Assembly: GCF_000718015.1 (NCBI RefSeq)
Contig: NZ_JODY01000045.1
Span: 1-44,068, forward strand
Direction: 5' to 3'
From: Streptomyces catenulae
GTDB lineage: Bacteria > Actinomycetota > Actinomycetes > Streptomycetales > Streptomycetaceae
Length of the DNA: 44,068 bases
The notes below the pieces were generated by a model, which saw only the letters and a program-made list of their open reading frames with translations, searched no databases and was not told the origin of the DNA. Positions 1 through 44,068 of the stretch are shown one piece after another (the stretch's first letter is position 1; every line of letters begins with the position of its first letter). The position numbers were made by a program, and so were the translations under genes.

Positions 1-198
1 CTCGGTGACGCATAATCACGTCGCGGTGTGAAATTCGGGCATGCCGAAATTCGTCCCGGTGAGGAGTCGTGCAGTAGTGGTGTGCCGCGATGCGGCGGAC
101 GGCTGCCACAGAACCGTTACAGCTGTGTGGCAACTCGGGGAACAGTACACGAGGCCCCTGGGTGCTTCAAACCTGGGGCGGGCCCCGGATTTGCGGGG
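1..198. other. Intergenic stretch at the left edge, no gene seen
   Basis: No reading frame here has a recognisable protein or a convincing start. The stretch is slightly richer in A and T than the rest of the window and probably carries upstream promoter or regulatory DNA for the trp leader, but I cannot name a site in it. Confidence 0.4.
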
Positions 199-204
199 TA
201 GCTT
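199..204 (+). promoter_or_regulatory. Candidate -10 box of the trpL-trpS transcript
   Basis: TAGCTT fits the TANNNT pattern and lies 7 bases before the ATG of the leader peptide, which has no Shine-Dalgarno sequence. Transcription would then start at or next to that ATG, giving a leaderless leader peptide. No good -35 element was seen. The role is inferred from spacing only. Confidence 0.4.
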
Positions 205-211
205 GGCCGCC

Positions 212-253
212 ATGACCCCGCATGCGCACGTACAGCAGTGGTGGCTCGCCTGA
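212..253 (+). CDS. trpL: trp leader peptide with tandem Trp codons
   Basis: A 13-residue reading frame, MTPHAHVQQWWLA, with two consecutive TGG codons at 239-244 and a TGA stop at 251-253. It lies 147 bases upstream of the tryptophanyl-tRNA synthetase start and directly before mutually exclusive hairpins. This is the layout of a ribosome-mediated attenuator. When charged tRNA-Trp is scarce, a ribosome should stall on the two TGG codons and let the antiterminator form. The frame has no Shine-Dalgarno but has a TANNNT box 7 bases upstream, so it may be translated from the 5' end of the mRNA. From memory, the auxiliary TrpRS gene of S. coelicolor was shown to be controlled by this kind of attenuation. 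Confidence 0.85.
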   Translation: MTPHAHVQQWWLA

Positions 254-305
254 CGGCGGCCGACCACAGCGCATGCACGACCACGGCCGCCGCCTCGGCG
301 GCCGT
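238..305 (+). promoter_or_regulatory. trpS transcription attenuator (segments 1-4)
   Basis: Four segments can be drawn. Segment 1 (238-250, containing both Trp codons) pairs with segment 2 (255-267) around the loop 251-254, as GTGGT/ACCAC, GGC/GCC and GCC/GGC with small bulges. Segment 2 can instead pair with segment 3, CGGCGGCCG at 254-262 against CGGCCGCCG at 284-292, a perfect 9-bp antiterminator. Segment 3 can pair with segment 4, ACGGCCGCC at 283-291 against GGCGGCCGT at 297-305 with loop GCCTC, the terminator. Segments 2 and 4 share the core GGCGGCCG. The base pairing is seen directly; the switching mechanism is inferred from known trp attenuators. Confidence 0.85.
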
Positions 306-318
306 TCGCGTTTCTCCT
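283..318 (+). terminator. Attenuator terminator hairpin before trpS
   Basis: A perfect 9-bp stem (283-291 with 297-305) with a 5-base loop is followed by a T/C-rich tail, TTCGCGTTTCTCC. The poor U-run is usual for Streptomyces terminators. It competes with the antiterminator formed by 254-262 and 284-292. Confidence 0.75.
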
Positions 319-400
319 CCCTCCCGCAGTCGGCCGTCGGGCCCGGTGGTCCGCGCGGCGCCGAACGGCGTGCGCGTACCGGATGGCAGGAGAGGACGAC

Positions 401-1396
401 ATGGCGAGGACGCGGATCTTCAGTGGGGTGAAGCCGACGGGGCATCTGACGCTGGGGAACTACCTGGGGGCGTTGCGGCGGTGGGCCGAGGTGGAGCAGT
501 ACCGGGCGGACGCGCTGTTCTGTGTGGTGGATCTGCATGCGTTGACCGTGGCGCACGATCCGGCGCGGGTGCGGCGGCTGACCCGGCAGGCGGCGACGTT
601 GTTGCTGGCCACGGGGGTGGATCCGGAGCGGTGCACGGTGTTCGTGCAGAGCCAGGTGGATGAGCACGCGCGGCTTTCGTACCTGATGGAGTGCACCGCG
701 TCCGACGGGGAGATGCGGCGGATGATCCAGTACAAGGAGAAGAAGGCGCGGGGCGGCGCGGAGGTGCGGCTGTCGTTGCTGACGTATCCGGCGTTGATGG
801 CGGCGGACATCCTGGCGTACGGGACGGATGAGGTTCCGGTGGGTGAGGACCAGGCGCAGCACGTGGAGCTGACGCGGGATCTGGCGGTGCGGTTCAACCA
901 GCGGTACGGGCCGGTGTTCGTGGTGCCCCGGGCGACGCGGCCACCGGTTGCCGCGCGGGTGAAGGATCTCCAGGAGCCCACGGTGAAGATGGGGAAGTCG
1001 CATGCCCGGACGGCCGGGATCGTCTATCTGCTGGACGAGGCGGAGACGGTGCGCAGGAAGGTGACGCGGGCGGTGACGGATGCGTGTCCGGAGGTCGGGT
1101 ACGACCCGGTGGCGCGGCCCGGGGTGGCGAATCTGCTGGAGATCCTGGCGGCGTGCACCGGGGAGTCGCCCGAGGCGTTGGCCGGGGCGTACGGCTCGTA
1201 CGGGGCGTTGAAGAAGGATGTGGCGGAGGCGGTGGTGGAGCTGTTGCGGCCGGTGCGGGAGCGGCATGCGGAGCTGGCCGCGGATCCGGGGTACGTCGAC
1301 GGTGTGCTGCGGGACGGGGCCGGGCGGGCGCGGGCGATGGCGCGACCGCGGGTCGATGCGGCGTACCGGGCGGTGGGGTTGCTGCCGCCGGGGTGA
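401..1396 (+). CDS. trpS: Tryptophanyl-tRNA synthetase, auxiliary type
   Basis: Class Ic aminoacyl-tRNA synthetase that charges tRNA-Trp with tryptophan, 331 residues, normal bacterial length. The HIGH-type signature PTGHLTLGN is at residues 12-20, and the KMSKS loop appears as KMGKS. The segments MAADILAYGTDEVPVGEDQ and QHVELTRD carry the Trp- and ATP-pocket residues typical of the family. His46 in VDLHALTV is kept; it aligns with the His whose change gives indolmycin resistance in Bacillus TrpRS. The start at 401 has GGAGAGG just upstream; an in-frame ATG at 383 has no ribosome site. The preceding Trp-codon leader and attenuator suggest this is the inducible second TrpRS (trpRS1-like) rather than the housekeeping copy, which would lie elsewhere. 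That assignment is inference; the enzyme call is firm. Confidence 0.95.
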   Translation: MARTRIFSGVKPTGHLTLGNYLGALRRWAEVEQYRADALFCVVDLHALTVAHDPARVRRLTRQAATLLLATGVDPERCTVFVQSQVDEHARLSYLMECTASDGEMRRMIQYKEKKARGGAEVRLSLLTYPALMAADILAYGTDEVPVGEDQAQHVELTRDLAVRFNQRYGPVFVVPRATRPPVAARVKDLQEPTVKMGKSHARTAGIVYLLDEAETVRRKVTRAVTDACPEVGYDPVARPGVANLLEILAACTGESPEALAGAYGSYGALKKDVAEAVVELLRPVRERHAELAADPGYVDGVLRDGAGRARAMARPRVDAAYRAVGLLPPG

Positions 1397-1458
1397 GGGC
1401 GCGGCCTTGCGGGGCGCCTGTCCCTTTTACGGGCGGGGGCTCCCTTAAGGGCAGGGTT

Positions 1459-1585
1459 TCCCCTACGGGTCCGGGGCGCGGTCCCTGAGCGGGGTGTCCC
1501 CTACGGGTCGTTCCCGGCCCGTAGGGGACAGTCGCGGCCCGTAGGGGATCTAGGCCCGTAGAGGGCGGCCCCGGCCCGTAGGGGA
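1459..1585. repeat. Cluster of CCCGTAGGGGA repeats between trpS and proC
   Basis: Six copies of the 11-mer CCCGTAGGGGA or its complement lie in 127 bases: complement at 1459-1469 and 1497-1507; direct at 1518-1528, 1538-1548, 1555-1565 (degenerate) and 1575-1585. Further copies occur at 11545-11555, 12569-12579 (one extra G) and 12587-12597, all outside genes. The inner pair forms the terminator hairpin listed separately. Confidence 0.85.
1496..1529. terminator. Bidirectional terminator between trpS and proC
   Basis: GTCCCCTACGGG at 1496-1507 and CCCGTAGGGGAC at 1518-1529 form a perfect 12-bp stem with a 10-base loop between the convergent genes trpS and proC. There is no U-run, as is common in high-GC genomes. 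Confidence 0.7.
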
Positions 1586-1599
1586 AGTCTCGGCGGGGC

Positions 1600-2409
1600 T
1601 CAGCCGTTGCCCGAGGCGAGTTCGCGGCTGCGGTCGCGGGCGGCTTCGAGGGCGGCGAGGAGGGCGGCGCGGACGCCGTGGTTCTCCAGCTCGCGGATGG
1701 CGTTGATGGTGGTGCCGGCGGGCGAGGTGACGTTCTCGCGGAGTTTGACGGGGTGTTCGCCGCTGTCGCGGAGCATGACGGCGGCGCCGATCGCGGCCTG
1801 GACGATGAGGTCGTGGGCCTTGTCGCGGGGCAGTCCGAGGAGGATTCCGGCGTCGGTCATGGCCTCGACGAGGAAGTAGAAGTAGGCCGGTCCTGAGCCG
1901 GAGAGGGCGGTCGCGGCGTCCTGCTGGGACTCCGGGACGCGCAGGGTCTTGCCGACGCCCGCGAAGATCTCCTCGGCGCGGCGGAGGTGGTCGCCGGTGG
2001 CGTGGGTGCCCGCGGAGATGACGGACATGGCCTCGTCGACGAGGGCGGGGGTGTTGGTCATGACCCGGACGACGGGGGTGCCCGCGGCCAGCCGTTCCTC
2101 GAAGAAGGCGGTGGGGACGCCCGCGGCGCCGCTGATGACGAGGCGGTCGGCGGGGACGTGCGGGGCGAGTTCGGTCAGGAGGGTGCCCATGTCCTGCGGC
2201 TTGACCGTGAGGATCAGAGTGTCGGCGGCTGCGGCGGCCTCGGCGTTGGTGACCGCGTCGACGCCGTAGCGCTCGCGGAGTTGGGCGGCGCGCTCGGGGC
2301 GGCGGGCGGTGACCAGCAGGTCGGCGGGTGCCCAGCCGCCGCGGATCATGCCGCTGAGCAGGGCTTCGCCGATTTTTCCGGTGCCGAGTACGGCGACCTT
2401 CTGAGCCAT
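1600..2409 (-). CDS. proC: Pyrroline-5-carboxylate reductase
   Basis: Last enzyme of proline synthesis; it reduces 1-pyrroline-5-carboxylate to L-proline with NAD(P)H in the cytoplasm. It is 269 residues, the usual length. The N-terminal Rossmann motif is VAVLGTGKIGEALLSG. The family segments VRVMTNTPALVDEAMSVISAG and ALSGSGPAYFYFLVEAMTDAGI, and the C-terminal LRENVTSPAGTTINAI block, all match ProC. The start at 2409 (MAQKV) is preceded by AGGTGA; an upstream in-frame start at 2517 lacks these features. It is convergent with trpS and divergent from the M1 peptidase gene, so it is probably transcribed alone. Confidence 0.97.
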   Translation of the reverse strand: MAQKVAVLGTGKIGEALLSGMIRGGWAPADLLVTARRPERAAQLRERYGVDAVTNAEAAAAADTLILTVKPQDMGTLLTELAPHVPADRLVISGAAGVPTAFFEERLAAGTPVVRVMTNTPALVDEAMSVISAGTHATGDHLRRAEEIFAGVGKTLRVPESQQDAATALSGSGPAYFYFLVEAMTDAGILLGLPRDKAHDLIVQAAIGAAVMLRDSGEHPVKLRENVTSPAGTTINAIRELENHGVRAALLAALEAARDRSRELASGNG

Positions 2410-2743
2410 GTTGCGCTTCACCTCGCCGGTGGTGGTGCCAGGGTGTGGTGCCGGTCCCCCGCCGGGTGGCCCGTCGCAATCCCTTACGGGCCGCGGCCGG
2501 GCGGGGTGGGGTGGCACGTCCTGGGGTTGCCTGGTTGCGCGGCCATCCTCGCACCTGGGGGCGGGCGGCGGCGGGGGCGTTCCGGGGTGCGGACGGGGGC
2601 CGCTGCGCCGTGCCGTACCGGATCTCTCCCGCCTCGTATCCGAAAAGTCCGTAAGGTCGAGGGTTCGTGATCATGGGGCCGGGTCGGGCGGGTGACCGCC
2701 GTGGTGGCGGCCCGCCCGTAGTCGGTTCCACGTCTGGAGTTCT
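2410..2743. other. Divergent intergenic region proC / M1 peptidase
   Basis: No gene is seen in these 334 bases. A locally A/T-richer patch at about 2635-2675, with TAAGGT at 2650-2655, may hold the promoter of the peptidase gene, but no -35 element stands out. The promoter of proC should lie near 2410-2480. Confidence 0.35.
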
Positions 2744-4192
2744 GTGAAGCGCCGGTCCGTTCTCTCCCGCCGTGCGGCCGTTGTGCCGTGCGCCGCGCTC
2801 GCCGCCGTCCTGCTGGTGTCGTCCTGTACGCAGGGGGCGGTGGCCACGGGGTCGGTGGGGGCCGGTGGGGTCGGGGACCCGCTCTTTCCCTCGCTCGGGA
2901 ACGGCGGGTACGACGTAAGCCACTACGGGCTGGAGTTGGCGTACGACGTGGCGGAGGGGCGGCTCGACGCGACGGCGCGGATCACGGCGAAGGCGACGCG
3001 GGACCTCCGTGCGTTCCGGCTCGATCTTCAGGGTCTGCGGGTCACCTCCGTCCGGGTCGACGGGGCCACGGCCGGGTTCTCCCGTAAGGGGCACAAGCTG
3101 ACGGTGCGTCCGGCGGAGGGGCTGCGGAAGGGCAGCACGTTCCGGGCGACGGTGGCGTACGACGGGGCGCCGCAGGAGATGACGGATGCGGACGGGGCGT
3201 CGGAGGGGTGGGTGAAGACGCGGGACGGGGCGTTCGTGTCGGGGGAACCGGCGGGGGCGATGACGTGGTTCCCGGGGAACAACCATCCGTCCGACAAGGC
3301 GGCGTACGACATCCGGATCACCGTGCCGCGCGGGTACACGGCGGTCGCGGGCGGGGAGTTGCGGTCGAGCGTCACCTCCGGGGGCCGGACGACGTTCGTG
3401 TGGCACTCCGGGGAGCCGATGGCGACGTATCTGGCGACGGCGACGATCGGGCGGTTCGATGTGCACCAGTCGCGGACGGCGGACGGGTTGCCGCTGTACG
3501 TCGCGGTGAACCCGAAGGAGGCGGCGGGCAGCCGGAAGGCGCTCGACCGGTTGCCGGAGGTGCTGGCCTGGTCGCGGAAGCTGTTCGGGCCGTATCCGTT
3601 CACGTCGGCGGGGGCGATCGTCGACCACACGCCGGAGCGGATCGACTGGGTGGCGCTGGAGACGCAGACGAAGCCGGTGTACGCGGGCGCCCCCGATACG
3701 TCGACGGTGGTGCACGAGACGGCGCATCAGTGGTTCGGGGATTCGGTGACGCCGCGGACCTGGGCGGACACCTGGCTGAACGAGGGGTTCGCGCAGTACG
3801 CGGAGTGGTTGTGGGAGGCGCACGAGGGCGGGCGCACGCCCCAGGAGCGGTTCGATGCGCTGTATGCGCTGGAGGATGACGACGAGGACGAGGTGGACGG
3901 CGTCACGTACGAGGAGTTGTGGGAGTTCCCGCCGGGGGATCCGGGGTCGGCGGAGAACGTGACGGGGACGCCGGTCTACGACCGGGGCGCGATGGTGCTC
4001 CAGCAGCTGCGGAAGGCAGTCGGTGACCAGGCGTTCTACCGGATTCTGCGGGAGTGGCCGGCCGCGCACCGGCACGGGAACGCGGATTCCGAGGAGTTCA
4101 TCGACTTCTGTCAGGAGCGGACGGACGTGGATCTGACGGATCTGTTCGACGACTGGCTCTACGGGGAGGGTCGGCCGGACTGGGAGTACTGA
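2744..4192 (+). CDS. Secreted M1-family zinc metallopeptidase lipoprotein
   Basis: A 482-residue exported peptidase of the M1 (aminopeptidase N / LTA4 hydrolase) family. The N-terminus has a basic start, a hydrophobic stretch and a lipobox LLVSSC with Cys at about residue 28, so it should be a membrane-anchored lipoprotein. An N-terminal beta domain is followed by the catalytic domain. The zinc site is HETAHQW (His324, Glu325, His328) plus Glu347 in NEGFAQYAE, with the exact 18-residue spacing of M1 enzymes. The exopeptidase signature usually read GAMEN appears here as VALETQ. The C-terminal helical part is shorter than in full PepN. The start is GTG with GGAG upstream. Substrate is unknown; peptide trimming outside the membrane is inferred. 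Confidence 0.93.
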   Translation: MKRRSVLSRRAAVVPCAALAAVLLVSSCTQGAVATGSVGAGGVGDPLFPSLGNGGYDVSHYGLELAYDVAEGRLDATARITAKATRDLRAFRLDLQGLRVTSVRVDGATAGFSRKGHKLTVRPAEGLRKGSTFRATVAYDGAPQEMTDADGASEGWVKTRDGAFVSGEPAGAMTWFPGNNHPSDKAAYDIRITVPRGYTAVAGGELRSSVTSGGRTTFVWHSGEPMATYLATATIGRFDVHQSRTADGLPLYVAVNPKEAAGSRKALDRLPEVLAWSRKLFGPYPFTSAGAIVDHTPERIDWVALETQTKPVYAGAPDTSTVVHETAHQWFGDSVTPRTWADTWLNEGFAQYAEWLWEAHEGGRTPQERFDALYALEDDDEDEVDGVTYEELWEFPPGDPGSAENVTGTPVYDRGAMVLQQLRKAVGDQAFYRILREWPAAHRHGNADSEEFIDFCQERTDVDLTDLFDDWLYGEGRPDWEY

Positions 4193-4203
4193 GCGGTCGG
4201 CCC

Positions 4204-4297
4204 CCGGGTGGGGTGGGTGCGTGCCCCGGGTGGGGTGGGTGCGTGCCCCGGGTGAGGTGGGTGCGTGCCCCGGGATGCGTGCCCCGGGATGCGCGCC
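4204..4297. repeat. Short tandem repeat array (22-bp x3, then 14-bp x2)
   Basis: Three 22-bp units start at 4204, 4226 and 4248 (core CCGGGTGGGGTGGGTGCG; the third has one change). Two 14-bp units CCGGGATGCGTGCC follow at 4270 and 4284. The second unit type looks like the first with an internal deletion. The array fills the gap between the convergent M1 peptidase and methyltransferase genes. Confidence 0.9.
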
Positions 4298-4320
4298 TCG
4301 GGGCCCGGACCGCCCCCGGT

Positions 4321-5127
4321 TCAGGCGTCGGTGCGTCGGACGGCCGTGAGGTGGAGCGCGTACGCCTCCTCGACGGTGCCGTCGGGGAAGACCTGCCGCA
4401 GCTCCGCGTCCTCGTCCGCGAGTGCGGGAGCGGCGGCGGGGCCGAGGGCCGCGAGGTGGGAGCGGCTGCCGAGCATCGCGAGGTGGGTGGCGAGCGGGAC
4501 CCGGCGGGTCCAGTGGAGCAGCCGGGTCGCGGGGCGCAGCCGCGGTCCGGGGAGGGCGGCGAGGACGTCCGGGGCGGTGTCGGCGGCGTGGTGGCGGTGG
4601 TAGCCGGGGAGGCGGCGGGCGAGGCGGGCTTCCTGGGCCGCCTGCCAGGGGACGTCCGGGTCGGGGACGTTCCACCAGAGGGCGAGGGTGCCGCCGGGCC
4701 GCAGCACCCGTAGGGCCTCGGGGACGGAGCGTTCCGGGTCGGTCCAGTGCCAGGACTGGGCGTAGGTGACGAGGTCGAAGTCGGCGCCGTCCGGGAACGG
4801 CAGCGCCTCGCCCCGGGCGCGGACCACCGGGAGCGCCGGGTGGGCGCGGTGCAGTTCGGCGGCCATCGCGGCGCTCGGTTCGACGGCCGTCACCCGGGCG
4901 CCGCGGGCGGCGAGCGCGGCGGTGGCCAGGCCCGTACCGGCGCCGACGTCGAGCACCCGGGCTCCGGCCAGCGGGCGGCCCGCCAGCTGCTCGACGGCGT
5001 CGTGGAGCGACGGCGGGTAGCCGGGGCGGGCGGCGGCGTACTGCGCGGCGACGGTGTCGAAGGAGCGGGCCCGGGTCTCGTGGGAGGGCGTCGGCGGAAG
5101 CGGGTCCGGCCGCGGGTCGTGTGTCAT
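4321..5127 (-). CDS. Class I SAM-dependent methyltransferase
   Basis: A 268-residue protein with a methyltransferase type-11-like fold. Motif I, VLDVGAGTG (residues 58-66), binds S-adenosylmethionine. The acidic end of strand 2 is VTAVEPSAAM, and the post-I segments GEALPFPDGADFDLVTYAQSWHW and EALRVLRPGGTLALWW are typical of small-molecule methyltransferases of the UbiE/Trm9-like group. The substrate cannot be told from sequence. The start at 5127 (MTHDP) has GGAAAGG upstream; the longer frame to 5223 would overlap the next gene. It lies downstream of the membrane protein gene on the same strand and could be cotranscribed with it. Confidence 0.88.
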   Translation of the reverse strand: MTHDPRPDPLPPTPSHETRARSFDTVAAQYAAARPGYPPSLHDAVEQLAGRPLAGARVLDVGAGTGLATAALAARGARVTAVEPSAAMAAELHRAHPALPVVRARGEALPFPDGADFDLVTYAQSWHWTDPERSVPEALRVLRPGGTLALWWNVPDPDVPWQAAQEARLARRLPGYHRHHAADTAPDVLAALPGPRLRPATRLLHWTRRVPLATHLAMLGSRSHLAALGPAAAPALADEDAELRQVFPDGTVEEAYALHLTAVRRTDA

Positions 5128-5191
5128 GGGGCGCGCCTTTCCGGACGAGGGGGCGGGCCCGTACGGGTCGGGCCCGGACAGCCCCCGGATG

Positions 5192-5770
5192 CTATTTCCG
5201 CTTCCCCTTGGGGGACTTCGCACTCGGTCCGTTCTTCGGGCGCTTCGCCGCCGGGTTGCCCGTACGGGCGGTGCGGCGGCGTTCGTGGCGGGAGCGGGCG
5301 GCGGCGTACTCGGCGCGGTGCAGCTTCTCGCCGGGCGCCTCGACGAGGCTGCGGCAGAAGTAGGCGAGCAGCGAGCCGAGGAAGCCGATCAGCAGGAGGC
5401 TCTGTACGGAGCGGTCGGCGGCGCTCGCCGATGACGGGTCGGGGCGGCGGACGAACCCGTCCCAGGTGCGCCGGAACGCGAGCGCGCTGCAGACCGCGAA
5501 ACCGGCGATGACCAGCACCGTCACCAGCGGACCCACCTCGCCGATCGCCAGGCCCTGGAACGCGAACCGCAGCACGACCGCACCGGCGAGGGTGGCCAGC
5601 AGCGAGCCGACGGCGACGGCGACGCGGCGCAGGGCGTAGCCGCGGTCGTGGTGGAGCCAGCAGGTGCCGAAGAAGCGGATCGGCTCCGGCGTCGGCCCGC
5701 CGTCGGCCGGGCCGGTGCCGGGTCCGGGGGCGCGCTCCGGGCCGCCGGGGGTCGTCCGCTCGTCGCTCAT
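5192..5770 (-). CDS. Small membrane protein, three predicted TM helices
   Basis: A 192-residue protein of unknown function. A Pro/Gly-rich N-terminus (1-30) is followed by three hydrophobic segments at about 50-69, 81-99 and 122-140, and a strongly basic C-terminal tail (about 155-192) rich in Lys and Arg, which probably faces the cytoplasm. The start at 5770 has no clear Shine-Dalgarno, but GATAAT ends 6 bases upstream, which suggests a leaderless mRNA. The family was not recognised. Confidence 0.75.
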   Translation of the reverse strand: MSDERTTPGGPERAPGPGTGPADGGPTPEPIRFFGTCWLHHDRGYALRRVAVAVGSLLATLAGAVVLRFAFQGLAIGEVGPLVTVLVIAGFAVCSALAFRRTWDGFVRRPDPSSASAADRSVQSLLLIGFLGSLLAYFCRSLVEAPGEKLHRAEYAAARSRHERRRTARTGNPAAKRPKNGPSAKSPKGKRK

Positions 5771-5917
5771 ACCTCGATTATCGCCGTCCGCCCGGGGCGC
5801 CACGGAACCGCGGGTCGCCCCGGGGAGCGGACCCCGGAACGCCCCTGGAACGCCGGGCGCCCGCCCCGTACGGGCCGTCGGCTCACGTCCCGTACGGGGC
5901 GGGCGCCCGGCGCCGGG

Positions 5918-6232
5918 TCACGACGTGCAGTGCGGCGCCACGAAGCCGCTGCTGCCGGTCCGTACGTAGCTGTCGGAGACATAGCCGCCGCCCCCGATCG
6001 CGTCCCAGATCTCGGAGACGCCCGTCGGGCCGGAGACGCGCTGGCCGTAGCGCTGGCAGCGGATCTGGACGGACGAACCGGCCGGGAGCTGGCGGACGAC
6101 CGGGGTGGCGGTGCTGGGGCCCTGGCGGACGTTGACGCGGTAGCCGGGGACCAGCGGGTAGGACGTCGCGGCCGCGGCGAGGGGCTGGACGTCGCCCGCT
6201 GTGGCGTCCGACAGGTCCTGGATGTCGCTCAT
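5918..6232 (-). CDS. Bacterial SH3-like domain protein
   Basis: A 104-residue protein consisting mostly of an SH3b-type fold: RVNVRQGPSTATPVVRQLPAGSSV, then IRCQRYGQRVSG and WDAIGGGGYVSDSYVRTG. Such domains commonly bind peptidoglycan or peptides. Cys residues at IRCQRYG and APHC near the end could form a disulfide if it is exported, but no ordinary signal peptide is seen at the chosen start. The start at 6232 follows GGGGGAG closely. A longer upstream frame (from 6346) is basic and not a clear signal peptide. It is divergent from the kinase gene. Confidence 0.75.
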   Translation of the reverse strand: MSDIQDLSDATAGDVQPLAAAATSYPLVPGYRVNVRQGPSTATPVVRQLPAGSSVQIRCQRYGQRVSGPTGVSEIWDAIGGGGYVSDSYVRTGSSGFVAPHCTS

Positions 6233-6350
6233 CGGTGTACTCCCCCGTGGAGTGCGCGCGTCGCGCGCGGTGGTGCGCCGTACCCGGGTGGCAGGCGCCT
6301 GTGCACCGGGCACGCTAGCAAGCCTCGTACGTCTCGTACGCGCCATCGAC

Positions 6351-6356
6351 TAGGCT
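6351..6356 (+). promoter_or_regulatory. Possible -10 box for the kinase gene
   Basis: TAGGCT lies 64 bases before the kinase start codon in the divergent region. No convincing -35 hexamer is visible 16-18 bases upstream, so this is a weak call based on the -10 consensus alone. Confidence 0.25.
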
Positions 6357-6420
6357 CCGCGCGTACCCCTGCGCCCTGTGGACGCGGGGTTCGGCACGGC
6401 GAAGGACACGGGGGTGGACG

Positions 6421-8910
6421 ATGTCGCCGCTGCGGGATACCGGCGTGGAGCCGGAAGCGGAACATCCGGGATATGCGGGGCAGTACCGGCTGGAGGCGCG
6501 GCTGGGCGCGGGCGGGATGGGCGAGGTGCACCTCGCCCGTTCGCCGTCGGGGCTGCCGCTCGCGGTCAAGGTCATCCATGCGGAGTTCGCGCAGGATCCG
6601 GAGTTCCGGGGGCGGTTCCGGCAGGAGGTGGCGGCCGCCCGGCGGGTCAGCGGGGCGTTCACCGCGCCCGTCGTGGACGCGGACCCGGACGCCGACCGGC
6701 CGTGGATGGCGACGCTGCACATCTCCGGGCCGACCCTTGCCGAGCAGGTGAAGCGGAACGGGCCGCTGCCGCCCGGTGAGGTGCGGGCGCTGGCCTGCGG
6801 CCTCGCCGAGGCGCTGCGCGACATCCACCGCGCCGGGGTGGTGCACCGCGATCTGAAGCCGAGCAACGTCCTGTTGGCGGCGGACGGTCCGAAGGTCATC
6901 GACTTCGGGATCTCGCGGCCGTCCGACAGCGAGATGCGGACCGAGACCGGAAAGCTCATCGGGACGCCGCCGTTCATGGCGCCCGAGCAGTTCCAGCGGC
7001 CGCGGGAGGTGGGTCCGCAGGCGGACGTCTTCGCGCTGGGGTCGGTGCTGGTGCACGCCGCGACGGGCCGGGGGCCGTTCGACTCGGACAGCCCGTACCT
7101 GGTCGCGTACCAGGTGGTGCACGACGAGGCCGATCTGGACGGGGTGCCGGAGGAGTTGACGCCGCTGATCGCCGCCTGTCTGGCGAAGGATCCGGCGGAC
7201 CGGCCGACGCCGCGCGCCCTGATGGACCGGCTGCGGACGGATCTGCCGACCGAGATCCATCTCGACCTGTGGGAGCGGCTGGCCGAGGGCGGCCCGTCCG
7301 ACACCCCGGTGGGTCTCGCGGCCACGCCGCGCATTCCGGGGCAGGCGGGGCCGCCCGACGATTCGCTCGTTCCGGGGAAATCGGGGACGCCGGGACGGGC
7401 GCCCGCTGCGGGATGGCCCGCCGCGGACGCGCCGTCCGCGGCGGTGACGCACGTACGGGATGCCCTGCGGGACGTGACGGAGGGGGAACCCGGCGCCGGG
7501 CCGGAGGATGCGTTCCGGGGTGGAACGGAGTCCGGCGCGGGGCCCGCGTTCCAGGGTGGAACGGATCCGGATGCCATCCCGGGTACCGCGTTCGGGGGTG
7601 GAACGGAGTCCGGTGCCGGAGCCGCGTTCCAGGGTGGAACGGATCCGGATGCCGAGGCTCCGGCGCGTCCCTCGGACGGGGTCCCGGGGGCGGCGCGGCG
7701 TCCGCGTCGGCGGCTCCTCATCTGGGCTGCTGCCGCGCTCGCCACCGCGCTGACCGGCGGTTTCGTCATCGTCCACGCCGCGTCCGGCGACGGGACACCG
7801 CGCCGTCCCGCGGCCTCCCCCAGCACCGCGTTCCACCCCTGGCGTACGACGCTGCTGCCGCGTCCCGCCGGGTACGAGGCGGAGATGCCGGCGTGTGCGG
7901 CGGGGAGCGGCGGGGCCGTGTTCTGTACACAGCGCGGGGTGAGCGCCGCCCGGCTCGACCCGGCGACCGGCACGGTGGTGTGGCGCCGCGCCGCGCCGCC
8001 GCCGGGGAAGACGGACACCGCGCCGCCCGCCCCGCAGCTCTCCGGCGGGCTGCTCTACGTCACCTCCGCCGACCGCACCGAGCTGAGCGCGCTCGACCCG
8101 TCCGCCGAGGGCCGGGGCCGTACCCGTTGGTCCCTCGACCTCACCGCCTACCAGGGCGGCGCCGCCGTCGCCGGGAACACCGTCCTGCTGACCGCCGCCG
8201 ACGGCACCGTCACCGCCCTCGACAGCGCCACCCACCGCACCCGTTGGCACCGCGCGTTCGCCGGGCACGCGCTGCCCTCGTTCCGGACGTACGGGGCCGA
8301 CTCCCGTACCGCGTACGCCGCCGAGAACAGCGCCGACGGCACGTCCACGCAGGTCACCGCGGTCGACCCGGCGTCCGGCGAGGTCCGCTGGCACGCCCGG
8401 CTGCCCGGGATGCTGACGGTCGCCGGGGCGGGCGCCTCCGGGTCGCTCTATCTCACGGTCGGTGAGCCGCAGCTCGTCTCCCGGACCACCGCCGTCGTCC
8501 GCTACGACCCGCAGGCCCGGCGCAGCCGCCGGTTCCCGCTGGCCGCGCCGCTGGACGGGGTGCTCGCGGCGGTGCGCGGCGAGACGGCGTATCTGCTGGC
8601 CGAGGGCGGTGCGCTACAGGCTGTCGGGGCGCGGACGTGGGACGTCGAGACCTCCGTGGCGCGCGGCTCCGCGCCCGTCGTGACGGCCGACGACCGGCTG
8701 TACTTCTCCTCCGCCGACGGCCGTCTCCTCTCCCTCGACGCCCGGAACGGTGAACTGACCGGTCAGACCCCGCCGCGCCTCAAGGCCACCCGCCACCACG
8801 GTTTCCTGGAGACCGTGCCCGCGCCCGCGCCGTACGGCGACCGGGTCTTCGGGGCGTCCCCGGACGGCACGGTCCTCGCCGCGGCGGCGAAGGACCCGGC
8901 CTCCTGGTGA
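6421..8910 (+). CDS. Receptor Ser/Thr protein kinase with PQQ-like beta-propeller
   Basis: An 829-residue Hanks-type kinase. The cytoplasmic kinase domain spans about residues 20-280: glycine loop GAGGMGEVHLA, catalytic Lys50 in LAVKVI, HRDLKPSN with Asp144, DFG-type DFGIS at Asp161, and GTPPFMAPEQ with Glu189. A linker rich in Gly/Asp/Pro (about 290-430) contains two 26-residue repeats encoded at 7510-7587 and 7588-7662. One transmembrane helix follows at about 432-454. The extracellular part (about 470-829) has repeated blades such as GGLLYVTSADRTELSALD and RLYFSSADGRLLSLDARNG, typical of PQQ-like/WD40 propellers that sense ligands. It probably transmits an envelope signal by phosphorylation; the ligand is unknown. 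Start ATG has GGGGGTGG upstream. Confidence 0.93.
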   Translation: MSPLRDTGVEPEAEHPGYAGQYRLEARLGAGGMGEVHLARSPSGLPLAVKVIHAEFAQDPEFRGRFRQEVAAARRVSGAFTAPVVDADPDADRPWMATLHISGPTLAEQVKRNGPLPPGEVRALACGLAEALRDIHRAGVVHRDLKPSNVLLAADGPKVIDFGISRPSDSEMRTETGKLIGTPPFMAPEQFQRPREVGPQADVFALGSVLVHAATGRGPFDSDSPYLVAYQVVHDEADLDGVPEELTPLIAACLAKDPADRPTPRALMDRLRTDLPTEIHLDLWERLAEGGPSDTPVGLAATPRIPGQAGPPDDSLVPGKSGTPGRAPAAGWPAADAPSAAVTHVRDALRDVTEGEPGAGPEDAFRGGTESGAGPAFQGGTDPDAIPGTAFGGGTESGAGAAFQGGTDPDAEAPARPSDGVPGAARRPRRRLLIWAAAALATALTGGFVIVHAASGDGTPRRPAASPSTAFHPWRTTLLPRPAGYEAEMPACAAGSGGAVFCTQRGVSAARLDPATGTVVWRRAAPPPGKTDTAPPAPQLSGGLLYVTSADRTELSALDPSAEGRGRTRWSLDLTAYQGGAAVAGNTVLLTAADGTVTALDSATHRTRWHRAFAGHALPSFRTYGADSRTAYAAENSADGTSTQVTAVDPASGEVRWHARLPGMLTVAGAGASGSLYLTVGEPQLVSRTTAVVRYDPQARRSRRFPLAAPLDGVLAAVRGETAYLLAEGGALQAVGARTWDVETSVARGSAPVVTADDRLYFSSADGRLLSLDARNGELTGQTPPRLKATRHHGFLETVPAPAPYGDRVFGASPDGTVLAAAAKDPASW
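7510..7662 (+). repeat. In-frame 78-bp tandem repeat in the kinase linker
   Basis: Two units of 78 bases, starting at 7510 and 7588, each encode a version of AFRGGTESGAGPAFQGGTDP inside the juxtamembrane linker. Each unit itself contains GCGTTCC...GGTGGAACGGA twice, the same GGAACG sequence that recurs between genes in this window. Confidence 0.85.
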
Positions 8911-9080
8911 CCGGCCGTTCCACCGTCGGTCCCGGGTCGGCCCGCCGTCCCGACCGCCGTTGTGCACCTGACGGCGTGCCAGGGACGGTCCGTCGAGCAT
9001 CCGAAAATAGGCAATGAACGCGTAAAACCGACTGCTAATGTCGCGAGTTCGGCTCTTTCGGATTGATACGAGGACTTCCT
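8911..9080. other. Intergenic region before the DUF4352-like gene
   Basis: It holds an A/T-richer patch. TAATGT at 9036-9041 is a possible -10 box, with ATGAAC at 9014-9019 as a weak -35 and a 16-base spacer. The transcript would start about 30 bases before the ATG at 9081. Confidence 0.3.
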
Positions 9081-9971
9081 ATGAGTGTGCCCGCTCCGCC
9101 CGGAGACCAGCAGCCCACCGGCAGACCCGACGGCGCCGGGCGCGACCCCTGGGCACCGCCGCCGCCCGGGGCGGAGCCGGTCGGGCCGGCGCCGTATCCG
9201 GTGGTGGCTCCGTGGGGCGCACCGCAGCCCCGTAACGGCATGGGCATCAGCGCGCTGGTGCTCGGCTTCACCGGTGTCGTGCTCGCCGCCTTCATCGTGC
9301 TGTTCTGGCTGGCGTGGCTGCCCGCGGTGCTGGCCCTGATATTCGGCGGCATCGGCATCTCGCAGGCGCGCAAGGGCGTGGCGACGAACCGGGGGATGGC
9401 GCTGGCCGGTGTGCTTCTGGGCGGCCTCGGGCTGCTGATCTCCACCGCGAGCCTGATCTTCACGGTGGTGCTCGTGGACAAGGCGATCGACCACGCGCGC
9501 ACCGAGATCAAGGAGGCCAAAGCCTCCGCGCAGGCGTCCCGGAAGGCGGAGGCGGCGGCGGAGAAGGCCCGCCACCTGGCGTTCGGGGAGACGTACACCT
9601 TCTCCGACGGGCTGAAGGTGACGGTCGGCAAGCCGGTGCCGTTCACACCGGACGAGTTCGCCAACGGGCACGCCGAGGGCAACAAGGCGATCGAGGTCAC
9701 CGTCACCGTGGTCAACACGGGTGAGAAGCGGGTGCGGATCAAGACCGGGCTGCCGGACGTCAGCGACGCGGACGGCGCGTCGGCGGAGTTGGTGATCGAC
9801 GGCAGCGGGCGGCAGAAGGTCCTCGACGGCTATGTCCTGCCGGGGCGGACGATGGTCGGCGCGTACGCGTTCTCGCTGCCGCCGAAGGCCGCCGGGAGGG
9901 CGGAGGTTGAGTTCAGCCCGGACGCGATGGAGTTGGACGACGCGTATTGGAGCGGGCGTCTGGGGCACTGA
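9081..9971 (+). CDS. DUF4190/DUF4352-type membrane protein
   Basis: A 296-residue protein. A Pro-rich cytoplasmic head (1-50) is followed by hydrophobic segments at about 55-95 and 105-131 with the glycine-rich pattern ALIFGGIGISQARKG / GMALAGVLLGGLGLL typical of DUF4190. A charged Ala/Lys/Glu helix (133-166), likely a coiled coil, leads to an extracytoplasmic domain (about 168-296) resembling DUF4352/TelA-like immunoglobulin folds (IEVTVTVVNTGEKRVRI). Function is unknown. The start ATG at 9081 has GAGGA at good spacing; a TTG at 9063 in the same frame is not needed. It follows the kinase gene on the same strand, with its own likely promoter. Confidence 0.8.
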   Translation: MSVPAPPGDQQPTGRPDGAGRDPWAPPPPGAEPVGPAPYPVVAPWGAPQPRNGMGISALVLGFTGVVLAAFIVLFWLAWLPAVLALIFGGIGISQARKGVATNRGMALAGVLLGGLGLLISTASLIFTVVLVDKAIDHARTEIKEAKASAQASRKAEAAAEKARHLAFGETYTFSDGLKVTVGKPVPFTPDEFANGHAEGNKAIEVTVTVVNTGEKRVRIKTGLPDVSDADGASAELVIDGSGRQKVLDGYVLPGRTMVGAYAFSLPPKAAGRAEVEFSPDAMELDDAYWSGRLGH

Positions 9972-9990
9972 CGTCCCACGGGGAGCGGGC

Positions 9991-10662
9991 TCAGTGGAAG
10001 AGGGTGCCGGTCCGCTCGCCGATGGCCTGTTTGCGGCGGAAGTAGTCGTTGATGATCGTGCGGTAGAGGTCGGCGTCGGGGCGGGCCCAGTTGCGCATCA
10101 GCTCGCAGCCGAAGGCGAGTGAGGTGATCGGCCGGGCGCCTGCCTGTGTCATCCGCTCGATCGCGGTGGCGTGGGTGACCGGCGAGACGCCGCCGACCGC
10201 GTCGATCACCGGGTAGATCTCGAAGCCCTCGCGGAGCATGTCCAGGGTGGGGAAGGCGAGGCAGACCTCGGTCCACAGTCCGGCCATGACGATCTTCCGG
10301 CGGCCGGTCATCCGTACGGCGGCGCGGAAATCGGCGTCCTCCCAGGAGTTGACCCCGGTGCGGTCGATCTCCGGGACGCCGGGCAGCTCCGCGGTCAACT
10401 CGGGGACGGTGGGTTTGTTGACGCCCATCCCGACGGCGACGGTGCTCAGCACGGTCGGGATCGCGTAGGCGCGGGCCAGTTTGGCCAGGGTGACGGCGCC
10501 GAGGTCGATCTCCTCGCGGCTCGCCGAGCCGACGGTGGCGTACTGGCCCTCCTGGTAGTCGATGAGGACGACGGCGCAGTTGTCCGGGGTGAGCAGGGAA
10601 TCGGCGGCCGGGTCCCGAACCGGCTCGGGGTCCGTTTTGGCGTGCGCGGCATCGGCGGTCAT
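9991..10662 (-). CDS. Isochorismatase-family cysteine hydrolase
   Basis: A 223-residue hydrolase of the isochorismatase superfamily, closest by eye to YcaC-type proteins. Likely catalytic residues are Asp35 in VVLIDYQEGQ, Lys83 in GVNKPTVPEL (tentative) and Cys134 in AGLWTEVCLAF. The family cleaves amide or enol-ether bonds in small molecules; the true substrate of YcaC-like members is unsettled. There is no sign that it belongs to a siderophore cluster here. The start at 10662 (MTADAAH) has GGAAGGGA upstream; the longer frame to 10875 is not supported by any motif. Confidence 0.88.
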   Translation of the reverse strand: MTADAAHAKTDPEPVRDPAADSLLTPDNCAVVLIDYQEGQYATVGSASREEIDLGAVTLAKLARAYAIPTVLSTVAVGMGVNKPTVPELTAELPGVPEIDRTGVNSWEDADFRAAVRMTGRRKIVMAGLWTEVCLAFPTLDMLREGFEIYPVIDAVGGVSPVTHATAIERMTQAGARPITSLAFGCELMRNWARPDADLYRTIINDYFRRKQAIGERTGTLFH

Positions 10663-10837
10663 GACGTGTCCCTTCCGTGTCCGGGGCGGTACGGACGGCG
10701 CGGGCGGAGGTCGGCGAGCAGACCGCACCGGGCCGCCCCGCCTTCCCCAGCGTCTCAGGAACCGGGCGCATCCGCTCGGGCCCGACCCCGCACCGGACCG
10801 CGCGGCAGGCGGGCCGAGGCGGTCCCCGCGCTCCGCC

Positions 10838-11441
10838 TCAACCCTTGGCCCAGTCGGGCCAGACGAACTCGTCACCGGGGTAGCCGGGCTCGGCCGGGTA
10901 CCAGGCGGCGAAGAACGGCTTCAGGTCCTTGCCGGAATGCTGTTCCAGGGACGTCCGGAACGCGTCCCAGGCGGTGGGACGCCCGGCGTGGGCGGGCAGC
11001 CGGTCCTTCAGCGCGCGCTCGAACGCCGCGTCCCCGACCAGCCGCCGGAGCGCGTACATGCTGACGTCGCTCACGGTGTACACGCTCGGCTGTTCCCACC
11101 TGATGGCCTTCACCCGCTCCCGGTACCTCGCGACGAGGTCCACGTCCCGGAACGGCTTCCAGCCAGGCCCACTGGAGAGAGGTGGGGAGGGTCTCCGCCA
11201 CGTAGTCTCCCGGGTCGGAACGGCTTCCAGCCAGGTGTGGGCCGGCTCGTGGGCCAGGACGTCCTGGGGGGGGTGGGACGCGTTCCCTCGCCGTCCGCGT
11301 ATTCCAGGGCCATGGAAATGGTGTTCCCACCGCCGGGACCGCTCCCGGGGCCGACGCCGTGGCCGTCGCCGCGACTCCCGGGGTGGAGAGCAGGGTTGCC
11401 GCCGTCACGGCGGTGGCACAGAGGTTCTTTCGGGCGCTCAT
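10838..11441 (-). pseudogene. Degraded secreted M1-type peptidase gene
   Basis: Pieces of one secreted peptidase lie in three frames. The first is a signal peptide, MSARKNLCATAVTAATLL, ending near ATASA (frame of 11441). The second contains NTISMALEYADGEGTRPTPP, which resembles the region just before the M1 zinc site. The third reads QDVLAHEPAHTWLEAVP and then runs openly to LKPFFAAWYPAEPGYPG and the stop at 10838. The zinc-site segment HEPAH would be an HEXXH core. A frame break falls in a run of eight C/G at 11266-11273. A 20-bp direct repeat (11148-11167 and 11216-11235), 68 bp apart, disturbs the middle, and the expected glutamate helix and about 250 residues are missing. It resembles the C-terminal half of the family of the intact gene at 2744. 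A sequencing error alone would not restore it. Confidence 0.7.
11148..11235. repeat. 20-bp direct repeat inside the peptidase remnant
   Basis: CGGAACGGCTTCCAGCCAGG occurs exactly at 11148-11167 and 11216-11235, a period of 68 bases. Because 68 is not a multiple of three, a duplication of this size would shift the reading frame. Confidence 0.9.
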
Positions 11442-11628
11442 GGCCCCGACCCTGGGAAGGCGGTGTGCGCGCGGGATTCGCGGCGGATGACGCTTCCGTG
11501 ACGGGGCCGCCGCCCAGGGCGCGGGCGGACCCGCAAGGGGCCAACCCGTAGGGGAGAAGCCGCTCTTGAGGGTCTGTCGCCGCGGGGCCCGGGCTCCCCC
11601 ATACTGGGCGGCGACGACAGGAGAGACC

Positions 11629-12555
11629 ATGGCATCCACTGTCCCGAGCCCCTACTCCAGCGCCGTCCACTGGCCCGTGGGGGAGGCGACCCTGACGGCC
11701 CTCAGCGACGGGTTCTTCGCCGCCGATCTGGCGACCGTCCTCCCGCGGTTCGACACCGGGGAGGCGGCGCGCCTCCAGAAGGCGTCGCACCGGCCGGAGT
11801 GCGCCGCGCTCACCCACACCATGTACCTGCTCCGCGGGCCGGGGCACGGGCCCGCGCTGGTCGACGCGGGCATGGGGCACGGCTGGGGCCCCACACTCGG
11901 GCAGCTGCCGCGCGCGCTGGCCGGGACCGGCGTACGGCCCGAGGAGATCGAGACCGTACTCCTCACCCATCTCCATCTGGACCACGCGGGCGGCCTCGTC
12001 ACCGCCGACGGCGACCCGCTCTTCCCGCGCGCCGAGGTCGTGCTCGCCGCCGAGGAGCTGGCGTACTGGCTGCCGGACGGCGTCGGTACGCCGGTGCCGG
12101 AGCCCGCCGCGGGGCTGCCGCCGTGGGCGCCGGAGATCACCCGCGCCGGTGCGGCCCGCGCCCTGGCGCCGTACCGGGAGCGGATCCGGACGTTCACCGG
12201 CGAACGCGGCGTCCTGCCGGGCCTCACGGCGTTCCCGCTGCCCGGCCACACACCGGGCCACTACGGCTACCGGCTCACCGGCGGCGGGCGGACCGTCCTT
12301 CTCGTCGGCGATCTGCTGCATCTCCCGGCCGTCCAGGGGCCGCGCCCCGACGCCACCGTCGTCTTCGACGTGGACGCCCCGGCCGCGGCCCGCACCCGGG
12401 AGGCGGTGCTGCGCGGCGCGGCGGCGGACGGTGCGCTGCTCGCGGGCGCGCACACGGAGTACCCGGGGCTGAGCCGGGTGGAACGGCACGGGACGGGGTA
12501 CCGGCTCGTCCCCGAGCTGTGGATCAGCGCGATGCTGGCGGAGGCGGGACCGTGA
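11629..12555 (+). CDS. MBL-fold metallo-hydrolase
   Basis: A 308-residue metallo-beta-lactamase-fold hydrolase. The metal-binding signature THLHLDHAGG gives His114, His116, Asp118 and His119; further ligands are in FPLPGHTPGHYGY and LLVGDLLHL, and a late His is in LAGAHTEYPG. The layout matches the lactonase/glyoxalase-II-like subgroup rather than true beta-lactamases, and there is no signal peptide, so a cytoplasmic hydrolase of unknown small-molecule substrate is likely. The start at 11629 has AGGAGAG upstream. A CCCGTAGGGGA repeat lies upstream and two more lie just downstream. Confidence 0.9.
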   Translation: MASTVPSPYSSAVHWPVGEATLTALSDGFFAADLATVLPRFDTGEAARLQKASHRPECAALTHTMYLLRGPGHGPALVDAGMGHGWGPTLGQLPRALAGTGVRPEEIETVLLTHLHLDHAGGLVTADGDPLFPRAEVVLAAEELAYWLPDGVGTPVPEPAAGLPPWAPEITRAGAARALAPYRERIRTFTGERGVLPGLTAFPLPGHTPGHYGYRLTGGGRTVLLVGDLLHLPAVQGPRPDATVVFDVDAPAAARTREAVLRGAAADGALLAGAHTEYPGLSRVERHGTGYRLVPELWISAMLAEAGP

Positions 12556-12568
12556 GGAACGAACGGTG

Positions 12569-12637
12569 CCCGTAGGGGGAACGGTGCCCGTAGGGGACGG
12601 CCGGTGCCGCCCGTAGCTGTTACGGGACGGCCGTCCC
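12569..12637. terminator. Bidirectional terminator with CCCGTAGGGGA repeats
   Basis: GGGACGGCCG at 12594-12603 pairs with CGGCCGTCCC at 12628-12637, and an inner CCCGTA (12610-12615) pairs with TACGGG (12621-12626). The right arm is part of a perfect 14-bp palindrome at 12624-12637. Repeat copies at 12569-12579 and 12587-12597 overlap the left side. It lies between the convergent MBL-hydrolase and cseC genes. Confidence 0.7.
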
Positions 12638-13939
12638 TCAGCGCTCCGGCAGGTGGATCACCGGGAAGCTGCCCGTGGCCGTCGGGGCGTTCTCCGGGAG
12701 CCAGAGGATGGCGACGGCGCCGGTCGAGCCGTCGCCCAGTTCATCGGCGTTGCGGAAGGTGAGACGGGCCCCGAGGACCCGGGCCTGACCTGCGGCGATG
12801 GTCAGGCCGAGGCCATGGCCGCGGCCCGCGCGGTCGCTGCTGCCGGTACGGAAACGGCTCGGGCCCTCCTTGAGCAGCGCCTCCGGGAAGCCCTTGCCGT
12901 GGTCGCGGACCCGGATGATGCGACCCTCGACCATGACGTCGATCGGCGGTTTGCCGTGCCGGGCGGCGTTGGCGATGAGGTTGCCGAGGATGCGTTCCAG
13001 GCGGCGCGGGTCGGTGGTGACCTCCGCGTCCCGGACGATCTCGACCCCCACATCGGCGTTGAGGGCCCGCACCCGGCGGGCGACGAACTCACCGAGCGCC
13101 ACGTCCTGGAGTTCGGCGCGCTCCGCGTACCCGTCGAGGCGCGCCACCTCCAGCACGTCCTCGACGAGGGTCCGCAGCACCTGCGCCCGGTCGCGTACCA
13201 GCTCCGAGGGGCGGCCCGGGGGCAGCAGCTCGGCGGCGGTGAGGAGGCCGGTGACGGGGGTGCGCAGTTCGTGGGCGATGTCGGCGGTGACCCGGCGTTC
13301 CGCCTCGATGCGCTGCTGGAGCGCATCGTTCATCGCGTCGACCGCCCAGGCCAGATCGTCCGTCTCGTCCCGGATCCGGCCGCCGACCGCGTCCCGGATC
13401 CGGACCGAGGTGTCACCGTCCGCGAGCTTCCCGGCGGCGGCCGCGGCCTTCCGCAGCCGCTGCGAGAGACGGCCGCCGACCAGGACGCCGAGCGCGCAGC
13501 CGCCGACGACGACCGCGGTGGAGCCGACGAGCAGCGCCTGGTCGAGGTCGTCGAGGACCTTGAAGCGGTCGTAGTAGCGGCCGTGCATCGACAGGACCCG
13601 GCCGCCGCCGAGCGGGGAGGCGGCCCACACCTCGGGGGCGGCCTCGCCGTTGTCCTGGAGGTAGGTGGCGCGGGTGTTGGTGAGGACTTCCTTGCGCAGC
13701 TCCGCGGGGATCGCCGGGTCGTCGATCTTGGCGCTGAACAGCAGCTGGCCGGTCGACTCGTAGATCCGCTGGGTGGAGTTCAGCCGCTCGATCTGGACGT
13801 CACGGCTGTTGTCGAGCATCGAGGCACGCGCCGCGTTGTGCACGACGAGGCTCAGCGCCACCGCCACCAGCGCGCCGACCAGCGCGATGGCGGCGCTGAG
13901 CTTCCACCTCAGCCCCGTCCGCAGGGGGAGCCTCAACAC
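12638..13939 (-). CDS. cseC: Sensor histidine kinase CseC
   Basis: Membrane histidine kinase of the CseB-CseC envelope-stress system, 433 residues. TM helices at about 13-35 and 136-156 bracket an extracellular sensor loop of about 100 residues. A HAMP-like region follows. The H-box DIAHELRTPVTG carries His223; the N-box is NLIANAARHGKPP; the G-boxes are RVRDHGKGFP and GRGHGLGLTI. In S. coelicolor CseC senses cell-wall damage, for example by vancomycin, and phosphorylates CseB. The GTG start at 13939 lies 8 bases after the cseB stop, with AGAGG inside the cseB end, so the two are translationally close. A longer frame to 14071 would run inside cseB. Confidence 0.95.
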   Translation of the reverse strand: MLRLPLRTGLRWKLSAAIALVGALVAVALSLVVHNAARASMLDNSRDVQIERLNSTQRIYESTGQLLFSAKIDDPAIPAELRKEVLTNTRATYLQDNGEAAPEVWAASPLGGGRVLSMHGRYYDRFKVLDDLDQALLVGSTAVVVGGCALGVLVGGRLSQRLRKAAAAAGKLADGDTSVRIRDAVGGRIRDETDDLAWAVDAMNDALQQRIEAERRVTADIAHELRTPVTGLLTAAELLPPGRPSELVRDRAQVLRTLVEDVLEVARLDGYAERAELQDVALGEFVARRVRALNADVGVEIVRDAEVTTDPRRLERILGNLIANAARHGKPPIDVMVEGRIIRVRDHGKGFPEALLKEGPSRFRTGSSDRAGRGHGLGLTIAAGQARVLGARLTFRNADELGDGSTGAVAILWLPENAPTATGSFPVIHLPER

Positions 13940-13947
13940 CTGGCGCG

Positions 13948-14664
13948 TCAGCCTCTCAGCTTGTAGCCGAAGCCGCGGACCGTCTCGATGCGGTCCTGTC
14001 CGATCTTGCCGCGCAGCCGCTGGACGTGGACGTCGACGACGCGGGTGTCGCCGCCCCAGCCGTAGTCCCACACCCGCTCCAGCAGGCGGTCGCGGGTCAG
14101 AACGGTGCCGGGGGCGTCGGAGAACTCCAGCAGCAGGCGCATCTCGGTCGGCGTCAGCGCGACCGGCTCGCCGCCCTTGCGGACCTCCATGCCCTCGGTG
14201 TCGACCTCCAGGTCCCCGAAGCGGAGTATCGCCTCGGCGGGCCCGGCGTCGGCGCCGGACGCCTGGCCTCCGCTACGCGCGTCGGGGCCGCTGGCGTGGC
14301 CGAAGCGGCGCAGCACGGCGCGGATCCGGGCGACGAGGACGGCGCCGTCGAACGGCTTGGTGACGTAGTCGTCGGCACCGGCTTCCAGACCGAGGACGAC
14401 GTCGATGGAGTCGGCGCGCGCGGAGAGCATGATCACGGGGACGGTGGACTCGTCCCGGATGCGGCGGCAGAGGCTGACGCCGTCCAGACCCGGGACCATC
14501 ACGTCGAGGAGTGCGATGTCCGGCCGGTCGGCGCGGAACGCCTCCAGCCCGGCGAGGCCGTCGGGCATCGCGGTGACGACGAAGCCGTCGCGTTCCAGGG
14601 CGAGTTGGGTGGCCTCGCGGATGACGTCGTCGTCCTCGACGAAGAGCACATGGGTGTCGGCCAT
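13948..14664 (-). CDS. cseB: Response regulator CseB
   Basis: OmpR/PhoB-family response regulator, 238 residues. The receiver domain has the acidic pocket Glu10-Asp11-Asp12 and the phosphorylation site Asp54 in IALLDVMVPGLDG, with Lys in the DYVTKPFD loop. A short variable linker (about 125-145) leads to a winged-helix DNA-binding domain with DVHVQRLRGKIGQDRIETVRGFGYKL at the end. In S. coelicolor, phosphorylated CseB activates the sigE promoter, so the operon controls its own expression. The start at 14664 has GGAGGG upstream, and the gene lies 9 bases after cseA. Confidence 0.96.
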   Translation of the reverse strand: MADTHVLFVEDDDVIREATQLALERDGFVVTAMPDGLAGLEAFRADRPDIALLDVMVPGLDGVSLCRRIRDESTVPVIMLSARADSIDVVLGLEAGADDYVTKPFDGAVLVARIRAVLRRFGHASGPDARSGGQASGADAGPAEAILRFGDLEVDTEGMEVRKGGEPVALTPTEMRLLLEFSDAPGTVLTRDRLLERVWDYGWGGDTRVVDVHVQRLRGKIGQDRIETVRGFGYKLRG

Positions 14665-14673
14665 GCCGTTGTC

Positions 14674-15360
14674 TCAACCCTCCGATGTGTCGTCGTCTTC
14701 GGGCCCGGGGCCGTCGACGGTGGTCTTGCTGTAGTCCGTGTGGTAGCGGTCCAGCTCCGCGAAACGGTCGTGGGACCAGCGGTAGGTGGTCACGTCCTCA
14801 CCCGACGGGCAGCACACCTTGTCGCCGGTGCCGTAGGTCTGCTTGGAGACCTCCAGGTCCCCCTTGTTCACCCCGGCGGAGACGGACGGCTGCTCATCGC
14901 TGAACACGTTGTCATACCCGTCGCCGCCCGCGGCGCTCTTGCGGTAGACGTAGGCACCGATACCGATGGAATCCGCGCAGGTCATGACGTTGACGATGAC
15001 GTCGGGCGCCTTGCTGCCGGTGACTGAGGCGTACGTCACCTCGACCGGGTACGCGTCCGCGACGCAGGGCTTGGCGAGGGTCCGCTTCACCTCGCCGCTG
15101 ACCTTCGCGTCGCTCTTCAGCAGCGCCACCGCGTCGACCTTCTTCAGCGAGGCGCCGGAGGTGGGCGTGGGGTCGGCGGAGGGGGCGTGGCCGGGGGCGG
15201 GGGCGGTGCTGGTGGGCGTGCCCTCGCTGCGGACGCCCTCGCTGCCGGGGTGGCAGCCCGCGAGCAGCAGACCGAGCGCGGCCACCCCCGCCGTGGCCGC
15301 GCCGCCTGTGGTCAACCCGCCCGTGGTCAACCTGTTCCTGGTCAATCCGCTCCTGCTCAC
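14674..15360 (-). CDS. cseA: Lipoprotein CseA
   Basis: An exported lipoprotein of about 228 residues. The signal region ends in the lipobox GLLLAGC at about residues 30-36. A Pro/Ser/Thr linker is followed by a folded domain with several Cys (KPCVAD, VMTCAD, KVCCPSG) and a Glu/Asp-rich tail. In S. coelicolor CseA lies outside the membrane and its loss raises sigE expression, so it is thought to dampen CseC. The GTG at 15360 gives a good signal peptide, but no strong ribosome site is visible; a TTG further in, preceded by AGGAG, is an alternative. Position between sigE and cseB is the main support for the name. Confidence 0.88.
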   Translation of the reverse strand: MSRSGLTRNRLTTGGLTTGGAATAGVAALGLLLAGCHPGSEGVRSEGTPTSTAPAPGHAPSADPTPTSGASLKKVDAVALLKSDAKVSGEVKRTLAKPCVADAYPVEVTYASVTGSKAPDVIVNVMTCADSIGIGAYVYRKSAAGGDGYDNVFSDEQPSVSAGVNKGDLEVSKQTYGTGDKVCCPSGEDVTTYRWSHDRFAELDRYHTDYSKTTVDGPGPEDDDTSEG

Positions 15361-15363
15361 CGT

Positions 15364-15377
15364 GCTGTTCGCACAGC
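15364..15377 (-). other. Small hairpin between sigE and cseA
   Basis: On the transcribed strand GCTGT-GCGA-ACAGC forms a 5-bp stem with a GNRA-type tetraloop just after the sigE stop and before the cseA start. From memory, most sigE transcripts in S. coelicolor stop in this gap; this hairpin is the only candidate here and is weak. Confidence 0.35.
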
Positions 15378-15400
15378 CGCCGTTCCTGATGCCGTACCGG

Positions 15401-15952
15401 TCAGGCCGCGCACCGGTCCCGCTCCGTCTCGCCGCGCTCCAGCATGCGCGCGTCGATGTCACGGTCGGCCAGCTCCTGGCGGAGCCGGGCCAGGGCCCGG
15501 TGCAGCGTGCTCTTGACGGTACCTGTCGACATGCCGAGCGCGGCAGCCGTCTCCTCGGTGCTCATCTGCTCCCAGTGTCGCAGCACGACGACGCTGCGCT
15601 GCTTGGGTGCGAGCACCCCGAGGATGTCCATCAGGAGGGCGCGGTCGGCGCGCTGCTCGGTGCCGTCGTCGACGCTGGCGTCGGGCAGCTGCTCGGTGGG
15701 CACCTCTTCCAGCTTCCGCGCCCGCCACCACTCGGTACGGGTGTTGATCATGACGCGGCGGAGGTAGGCGTCGGCCAGCGACTTGTCCGCGATGCCGTCC
15801 CAGCGGCCGTACGTGCGCACCAGCGCCGTCTGCAGGAGGTCCTGGGCGTCCACGGGGTCGGGCACCAGCCTCCGGGCACTGCGCAGCAGGGCCTCCTGCC
15901 GCGTCCGTACGTACTCCTCGAAGTCCAGTACCTTGCCGCCGCTGGTCGCCAT
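15401..15952 (-). CDS. sigE: ECF RNA polymerase sigma factor SigE
   Basis: A 183-residue ECF sigma factor that directs RNA polymerase to cell-envelope stress genes. Region 2 is LLRSARRLVPDPVDAQDLLQ with ADAYLRRVMINTRTEWWR; region 4 is LAPKQRSVVVLRHWEQMSTEETAAALGMSTGTVKSTLHRALARLRQEL with a clear helix-turn-helix. Residues such as VRTRQEALLRSARRLVPDP are essentially those of S. coelicolor SigE as I recall it. There is no anti-sigma gene; control is by CseB/CseC acting at the promoter. The start at 15952 (MATSGGK) follows GGAGGCG. The gene heads the leftward operon sigE-cseA-cseB-cseC. Confidence 0.97.
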   Translation of the reverse strand: MATSGGKVLDFEEYVRTRQEALLRSARRLVPDPVDAQDLLQTALVRTYGRWDGIADKSLADAYLRRVMINTRTEWWRARKLEEVPTEQLPDASVDDGTEQRADRALLMDILGVLAPKQRSVVVLRHWEQMSTEETAAALGMSTGTVKSTLHRALARLRQELADRDIDARMLERGETERDRCAA

Positions 15953-16022
15953 CCCGACGCCTCCGCTCCGCTTGCGAATCCCCACGTTGACCGTGCCGGT
16001 GGTCATCTCCGGCACGAGGAGG

Positions 16023-16050
16023 ACGCTACGGAGGGGGTGTTGCGGCGCAA
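16023..16050 (-). promoter_or_regulatory. Candidate sigE operon promoter
   Basis: On the minus strand TTGCGC (16050-16045) and TAGCGT (16028-16023) are separated by 16 bases, which would start transcription about 65 bases before the sigE ATG. An inverted repeat GTGCCGG/CCGGCAC (15993-15999 and 16009-16015) would lie in the 5' leader. CseB-bound repeats upstream could not be identified with confidence. Confidence 0.35.
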
Positions 16051-16139
16051 TGTGCGTCGGCACCACAGGCAGTGCACGGAAATCCGTCGGTTGTGTAACA
16101 GCGGGCCAGGGGTCCTACCAGGGACGGACGGCGGGTCCG

Positions 16140-16474
16140 AAATGCGTCATCCTCCGGACGGACGGGGGCCGCCGGAGGTACGGACGGGCCGGAACGGCGG
16201 GGTGCGGGACCTGTGACGTCCGGGACGGGACGGGCCGTTCCGAGAAGGGTGCGGGACCGTTCCGGGAAGGGTGCGGGGCCGTTCCGGAACGGTCCGCGGG
16301 CTCCCCCTGGAACGGTCCGGCCGTTCCCGGAACGGCGTCCCGGGCATTCCAGGCACCGCGTCCCGGGCGTTCCAGGCGTTCCAGGTCACCGCGTCCCCGG
16401 GAACGGCGGAGGGACGCGCCCCCGGGACGCGTCCCTCCGTACCGACCCGGTCCGGCGGCCGGATCAGGCGGCCG
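16140..16474. repeat. Repeat-rich intergenic region between mutY and sigE
   Basis: No gene is seen. Two 22-bp units start at 16235 and 16257 (core CCGTTCCGGGAAGGGTGCGG), with a partial third at 16279 that becomes the perfect palindrome CCGTTCCGGAACGG at 16279-16292. Downstream to about 16425 are at least eight more GGAACG or CGTTCC elements, including GCGTCCCGGGCATTCCAGG and GCGTCCCGGGCGTTCCAGG. The region separates the mutY stop from the sigE promoter. Confidence 0.8.
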
Positions 16475-17437
16475 TCAGGTGCGCGGCAGGCGGTAGCGAC
16501 CGCCGGGCAGCGGTTCGACGAGACCGTCGGAGACCAGGCCGTCCAGGGCGCGGGCCCGCTGCACCGGCTCGTCCCACACCGCGTCCAGCGCCGCCTGCGG
16601 CACCGGCGCCAGCGCCTCCCGCAGTACGGCGAGGAGCTTGCCGCGGACCTGCCGGTCGGTCCCGGCGTACGTCTGGGTGCGGCGGGCCGGGCCCTCGTGG
16701 GGCGGGGAACCGGCCAGCTTCCAGGCGCACCGGGCGGCGATCGGGCACCGTCCGCACTCCGGACTGCGCGCGGTGCACACCAGCGCGCCCAGCTCCATCG
16801 TGGCCGCCGCCCACTTCGCGGCGATCCGCTCGTCGCCCGGCAGCAGCGCCCGGGCGAGCTTCCGCTCGGCGGCGGTGGTGGCGTTCGGCGGGAACTGGCG
16901 GCCGGTGACGGCGCGGGCGAAGACCCGCCGCACATTGGTGTCCAGCACCGCGTGCCGCTGCCCGTACGCGAAGGAGGCGACGGCGGCGGCGGTGTACTCG
17001 CCGACCCCGGGCAGCGCCAGCAGCTGGCCGTGCTCGCGCGGGACGTCCCCGCCGTGGCGTTCCTGTATGGCCAGCGCCGCGGCGTGCAGGCGCAGTGCCC
17101 GGCGCGGGTAGCCGAGGCGGCCCCAGGCGCGGACCGCCTCGCCGGGCGCCTCGGCGGCCAGGTCGGCGGGGCGCGGCCAGCGGGCCAGCCACTGTTCGTA
17201 CACCGGCAGCACGCGGCTGACCGGCGTCTGCTGGAGCATGAACTCGCTGACCATCACGCCCCAGGCGCCCGCCTCGGGGCGGCGCCAGGGCAGGTCGCGG
17301 GCGTGTGCGTCGAACCAGTCGGTGACGGGGGCGTGGAGCTGGGACCCGTCGGACCCCTCCGAGGCCGGTACGGCGGCGGAGGGCAGGGAGGCGGCGGAGG
17401 GCGGGACCGTGGGGGTGGTGGCGGGGATGGAAGTCAT
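16475..17437 (-). CDS. mutY: A/G-specific adenine DNA glycosylase MutY
   Basis: Base-excision repair enzyme that removes adenine mispaired with 8-oxoguanine; 320 residues. It has the helix-hairpin-helix LLALPGVGEYTAAAV, and the Tyr in GEYTA replaces the Lys of bifunctional EndoIII enzymes, as in MutY. The catalytic Asp is in AVLDTNVRRVFAR, and the early segment SEFMLQQTPVSRV carries the adenine-specific Glu region. Four cysteines, C-x6-C-x2-C-x5-C in CTARSPECGRCPIAARC, hold a [4Fe-4S] cluster. The C-terminus is short, without a full NUDIX-like recognition domain, as is common in actinobacteria. The start at 17437 is chosen by conservation; no strong ribosome site is seen. Confidence 0.95.
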   Translation of the reverse strand: MTSIPATTPTVPPSAASLPSAAVPASEGSDGSQLHAPVTDWFDAHARDLPWRRPEAGAWGVMVSEFMLQQTPVSRVLPVYEQWLARWPRPADLAAEAPGEAVRAWGRLGYPRRALRLHAAALAIQERHGGDVPREHGQLLALPGVGEYTAAAVASFAYGQRHAVLDTNVRRVFARAVTGRQFPPNATTAAERKLARALLPGDERIAAKWAAATMELGALVCTARSPECGRCPIAARCAWKLAGSPPHEGPARRTQTYAGTDRQVRGKLLAVLREALAPVPQAALDAVWDEPVQRARALDGLVSDGLVEPLPGGRYRLPRT

Positions 17438-17817
17438 GGCCCGACGATCCTGGCACGGGCGCACCCACCCATGAAACGCGCCGGGCCCGCACCACCGCAC
17501 GCCCACCCGCACGCGGGAGGCTCGGTACGTACGGGTGGCGGCTTACCGGGGGTAGGGGCTGCCGCCGGACCCGGGGCGCGAGGCGGCTCCCGGGTGCGGC
17601 CCCCGGGACGGCCCGGCGGTGCGGAGTCCGGCCCGTTCGCCGGGTGCGGTCCCCGGGACGGCCCGGTGGTACGGGGCCCGGCCCGTTCGCCGGGTGCGGC
17701 TCCCCCGGGGCGCGCCCCCGCCCGCGGACGGTCCGGCCGGGGCGGCAGAGTGGAGGGACGGGCGGCGGCGAGCCGCGCGCCCGGCCGGTGCGGCACCAGG
17801 ATCAGGAGACGGCGACG
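17438..17817. repeat. Divergent intergenic region with a 50-bp tandem repeat
   Basis: No gene is seen. A 50-bp unit at 17591-17640 is repeated at 17641-17690 with a few changes and begins a third time at 17691-17700. Each unit contains CGGGTGCGG, CCCCGGGACGGCCCGG and GCCCGTTCGC. The repeat lies upstream of the PPOX-fold gene and could affect its promoter spacing. Confidence 0.85.
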
Positions 17818-18387
17818 ATGACCACGTACGAGGCGGACGGGCCCGAGGGCGGGGCACCCGGGGGCGGCGGGACCGGCGGCACGGGCCCGGGGTCCGGCGG
17901 CGAGGCCGCCGCGGCCGGTTCCGGGGACTGCCCGGCCGGGATCCGGCAGGCGCTGGCCGCCCACACCACGCTCACGCTCGCCTACGCGGACGACGACGGT
18001 CCGCAGGCGTGCGCGGTGCTCTACGCGCCGGGCGGGGACGCCGCCGCGCCCCTGCTGTACTTCGTCACCGCGCACTCCACCCGGCACGGGCGGGCGCTGG
18101 CCCGGCCCGGCGCCCGGGTGGCGTTCACGGCGCAGCGCGACGGTCAGGAGTGGAGCGGGCTCACCGGGCTCCAGGGGCGCGGCGGGTGCCGGGAGCTGAC
18201 CGGCGCCGCGCGGGCGGCGGGGTGGGACGCGTACACCGGCCGGTTCCCGTTCGTCGCCGGGGACGCACGGCTGCGCGGGGCCCTGGAACGGACCGCGCTG
18301 TGGGAGCTGCGCCCGGACTGGCTGCGCCTGATCGACAACGGCCGGGGCTTCGGCCACAAAGAGGAGTGGCGGCCCCAGGGCGCCTAG
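17818..18387 (+). CDS. PPOX-fold (pyridoxamine 5'-phosphate oxidase-like) protein
   Basis: A 189-residue protein. A low-complexity Gly-rich N-terminus (about 1-40) precedes a split beta-barrel of the PNPOx/flavin-reductase-like type: LTLAYADDDGPQACAVLYAPG, LLYFVTAHSTRHGRALARPGARVAFTAQRDGQEWSGLTGLQGRG, and the end LWELRPDWLRLIDNGRGFGHKEEW. The last part resembles the YhbP/HugZ-like members. These bind FMN, F420 or heme; the cofactor cannot be told here. The start at 17818 has AGGAGA. The last codons are copied in the DNA just past the stop. Confidence 0.85.
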   Translation: MTTYEADGPEGGAPGGGGTGGTGPGSGGEAAAAGSGDCPAGIRQALAAHTTLTLAYADDDGPQACAVLYAPGGDAAAPLLYFVTAHSTRHGRALARPGARVAFTAQRDGQEWSGLTGLQGRGGCRELTGAARAAGWDAYTGRFPFVAGDARLRGALERTALWELRPDWLRLIDNGRGFGHKEEWRPQGA

Positions 18388-18427
18388 GGTCTCCGGCCCG
18401 TACAAAAAGGAGTGGCGGCCCCAGGGC
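18358..18427. repeat. 24-bp repeat of the gene end just after its stop codon
   Basis: A 24-base sequence ending in GGAGTGGCGGCCCCAGGGC occurs at 18358-18381, coding for KEEWRPQG, and again at 18404-18427 with one change, 46 bases later and beyond the stop. The second copy forms the left arm of the terminator. Confidence 0.85.
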
Positions 18428-18447
18428 CCGTAGCCCTGTGCCGCCAC
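18412..18447. terminator. Bidirectional terminator between PPOX and PAP2 genes
   Basis: GTGGCGGC (18412-18419) pairs with GCCGCCAC (18440-18447), and inside it CAGGGC (18422-18427) pairs with GCCCTG (18433-18438), leaving a 5-base loop. The hairpin lies between convergent genes. Confidence 0.75.
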
Positions 18448-18472
18448 CCGGTGCGCTCCCCCGTTCCGCCGG

Positions 18473-19081
18473 TCAACCGGCCGCGTGCGACCCCCGGCGC
18501 GCCTCGACCAGCGGCTTCAGCGGTCCGGTCCGCAACTTGATCACCAGCGCGGTCATCGGACCGGCCAGCGCCAGCACACAGACCGCCGCGATCACGGCGC
18601 CGAAGAGCAGCCCGGCGGCGACGTCGTGCGGGTAGTGCACGCCGACGAAGACCCGGGAGAAGCCGGTCAGCAGCGCCACCGGCACCGCGAGCCAGGCCGC
18701 CGCCCGCCAGGCGATGAAGATCCCGACGGCGAGGGAGGCGGCGATCACCGAGTGGTTGCTCGGGAAGGACCAGTCCCCCTCGGGCGGACAGGTGGCGATC
18801 GACGCGGCGGCGTGCGCCACCGCCCGGCACGGCCGCTCCTCCTGGACGAAGCTCTTGAGGATCTCGCTCAGGAGGTAGGCGACGGCCGTGCCCACCGGCA
18901 CCAGCACGGCCAGCGCGACCGCACGCGGTTCGAGGCGCCGCGCCCGCCACCAGCCGAGGACGGCCACCGCCATCAGGAGCAGAATCCCGCCTTCGGTACC
19001 GGCATCGGCGAAGGAATGGACCCACCCAGGGGTGCCGTGCGCGAAGTCGGTGACATCGCGATAGAGGTCGGTGCTGTTCAT
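18473..19081 (-). CDS. PAP2-family membrane phosphatase
   Basis: A 202-residue integral membrane phosphatase with about five or six TM helices. The three PAP2 motifs are present: Lys76 to Arg83-Pro84 in KSFVQEERP, PSNH at 107-110 (the usual Gly is replaced by Asn), and SRVFVGVHYPHD with Arg143, His149 and Asp153. Such enzymes dephosphorylate lipid phosphates such as undecaprenyl pyrophosphate or phosphatidic acid at the outer face of the membrane. There is no Shine-Dalgarno; TACCGT lies 8 bases before the ATG, which suggests a leaderless mRNA. Confidence 0.9.
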   Translation of the reverse strand: MNSTDLYRDVTDFAHGTPGWVHSFADAGTEGGILLLMAVAVLGWWRARRLEPRAVALAVLVPVGTAVAYLLSEILKSFVQEERPCRAVAHAAASIATCPPEGDWSFPSNHSVIAASLAVGIFIAWRAAAWLAVPVALLTGFSRVFVGVHYPHDVAAGLLFGAVIAAVCVLALAGPMTALVIKLRTGPLKPLVEARRGSHAAG

Positions 19082-19089
19082 GAGGGCAG

Positions 19090-19095
19090 ACGGTA
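19090..19095 (-). promoter_or_regulatory. Candidate -10 box of the PAP2 gene (leaderless)
   Basis: TACCGT on the minus strand ends 8 bases before the start codon and no ribosome site is present. The -35 is not evident. Confidence 0.4.
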
Positions 19096-19513
19096 CGTAA
19101 TGCCGGGCCCTTAGCGCATCTGGCGTACGGCTCCGGGACCCCCCGGCCAACGCCGGGCGCCCGTTCGGTGACCGTTCGGGAACGGCGCGGAACGGACCGC
19201 CACGGAAGGCGCGGGACGGTACGGGGCCCGGGATGTTCCGGCGCGCGGTCGGGCCCCACGGGGGAGCGGCCCCCTGGAACGGCGGCGGAAATGCCCCGGA
19301 ATGCACAGGTCAGGCCCCTGGAACGGCCCCGACGGCGCCCAGGCGGGCCGTTCCAGGGGCGTCCCCGGAACGCCTCCGGCACCTCTCCGGAACGCCTCCC
19401 ATACGTCCCGGACCGTGTCCCGTTCCCGCCTCCCGTCCCTCCACCGGAACGATCATGAGAAAAGTTGCCGTTTCGTGCGGCGGGTACTGGCCGGTGCCGG
19501 GGGTGATCTCTCG
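19096..19513. repeat. Intergenic region rich in GGAACG elements
   Basis: No gene is seen. Between about 19170 and 19450 there are roughly ten GGAACG/CGTTCC elements, several within the longer forms CCCTGGAACGGC and GCCGTTCCAGGGGC. The facing copies at about 19316-19328 and 19349-19362 make an inverted repeat. The right end is A/T-richer and leads into the next promoter. Confidence 0.7.
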
Positions 19514-19519
19514 TAGAGT
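19514..19519 (+). promoter_or_regulatory. Candidate -10 box, leaderless start
   Basis: TAGAGT lies 6 bases before the GTG at 19526. With no ribosome site at proper spacing, transcription probably begins at the start codon. Confidence 0.45.
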
Positions 19520-19525
19520 TTCCGC

Positions 19526-20344
19526 GTGGGATCTCTGCGCAATCCGATCGGTCCGCTCCCCTCCTCCATCTACTGGCGGCGGAGAGCCGTTGCGCTGGGC
19601 ATCTTCGCGCTGCTCGCCCTCCTGGTGGTGTGGATCCTCAACTGGGGCGGCGGCAGCGGCCCCACCGACACCGAGGGCAAGGGCGCCGCGGACCACGGCC
19701 CGGCCGACGCCATCACCCCAGGCCCCTCCTCCACCGGCCCCGCGATCAGCCAGAAGCCCGGCGGTCGCGACGAGTCGGGCTCCGGCGGCGGAGGCGGCAA
19801 CGGCACGGGCGGCTCGGGTTCCGGCTCCGGGGACTCCGGTTCCGGCGGCGCGGGCTCCGATGACGCGGGCTCCGGCGGCTCCGGCAAGGGCCCGATCGGC
19901 ACGGGCACCGGCGGCGCGCCGGTGGCGGCCGGTTCCTCGCTGCCGAGCTGCTCCGGCAGCAGCGTCGAGTTGACGCTGCGCAGCGTCAAGGACTCCTACC
20001 ACCCCGGGACGAAGCCCGAGTTCGAGCTGACCGTCAAGAACACCGGCGGCGCCGACTGCAAGGTCGACCTCGGCGCGAAGGCCGCGGTGCTGACCATCAC
20101 CGACACCACCGCCGACGACCCGGTGTGGGCCTCCGACGACTGCCCCAAGAGCGCCACCGCCGCGCTGATGAAGATCCCCGCGCACGGCGCCGTCACCCGC
20201 ACCGTCACCTGGGACCGCCGGGCCGGCGGCCCCCAGTGCGCCACCCCGAGCGCCGCCACCGTGCCCGCCGGCAAGTACCGCGTCGAAGCCGCCGTCCCGG
20301 GCCTGACCGCGGTGCACACGGAGTTCACGCTCGCCAAGGACTGA
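19526..20344 (+). CDS. Membrane-anchored secreted protein with Ser/Gly linker
   Basis: A 272-residue protein. Residues 21-40 form one TM helix after an Arg-rich start (YWRRR), so the rest lies outside the membrane. A very Gly/Ser-rich linker (about 42-140) leads to a beta-sandwich-like domain (about 142-272) reading VELTLRSVKDSYHPGTKPEFELTVKNTGGADCKVDLG, with conserved Cys in LPSCSG, ADCKV, SDDCPK and PQCAT that could form two disulfides. It resembles DUF4232-type ligand-binding folds but was not firmly recognised. Function is unknown. Confidence 0.8.
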   Translation: MGSLRNPIGPLPSSIYWRRRAVALGIFALLALLVVWILNWGGGSGPTDTEGKGAADHGPADAITPGPSSTGPAISQKPGGRDESGSGGGGGNGTGGSGSGSGDSGSGGAGSDDAGSGGSGKGPIGTGTGGAPVAAGSSLPSCSGSSVELTLRSVKDSYHPGTKPEFELTVKNTGGADCKVDLGAKAAVLTITDTTADDPVWASDDCPKSATAALMKIPAHGAVTRTVTWDRRAGGPQCATPSAATVPAGKYRVEAAVPGLTAVHTEFTLAKD

Positions 20345-20564
20345 CCGCCGCGGGACGGCCGGGCCACCGCCCCGACCGTCCCGCCCGGGCCTCCCGCCTC
20401 CCGCGTTCCAGCCGCTGACCTGCGCGTTCCAGGTCCCGGGCGGCGTATCCCACACCCCGTCACCAGCCCCTCGGACCTGGGCACTCCGCTTGTTCCGCCC
20501 ACAGAGGATTCGCTGAGAGCATGCGCCGCCGGTGGGCCGCCGCCGCGCGGGGCACAGTCACCGC
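20345..20564. other. Intergenic region with GGAACG-type elements
   Basis: It contains GCGTTCCAG copies at about 20402 and 20424. CACAGT lies 7 bases before the next ATG and could be a poor -10 box for a leaderless start. No gene is seen. Confidence 0.4.
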
Positions 20565-21554
20565 ATGAAGCTACTGATGCTGGGTGGGACCGAGTTCGTC
20601 GGCCGGTCGGTCGTCGAGGAGGCGCTGGGCCGGGGCTGGGAGGTGACGGTCTTTCACCGCGGGCGTTCCGCGCCGCCCACGGGGGTGGAGGTGCGGATCG
20701 GTGACCGGAGCGTCCCGGGCGGGCTGGCGGCGCTGGAGGACGGCAGCTGGGACGCGGTCGTCGACACCTGGAAGGGCGCACCGTCCGCCGCCCGGGAGGC
20801 CGCCCGGCTGCTGTCCGGCCGCGTCGGACGCCATCTCTACATCTCCTCCCGCTCGGTCCACCCGTTCCCGTCCGCCGCCGGACTCGACGAGGACGGCCCG
20901 GTGGTCGACGGCTCCCCCGACGACACCTCCGACGACGACTACGCGCGCGCCAAGCGGGGCGCCGAACTGGCGGTCCAGGAGGCGTTCGGCGACCGGGCGG
21001 TGCTGGCCCGCGCCGGGCTGGTGCTCGGGCCGTACGAGAACATCGGGCGGCTGCCGTGGTGGCTGGGCCGCATCGCCCGCGGCGGGCCGGTCCTCGCCCC
21101 CGGGCCGCGCGAGCTGCCGCTCCAGTACATCGACGCCCGCGACCTCGCCGTATGGGCGCTGGACGCACTGCGCGACGGGATCCCCGGCGGCGCGTACAAC
21201 CTGGTCAGCCCGACCGGTCACGCCACGATGGGCGAACTCCTCGACGCCTGTGTCCGGGTGACGGGCTCGGACGCCGAGCTGCGCTGGGCCGATCCGGACG
21301 CGGTGACGGCCGCCGGGATCGAGCCGTGGACGGAGCTGCCGGTGTGGCTGCCGCCGGGCGAGCTGCACGACACGCTGCACCGCGGCGATGTGTCGAAGGC
21401 GCTGGCCACCGGCTTGCGGTGCCGTCCGGTGGCGGAGACGGTCGCCGACACCTGGGAGTGGCTGCGGTCGATCGGCGGCACCGCCCCGCTGCACCCGGGA
21501 CGCCCCACGCCGGGCCTGTCACCGGAGAAGGAGGCGGCCTTCTGGGCGAAGTGA
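20565..21554 (+). CDS. NAD-dependent epimerase/dehydratase-family (SDR) protein
   Basis: A 329-residue extended short-chain dehydrogenase-like protein. The N-terminal nucleotide-binding motif is MKLLMLGGTEFVGRSVVEEAL, a GGTxFxG variant seen in reductases acting on nucleotide sugars or isoflavone-like substrates. The segments RHLYISSRSVHPF and SDDDYARAKRGAELAVQEAFGDRAVLARAGLVLGPYE give the catalytic Ser region and the Tyr-x-x-x-Lys (YARAK). The substrate is unknown. The ATG at 20565 lacks a ribosome site. It is convergent with disA. Confidence 0.88.
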   Translation: MKLLMLGGTEFVGRSVVEEALGRGWEVTVFHRGRSAPPTGVEVRIGDRSVPGGLAALEDGSWDAVVDTWKGAPSAAREAARLLSGRVGRHLYISSRSVHPFPSAAGLDEDGPVVDGSPDDTSDDDYARAKRGAELAVQEAFGDRAVLARAGLVLGPYENIGRLPWWLGRIARGGPVLAPGPRELPLQYIDARDLAVWALDALRDGIPGGAYNLVSPTGHATMGELLDACVRVTGSDAELRWADPDAVTAAGIEPWTELPVWLPPGELHDTLHRGDVSKALATGLRCRPVAETVADTWEWLRSIGGTAPLHPGRPTPGLSPEKEAAFWAK

Positions 21555-21586
21555 CGCGCGGTCGGACGGGCCGCCGCGCACAAAAA

Positions 21587-21624
21587 CGGCCGGGCGGACG
21601 AGCGGAAGCCCGTCCACCCGGCCG
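21587..21624. terminator. Rho-independent terminator between SDR gene and disA
   Basis: CGGCCGGG-C-GGAC (21587-21599) pairs with GTCC-A-CCCGGCCG (21612-21624), 12 pairs with one mismatch. Five A residues at 21582-21586 become a U-run on the minus strand, so it is a textbook terminator for disA and may also stop the SDR transcript. Confidence 0.85.
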
Positions 21625-21677
21625 GACGCGGGAGCCGGGGCCCGGGCCCGGACGCGGATGCCCCGGGCCCGCCCCCG

Positions 21678-22802
21678 TCAGACGTACCGTTCGAGGATCG
21701 ACGACTCGGCGAGGCGGGAGAGGCCCTCGCGGACCGAGCGGGCGCGGGCCTCGCCGACGCCGTCCACCGCCTGGAGGTCGTCGACGCTGGCGGCCAGCAG
21801 CTTCTGGAGGCCGCCGAAGTGGTCGACGAGGCGGTCGATGACCGCGCCGGGCAGCCGCGGCACCTTCGCCAGCAGCCGGAAGCCGCGCGGCGAGACGGCG
21901 GAGTCCAGCGTCTCCGGCGAGCCGCTGTACCCCAACGCACGGGCGACGGTCGGCAGTTCCAGCAGCTCGGTGTGGGTGAGCGCGTCCAGCTCCGCGAGCG
22001 CCTCGGGGACGGTGCGGGAGCGCTTGGCGGTCGGCTCGGGGACGTAGTCGCGCGCGACCAGCTCGCGCTCCGGCTCGACCCCGGCGATCAGCTCGTCCAG
22101 CTGGAGCGTCAGGAGGCGGCCGTCGGTGCCCAGTTCGACGACGTACTCGGCGATCTCGGTGGCGATCCGGCGGACCATCTCCAGGCGCTGCGCGACGGCG
22201 GAGACGTCCCGGACCGTCACCAGGTCCTCGATCTCCAGGGCGGAGAGGGTGCCGGCGACCTCGTCGAGGCGGAGCTTGTACCGCTCCAGCGTCGCCAGCG
22301 CCTGGTTGGCGCGGGAGAGGATCGCCGCCGACTCCTCCAGGACGCGCCGCTCACCGTCGACGTACAGGGCGATCAGCCGCATCGACTGGCTCACCGAGAC
22401 GACGGGGAAGCCCGCCTGGATGGAGACGCGCTGCGCGGTGCGGTGGCGGGTGCCGGTCTCCTCGGTGGGGATGGAGGCGTCCGGCACCAGCTGCACCCCG
22501 GCGCGCAGGATCTTGCTGATGTCCTTGTCGAGCACGAGCGCGCCGTCCAGCTTGCACAGTTCGCGCAGGCGGGTGGCGGTGAACTCGACGTCCAGCACGA
22601 AGCCGCCGGTGCACATCGACTCGACGGTCTTGTCGAAGCCGAGGACGATCAGTCCGCCGGTGTTGCCGCGCAGGATGCGCTCAAGTCCGTCACGCAGGGC
22701 CGTACCGGGGGCGACCGCGCTCAGCGAGGCGCGCATCAGGGCGTCGGTACCGGAACCCCCGCCGGACCTGCCGGGAGACGATGCCCGGTCGTTGGCTGCC
22801 AC
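21678..22802 (-). CDS. disA: DNA integrity scanning protein DisA, diadenylate cyclase
   Basis: It makes cyclic di-AMP from two ATP and forms an octamer that scans DNA; 374 residues. The N-terminal DAC domain has the DGA motif (86-88, [11 protein letters not shown]) and the RHR motif (119-121, [10 protein letters not shown]). A long helical spine follows, and the C-terminal helix-hairpin-helix reads [49 protein letters not shown]. All catalytic residues are present. The GTG start at 22802 has GGAGGAG four bases upstream. It lies directly downstream of radA on the same strand, an arrangement conserved in actinobacteria and Bacillus relatives; in Bacillus RadA restrains DisA. Confidence 0.97.
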
Positions 22803-22933
22803 TGCACTCCTCCGTCGCAAGGTCTGTCGGTCCGCAGCCGCCCGGCCCCTGCCGTGGTGTCCTGCGGCGTATCAGGGAGCGTACGTGTCCCGGCGGCAGG
22901 ACTGCGGAGGGGCGGGCGGGACCGGGGCAGAGT

Positions 22934-24346
22934 CTACCGGCGGACCTCCTCCTCCTGCGGGGCCGCTCGCCGGGGCCGCTTGGGCAACACCCGCAGCGCC
23001 TCACCGACGTCGGCGACCTCCAGCACCCGCATCCCGTCGGGGATCTTGCCCGGATCGGACGGCACCAGCGCATGGGTGAAGCCGAGCCGCGCCGCCTCGG
23101 CGAGCCGCCGCTGGACGCCGGTGACCCGGCGGACCTCCCCGGCGAGCCCGACCTCCCCGATGGCGACGAGGTTCTTCGGCAGCGGGGTGTCGCTCGCGGC
23201 GCTGGCCAGGGCGAGCGCCACCGCGAGGTCGGCGGCGGGCTCGGTGAGCTTCACCCCGCCGACGGTGGCGCTGTAGATGTCGCGCTTGCCCAGGGCGCTG
23301 ATCCGGCCGCGCTGTTCGAGGACGGCGAGCATCATCGAGACGCGGGAGGTCTCCAGGCCGGAGGTGGTCCGCCGGGGCGAGGGGATCTGCGAGTCGACGG
23401 TGAGCGCCTGCACTTCGGCGACGAGCGGACGGCGCCCCTCCAGGGTGACGGTCAGACAGGTGCCGGGCACCGGCTCGGCGCGGCGGGTCAGGAAGAGGCC
23501 GGAGGGGTCGGCGAGCCCGGTGATGCCCTCGTCGTGCAGCTCGAAGCAGCCGACCTCGTCGGTGGTGCCGTAGCGGTTCTTGACGCCGCGGACCAGCCGC
23601 AGCCGGGCGTGCCGGTCGCCCTCGAACTGCAGGACCACATCGACGAGATGCTCCAGCAGCCGAGGGCCCGCGATGGCGCCGTCCTTGGTGACATGGCCGA
23701 CGAGGAGGGTGGCCATTCCGCGCTCCTTGGAGGCGCGGATGAGGGCCCCGGCGACCTCGCGGACCTGCGCCATGCCGCCGGGGGCGCCGTCGATCTCCGG
23801 GGAGGCGACGGTCTGCACGGAGTCGAGGACCAGCAGCGAGGGCTTGACGCTGTCGAGGTGGCCGAGGACGGCGGAGAGATCGGTCTCGGCGGCCAGGTAG
23901 AGGTCGTCGCTGAGCGCGCCGATGCGGTCGGCGCGCAGCCGGACCTGGCTCGCGGACTCCTCGCCGGTGACGTACAGGGTGCGGTGCGCGTCGGACGCCG
24001 CCTTGGCGGCGACGTCCAGCAGGAGGGTGGACTTGCCGACGCCGGGCTCCCCGGCGAGCAGCACGACGGCGCCCGGGACGAGGCCGCCGCCGAGCACGCG
24101 GTCCAGCTCGGGCACGCCGGTGGAGCGGGCGGTGGCCCGGCGGCCGTCGACCTGGCCGATCGGGACGGCGGCGGTGGTGACCCGGCCGGGCGCGGTGGTG
24201 CGGACCGCCCCGGCGCCGCCGGTCTCCTCGACCGTGCCCCACGCCTGGCATTCGGGACAGCGCCCGAGCCACTTCACGGTGGTCCAGCCGCACTCGGTGC
24301 ATCGGTAGGAGGGACGCTCCTTGGCCGACGTTTTACGGGTTGCCAT
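22934..24346 (-). CDS. radA: DNA repair protein RadA (Sms)
   Basis: Branch-migration helicase-like ATPase of recombination repair, 470 residues. The zinc finger has Cys16, Cys19, Cys30 and Cys33 (YRCTECG...GRCPEC). The RecA-like core has Walker A GEPGVGKST (99-107), Walker B LLVLDSVQTV and the RadA motif KNRYG (256-260; Tyr for the usual Phe). The C-terminal Lon-like domain ends with LPKNLVAIGEVGLAGEVRRVTGVQRRLAEAARLGF. The start at 24346 has TACGGT 6 bases upstream and could be leaderless, although GGTGA could also serve as a weak ribosome site. It precedes disA by 131 bases. Confidence 0.97.
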   Translation of the reverse strand: MATRKTSAKERPSYRCTECGWTTVKWLGRCPECQAWGTVEETGGAGAVRTTAPGRVTTAAVPIGQVDGRRATARSTGVPELDRVLGGGLVPGAVVLLAGEPGVGKSTLLLDVAAKAASDAHRTLYVTGEESASQVRLRADRIGALSDDLYLAAETDLSAVLGHLDSVKPSLLVLDSVQTVASPEIDGAPGGMAQVREVAGALIRASKERGMATLLVGHVTKDGAIAGPRLLEHLVDVVLQFEGDRHARLRLVRGVKNRYGTTDEVGCFELHDEGITGLADPSGLFLTRRAEPVPGTCLTVTLEGRRPLVAEVQALTVDSQIPSPRRTTSGLETSRVSMMLAVLEQRGRISALGKRDIYSATVGGVKLTEPAADLAVALALASAASDTPLPKNLVAIGEVGLAGEVRRVTGVQRRLAEAARLGFTHALVPSDPGKIPDGMRVLEVADVGEALRVLPKRPRRAAPQEEEVRR

Positions 24347-24352
24347 GACGTC

Positions 24353-24358
24353 ACCGTA
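24353..24358 (-). promoter_or_regulatory. Candidate -10 box of radA
   Basis: TACGGT on the minus strand ends 6 bases before the ATG, the same arrangement seen at several other genes here. Confidence 0.35.
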
Positions 24359-24634
24359 GCGGCGGGGTGTGACAGCGGGGGTCGGCGGCGGTCGGCCGGG
24401 GCGACGGCGGACCGCCCGGCCCGGACCGCCCGGCCCCCTCGTCTCCGGCGGGTCCGGTGTCCCGGAGGAGAGGCGGGAAACGGTCCGAGGGGCCCGCCCC
24501 GGCCCCGTCACGTTCGGGAGGCTTGGGCGGAACGGGTGGTTCATGTCCCCTTTTGAGTGAGATGCTCACTCGTTAGGGTTGAATGTGCGGCCAGACGGCC
24601 AGTGCCGCTGGATCATCGCCCTACCGTCGCCGGG
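24359..24634. promoter_or_regulatory. Divergent region with an inverted repeat and -10 box
   Basis: GAGTGAG (24555-24561) and CTCACTC (24565-24571) form a perfect 7-bp inverted repeat with spacer ATG, about 65 bases before the next start. TACCGT (24622-24627) lies 7 bases before the GTG at 24635. The inverted repeat is A/T-richer than its surroundings and looks like an operator; the regulator is unknown. Confidence 0.5.
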
Positions 24635-26464
24635 GTGATGAGCAGGCCCGAGCACCCCACGCACACCACCGGCGCACACCGGTCGCGCAGCGGCGCTTCG
24701 CATCGGAGCAGGCCGCAGCACCCCGGCCGACCGGTGCCCTCCGACCGTCCCGAGCAGGCCGTCCGCCCCGAGCGGTCGGTCCGCGTCGCCTGGCCCGTCC
24801 TGGCCCCGCCCCCGGGGACCCCGGGCGCTCCGGGCGGCCAGCCGCATGCCGCGCGTCCCGGTCCCCCCGGCCGTCCCGGGCATCCCGTCCGGGCCGCGGG
24901 CTACGAGCCGTATCTGGACGGGCTGTTCACGTACTGCCTGTCCGTGCTGTGCGCGCACGGCGCGGCGGCGGCGGTGCTCGGGGAGACGCTGGCGCTCGCC
25001 GAGCGGCAGCACGGCAGACGCCCCGACGACCCGGGTCTGTACCGCCCCTGGCTCTACGCCCTGGCCCGTTGGGCGTGCCTGCGGCGGCTGGCCGATCCCA
25101 GCGCGCCGGACCCGGCGGCGGACCCGGAGTCCGGGCGGCGCGAGCTGGCCCGGTTGGCGTGGCCCGAGGCGGCGGGGATGACGCCGGAGCAGCGCGAGGC
25201 GCTGGAGCTGTCGGTCCGCCACCGGCTGCCCGCGGCGGAGGTGGCCGCGGTGCTCGGCACCGATCCGGTCGCCACCCGGGCGCTGCTGGCCACCGCCTCC
25301 TGCGAGGTGGAGCGGACCCGCGCGGCGCTGGCCGTGGTGGAGCGCGGGCACTGCCCGGACGTGGCGCGGCTGGCCGGTGGCACCCGGATGCTGCTGGGGG
25401 CGGTGCTCCGGCGGGAGCTGGTGCGGCACGTCGACGACTGCGCCGAGTGCCGCGGCACCGCGGAGTGCGCGACGGCCACCGGTCCCTGGCCGGGCACCGC
25501 ACCCGCGGCCCGGGGGACGCTGCCGCTGGTCGCGGCGCCCCGGGAGGCGGTGTTCGGGGCGCTGGCGGCGGCCCGGCGGACGCGGTCCGGGCGGGCCGAG
25601 GGGGTCGCCGGTTCGGGGGTGGCGTCCGGTGCGCGCCGGACGGGCCGCAGCGGTGGGGCAAACGGTTCTCCACGCTACGACCGCCGGGGCTTCCCGGTCC
25701 GTGCGACGGATCTGGCGGCCCGCCGGATGCGGCTGCGCAGCCGCGCGATGACGACCACGATCGTCGCCACCGTGCTGGCCGCCCCGGTGCTGGCCCTGTG
25801 GGCGGCGTACCGGGGCGCCCCCGCACCGGGTGAGGCGGAGAGCGCGCCCCCGGTGACGGCCGTCGACTCGGACAGCGGGCGGTTGGACGGCCGCCCGTAC
25901 GAGAACGCCGGGAACGCCGGGACGCCGCCGCGCCCGGCGGCGTCGGCGTCCGAGGTGCCGGGGGAGGTGACGGCGCGGGTGACCGGCGCGGACGGCGGGC
26001 GCGCGCGCCGGTCGACCGGCCCCGGGCGGCTGACCGTCACGGCGCAGCCGCGCGGCGCGACGACCGTGATCACGCTCAGCGCGTCCGGCGGCGCCCCGGT
26101 GCGCTGGACGGCGGCCGCGGGCGCCCCGTGGCTCCAGCTCAGCCGGACGGCGGGGGAGCTGGAGCCGGGGCGGAGCACGGCGGTGACCGTCGCCGTCGAC
26201 CACGACCGGGAGCCGGACGGGCCGTGGCGGACCCGCATCGTCATCGGGCCGGGCGCGACCGCCGTCACGATGGAGGGCCGGGGCGGCGACTCCCCGGGCC
26301 AGGGCCGTCCGCGCCCCACTCCCCCGGCGCCGACGCCGCCCCGTCCGACCACCCCGGCGCCGCGGCCGACCCGCCCGTCGCCGACGCCTCCGACGTCACC
26401 GGATCCCACCCCCACCGGCCCGACGCCGACGGATTCGTCGACGCCGGTGGCCACCGTGCGGTAG
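24635..26464 (+). CDS. Sigma-like / zinc-finger / TM / BACON-domain fusion protein
   Basis: A 609-residue mosaic. After a disordered Pro/Arg-rich head, residues about 89-240 look like a degenerate ECF sigma factor (LYRPWLYALARWACLRRL; MTPEQREALELSVRHRLPAAEVAAVLG). Then HCPDVARLAGG...LVRHVDDCAEC (about 239-274) resembles the HC2-type anti-sigma zinc motif. One TM helix is at about 372-392. The exported part has a BACON-like beta-sandwich (about 465-549: ITLSASGGAPVRWTAAAGAPWLQLSRTAGELEPG) and a Pro/Thr-rich tail. BACON domains usually bind glycans or mucin. The GTG at 24635 sits 7 bases after TACCGT and there is no ribosome site, so it is probably leaderless; the ATG next to it is the alternative. 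It may act as an envelope sensor; this is inference. Confidence 0.8.
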   Translation: MMSRPEHPTHTTGAHRSRSGASHRSRPQHPGRPVPSDRPEQAVRPERSVRVAWPVLAPPPGTPGAPGGQPHAARPGPPGRPGHPVRAAGYEPYLDGLFTYCLSVLCAHGAAAAVLGETLALAERQHGRRPDDPGLYRPWLYALARWACLRRLADPSAPDPAADPESGRRELARLAWPEAAGMTPEQREALELSVRHRLPAAEVAAVLGTDPVATRALLATASCEVERTRAALAVVERGHCPDVARLAGGTRMLLGAVLRRELVRHVDDCAECRGTAECATATGPWPGTAPAARGTLPLVAAPREAVFGALAAARRTRSGRAEGVAGSGVASGARRTGRSGGANGSPRYDRRGFPVRATDLAARRMRLRSRAMTTTIVATVLAAPVLALWAAYRGAPAPGEAESAPPVTAVDSDSGRLDGRPYENAGNAGTPPRPAASASEVPGEVTARVTGADGGRARRSTGPGRLTVTAQPRGATTVITLSASGGAPVRWTAAAGAPWLQLSRTAGELEPGRSTAVTVAVDHDREPDGPWRTRIVIGPGATAVTMEGRGGDSPGQGRPRPTPPAPTPPRPTTPAPRPTRPSPTPPTSPDPTPTGPTPTDSSTPVATVR

Positions 26465-26473
26465 TCGGCGGAA

Positions 26474-26521
26474 GGCTGGAACGGGCAGGTCAGCGGCTGG
26501 AACGGCGGGGTGGAACGGCCG
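26474..26521. repeat. Three GGCTGGAACGG-type elements between convergent genes
   Basis: GGCTGGAACGG, GGCTGGAACGG and GGTGGAACGG follow one another with about 20-base spacing between the BACON-protein gene and the Cys-rich protein gene. They belong to the dispersed GGAACG family. Confidence 0.75.
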
Positions 26522-26544
26522 CGTCGCCGCGGGCCGTCCCGGGC

Positions 26545-27426
26545 TCAGCCCCGGCCCGCCTCCGGAACCTCCAGCTTGACCGCCTTGCCCGAGCGGGCGG
26601 ACTCCGGCGGGGTCGCCGGGTCGGCCGGGTGCGGGGCGAGCGGGAGGGTGGCGGCCAGCCGTTCCTCGCAGAGTTCGACGAGTTTGGCGTACCCCTCCTT
26701 GCCCATCAGCTCGGTGAGTTCCGGTTCGTACGAGACGTAGACCGGGTCACCGGCGCCGTGGGCGGAGGTGGCGGAGGTGCACCACCAGTGCAGGTCGTGG
26801 CCGCCGGGGCCCCAGCCGCGGCGGTCGTACTCGCCGATCGTCACCTGGAGGATCTGGGTGTCGTCGGGCCGGTCGATCCAGTCGTAGGTGCGGCGCACCG
26901 GGAGCTGCCAGCAGACGTCCGGCTTGGTCTCCAGCGGCTCGCGGCCCTCGCGCAGCGCCAGCAGGTGCAGGGAGCAGCCGGCGCCCGCCGCGAAGCCGGG
27001 GCGGTTCTGGAAGATGCAGGAGCCCTGCCAGCGGCGGGTCTGCCGGTCGCCGTCCTCGTCCTCCTCGGTCCAGCCGCTCTCCGTGCCGACGTCGTGGAAC
27101 TGCCACAGCTCCGGCGTGAGCCGCGCCACGTGTCCGGCGACCCGCTCCTCGTCCTCCTCGTCGGAGAAGTGCGCGCCGAGCGTGCAGCAGCCGTCGTCGG
27201 CGCGGCCCGCCTGGATGCCCTGGCAGCCGCTGCCGAAGATGCAGGTCCAGCGGGACGTCAGCCAGGTCAGGTCGCAGCGGAAGAGCTGCTCGTCGTCGGC
27301 CGGGTCCGGGAAGGTGACCCAGGCGCGGGCGAAGTCGAGGCCGACCTCGTCGGCCGGGGCGCCCGCCTGGCGCTTTGCGCCCTTCTCCGCGGCTTTCCCG
27401 CGCTTCGCCTTGTTCGTCTTAGCCAC
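26545..27426 (-). CDS. Conserved Cys-rich protein of unknown function
   Basis: A 293-residue protein. A Lys-rich start ([17 protein letters not shown]) is followed by [42 protein letters not shown], whose Cys pattern resembles YkgJ/DUF3109-like proteins that bind zinc or an Fe-S cluster. Other Cys are in GSCIF, GAGCSLH, KPDVCWQ and WWCTSA. Paired Trp and acidic residues are frequent. It looks cytoplasmic. The GTG start at 27426 follows TACGCT by 6 bases, which suggests a leaderless mRNA, although GGAG lies close by. It is divergent from the Ppx/GppA gene. The function is not known to me. Confidence 0.8.
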
Positions 27427-27525
27427 GACTCCAGCGTACGGGCCCGGCGCACCCGGATCCGGACAGCCAGGCGCACACACCTACTACGCGCGCCCCCGCG
27501 CCCCCGGGGGTCCCGGGCGCCGCAG

Positions 27526-27531
27526 TAGGTT
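27526..27531 (+). promoter_or_regulatory. Candidate -10 box of the Ppx/GppA gene
   Basis: TAGGTT lies 7 bases before the ATG at 27539 and no ribosome site is present, consistent with a leaderless mRNA. Confidence 0.45.
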
Positions 27532-27538
27532 TCCCCGT

Positions 27539-28471
27539 ATGAGACTCGGTGTCCTCGATGTGGGTTCGAATACGGTCCATCTCCTGGTGGTCGACGCGCA
27601 CCCGGGCGCGCGCCCGCTGCCCGCCTACTCGCACAAGGCGGAGCTGCGGCTCGCCGAACTGCTCGACGCGGACGGCGCGATAAGCGACGCGGGCGTGGAG
27701 CGGCTGGTCGCGACCGTCCGGGAGGCCGGGCAGGTGGCCGAGGACAAGGGCGTCGAGGACGTGCTGCCGTTCGCCACCTCCGCGGTCCGCGAGGCCACCA
27801 ACGGCGAGCAGGTGCTGCGCCGTGTCGCCGAGGAGACCGGTGTCGCGCTGCGGGTGCTCTCCGGGGAGGACGAGGCGCGGCTCACCTTCCTCGCCACCCG
27901 CCGCTGGTTCGGCTGGTCGGCCGGGCGGCTGCTGCTCCTGGACATCGGCGGCGGCTCCCTGGAGATCGCGTACGGGCTGGACGAGGAGCCGGACGCGGCG
28001 ACCTCGCTGCCGCTCGGCGCGGGCCGTCTGACCAGCGGCGCGCTGCCCGGTGATCCGCCCGGCACGGACGATGTGCGGGCGCTGCGCCGCCGGGTGCGGG
28101 CCGACATCGCGCGGGTGGTGAGCGACTTCACCCGCTACGGCAACCCCGATCATGTCGTCGGTACGTCGAAGACCTTCCGGCAGCTGGCCCGGATCACCGG
28201 CGCCGCCCGCGCCTCGGACGGGCTCTACGTCCAGCGGGAGCTGGAGCGCAAGAAGGTGGAGGAGTGGGTGCCGAAGCTGGCCGGGATGACGGCGCAGCAG
28301 CGTGCCGCGCTGCCCGGCGTCTCCGAGGGCCGCTCCCGCCAGTTGCTGGCGGGGGCGCTGGTGGCGGAGGCGGCGATGGACCTCTTCGGGGTGGATGCGC
28401 TGGAGATCTGCCCGTGGGCGCTGCGGGAGGGCGTGATCCTGCGGCGGCTCGACCACCTGCCGACGCCCTGA
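27539..28471 (+). CDS. Ppx/GppA-family phosphatase
   Basis: A 310-residue member of the exopolyphosphatase / guanosine pentaphosphatase family, of the short actinobacterial type that consists of the two ASKHA-fold halves only. The phosphate-binding loops are [14 protein letters not shown] at the N-terminus and [15 protein letters not shown] in the middle; [10 protein letters not shown] is the family motif between them, and [14 protein letters not shown] begins the last part. It should hydrolyse inorganic polyphosphate or pppGpp; which one cannot be told. It is followed after 26 bases by the isomerase-like gene on the same strand. Confidence 0.93.
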
Positions 28472-28484
28472 GCGGTGCGGCCCG

Positions 28485-28490
28485 TACGCT
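28485..28490 (+). promoter_or_regulatory. Candidate -10 box of the isomerase-like gene
   Basis: TACGCT lies 7 bases before the GTG at 28498; no ribosome site is seen. The gene may thus have its own start besides read-through from the Ppx/GppA gene. Confidence 0.4.
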
Positions 28491-28497
28491 GTCCCTC

Positions 28498-29310
28498 GTG
28501 ACAGAGCCAGTGGTGCGCATCCCCGATGCGAAGGTCGCGCTGTCCACGGCCTCGGTCTACCCGGAGTCGACGGCGACGGCGTTCGAGATCGCCGCGCGTC
28601 TGGGGTACGACGGCGTCGAGGTCATGGTGTGGACCGACCCGGTCAGCCAGGACATCGAGGCGCTGCGGCGGCTGTCCGACTACCACGGTGTGCCGGTCCT
28701 GGCGGTGCACGCGCCGTGTCTGCTGATCACCCAGCGGGTGTGGTCGACCGATCCGTGGGTCAAGCTCCAGCGGGCGAAGAACGCCGCGGAGAAGCTCGGC
28801 GCCTCCACCGTCGTCGTCCACCCGCCGTTCCGCTGGCAGCGGTCGTACGCGCGGGAGTTCGTGCGCGGGGTGTGGCGGATGGAGCACGAGACGGACGTCC
28901 GGTTCGCCGTCGAGAACATGTATCCGTGGCGCTACCGCGACCGCGAGATGCTGGCGTACGCGCCGGACTGGGATCCGACCAACGACGACTACCGCCACTT
29001 CACCATCGACCTCTCGCACACCGCGACATCGCGCAGCGAGGCGCTGAAGATGGTGGAGCGGATGGGCGACCGGCTGGCGCACCTCCATCTCGCCGACGGC
29101 AGCGGCTCCGGCAAGGACGAGCATCTGGTGCCGGGGCGCGGCACCCAGCCCTGCGCGGAGCTGCTGGAACAGCTCGCGGGGACCGGTTTCGACGGCCATG
29201 TCGTGGTCGAGGTCAACACCCGCCGGGCGATGTCCGCGGCGGAGCGCGAGGCCGATCTCGCCGAGGCGCTGGCCTTCACCCGCCTCCATCTGGCGTCCCC
29301 GAAGCGGTAG
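28498..29310 (+). CDS. Sugar phosphate isomerase/epimerase-like TIM-barrel protein
   Basis: A 270-residue protein of the xylose isomerase-like (AP endonuclease 2) TIM-barrel superfamily. The metal-ligand regions are [51 protein letters not shown] (Glu), [11 protein letters not shown] (Asp and His), [11 protein letters not shown] (His) and HVVVEVN (Glu). Members isomerise sugars or inositol derivatives or act as hydroxypyruvate isomerase; this one cannot be placed more precisely. The GTG start follows a TANNNT box by 7 bases. Confidence 0.88.
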
Positions 29311-29552
29311 GGCGACGCCGCCGCGGGACCGGCCGCACCGGCCCCGGGAACCCGTCCGCGCCCGTCCGCACTCCGGTCACCCGTCTCACCATGCGGAGGA
29401 CTTGTCCGGATCGCGGATCGGCAGCGTACTCTCGGGATGAGCTGATACAGGACGGCTGATGTACGACGCCGCCGGTACGGAGCAGGGCGGATGCCCTCCT
29501 TCCGGTGCCGCAGCGGCGGTCGTCCGAGACGATCCCCTAGGGAGTGACCATC
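29311..29552. other. Leader region upstream of ilvD
   Basis: No gene is seen. I looked for a leader peptide rich in Leu, Ile or Val codons followed by a hairpin and did not find one. The ilvD promoter should lie here, but no site is clear. Confidence 0.35.
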
Positions 29553-31391
29553 GTGCCCGAGCTGAGGTCCCGCACCGTTACCCATGGCCGCAACATGGCC
29601 GGCGCCCGAGCCCTTATGCAGGCCAGCGGCGTAGCGCGGGAGGACTTCGGCAAGCCGATCATCGCCGTCGCCAACAGCTTCACCGAGTTCGTGCCGGGCC
29701 ACACCCACCTCCAGCCGGTGGGCCGCATCGTCTCCGAGGCGATCCACGCGGCGGGCGGCATCGCCCGGGAGTTCAACACCATCGCCGTCGACGACGGCAT
29801 CGCGATGGGCCACGGCGGCATGCTCTACAGCCTGCCGTCCCGCGATCTGATCGCCGACTCCGTCGAGTACATGGTCGAGGCGCACTGCGCGGACGCGCTG
29901 ATCTGCATCTCCAACTGCGACAAGATCACCCCGGGCATGCTGATGGCCGCGATGCGCCTCAACATCCCCACCGTCTTCGTCTCCGGCGGCCCGATGGAAG
30001 CCGGTCAGGCCACGCTGGTCGACGGCACGGTCCGCAAGCTCGACCTGGTCAACGCCATCTCCGAGGCGGTCAACGAGAACGTCTCCGACGAGGACATCCT
30101 CCGCATCGAGCAGAACGCCTGCCCGACCTGCGGTTCCTGTTCCGGCATGTTCACCGCCAACTCCATGAACTGCCTGACCGAGGCGATCGGTCTGGCCCTG
30201 CCCGGCAACGGCTCCGTCCTCGCCACCCACACCGCCCGCAAGGCGCTGTACGAGAACGCCGGACGCACCGTCGTCGAGATCACCAAGCGCCGCTACGAGC
30301 AGGACGACACCACCGTCCTGCCGCGCTCCGTCGGCTCCCGTGCCGCGTTCGAGAACGCCGTCGCGCTCGACATCGCCATGGGCGGCTCGACCAACACGAT
30401 CCTGCACCTGCTCGCCGCCGCCCAGGAGGCCGAGCTGGACTTCGACATGAAGAAGATCGACGAGCTGTCGCGGAAGCTGCCGTGCCTGTCGAAGGTCGCC
30501 CCGAACGGCGCGTACTACATGGAGGACGTGCACCGCGCGGGCGGCATCCCCGCCATCCTCGGCGAGCTGTACCGCGCCGGGCTGCTCAACGAGGACGTCC
30601 ACACCGTCCACTCCTCCTCGCTCGCCGACTGGCTGAAGAACTGGGACATCCGCGGCGGTTCCCCGTCCGCGGAGGCGACCGAGCTGTTCCACGCGGCGCC
30701 CGGCTGCGTCCGCTCCGCGAAGGCGTTCTCCCAGTCGGAGCGGTGGGAGTCGCTCGACACCGACGCGGCGAACGGCTGCATCCGCGACATCGAGCACGCC
30801 TACTCCACCGAGGGCGGGCTGGCGATTCTCTACGGCAACCTCGCCGTGGACGGCTGCGTCGTGAAGACCGCCGGTGTCGACGAGTCGATCTGGACGTTCG
30901 AGGGCCCCGCCGTGGTCTGCGAGTCCCAGGAAGCCGCGGTCGACGCGATCCTGAAGAAGCAGGTCAAGGAGGGTGACGTCGTCGTCATCCGCTACGAGGG
31001 CCCCAAGGGTGGCCCGGGTATGCAGGAGATGCTGTACCCGACGTCGTTCCTCAAGGGGCGCGGTCTGGGCAAGGCGTGCGCGCTCGTCACCGACGGCCGG
31101 TTCTCCGGCGGCACCTCGGGGCTCTCCATCGGCCACGCCTCCCCGGAGGCGGCGTCCGGCGGCACCATCGCCCTCGTCGAGAACGGCGACCGCATCCGCA
31201 TCGACATCCCGAACCGCTCCATCGAACTCCTCGTCCCCGACACGGAGCTGGAGTCCCGCCGTCTGGCCCTGGGCGGCGTCTACGCCCCCAAGGACCGCGA
31301 CCGCAAGGTCTCCCAGGCGCTCCGTGCGTACGCCGCGATGGCCACCAGCGCGGACAAGGGCGCGGTGCGCGACGTCAGCAAGCTGGGCTGA
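29553..31391 (+). CDS. ilvD: Dihydroxy-acid dehydratase
   Basis: Third common step of isoleucine and valine synthesis, dehydrating 2,3-dihydroxy-3-methylbutanoate to 2-oxoisovalerate (and the isoleucine analogue); 612 residues, full length. The Fe-S cluster Cys are in [12 protein letters not shown] and [17 protein letters not shown], and the metal-binding Asp is in [11 protein letters not shown]. The C-terminal block [20 protein letters not shown] and [21 protein letters not shown] is highly conserved. The GTG at 29553 has AGGGAG at good spacing; a GTG at 29544 in the same frame overlaps that site and is less likely. Its codons are more C-ending than those of the leftmost genes, as expected for a well-expressed gene. 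Confidence 0.97.
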
Positions 31392-31451
31392 CCCCCGGGT
31401 TCGGGCCCGGACCCGAACCCGAACCTGACCCTGAACCGACGGAGTCCGTAC

Positions 31452-31485
31452 GTGTGGGCCCTCGCCTGATGGCGGGGGCCCACAC
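31452..31485 (+). terminator. Strong terminator hairpin after ilvD
   Basis: GTGTGGGCCC at 31452-31461 pairs with GGGCCCACAC at 31476-31485, and the stem continues inward through one T-G pair and CGCC/GGCG to a 4-base loop TGAT: 15 pairs in all. It lies 61 bases after the ilvD stop. Confidence 0.85.
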
Positions 31486-31940
31486 GGCGTCCGGGGCGGG
31501 GCCGCCGGAACGGTCCGGTCTACCCCTGCCCCTCTTCAGGTAACTCCGCCCCATTTACCTGGCGTTCGATTCCAACTGCGTTCCGGCGACGGATAGTTCG
31601 GCGCAAATTCCGGGCGCGAGACGGGCGGGATCACGCACGGTGGCGGGCCGCGAAATACGTACCGCCACTCCGTCCCCCGCAGCCCCTCCGCACCTCATAC
31701 GGAACGGAATGCCGCCGCCCCTGCCGCCCGAATGCCGAACCGGCGGGAAAGCAGAATCCTTTCCTGAATCCCTCCGGATTCCTGGAGAGGCTCCCGCCTC
31801 TCTCCCCCGCACGCCGCCCCCTCCGCATCCCTTCCGCCTCCCCCTCTCCTCCCTCTCCCAAATTCGAGAAATTCGACGGCCGTTCGGCGGGAATACCGCG
31901 AGGGGCGCGGCAGGAACGCGAGGGGAACGCGGCGGGGTAC
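31486..31940. other. Intergenic region after ilvD, nothing recognised
   Basis: About 455 bases without a supported gene. The stretch 31555-31880 is less GC-rich than most of the window, with long C/T runs, and its reading frames are low-complexity and lack ribosome sites. It could hold the remains of a lost gene or be simple spacer; nothing decides. Confidence 0.35.
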
Positions 31941-32852
31941 TCAGTCGGAAACGGGAAGGGACCGGCTGCTCTCCAGCACCCGGAATCCGGCGCTGTCGTA
32001 CAGATTCATCGCCACCTCGTTGCCGCCCCAGACCGTGAACATCAGCGCCGTGTCCCCGGCGGCGCGGGTGGCCTGTTCCCCCACCGCCATCGCGCCACGG
32101 CCGTATCCCTTGCCGCGCTGCGCGTCGTCCACGTTGAGGCTGAAACCGTAGGTGACGCCGGGCAGATGGCCGTGGTGGAGCCAGGCGCTGCCGACCGGCG
32201 CGCCCTCGACTTGCAGGACGAGGACGGCGTGGCCAGGGGTGGACAGGCCCTGCGGCAGCAGTTCGGCGAAGTCCTTTTCCGCCTTACGGAGGGCTTCGTC
32301 CCTGGTCAGGGCACCGGCGCGGACGATGCCGTAGAGATACGCGTCCTTCTCGGCGGCGAGCCAGCGCGGATACTCGCCCGTGGTCATCGGCCGTGCGGCG
32401 ACCGGATCGGACGACGGCTGCGGGCCGTCGAAGGTGCGGATACGCACCTGCCCCTCGACCGGATAGTCCGCGAAGAGACCGCCGTCCGGTCCGGCGACCC
32501 GGACGTTGACCCGGCGGGCACCCCGCTCGGCGCACCACGCCTCCGCCCACGACCGGGCGGCCTGTTCATGGCCCTGACCTGCGTGTACGGCATCGACCCA
32601 GAGGTCGCCGATACGGCCGGCGGCTATGCCGTGCTCGGTGGTGACACCCACCGCGACGTACCCGATCCGGGCCCCGTCGTGGCCGATCTCCGCGACGGTC
32701 CACTCCGCCGCCTTCTCCCGCTCCCGAACCTGGCCGACCCGGGTCTGCGCCGCGTCCGCTCCGAGCCTGGCGGCGAGATACGTGTCCCGCAACCGCCGCT
32801 CGAAGTCCCGCTCCCACGCCGCGCGTTCGTCCAGCACTCTGATTTCCGTCAT
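31941..32852 (-). CDS. Double GNAT acetyltransferase
   Basis: A 303-residue protein with two GNAT-type halves. The first (about 1-150) reads IGDLWVDAVHAGQGHEQAARSWAEAWCAERGA, where the acetyl-CoA loop Q/RxxGxG/A is weak. The second (about 155-303) has the clear pyrophosphate-binding loop VDDAQRGKGYGRGAMAVGE and the end NEVAMNLYDSAGFRVLESS. Only the second half is likely to bind acetyl-CoA well. The acceptor is unknown. The ATG at 32852 has TACGGT 6 bases upstream and no good ribosome site. Confidence 0.88.
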   Translation of the reverse strand: MTEIRVLDERAAWERDFERRLRDTYLAARLGADAAQTRVGQVREREKAAEWTVAEIGHDGARIGYVAVGVTTEHGIAAGRIGDLWVDAVHAGQGHEQAARSWAEAWCAERGARRVNVRVAGPDGGLFADYPVEGQVRIRTFDGPQPSSDPVAARPMTTGEYPRWLAAEKDAYLYGIVRAGALTRDEALRKAEKDFAELLPQGLSTPGHAVLVLQVEGAPVGSAWLHHGHLPGVTYGFSLNVDDAQRGKGYGRGAMAVGEQATRAAGDTALMFTVWGGNEVAMNLYDSAGFRVLESSRSLPVSD

Positions 32853-32858
32853 CGGGTC

Positions 32859-32864
32859 ACCGTA
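32859..32864 (-). promoter_or_regulatory. Candidate -10 box of the double GNAT gene
   Basis: TACGGT on the minus strand ends 6 bases before the ATG; a leaderless mRNA is likely. Confidence 0.4.
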
Positions 32865-32985
32865 GCCAGGGGCGACCCGTGGCGCGCGGGGGTTTTCCCT
32901 GGCCGGGCGGGCGCCGACCAGCGCCGTTACGGTGCCGCGCCCGCCCCCGCCGACCGCCCGCCGCCGACCGCCTGCCGCCGACCGC

Positions 32986-33636
32986 TCAGCCCCGGCTCCA
33001 CCCGTTCTCCAGCAGGTCGAACGCCGCGTCCAACACCGCCACCTGGTCCTCCGCCCGGTACGCCAACGCGACCGCCTCCAGCGCGAAATGCGCCAGCGCC
33101 GCGCTACGCGGATCGTCCGGCGCGGCTCCGGCGTCCTCCGCGATGGCCCGGGCGAGCGCGGTCTGATGACGCATCCACATGCGGTGGGCGTACGCGGCGA
33201 GCGCCGGGGTGCGCTCGATCAGGGCGAAGAACTCCGCCGCACCGGACGCCTCGTCGGCGATCTTCCGGCGGGCCCATTCGGCGTGGGCGCGGAGCGCCGC
33301 CGGGACGCTGACGCCCTTCTTCCGGTCGCGTACGGCGGCGACCAGCCCCGCTTCCTGGTCCGCCTCCTCGTCGAAGACCAGCGCTTCCTTGCTCGGGAAG
33401 TACTTGAGGAGCGTGGTCGTGGAGACATCGGCGGCATCGGCGACGGTGTGCAGCGTCACCGCGTCATAGCCGTGTTCCAGGAAGAGACGCAGCGCGGCAT
33501 CGGCGAGCGCCCGACGGGTGGCCGCCTTCTTACGCTCGCGACGCCCTACGGGCGCGGGCTCGACGGGACTGGACTCGACGGACGCGGGCTCGGCGGCAGT
33601 GGGCTCGGCGGCGGTGGGCTCGGCGGGAGTGGGCAT
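32986..33636 (-). CDS. TetR-family regulator divergent from the monooxygenase
   Basis: A 216-residue TetR-type repressor. A low-complexity head with AEPTAAEPTAAEPA is followed by the HTH domain (about 30-80): RRERKKAATRRALADAALRLFLEHGYDAVTLHTVADAADVSTTTLLKYFPSKEALVFDE. The C-terminal ligand domain is not assigned. The ATG at 33636 has TAGGGT 6 bases upstream and may be leaderless; if translation begins further in, the repeat-rich head is lost. Its divergent neighbour is a TetX-like monooxygenase, and a palindrome lies between them, so autoregulation and control of that gene are likely. Confidence 0.9.
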   Translation of the reverse strand: MPTPAEPTAAEPTAAEPASVESSPVEPAPVGRRERKKAATRRALADAALRLFLEHGYDAVTLHTVADAADVSTTTLLKYFPSKEALVFDEEADQEAGLVAAVRDRKKGVSVPAALRAHAEWARRKIADEASGAAEFFALIERTPALAAYAHRMWMRHQTALARAIAEDAGAAPDDPRSAALAHFALEAVALAYRAEDQVAVLDAAFDLLENGWSRG

Positions 33637-33667
33637 GCCGCCACCCTATCCAAGGTGGCACGACCCA

Positions 33668-33690
33668 AAAAGTTTCACGGTTGCACTTTT
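33668..33690. promoter_or_regulatory. Candidate TetR operator
   Basis: AAAAGT (33668-33673) and ACTTTT (33685-33690) are inverted ends of a 23-bp partial palindrome; an outer pair GGCAC...CCC / GGGTGCC flanks it. It is the most A/T-rich spot in the region and lies about 30 bases before the tetR start. Confidence 0.6.
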
Positions 33691-33844
33691 CTTATGGGTG
33701 CCCTTTCATGGAGGACGTTCCGGCAGGGCCACGGCGAGCCGCACGGCCCTGACCTGCCCGTTCGCCCTGCCCTGCGCTGCCCTGCCCTGCGGTCGGGCCG
33801 CCCCGCACCCGGCCCTCGGGCCCGCTGTCGCTGCCCACTGCCCA

Positions 33845-33886
33845 CTGTCCGCTGTCCGCTGTCCGCTGTCCGCTGTCCGCTGTCCG
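33845..33886. repeat. Six tandem CTGTCCG heptamers
   Basis: CTGTCCG is repeated six times without a break in the leader of the monooxygenase gene, after related CTGCCCA units. A run of 7-bp units can change copy number, which would alter promoter or leader spacing. Confidence 0.95.
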
Positions 33887-33919
33887 CGCAGCCCTCTCCG
33901 ACGAATCGAGGACACCGCC

Positions 33920-35200
33920 ATGCCTTCTTCCGCCACGTCTCCGTCCGTCACGCCTCCTTCCGCTGCGTCTGCTTCCGCTGCGTCTGCTTCCGTCACGCCT
34001 CCTTCCGTCGCGCCACGCCCGCCCCGGATCGCCGTTGTCGGTGCCGGTCCCGGCGGTCTGACCTGCGCCCGGGTCCTTCAGCGCCACGGCGTCGCCGTCA
34101 CCGTCCACGATCTCGACGCCTCCGCCACCGCCCGTGACCAGGGCGGCAGCCTCGATATGCACCCCGACACCGGCCAACACGCCCTGCGCGCCGCCGGGTT
34201 GTGGGACGCGTTCCACCCCCTCTCCCGACCCGAGGGCCAGCAGATACGGGTGGCCGACCGGCACGGCCACCTCCTGCTCGACGCCGCCCCACCCGAGAAC
34301 GGGAACGGGGGCGGGGACGATGTCGGGAGCGGCGCCGGGACCGGGGACGGCGCCGATGCCCGGCCCGAGATCGACCGTGGTCGGCTGCGGCGCCTCCTGC
34401 TCGACGCGCTCGCGCCCGGCACCGTCCGGTGGGGCCAGCGCCTGGAGCGCGCCGAACCGTTGGGCGGCGGCGGCCACCGGCTGTACTTCGCCGACGGTTC
34501 CACCACCGAAGCGGACCTGGTCATCGGCGCGGACGGCGCCTGGTCCCGGGTCCGCCCGCTGGTCTCGGACGCCCGCCCCGGCTACACCGGCGTCACCGTC
34601 GTCGAAGCCGAACTGCACGACGCCGACCACCGCCACCCGGAGCTGGCCGCCTTCACCGGCAACGGCATGATGATGGCCCTTGACGCAGGTCAGGGCGTGA
34701 TCGCGCAGCGCAACGGCGGCGGGCGGATCCGCATCCACCTCGGTCTGCGCACCGCCGAGGACTGGCACCGCACGGCGGGCGTCGACCTCGCCGATCCCGC
34801 CGCCGTCCGCACCGCCCTGCTGGCCCGCTTCTCCGGTTGGGGCGCCCCGCTCCGCGCCTTCCTGCACGCCACCGACACCGGCTACGTCAACCGCCCGCTG
34901 TACGCACTGCCCGTCCCCCACCTCTGGCGGCGCACCCCCGGTGTCACCCTCCTCGGCGATGCGGCGCATCTGATGTCCCCGATCGGCGGCATGGGCGCCA
35001 ACCTGGCGATGCGGGACGGCGCGGACCTCGCCCGCGCCCTGCTCGACCACCCTTCCGTCGACGCCGCCGTCGCGTCCTACGAGGAGTTCCGCCGCCCGCG
35101 CTCCACCGCAGCCGCGGCGGGCGCCGCCGCGGGGCTGGCCGACGCCTTCTCCGCGGACGGCGCCGCGCACGTCCTCGCCCATCTGTCGGGCCAGGGCTGA
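33920..35200 (+). CDS. TetX-like FAD-dependent monooxygenase
   Basis: A 426-residue group A flavin monooxygenase. A Ser/Pro/Ala-repeat head (about 1-33) precedes the FAD-binding Rossmann motif IAVVGAGPGGLTCARVLQRHGV. The segment RDQGGSLDMHPDTGQHALRAAGL matches the TetX-type pattern GGTLDLH...SGQ, DLVIGADGAWSRVRPLV is the second motif, and LLGDAAHLMSPIGGMGANLAMRDGADLA the third (GD motif). Family members hydroxylate aromatic compounds, and TetX inactivates tetracyclines; the substrate here is unknown. The start at 33920 has GAGGA upstream. It is divergent from a TetR gene, so substrate-induced expression is likely. Confidence 0.92.
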   Translation: MPSSATSPSVTPPSAASASAASASVTPPSVAPRPPRIAVVGAGPGGLTCARVLQRHGVAVTVHDLDASATARDQGGSLDMHPDTGQHALRAAGLWDAFHPLSRPEGQQIRVADRHGHLLLDAAPPENGNGGGDDVGSGAGTGDGADARPEIDRGRLRRLLLDALAPGTVRWGQRLERAEPLGGGGHRLYFADGSTTEADLVIGADGAWSRVRPLVSDARPGYTGVTVVEAELHDADHRHPELAAFTGNGMMMALDAGQGVIAQRNGGGRIRIHLGLRTAEDWHRTAGVDLADPAAVRTALLARFSGWGAPLRAFLHATDTGYVNRPLYALPVPHLWRRTPGVTLLGDAAHLMSPIGGMGANLAMRDGADLARALLDHPSVDAAVASYEEFRRPRSTAAAAGAAAGLADAFSADGAAHVLAHLSGQG

Positions 35201-35222
35201 CCGCGGCGGGGACGGGGCTGCG

Positions 35223-35804
35223 CTACCGCCCGTCCACCGGCTGCCGGAAGCATTCCGTGCTGACCGCCAGCCGGACCGTGTGCGGCGGTTTGGCGGAGGC
35301 GACGGCTATGTGGCGGCGGTGTGGCCCGTCGTCGGCGTCGAGTTGGGCCTCCTGCACCTGCGGCCGTTCCTCGTACGCGGTGATCTCGACGCCGTCTTTC
35401 CGTTCCAGCGCCGCCCGCAGCCGTCGCAGTGCGGCGATGTGCATCCGGTCGGGCAGGTCCGCGTACGCGGTGTACGTCAGGGTGTACGGGCCTTCGGTCG
35501 GCGCCGGGACGCCGCGTCGGCCGCATGTCTCGTAGGACGCACCCGGGTTGTACCGTCCGCTGATCCCGATACCGGCATCCGCGGCCACGTTCCTGACCTG
35601 CTGTTCTGTCGTGGCGAGCGCCGCCGCCCGGCTCTCCAGGGGCGGCGCCCCCGCGTCGGACAACCAGGCCCACCCGAGGAGGGTGGCCACGACGAGCACC
35701 GCCACGACCGCGATCAGCCGGTCGCGCCGCCGCCCGTCGTCGTCCCCGGATCTCAGCGCCCGGACAGCGCACCACCCTTCACCGCTCCGACGAACGACGC
35801 CCAC
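35223..35804 (-). CDS. Membrane-anchored protein of unknown function
   Basis: About 193 residues. A basic cytoplasmic head is followed by one hydrophobic segment, LIAVVAVLVVATLLGWAWLS (about 30-49), and an exported domain of about 140 residues with two Cys (SYETCGRRG and STECFRQ) and the segment GPYTLTYTAYADLPDRMHIAALRRLRAALE. The start is uncertain: the GTG at 35804 overlaps the end of the DUF397 gene by 52 bases, and a later start would cut into the hydrophobic segment. Family not recognised. Confidence 0.65.
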   Translation of the reverse strand: MGVVRRSGEGWCAVRALRSGDDDGRRRDRLIAVVAVLVVATLLGWAWLSDAGAPPLESRAAALATTEQQVRNVAADAGIGISGRYNPGASYETCGRRGVPAPTEGPYTLTYTAYADLPDRMHIAALRRLRAALERKDGVEITAYEERPQVQEAQLDADDGPHRRHIAVASAKPPHTVRLAVSTECFRQPVDGR

Positions 35805-36049
35805 ACCGGCGCCCCGAACACCAGCGCCGGACCCGCCGGAACCTTGCTGTCCCGGACCGGAACCACCGCGTCGAGGTCGTCGGAGACCTCGATGCAGTTG
35901 CCGCCCTCCTGGTTGCTGTAGCTCGACTTACGCCAGGAGAGGGCGGAGAGAAGGTCGTCCGACACCTCGATGCAGTCGCCGCCATCGTGGTTGCTGTAGC
36001 TGGACTTACGCCACTGGAGAGCGCTCAGTTCGACTCGGCGGACGGACAT
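35753..36049 (-). CDS. DUF397 protein with duplicated first repeat
   Basis: A 98-residue protein. DUF397 is a short Streptomyces domain usually found once next to an XRE regulator with DUF5753. Here its core occurs twice in a row, LSALQWRKSSYSNHDGGDCIEV at about 8 and LSALSWRKSSYSNQEGGNCIEV at about 34, a 26-residue in-frame duplication. The usual end, VPVRDSKVPAGPALVFGAPVWASFVGAVKGG, follows the second copy. The start at 36049 overlaps the XRE gene end by 25 bases, so the two are cotranslated. DUF397/XRE pairs are described as toxin-antitoxin-like or developmental regulators (BldB-like small proteins). Confidence 0.88.
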   Translation of the reverse strand: MSVRRVELSALQWRKSSYSNHDGGDCIEVSDDLLSALSWRKSSYSNQEGGNCIEVSDDLDAVVPVRDSKVPAGPALVFGAPVWASFVGAVKGGALSGR

Positions 36050-36879
36050 GGGATTTCCTCCAGAAGACGCTGAATGAACTCGACGGACTCGCGCGGGGAG
36101 AGAGCGTGGTCGCGCAGCCGATCGTAACTGAACTGCAGCCGCTCAACTCCGGCGTTATCGGTCACCAGTTGTCCGTCGAACCCGGTCTCGACCCAGGCCA
36201 CCGTGCGCCCTTCCGGAAGTCGCAGAAGAGCGGTGTCCGTGTTTATCAACTCGCACGGACCGGCGGCGAGCGGCAGCACCTGGATGGCGATGTTGTCCTG
36301 CTCGGCCATCGCCAGGAGGTGGGTCAGTTGCTCACACCACTCCTCGTCATTCAGCAAGCGGCGGCGCAGTGCAGCCTCGTCGATGACCGCGCGGAAGTGG
36401 GGCGCCAAATCGCCGGACAGCAACTCGCTGCGGGTTGCTCGAGCATCAGCCTGCTGCTCCACCTGATCGCCTTGCGCCAGGCTGCCCAGCATCAACAGTC
36501 TCCGTGCGTACGCCCGCGTCTGGAGAAGTCCCGGGATCACACTGGGCGAGTACTGCTGGATACCCGCAGCCTCGGCCTCCAGCGTCATGTACCGCCGATA
36601 CTGCTCGCGGAACTGCTGCGAGGAGCCCAGAGCCATCTCCCACATGGCGATCAGCAACCCTGGCGGTGTCTCGTAGTACACCTCCAGTGCTTCCACAACT
36701 TCGGGGCTGCCGATCGTCTGCCCTCCTTCCATTTTTCCGAAAAGGGACGCATCCCACCCCAGAGCATCACCCATTTCCCGGAAGCTGACCCCTTTCTTCG
36801 CTCGTAGTAACCGCAGTTCCTCCGCGAACCGTTGACGCGGCTCCTGGCTTCGACCTGTGACCGCACGCCTGGGCGGCAT
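36025..36879 (-). CDS. XRE-family regulator with DUF5753 (Scr1-type)
   Basis: A 284-residue DNA-binding protein. The HTH is at about 17-75: FAEELRLLRAKKGVSFREMGDALGWDASLFGKMEGGQTIGSPEVVEALEVYY. The C-terminal DUF5753 domain (about 100-275) has the family markers IQQYSPSVIPGLLQTRAYAR, FRAVIDEAALRRRL, QLTHLLAMAEQDNIAIQVLPL and VETGFDGQLV. Such proteins pair with DUF397 partners. The start at 36879 has GGGGAGG; longer starts at 36939 or 36957 are possible but lack a ribosome site. GC is lower than in the neighbours. Confidence 0.92.
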   Translation of the reverse strand: MPPRRAVTGRSQEPRQRFAEELRLLRAKKGVSFREMGDALGWDASLFGKMEGGQTIGSPEVVEALEVYYETPPGLLIAMWEMALGSSQQFREQYRRYMTLEAEAAGIQQYSPSVIPGLLQTRAYARRLLMLGSLAQGDQVEQQADARATRSELLSGDLAPHFRAVIDEAALRRRLLNDEEWCEQLTHLLAMAEQDNIAIQVLPLAAGPCELINTDTALLRLPEGRTVAWVETGFDGQLVTDNAGVERLQFSYDRLRDHALSPRESVEFIQRLLEEIPCPSAESN

Positions 36880-36959
36880 AACGACCTCCCCGAGAAGATC
36901 TGGACTTACGTTCTGGAGCAACCGAAGGGACTCCGACATGCGGAAAGGGGGCTCCATTG

Positions 36960-36982
36960 CGGGTGCATTCTCTTAACACCCG
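36960..36982. promoter_or_regulatory. Candidate operator in the XRE divergent region
   Basis: CGGGTG (36960-36965) and CACCCG (36977-36982) are inverted ends around CATTCTCTTAA. It lies between the XRE gene and the small gene at 37047 and may be the site of XRE autoregulation. Confidence 0.4.
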
Positions 36983-37046
36983 GAATACGCACGGTAGTTG
37001 ATGTGGCGCGTCCCGGCATTCGAACACCGAAAACACAGGAGTGGCC

Positions 37047-37253
37047 ATGGGGACGAATCAGCCCGAGGACGCCGAGGCCGTCTGCGACGAACTGGACCGC
37101 GCGCTCAGGGCGGTGGGCGTGGCCCTGCCGTCGCTTGCCGTCGACCCGCTGTCGTACGGCAGCGCCTTGCCCGTCGTCCTGATCGAGCTGGGACGCTGCA
37201 ACCTCGACACCGCACGACGGCTCACCGCCGTCCTCCGCGGGGCGGCCGGATGA
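37047..37253 (+). CDS. Small protein of unknown function
   Basis: A 68-residue acidic protein: a mixed N-terminus (MGTNQPEDAEAVCDELDRALRAVG) and a predicted helical end (LDTARRLTAVLRGAAG). AGGAG at 6 bases before the ATG gives a good start. It is divergent from the XRE gene and overlaps the next gene by ATGA, so it is probably part of the same functional module. The family was not recognised. Confidence 0.75.
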   Translation: MGTNQPEDAEAVCDELDRALRAVGVALPSLAVDPLSYGSALPVVLIELGRCNLDTARRLTAVLRGAAG

Positions 37254-37483
37254 GCGGCCCACGCGACCTCTATGTGATGAGCACCGTCCGGCCGTATCTC
37301 GTGAGCATCGTCCGGCGCGGCGGCTCGGGCGTCCGGCCGTACGCCGCCAAGCCGTATCTCTCGCCCGCCTGTCACGTCGGACGGCATCCGTGGTGCGACA
37401 AGGGACGGGTGGAACCGGGCGCGGTGCCCGGCGTGCGGCACGAGGTGTGCGTCTGTCCCTGCCATGGCGCGGCAGGGCACTGA
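37250..37483 (+). CDS. Small Cys/His-rich protein
   Basis: A 77-residue protein whose second half reads PACHVGRHPWCDKG...HEVCVCPCHG, with five Cys and several His that could form a zinc site. The start codon overlaps the previous stop (ATGA), so the two are translationally coupled. Function unknown; the metal site is inferred. Confidence 0.7.
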   Translation: MSGPRDLYVMSTVRPYLVSIVRRGGSGVRPYAAKPYLSPACHVGRHPWCDKGRVEPGAVPGVRHEVCVCPCHGAAGH

Positions 37484-37601
37484 GGAAGCTCGGGCTCGGC
37501 CCGGCGCGGGGTGCGCCGGACCGGTACCGGGTGGGGGCTCCGCGCCCGGCGGGTCGGGGGAAGTACGCCGCCGGACGCGGAGGTCGGGGGACTCCATCGG
37601 C

Positions 37602-38318
37602 TCAGAAGGAGAGCGCGACGGAGGGGTCGGTCTGCCAGTAGGTGACGAAGGCGTTGTCGTCGACCTTGGTGCCGTCGGGGAGGGCGAGGTTGACGCTGTG
37701 ACCGGCGTCGGGCTCGCTCTCGTCCCGGCCCTTGAAGTGGACCTCCAGATTGCTGGCGTCGCGCAGGTGGGTGTCCCCGCCCGGCTCACCCGTCAGACCG
37801 ACACCGGCGTACGCGGACTCACCGGGGTTGAGGCTGACGACAGCCTGCGGCTGGGAGTCCTCCAACTCGCGGGTGGCGGCCTGGTCCTCGTCGAAGCGGA
37901 GCGCGGGGGCGTAGTAGGCGTCGCAGCGCTTGCTGCCGGTGTTGGTGATCTTGATGAGCAGGTGGTTGATCGGCCGCGACGGCTGGGAGACCTCGGCCTT
38001 CACGGTCGCGCCGGTGCAGGGGACGTCCTCCGCGGCGCCGCTGCCGCCGGAGTCGCTCTGCTGGGCGCCGCCGTTCTGACCGGCCTGGCCCTTACCGGCG
38101 CTGTCACCGCGCTCGGTGGAGGCCCGCGCCTCCCCCTTACCGCCGCTCTCCCCGCCCTTGACGTCGGTGGTGTTCTGCCCCTGCTCCTCCGACGCGGAGG
38201 GCACGGACTTGAGGGCGTCGTCCTTACCGTCCGCGGGGCCGCAGGCGGTCAGGGAGAGGGCGGCGAGGGCGGTGACGGCGAAGAGAGCGGGCTTGCGGAC
38301 ACGGCGAAGAGCAGACAT
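37602..38318 (-). CDS. DUF4232-type lipoprotein
   Basis: A 238-residue exported lipoprotein with signal MSALRRVRKPALFAVTALAALSLTAC (lipobox LTAC, Cys26), a low-complexity Gly/Ser/Lys linker (about 30-98), and a beta-sandwich domain (about 99-238): VKAEVSQPSRPINHLLIKITNTGSKRCDAYYAPALRF and NPGESAYAGVGLTGEPGG. Two Cys (DVPC and KRCD) could pair. The function of DUF4232 proteins is unknown. GAGGT precedes the start. Confidence 0.85.
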   Translation of the reverse strand: MSALRRVRKPALFAVTALAALSLTACGPADGKDDALKSVPSASEEQGQNTTDVKGGESGGKGEARASTERGDSAGKGQAGQNGGAQQSDSGGSGAAEDVPCTGATVKAEVSQPSRPINHLLIKITNTGSKRCDAYYAPALRFDEDQAATRELEDSQPQAVVSLNPGESAYAGVGLTGEPGGDTHLRDASNLEVHFKGRDESEPDAGHSVNLALPDGTKVDDNAFVTYWQTDPSVALSF

Positions 38319-38523
38319 GACGTACCTCGATCACGTGGTGGAAGTGGTGGGCCGCGGCGGAGGGCCTCAACGCCGCGGCGTGGTCATCACATTCGCCGTT
38401 CCAGCCCGCCAGCGGCAAGGATTCCCAGCTCATACGGGACGCCGGAATGATTCCAACCCACCTGACCTGCACGGTTATCCACAGCCTGGAACGCCTGCCT
38501 GGAACGGGTGGAATAGTTGAGGC
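38319..38523. other. Intergenic region with one DnaA-box match
   Basis: TTATCCACA at 38475-38483 is a perfect DnaA-box consensus, standing alone. CCTGGAACG occurs twice near 38487-38508. No gene is seen. Confidence 0.4.
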
Positions 38524-40161
38524 ATGACGAAGGACGATGGGGAGGGCTCCTTCGCGGCCATGCTGCGGGAGTTGAAGGGGCGTTCGGGACAGAGCTACAG
38601 CACGCTGGCGAAGCGACTGCATGTGAGCACCTCGACGCTGCACCGCTACTGCAACGGCGACGCGGTACCCGCCGAGTTCGCCCCCGCGGAACGCCTCGGG
38701 CGGCTCTGCGGCGCGAAACCCGACGAACTGGTCGAGCTGCACCGGAGATGGATCCTGGCGTCGGCCGCCCGGAGCGGGAAGAAACGGGAACGGGACGAGG
38801 CACCCGAGCCGGAGACGGCGCCGACGCCCACGCCGGGCGCCGCGTCCGAGCCGGAGGCGGACACCCCGCAGCCGGACCCGGCACCCGTGCCGGAAACGGA
38901 AGCCGGGACGGCGTCCGCATCGGTGCCGGGGGGCGCCGCGGAACGACAGCCGGAGTGGGCGAGGAACGCCGAGGCGGCACCGGCGGCCACGGAACCGCCG
39001 CTGCCGGAGATGTTCTCCACCCCGCCCGCCGTCGATCCGGACGAAACCGCGGCGGAGAACGCGGCGTACACCGTTCCACATCCGGCCGACCGGAATCCCG
39101 ACGAGGACGCCGCCCGGAACGCGGCCGATCCCGTTCCGGCGGACCGGCACCGGCGCCCGGCCGCCCGCGCGGACGAGGAGGCGGCGGAGAATGCCGCGTT
39201 CACCGTGACGGCGAAGGCGCCCCGGAAGCGGCGCCCGGTCCTGATCACGGCGGCGGTGGCCGTCACCGCCGCGCTCGCGGTGACCGCCGCGTACAGCTTC
39301 TCGGGGGACGGCGCCGCGAACCGCGTCACCACCGCCCGCGACGGCGACACACAGAACGGCGACCGCGAACCGGGCGACGGCACCCCGTCGGCGACCGCGA
39401 AGGAGAAGGGGCCGGGCAAGAAGGCGGACGGCAAGGAGGAGGACGGGAAGGACGACGGGAAGAAGGACGCGTCCACCCCGCCCGGCAAGGATCCGTCCGG
39501 CGGTCCGTCCGCCGGAGCGGGCGGCGGCCACTCCGGCGGCATCCCGCTGACGGCCAACGTCCGCCCGTACGTCTGGGGCGACGAACTGCCCTGCTTCCAG
39601 ACCTTTCTGATCAACCGGCCCCCGGAGAACATGCCCGGCACCCCGCCGTCCGGGGACACCGTCGGCTGGGCCCGCTCGCTCGGCGGGGTGGACGCGGAGC
39701 ACTCGCGGATCGGCGTGGTGGTCCGCGGCACGGAGAAGGAACCGGTGGTCCTGGAGGCGCTGCGCGCCCAGGTCGTGGGCCGGGGTCCGGCGCTGGGCTG
39801 GCAGCACTACAACCCGTCGGGCGGCTGCGGCGGCGGGCTGACCCCGTCCTCGTACTCCATCGCCCTCGACAACACCAGCCCCGTCGTCAAGCCGGTCCCC
39901 GGCGAGCAGGCGGGGAAGACCGTCCCGGCCAAGCCGTTCCCGCGCACGGTCAGCGCCAGCGACCCGGAGGCGTTGGCCATCCGGGCGGACGCGGTCTCCT
40001 GCGACTGCAGCTGGTATCTGGAGCTGGACTGGAGCAGCGGCAAGCGCAGCGGCACCCTCCGTATCGACGACGGCGGTCGCCCGTTCCGCACCAGCGGCGC
40101 GGCGAGCAGGACGACGTACACGTACGGCGGCGACCCCGCGAAATGGTGGGGCGACGGCTGA
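38524..40161 (+). CDS. Membrane-tethered HTH protein with exported domain
   Basis: A 545-residue protein. The XRE-like HTH is at about 8-75 (MLRELKGRSGQSYSTLAKRLHVSTSTLHRYCNGDAVP). A long Glu/Pro/Ala-rich linker carries three related 12-residue repeats, DETAAENAAYTV (173-184), DEDAARNAADPV (193-204) and DEEAAENAAFTV (217-228). One TM helix is at about 238-258 after RKRRP. A Lys/Gly/Asp-rich exported linker (260-340) leads to a C-terminal domain (341-545) with Cys357, 435, 493 and 495. The layout suggests a one-component sensor that binds DNA from the membrane. Ligand and targets are unknown. Confidence 0.85.
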   Translation: MTKDDGEGSFAAMLRELKGRSGQSYSTLAKRLHVSTSTLHRYCNGDAVPAEFAPAERLGRLCGAKPDELVELHRRWILASAARSGKKRERDEAPEPETAPTPTPGAASEPEADTPQPDPAPVPETEAGTASASVPGGAAERQPEWARNAEAAPAATEPPLPEMFSTPPAVDPDETAAENAAYTVPHPADRNPDEDAARNAADPVPADRHRRPAARADEEAAENAAFTVTAKAPRKRRPVLITAAVAVTAALAVTAAYSFSGDGAANRVTTARDGDTQNGDREPGDGTPSATAKEKGPGKKADGKEEDGKDDGKKDASTPPGKDPSGGPSAGAGGGHSGGIPLTANVRPYVWGDELPCFQTFLINRPPENMPGTPPSGDTVGWARSLGGVDAEHSRIGVVVRGTEKEPVVLEALRAQVVGRGPALGWQHYNPSGGCGGGLTPSSYSIALDNTSPVVKPVPGEQAGKTVPAKPFPRTVSASDPEALAIRADAVSCDCSWYLELDWSSGKRSGTLRIDDGGRPFRTSGAASRTTYTYGGDPAKWWGDG

Positions 40162-40200
40162 TCCCCCGGACGCGGGGCACCGGCGCCGGGCGCCCTGGAA

Positions 40201-40284
40201 CGTTGGCCATGGAACGCGGACGACCGACCCGGACCGTTGGCCATGGAACGCGGCGCCCCTCGAACCGTTGGCCATGGAATGCGG
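40201..40284. repeat. Three 19-bp repeats with a GGAACG core
   Basis: CGTTGGCCATGGAACGCGG occurs at 40201-40219, 40235-40253 and 40266-40284 (last copy with one change), with starts 34 and 31 bases apart. Two more GGAACG elements follow before the terminator. Confidence 0.9.
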
Positions 40285-40316
40285 CAGCCTCGGAACGGCG
40301 GCCCCTGGAACGCACG

Positions 40317-40346
40317 GAGCGGCCCCCGCCGAAGCAGGGGCCGCTC
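40317..40346. terminator. Terminator between convergent HTH and MFS genes
   Basis: GAGCGGCCCC (40317-40326) and GGGGCCGCTC (40337-40346) form a perfect 10-bp stem with a 10-base loop. Confidence 0.85.
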
Positions 40347-40391
40347 CTCATATCCGCAGCTCAGACCGTCCGTATCGGAAGGTCGGGCAGA

Positions 40392-41990
40392 TCAGACCGG
40401 TTCGGCGACGGGCGCCGGAGCGGCCTCGTTCTGCTCGGCGACGGGACGGGCCGGACCGCCACGCAGCGGGATCTCCTTGAGGAACCACGCCGCCGCGAAG
40501 CCGATGACGCTGATCAGCGCGCCCCACAGGAAGACATGGTGCGTACCGGCGGAGACCGCGTGCAGATAGGCGTCCTTCACCACCGGCGGCAGCTGCGCCA
40601 GACCCTTCGGGTCCAACTGCGCGGCGCCACCCGACGGCAGCTTGCCGCCCGCCGCACCGAGCCGCTGGCTCATCGTGTCCGTCACCTGCTGGGTGAAGAT
40701 CGCACCGAAGACCGCGACACCGAAGGAACCACCGATCGTCCGGAAGAGCGTGGCGGACGACGAGCCGACGCCCATGTCCTTCATCTCCACGCTGTTCTGC
40801 GCGATCAGCATCGTGGTCTGCATCAGGAAGCCCATACCGGCGCCGAGCACCGCCATGTAGAGACCCGAGGTGAAGCGGGTGGTGCCGACGTCCATCAGGG
40901 ACAGCAGCGCCAGACCGACGGTGATCAGCCCGCCGCCGACGACCACGAAGATCTTGTACTTGCCGGTCGTGGTGGTGATCCGGCCCGCGAAGAGCGAGAC
41001 CACCATCATCGCCAGCAGCATCGGGAGCAGGAGCAGCCCGGAGTTGGTGGCCGAGGCGCCCTGGACCGTCTGCTGGAACAGCGGCAGGAAGGTCATCGAC
41101 CCGAACATCACGAAGCCGACGAGGAAACCGATCAGCGTGACCAGCGAGAAGTTGCCGTTGCGGAAGATGTGCAGCGGCAGCACCGGCTCCGCGACCTTCC
41201 GCTCCACCAGCACGAACAGCACCAGCGCGACGACCGCGCCCGCGCCCAGCCCGATGATCTGCGGCGACGCCCAGTCGTACTCGGTCCCGCCCCACGTCGT
41301 CATCAGCACCAGCGAGGTGATGCCGATGGTGAGCAGCGCGGCGCCGATGTAGTCGATGCGCGCCTGCGCCCGCTTCTTCGGCAGATGCAGCACCGCGGTG
41401 ACCATGGCGAGGGCCACGGCGCCCAGCGGCAGGTTGATGTAGAAGCTCCAGCGCCAGCCGAGGTGGTCGGTGATGGTGCCGCCGACCAGCGGGCCGCCGA
41501 TCATGGCGACGGCCATGACACCGGCCATCATGCCCTGGTACTTGCCGCGCTCCCGCGGCGGAATCAGATCACCGATGATCGCCATGACGCCGACCATCAG
41601 ACCACCAGCGCCCAGCCCCTGGACGGCACGGAAGCCGATGAGCTGGCCCATGTCCTGGGCCGCGCCGGAGAGCGCCGAGCCGATCAGGAAGACCACGATG
41701 GACGACAGGAACACGCCCTTGCGTCCGTACATGTCGCCGAGCTTGCCCCAGATCGGGGTGGACGCGGCGGTGGCGAGCGTATAGGCGGTGACCACCCAGG
41801 ACAGGTGCTCAAGGCCGCCCAGTTCGCCGACGATCGTGGGCATCGCGGTGCCGACGATCATGTTGTCGAGCATCGCGAGCAACATCGCGATCATCAGCGC
41901 GAAGAGGACCACCCGCACACTCGCGGACTGCTTGCCCGCCGTCTGCCCCTGGTCCGCCTGCGCCGGTTCCGTCTTCTCGGCAGTTGACAT
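40392..41990 (-). CDS. MFS drug-efflux transporter, DHA2 (14-TM) type
   Basis: A 532-residue proton-driven exporter of the EmrB/QacA subfamily. The first TM helix contains LLAMLDNMIVGTAMPTI (the D1-like motif), motif A is GKLGDMYGRKG, the loop GFRAVQGLGAGGLMVG is motif B, and GPLVGGTITDHLGWRWSFYINLP is the conserved motif C region with the following loop. About 14 TM helices can be drawn. The start at 41990 has GGGGGA. It is divergent from a TetR gene across a large inverted repeat, the usual layout for drug-inducible efflux. Substrate is unknown. Confidence 0.94.
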   Translation of the reverse strand: MSTAEKTEPAQADQGQTAGKQSASVRVVLFALMIAMLLAMLDNMIVGTAMPTIVGELGGLEHLSWVVTAYTLATAASTPIWGKLGDMYGRKGVFLSSIVVFLIGSALSGAAQDMGQLIGFRAVQGLGAGGLMVGVMAIIGDLIPPRERGKYQGMMAGVMAVAMIGGPLVGGTITDHLGWRWSFYINLPLGAVALAMVTAVLHLPKKRAQARIDYIGAALLTIGITSLVLMTTWGGTEYDWASPQIIGLGAGAVVALVLFVLVERKVAEPVLPLHIFRNGNFSLVTLIGFLVGFVMFGSMTFLPLFQQTVQGASATNSGLLLLPMLLAMMVVSLFAGRITTTTGKYKIFVVVGGGLITVGLALLSLMDVGTTRFTSGLYMAVLGAGMGFLMQTTMLIAQNSVEMKDMGVGSSSATLFRTIGGSFGVAVFGAIFTQQVTDTMSQRLGAAGGKLPSGGAAQLDPKGLAQLPPVVKDAYLHAVSAGTHHVFLWGALISVIGFAAAWFLKEIPLRGGPARPVAEQNEAAPAPVAEPV

Positions 41991-42046
41991 GCCGTCCCCC
42001 GTCGGGGTCGCTCTTCGCGACATCCCCATCACTCTCACTTACTCTG

Positions 42047-42116
42047 CTTACTTGCCGCCCGGCTAGTTCAGTACAGTAAGGAAAGGTAAGACGTCACTAG
42101 CCGGTCGTCAAGTAAG
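42047..42116. promoter_or_regulatory. Large inverted repeat operator, MFS / TetR intergenic
   Basis: CTTACTTGCCGCCCGGCTAG (42047-42066) and CTAGCCGGTCGTCAAGTAAG (42097-42116) are inverted copies matching at 18 of 20 positions, 30 bases apart. Inside and beside them are more TTAC/GTAA elements (CTTACT at 42039-42044, AGTAAG at 42075-42080, GGTAAG at 42085-42090). The site lies between the two divergent starts and is A/T-rich for this genome. Binding by the adjacent TetR protein is inferred. Confidence 0.75.
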
Positions 42117-42166
42117 TTTCTTCCTGACGCGCCGGGAGCACCGCACCGAGGACGCAGGAGAGCACC

Positions 42167-42781
42167 ATGAGCACAGGTCAGGCGCGTAGGGGCAACACCC
42201 GCCGACGCATCCAGGACGCCGCACTGGAGCTCTTCTCCGAGCACGGCTACGAGAAGACCTCACTCCGCGAGATCGCCGAGCAGCTCGACGTCACCAAGGC
42301 AGCGCTCTACTACCACTTCAAGACCAAGGAAGACATCGTCATCGGGCTCTTCGAGGACGCGGCCCGACCGATCGACGACCTCCTGACCTGGGGACGCGAG
42401 CAGCCGCACACCACGGAGACCAAGGTCGAACTGATCCGCCGCTACGGCGAGGCGCTGCGCACCGCCGAGGCACTGTTCCGTTTCGTCCACGAGAACCAGG
42501 CGACGATGCGCGATCTCAGCATCGGCCAGATCTTCAAGCGGCGGGTGCTGGAGCTGTGCGACATGATCATGGACCCGGAGGACGATCTGGTCGACCGGAT
42601 GCGGTGCATGACCGCGGTCCAGACGCTGCACGCGGCTCAGTTCACGATGCAGCACGTCGAAGGCGACCCCGAGGAGAAGCGCAAGGCCATCCTCGAGGTC
42701 GCCACGGAACTGGTCACGGCGGCCAACCCGCCGTACCGCCGGCCAGCCCGGCCGGACTCAGCTCAGACGGCGTCGCCGTGA
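42167..42781 (+). CDS. TetR-family regulator of the efflux pump
   Basis: A 204-residue repressor. The HTH domain at about 10-57 reads TRRRIQDAALELFSEHGYEKTSLREIAEQLDVTKAALYYHFKTKEDIVIGLFED, a clear TetR signature. The C-terminal helices bind an unknown ligand. AGGAGAG precedes the ATG. It is divergent from the DHA2 transporter and shares a large inverted repeat with it. Its last 19 bases overlap the end of the M23 peptidase gene on the other strand. Confidence 0.94.
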   Translation: MSTGQARRGNTRRRIQDAALELFSEHGYEKTSLREIAEQLDVTKAALYYHFKTKEDIVIGLFEDAARPIDDLLTWGREQPHTTETKVELIRRYGEALRTAEALFRFVHENQATMRDLSIGQIFKRRVLELCDMIMDPEDDLVDRMRCMTAVQTLHAAQFTMQHVEGDPEEKRKAILEVATELVTAANPPYRRPARPDSAQTASP

Positions 42782-43401
42782 GCCCGCAGGAATCCGGTCG
42801 GCTCGATGCCCGACCCGTAGTTGGGACCGGTGCGGACCTCGAAGTGCAGGTGGGGACCGGTCGAGTTGCCGGTGGAGCCGGACAGACCGATCAGCTCACC
42901 GGTCTTGACCGTCTGGCCGACGCTCACCTTGATCTGCGACAGGTGGGCGTACTGGGTGTACATACCGTTCGCGTGCTTGATCACGATGGCGTTGCCGTAC
43001 GCGGGACCGTCGCCGCCGCCGTTCGGACCGGCCTTGACCACGGTGCCGTTGTGCACGGCCTTGACGGCGGTACCGGTCGGCACGACGAAGTCCTGACCAC
43101 TGTGGTTGTGCGACCAGTGGCTACCGGCGATACCGAAGGTGGAGCCGAGGGTGTAGTTGTCGACCGGCTTGACCCAGGCGTTGGCGGCCTTCTTGGCGCT
43201 CTGGACGGCCTTGGTCTGGGCATCGGCCTGCTTGGCGACGGTGGAGCTCACATTCGAGGTGAGGCTCGTCAGCCCGGAATCCGCGGCGTTCGCGATACCC
43301 GCGCCCAGCGCGACAGAGGCGCCGAGACCGACGGTGACGGCCACCGCACGGGTACGGAGAACGGACTTCTTGGAATTGCGGAGCTTGGCGAACTTCGACA
43401 T
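42763..43401 (-). CDS. Secreted M23-family peptidase (LytM type)
   Basis: A 212-residue exported zinc endopeptidase that should cut peptidoglycan cross-bridges. The signal peptide (basic RTRAV, then AVTVGLGASVALGAGIANA) ends near residue 40. A short helical linker (about 45-75) precedes the LytM domain. The zinc ligands are His100 and Asp104 in HNHSGQDF and His186 in HLHFEV, and the catalytic His153 (YAHL) and His184 are present. The fold ends with SGIEPTGFL. The start at 43401 has GGAGG. It is convergent with the TetR gene, overlapping by 19 bases. The c-di-AMP riboswitch found ahead of some Streptomyces wall hydrolases was not seen here. Confidence 0.93.
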   Translation of the reverse strand: MSKFAKLRNSKKSVLRTRAVAVTVGLGASVALGAGIANAADSGLTSLTSNVSSTVAKQADAQTKAVQSAKKAANAWVKPVDNYTLGSTFGIAGSHWSHNHSGQDFVVPTGTAVKAVHNGTVVKAGPNGGGDGPAYGNAIVIKHANGMYTQYAHLSQIKVSVGQTVKTGELIGLSGSTGNSTGPHLHFEVRTGPNYGSGIEPTGFLRAHGDAV

Positions 43402-43855
43402 GCGGGTTGTACCTCCGGAAAGGAAGGGAAAGGGATCTGCGTTCCGGCTGCGGACCGGCATCGCCATTCCTTGGTAACCCGCCATTGCCGTGCTGCCAAG
43501 GGCCCTTTCTACTAGCCCGGACCGTAAGCACGACGCCGCCCGGATGTCCGCCGGACACCCCGCGGACCCCACGGATCAATCCCCCAAATCACCCCATCCT
43601 GCCCAGGCGCGCACGGTCGCCATACCATGCTTGAACTGGACATATGAGCCTACGTCGCCCAGCCCGCAGGGCCCGCACCCCACCCCCGGACGACACGCCC
43701 CGCGGGGCCCCCGACGCACCCCCCGGGACCCCCGCGAAACTCCCCCTAATTCCTCTAGTAGGCCCGAATTCGGCTGTGCGGCACGTCACCGGAAAGCGCC
43801 TTCTCAGCCCTTTCGATGGGACTTTCACGGCCCGCCGAGGGACCTTCGACCCCCT
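43402..43855. other. Upstream region of the M23 peptidase gene
   Basis: No gene is supported. It should hold the peptidase promoter and leader. A/T-richer patches are at about 43622-43650 (with CATATG at 43641-43646) and 43742-43775; no promoter can be fixed. Confidence 0.35.
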
Positions 43856-43975
43856 GTGACCGGGGTTACTCGCGGGCGGGCCGCGCCCCCTTTCCTTCAT
43901 CATTTCCGGGGTTTTGTGTGACCGCGGTTACTCGGAAAGGGGTGAATGTGACGGGGGTTATGTGACGGCGGTTAC
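43856..43975. repeat. Four GTGAC-N4-GTTAC elements
   Basis: GTGACCGGGGTTAC (43856-43869), GTGACCGCGGTTAC (43918-43931), GTGACGGGGGTTAT (43948-43961) and GTGACGGCGGTTAC (43962-43975). The second is almost a perfect palindrome; the last two are directly joined. Each can be read as two GTNAC boxes 9 bases apart. They lie 455-575 bases upstream of the M23 peptidase gene, and may instead serve a gene beyond the right edge. Confidence 0.85.
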
Positions 43976-44068
43976 CTTTCCTTGCCGGGGGAGGTGGAAA
44001 GGGCGGCGGGAGTTGTCTGGGGGGGGCGGGGAGCTGTCGAGGGGCGAGGGGCGCGGGGGCGCCGCCCG
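43976..44068. other. Right edge, G-rich, nothing recognised
   Basis: A G-rich stretch without a gene or clear signal; it may continue into the leader of a gene outside the window. Confidence 0.3.

Follow-up and report, generated by a model that had tools for sequence, protein, structure and literature searches.

A probable leaderless tryptophan attenuator with a conserved long-range helix upstream of the auxiliary trpS gene of Streptomyces catenulae

Introduction

In Streptomyces lividans, the leader TrpL2 of the trpL2-trpS pair (SLIV_21112/SLIV_21110) is reported to be transcribed leaderless, as are trpL1, leuL1 and leuL2, and TAnnnT is given as the −10 consensus of this organism (PMC8079986). 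According to its title, the study of Vecchione and Sello (2010, J Bacteriol 192:3565) describes attenuation of the gene for an auxiliary, antibiotic-resistant tryptophanyl-tRNA synthetase (TrpRS) of S. coelicolor. An attenuator upstream of trpS2 of S. avermitilis was predicted by Seliverstov et al. in 2005 (PMC1262725), and leaderless cysteine attenuators of mycobacteria appear in the title of a cited paper.

Here, we analysed a stretch of 44,068 nucleotides from Streptomyces catenulae, referred to below as the window, which is contig C45 of a genome of 7.0 Mb in 90 contigs. The original prediction had placed a trp-type attenuator with a tandem-tryptophan (WW) leader peptide upstream of trpS in this stretch. 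This observation is real and was read correctly in its main points; the kind of switch is already known.

Results

The trpS gene, its ribosome site and the parts of the leader region described below lie on the forward strand. The trpS gene at 401–1396 encodes the auxiliary tryptophanyl-tRNA synthetase (TIGR00233, 290.8 bits against a cut-off of 176.75) and is preceded by the ribosome site AGGAGAGG, read directly at 388–395. The Trp codons of the leader are matched by a downstream gene of tryptophan metabolism. The S. catenulae genome contains two trpS copies that are 48% identical to each other, of which only the copy in the window possesses a Trp leader, as no W-containing ORF of 6–30 codons was found in the ~600 nt searched before the other copy. 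Five weak matches of the leader model elsewhere in the same genome were read, and four of them had no W-containing short ORF. The fifth (L186) has such an ORF only as a coincidence within a long reading frame, and none of the five resembles a second leader.

In both relatives whose upstream DNA was fetched, rRNA genes directed away from trpS are situated upstream of it: L092 shows 16S, 23S and 5S, and L093 shows parts of 23S and 5S. This adjacency is probably the reason why many contigs, including that of S. catenulae, end near trpS. Between trpS and the divergent rRNA operon, a conserved block resembling CAACTCGGAGAACACTAC is found at 131–153 of the window and also in L012 and others; in most relatives it is located ~66–83 nt 5′ of the leader start. 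Directly behind trpS, repeated units resembling CCCGTAGGGGA were seen by eye at 1430–1590.

A search for trpS in 392 genomes of the genus gave matches in 391, with other trpS copies counted in. Leaders were compared in a set of 90, consisting of the window, 29 loci returned by this search and 60 fetched stretches; since these were picked from high-scoring trpS rows, the counts hold for the closer orthologues. A second set of 81 leaders, which overlaps the first, joins the window with 80 loci from named records that the trpS search retained (79 titled Streptomyces, one Microtetraspora). Structures were compared over 53 dereplicated leaders.

The leader ORF at 212–253 encodes MTPHAHVQQWWLA, starting with ATG at 212, the inferred 5′ end of the transcript, and ending with TGA at 251–253. 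The predicted tandem TGG codons are indeed present at 239–244. All 90 leaders of the closer Streptomyces orthologues contain a W-containing leader ORF, starting with ATG in 75 and GTG in 15 cases. TGGTGG is found in 80 of them, and the other 10 carry a single Trp codon, with WR replacing WW as in S. lividans TrpL2 (L006, L031, L033, L048, L063, L066, L067, L073, L078 and L084).

The Trp codons and the next two codons form segment 1 (238–250), which pairs with segment 2 according to both the minimum free energy (MFE) fold, where the pairing lies within 238–250 and 255–267, and the consensus stem. Segment 2 CGGCGGCCG (254–262) is followed by segment 3 CGGCCGCCG (284–292) and segment 4 CGGCGGCCG (296–304), the latter being part of the 3:4 hairpin 283–305 that constitutes the putative terminator stem. 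The mutually exclusive 1:2, 2:3 and 3:4 pairings are thus all possible in the sequence, two of them (2:3 and 3:4) as perfect 9-mers, as anticipated, and the 3:4 stem extends to 10 bp. Their energies are −18.8 kcal/mol for 2:3 and −20.3 kcal/mol for 3:4. In 83 of the 90 leaders, the distance from the start of the first Trp codon to that of segment 2 (GGCGG) is exactly 16 nt.

RNA folding, which had been proposed as a check, was run on 212–318 and gave an MFE of −56.6 kcal/mol compared with −42.91 kcal/mol (sd 3.64) for 200 dinucleotide shuffles (z −3.76), a better fold than every single shuffle. In this fold, the 1:2 pairing is enclosed by a further helix, 220–227/269–276, and followed by the 3:4 hairpin. 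Leader alignment, another of the proposed checks, gave a divided answer on covariation, which is lacking in the nearly invariant segments 1–4 and present in the enclosing helix (P0). Among the 53 leaders, the 1:2 consensus stem consists of seven nearly invariant pairs and the 3:4 stem is practically invariant. The 2:3 pairing is kept in 416 of 423 cells. Because segments 1–4 hardly vary, the 2:3 and 3:4 pairings are supported by conservation and not by covariation of their own.

The region behind the terminator stem (306–325) contains a weak U tract followed by the pyrimidine tract TCTCCTCCCTCCC at 313–325. In the 90 leaders, the 8 nt past the stem hold 2–6 T, namely 2–3 in 31, 4 in 24 and 5–6 in 35 leaders. 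The description as a complete attenuator is slightly overstated, as the stem is strong but the U tract weak, and it overlooked the conserved P0 helix. The weak U tract and a canonical scan that found no terminator in 1–420 would fit a stop signal other than intrinsic termination at 3:4, either Rho-dependent termination or a masking of the trpS ribosome site by the tract 313–325. A pyrimidine pattern follows the stem in 79 of the 90 leaders, and in the MFE fold of 306–412 the tract pairs with the ribosome-site region (388–395). Against both, the 3:4 stem hardly changes over the 53 leaders and the 8 nt after it hold at least four T in 59 of 90, and pairing between tract and ribosome site was seen in one MFE fold, that of the window. 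We regard either of these as improbable in place of an intrinsic 3:4 terminator. The pyrimidine tract may serve as a second, translational layer. Folding the alignment of the leader tails gave no structure. A further G+C-rich stretch lies at ~330–360 of the window, between the pyrimidine tract and the ribosome site, and at the corresponding position in relatives. It is similar to segments 3 and 4 and, judged by eye, reads GCCGGCCG...CGGCGGYCC in many of the relatives.

The long-range helix P0 connects leader codons 3–6 (5′ arm GCATGCGC, 220–227) with the spacer between segments 2 and 3 (3′ arm GCGCATGC, 269–276). It is seen in the MFE fold, by covariation and in an alignment-free search. In the 53 leaders, seven of its eight pairs show changes on both sides. 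The cells of P0 are paired in 96.7% of cases compared with a mean of 90.0% after shuffling, and doubly changed cells number 51 against a mean of 18.8 in the shuffles; when the partners are slid by 1 to 3 columns, at most 71.4% of the cells remain paired. The alignment-free search recovered a helix of at least 7 bp in 88 of the 90 leaders, with 51 distinct arm pairs, and the comparison with shuffled spacers gave p ≤ 0.05 in 87. In some leaders (L035 and L053), P0 lies one base out of step with the reading frame, so that the peptide is not the conserved element.

In the second set of 81 leaders, 631 of 647 cells are paired, with 56 changes of pair state by parsimony on a trpS tree. Independent-pair tests of five P0 pairs on this tree had too little power, each being too small, and did not reach significance in any case; for pair 12-86, the opposite direction was slightly more frequent. 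P0 takes up bases 9–16 of the predicted transcript and is complete only once base 65 has been made. Bases 9–16 would be occupied by a ribosome that loads at a bare 5′ end, and P0 would likely close the start region and enforce termination by default. Participation in a polymerase pause hairpin is an equally possible role for P0. No description of such a helix in trp leaders was found in the literature covered, which consisted mostly of titles and the beginnings of abstracts and lay largely outside subscription papers.

The −10 element TAGCTT (TAnnnT) at 199–204 lies 7 nt 5′ of the leader ATG, and direct reading of the window revealed no ribosome site 5′ of 212, both as originally described. 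TAnnnT is present 6–8 nt 5′ of the leader start in all 90 leaders, where chance would account for 0.10 loci given a background of 6 TAnnnT in 15,928 positions. All 81 leaders of the second set likewise combine a W leader ORF with TAnnnT 6–8 nt upstream, and 78 of these contain WW. A single in-frame start candidate was available in 39 of the 90 leaders and several in 51, in which case the candidate fitting TAnnnT was taken, so that the TAnnnT counts in both sets are partly helped by this choice. The leaderless start, reported for one Streptomyces, thus appears from these sequences to be a fixed property of the trpS leaders compared.

Attenuation would also work if the transcript started further upstream and a conventional ribosome site served the leader ORF. 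In favour of this, the contig begins 211 bp 5′ of the leader ATG, which hides more distant promoters, most relatives have the conserved block ~66–83 nt 5′ of the leader, and SD-like 4-mers occur at −18 to −5 in 10 of the 90 leaders. This low number, the missing ribosome site in the window, the TAnnnT spacing common to all 90 leaders and the report that the orthologous S. lividans leader is leaderless (PMC8079986) speak for a start at or near position 212 and leave an upstream start very unlikely. A canonical promoter scan of 1–420 found nothing, and Rfam gave no matches in the window at the gathering score and none in 1–420 at E values up to 5. That a WW peptide and G+C-rich repeats merely coincide in high-GC DNA can be dismissed, since G+C-rich inverted repeats are indeed common in high-GC genomes but a chance origin is refuted by the conservation of the leader in all 90 and all 81 members of two overlapping sets, the TAnnnT counts and the covariation of P0, besides the folding z of −3.76.

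Upstream of the −10 element, the box TTCAAAC (166–172), whose first six bases end 27 nt 5′ of it, is a candidate site for the activator WblC/WhiB7. The pattern [TG]TCAA[ACT] is found 5′ of the −10 element in 65 of the 90 leaders, and in 59 it lies 26–27 nt from it. We take SCO3334 to be the auxiliary TrpRS gene and the counterpart of SLIV_21110. A published list of genes activated by WblC, given together with their paralogues, names SCO3334 first in the pair trpS/trpS2, and the same paper places the WblC motif GAAAWY 3 nt 5′ of the −35 element (PMC7157823). The TTCAAAC box agrees with this motif in part only. Judged by sequence, dual control by an activator and attenuation is plausible.

A covariance model of the leader matched 74 of 296 genomes of the class with E ≤ 0.01, 21 of them in the same genus and 53 in others. 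The 28 genomes of the same genus comprise 18 with strong matches (E of 4.3e-17 or better), 3 with weak matches (0.002–0.004) and 7 without a match. In five of these seven, the trpS search of 392 genomes gave no match better than those typical for the other copy (best E 1.6e-93 to 2.6e-97), and G713 was outside that search; G067 possesses a trpS of the window's type (77% identical) with no leader match at E 0.01.

Outside the genus, 32 matches (L207–L238) were read, and weaker matches, some of which will be due to chance, were left out. With leader starts picked among the listed candidates with the −10 element in view, the chosen start has TAnnnT 6–7 nt upstream in 25 of the 32 and CAnnnT in 6, and neither in L233. 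P0 is significant for only 10 of 22 distinct peptides in other families. Nine downstream proteins were tested, giving four trpS (L208, L213, L219 and L233) and two trpD (L207 and L211), while those of L215, L218 and L228 resemble anthranilate synthase component I at scores below the curated cut-offs; the remaining downstream proteins were judged by eye. Based on these sequences, the leaderless start is probably common to the related leaders found in other actinobacterial families. In such families, leaderless-looking Trp leaders also occur 5′ of trpD and TrpE-like genes (L207, L211, L215, L218 and L228).

Discussion

We are confident that 212–325 acts as a ribosome-mediated transcription attenuator of the auxiliary trpS, with a predicted leaderless start and a likely default closure by P0. 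Leaderless WW attenuation before trpS, as originally put forward, is the best reading of the sequence, and the leader very probably senses tryptophan shortage by ribosome stalling. The leader ORF, the Trp codons, the alternative pairings, the −10 spacing and the conservation of P0 were established by sequence and comparison, from which we infer the start site in S. catenulae, stalling, termination and the role of P0.

Transcription would start at the leader ATG (212) or within a base or two of it, and a ribosome would then have to load at the bare 5′ end. When tRNA-Trp is charged, the ribosome should reach the TGA at 251–253 so that its footprint covers segment 2 (254–262), whereupon segment 3 would pair with segment 4 and transcription would stop. 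When tRNA-Trp is uncharged, as a result of tryptophan shortage or a TrpRS inhibitor, the ribosome would stall on TGG-TGG and leave segment 2 free; the 2:3 pairing could then form before segment 4 is made, and trpS would be transcribed. If no ribosome loads, P0 (220–227/269–276) and the 1:2 pairing would close the start region and the terminator would form by default. P0 therefore gives a specific prediction of how a leaderless attenuator behaves when no ribosome loads.

Folding with a part of the RNA masked is consistent with this order of events. The two ribosome edges assumed follow from the ribosome footprint. An edge at 252, with the A site on the first TGG, lets 2:3 form while the RNA emerges to 292–296; an edge at 264, for a ribosome on the stop codon, masks segment 2, and 3:4 forms. 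When the RNA extends to 310, all cases tried have 3:4 as the minimum, including that of a stalled ribosome. Antitermination must consequently be kinetic.

Several observations weigh against an attenuator. The core switch lacks covariation, and its 3:4 minimum persists even with a stalled ribosome. In addition, ten of the 90 leaders manage with a single Trp codon, and the trpS of G067 has no leader match. The U tract is weak; in this respect the window resembles S. lividans TrpL2, for which a U-rich stretch is likewise stated to be missing (PMC8079986). With these points taken into account, the attenuator reading is retained at the strength given above. A bolder and rather doubtful extension would be that the actinobacterial trp leaders form a distinct class of gated leaderless attenuators, in which P0 leaves a single kinetic window for loading; once the polymerase had passed the spacer between segments 2 and 3, P0 would shut the start region and commit the transcript to termination.

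A leaderless mRNA driving attenuation had been considered a notable variant, a view that is not supported, because such attenuators, leaderless or nearly so, have been published for Corynebacterium and Sinorhizobium and, to judge from a title, for Mycobacterium. In ilvBNC of Corynebacterium glutamicum, the start site lies one nucleotide from the leader start codon, similar to the start predicted for the window, and the hairpin H1 is proposed to block leaderless initiation and to work as an anti-antiterminator, a role that we suggest likewise for P0; ilvBNC differs in its branched-chain amino-acid codons and in being another operon (PMC11857589). The attenuator RNA of trpL in Sinorhizobium meliloti has its 5′ end at the ATG of the leader ORF, as predicted for the window, but it belongs to another phylum, regulates trpE(G) and encodes a peptide that also acts in trans (PMC7298713). 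The attenuators predicted by Seliverstov et al. for trp operons and trpS2 of Streptomyces and Corynebacterium share double or triple UGG codons and G+C-rich terminators with the window; the word "leaderless" is absent from the main text of that paper, and its passages on these attenuators mention no P0 helix (PMC1262725).

The likeness to the auxiliary TrpRS gene of S. coelicolor holds for the features compared. The window carries one of two trpS genes, the leader peptides of L073 and L078, whose trpS is 79% identical to that of the window, have the very sequence of S. lividans TrpL2 (MMTRTCTQLWRAA), and the equivalence of the genes themselves is presumed. Ribosome-mediated transcriptional attenuation of the S. 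coelicolor gene is named in the title of Vecchione and Sello (2010), and by this title the gene resembles that of the window. Close agreement also exists with trpL2-trpS of S. lividans, which has in common with the window a 13-residue Trp leader, a leaderless start (predicted for the window), two hairpins and no U-rich stretch; TrpL2 contains a single Trp codon instead of the WW of S. catenulae, and the part of that account concerned with trpL2 describes no long-range helix (PMC8079986). What our analysis adds to this known kind of switch is the conserved P0 helix at the start of the leader.
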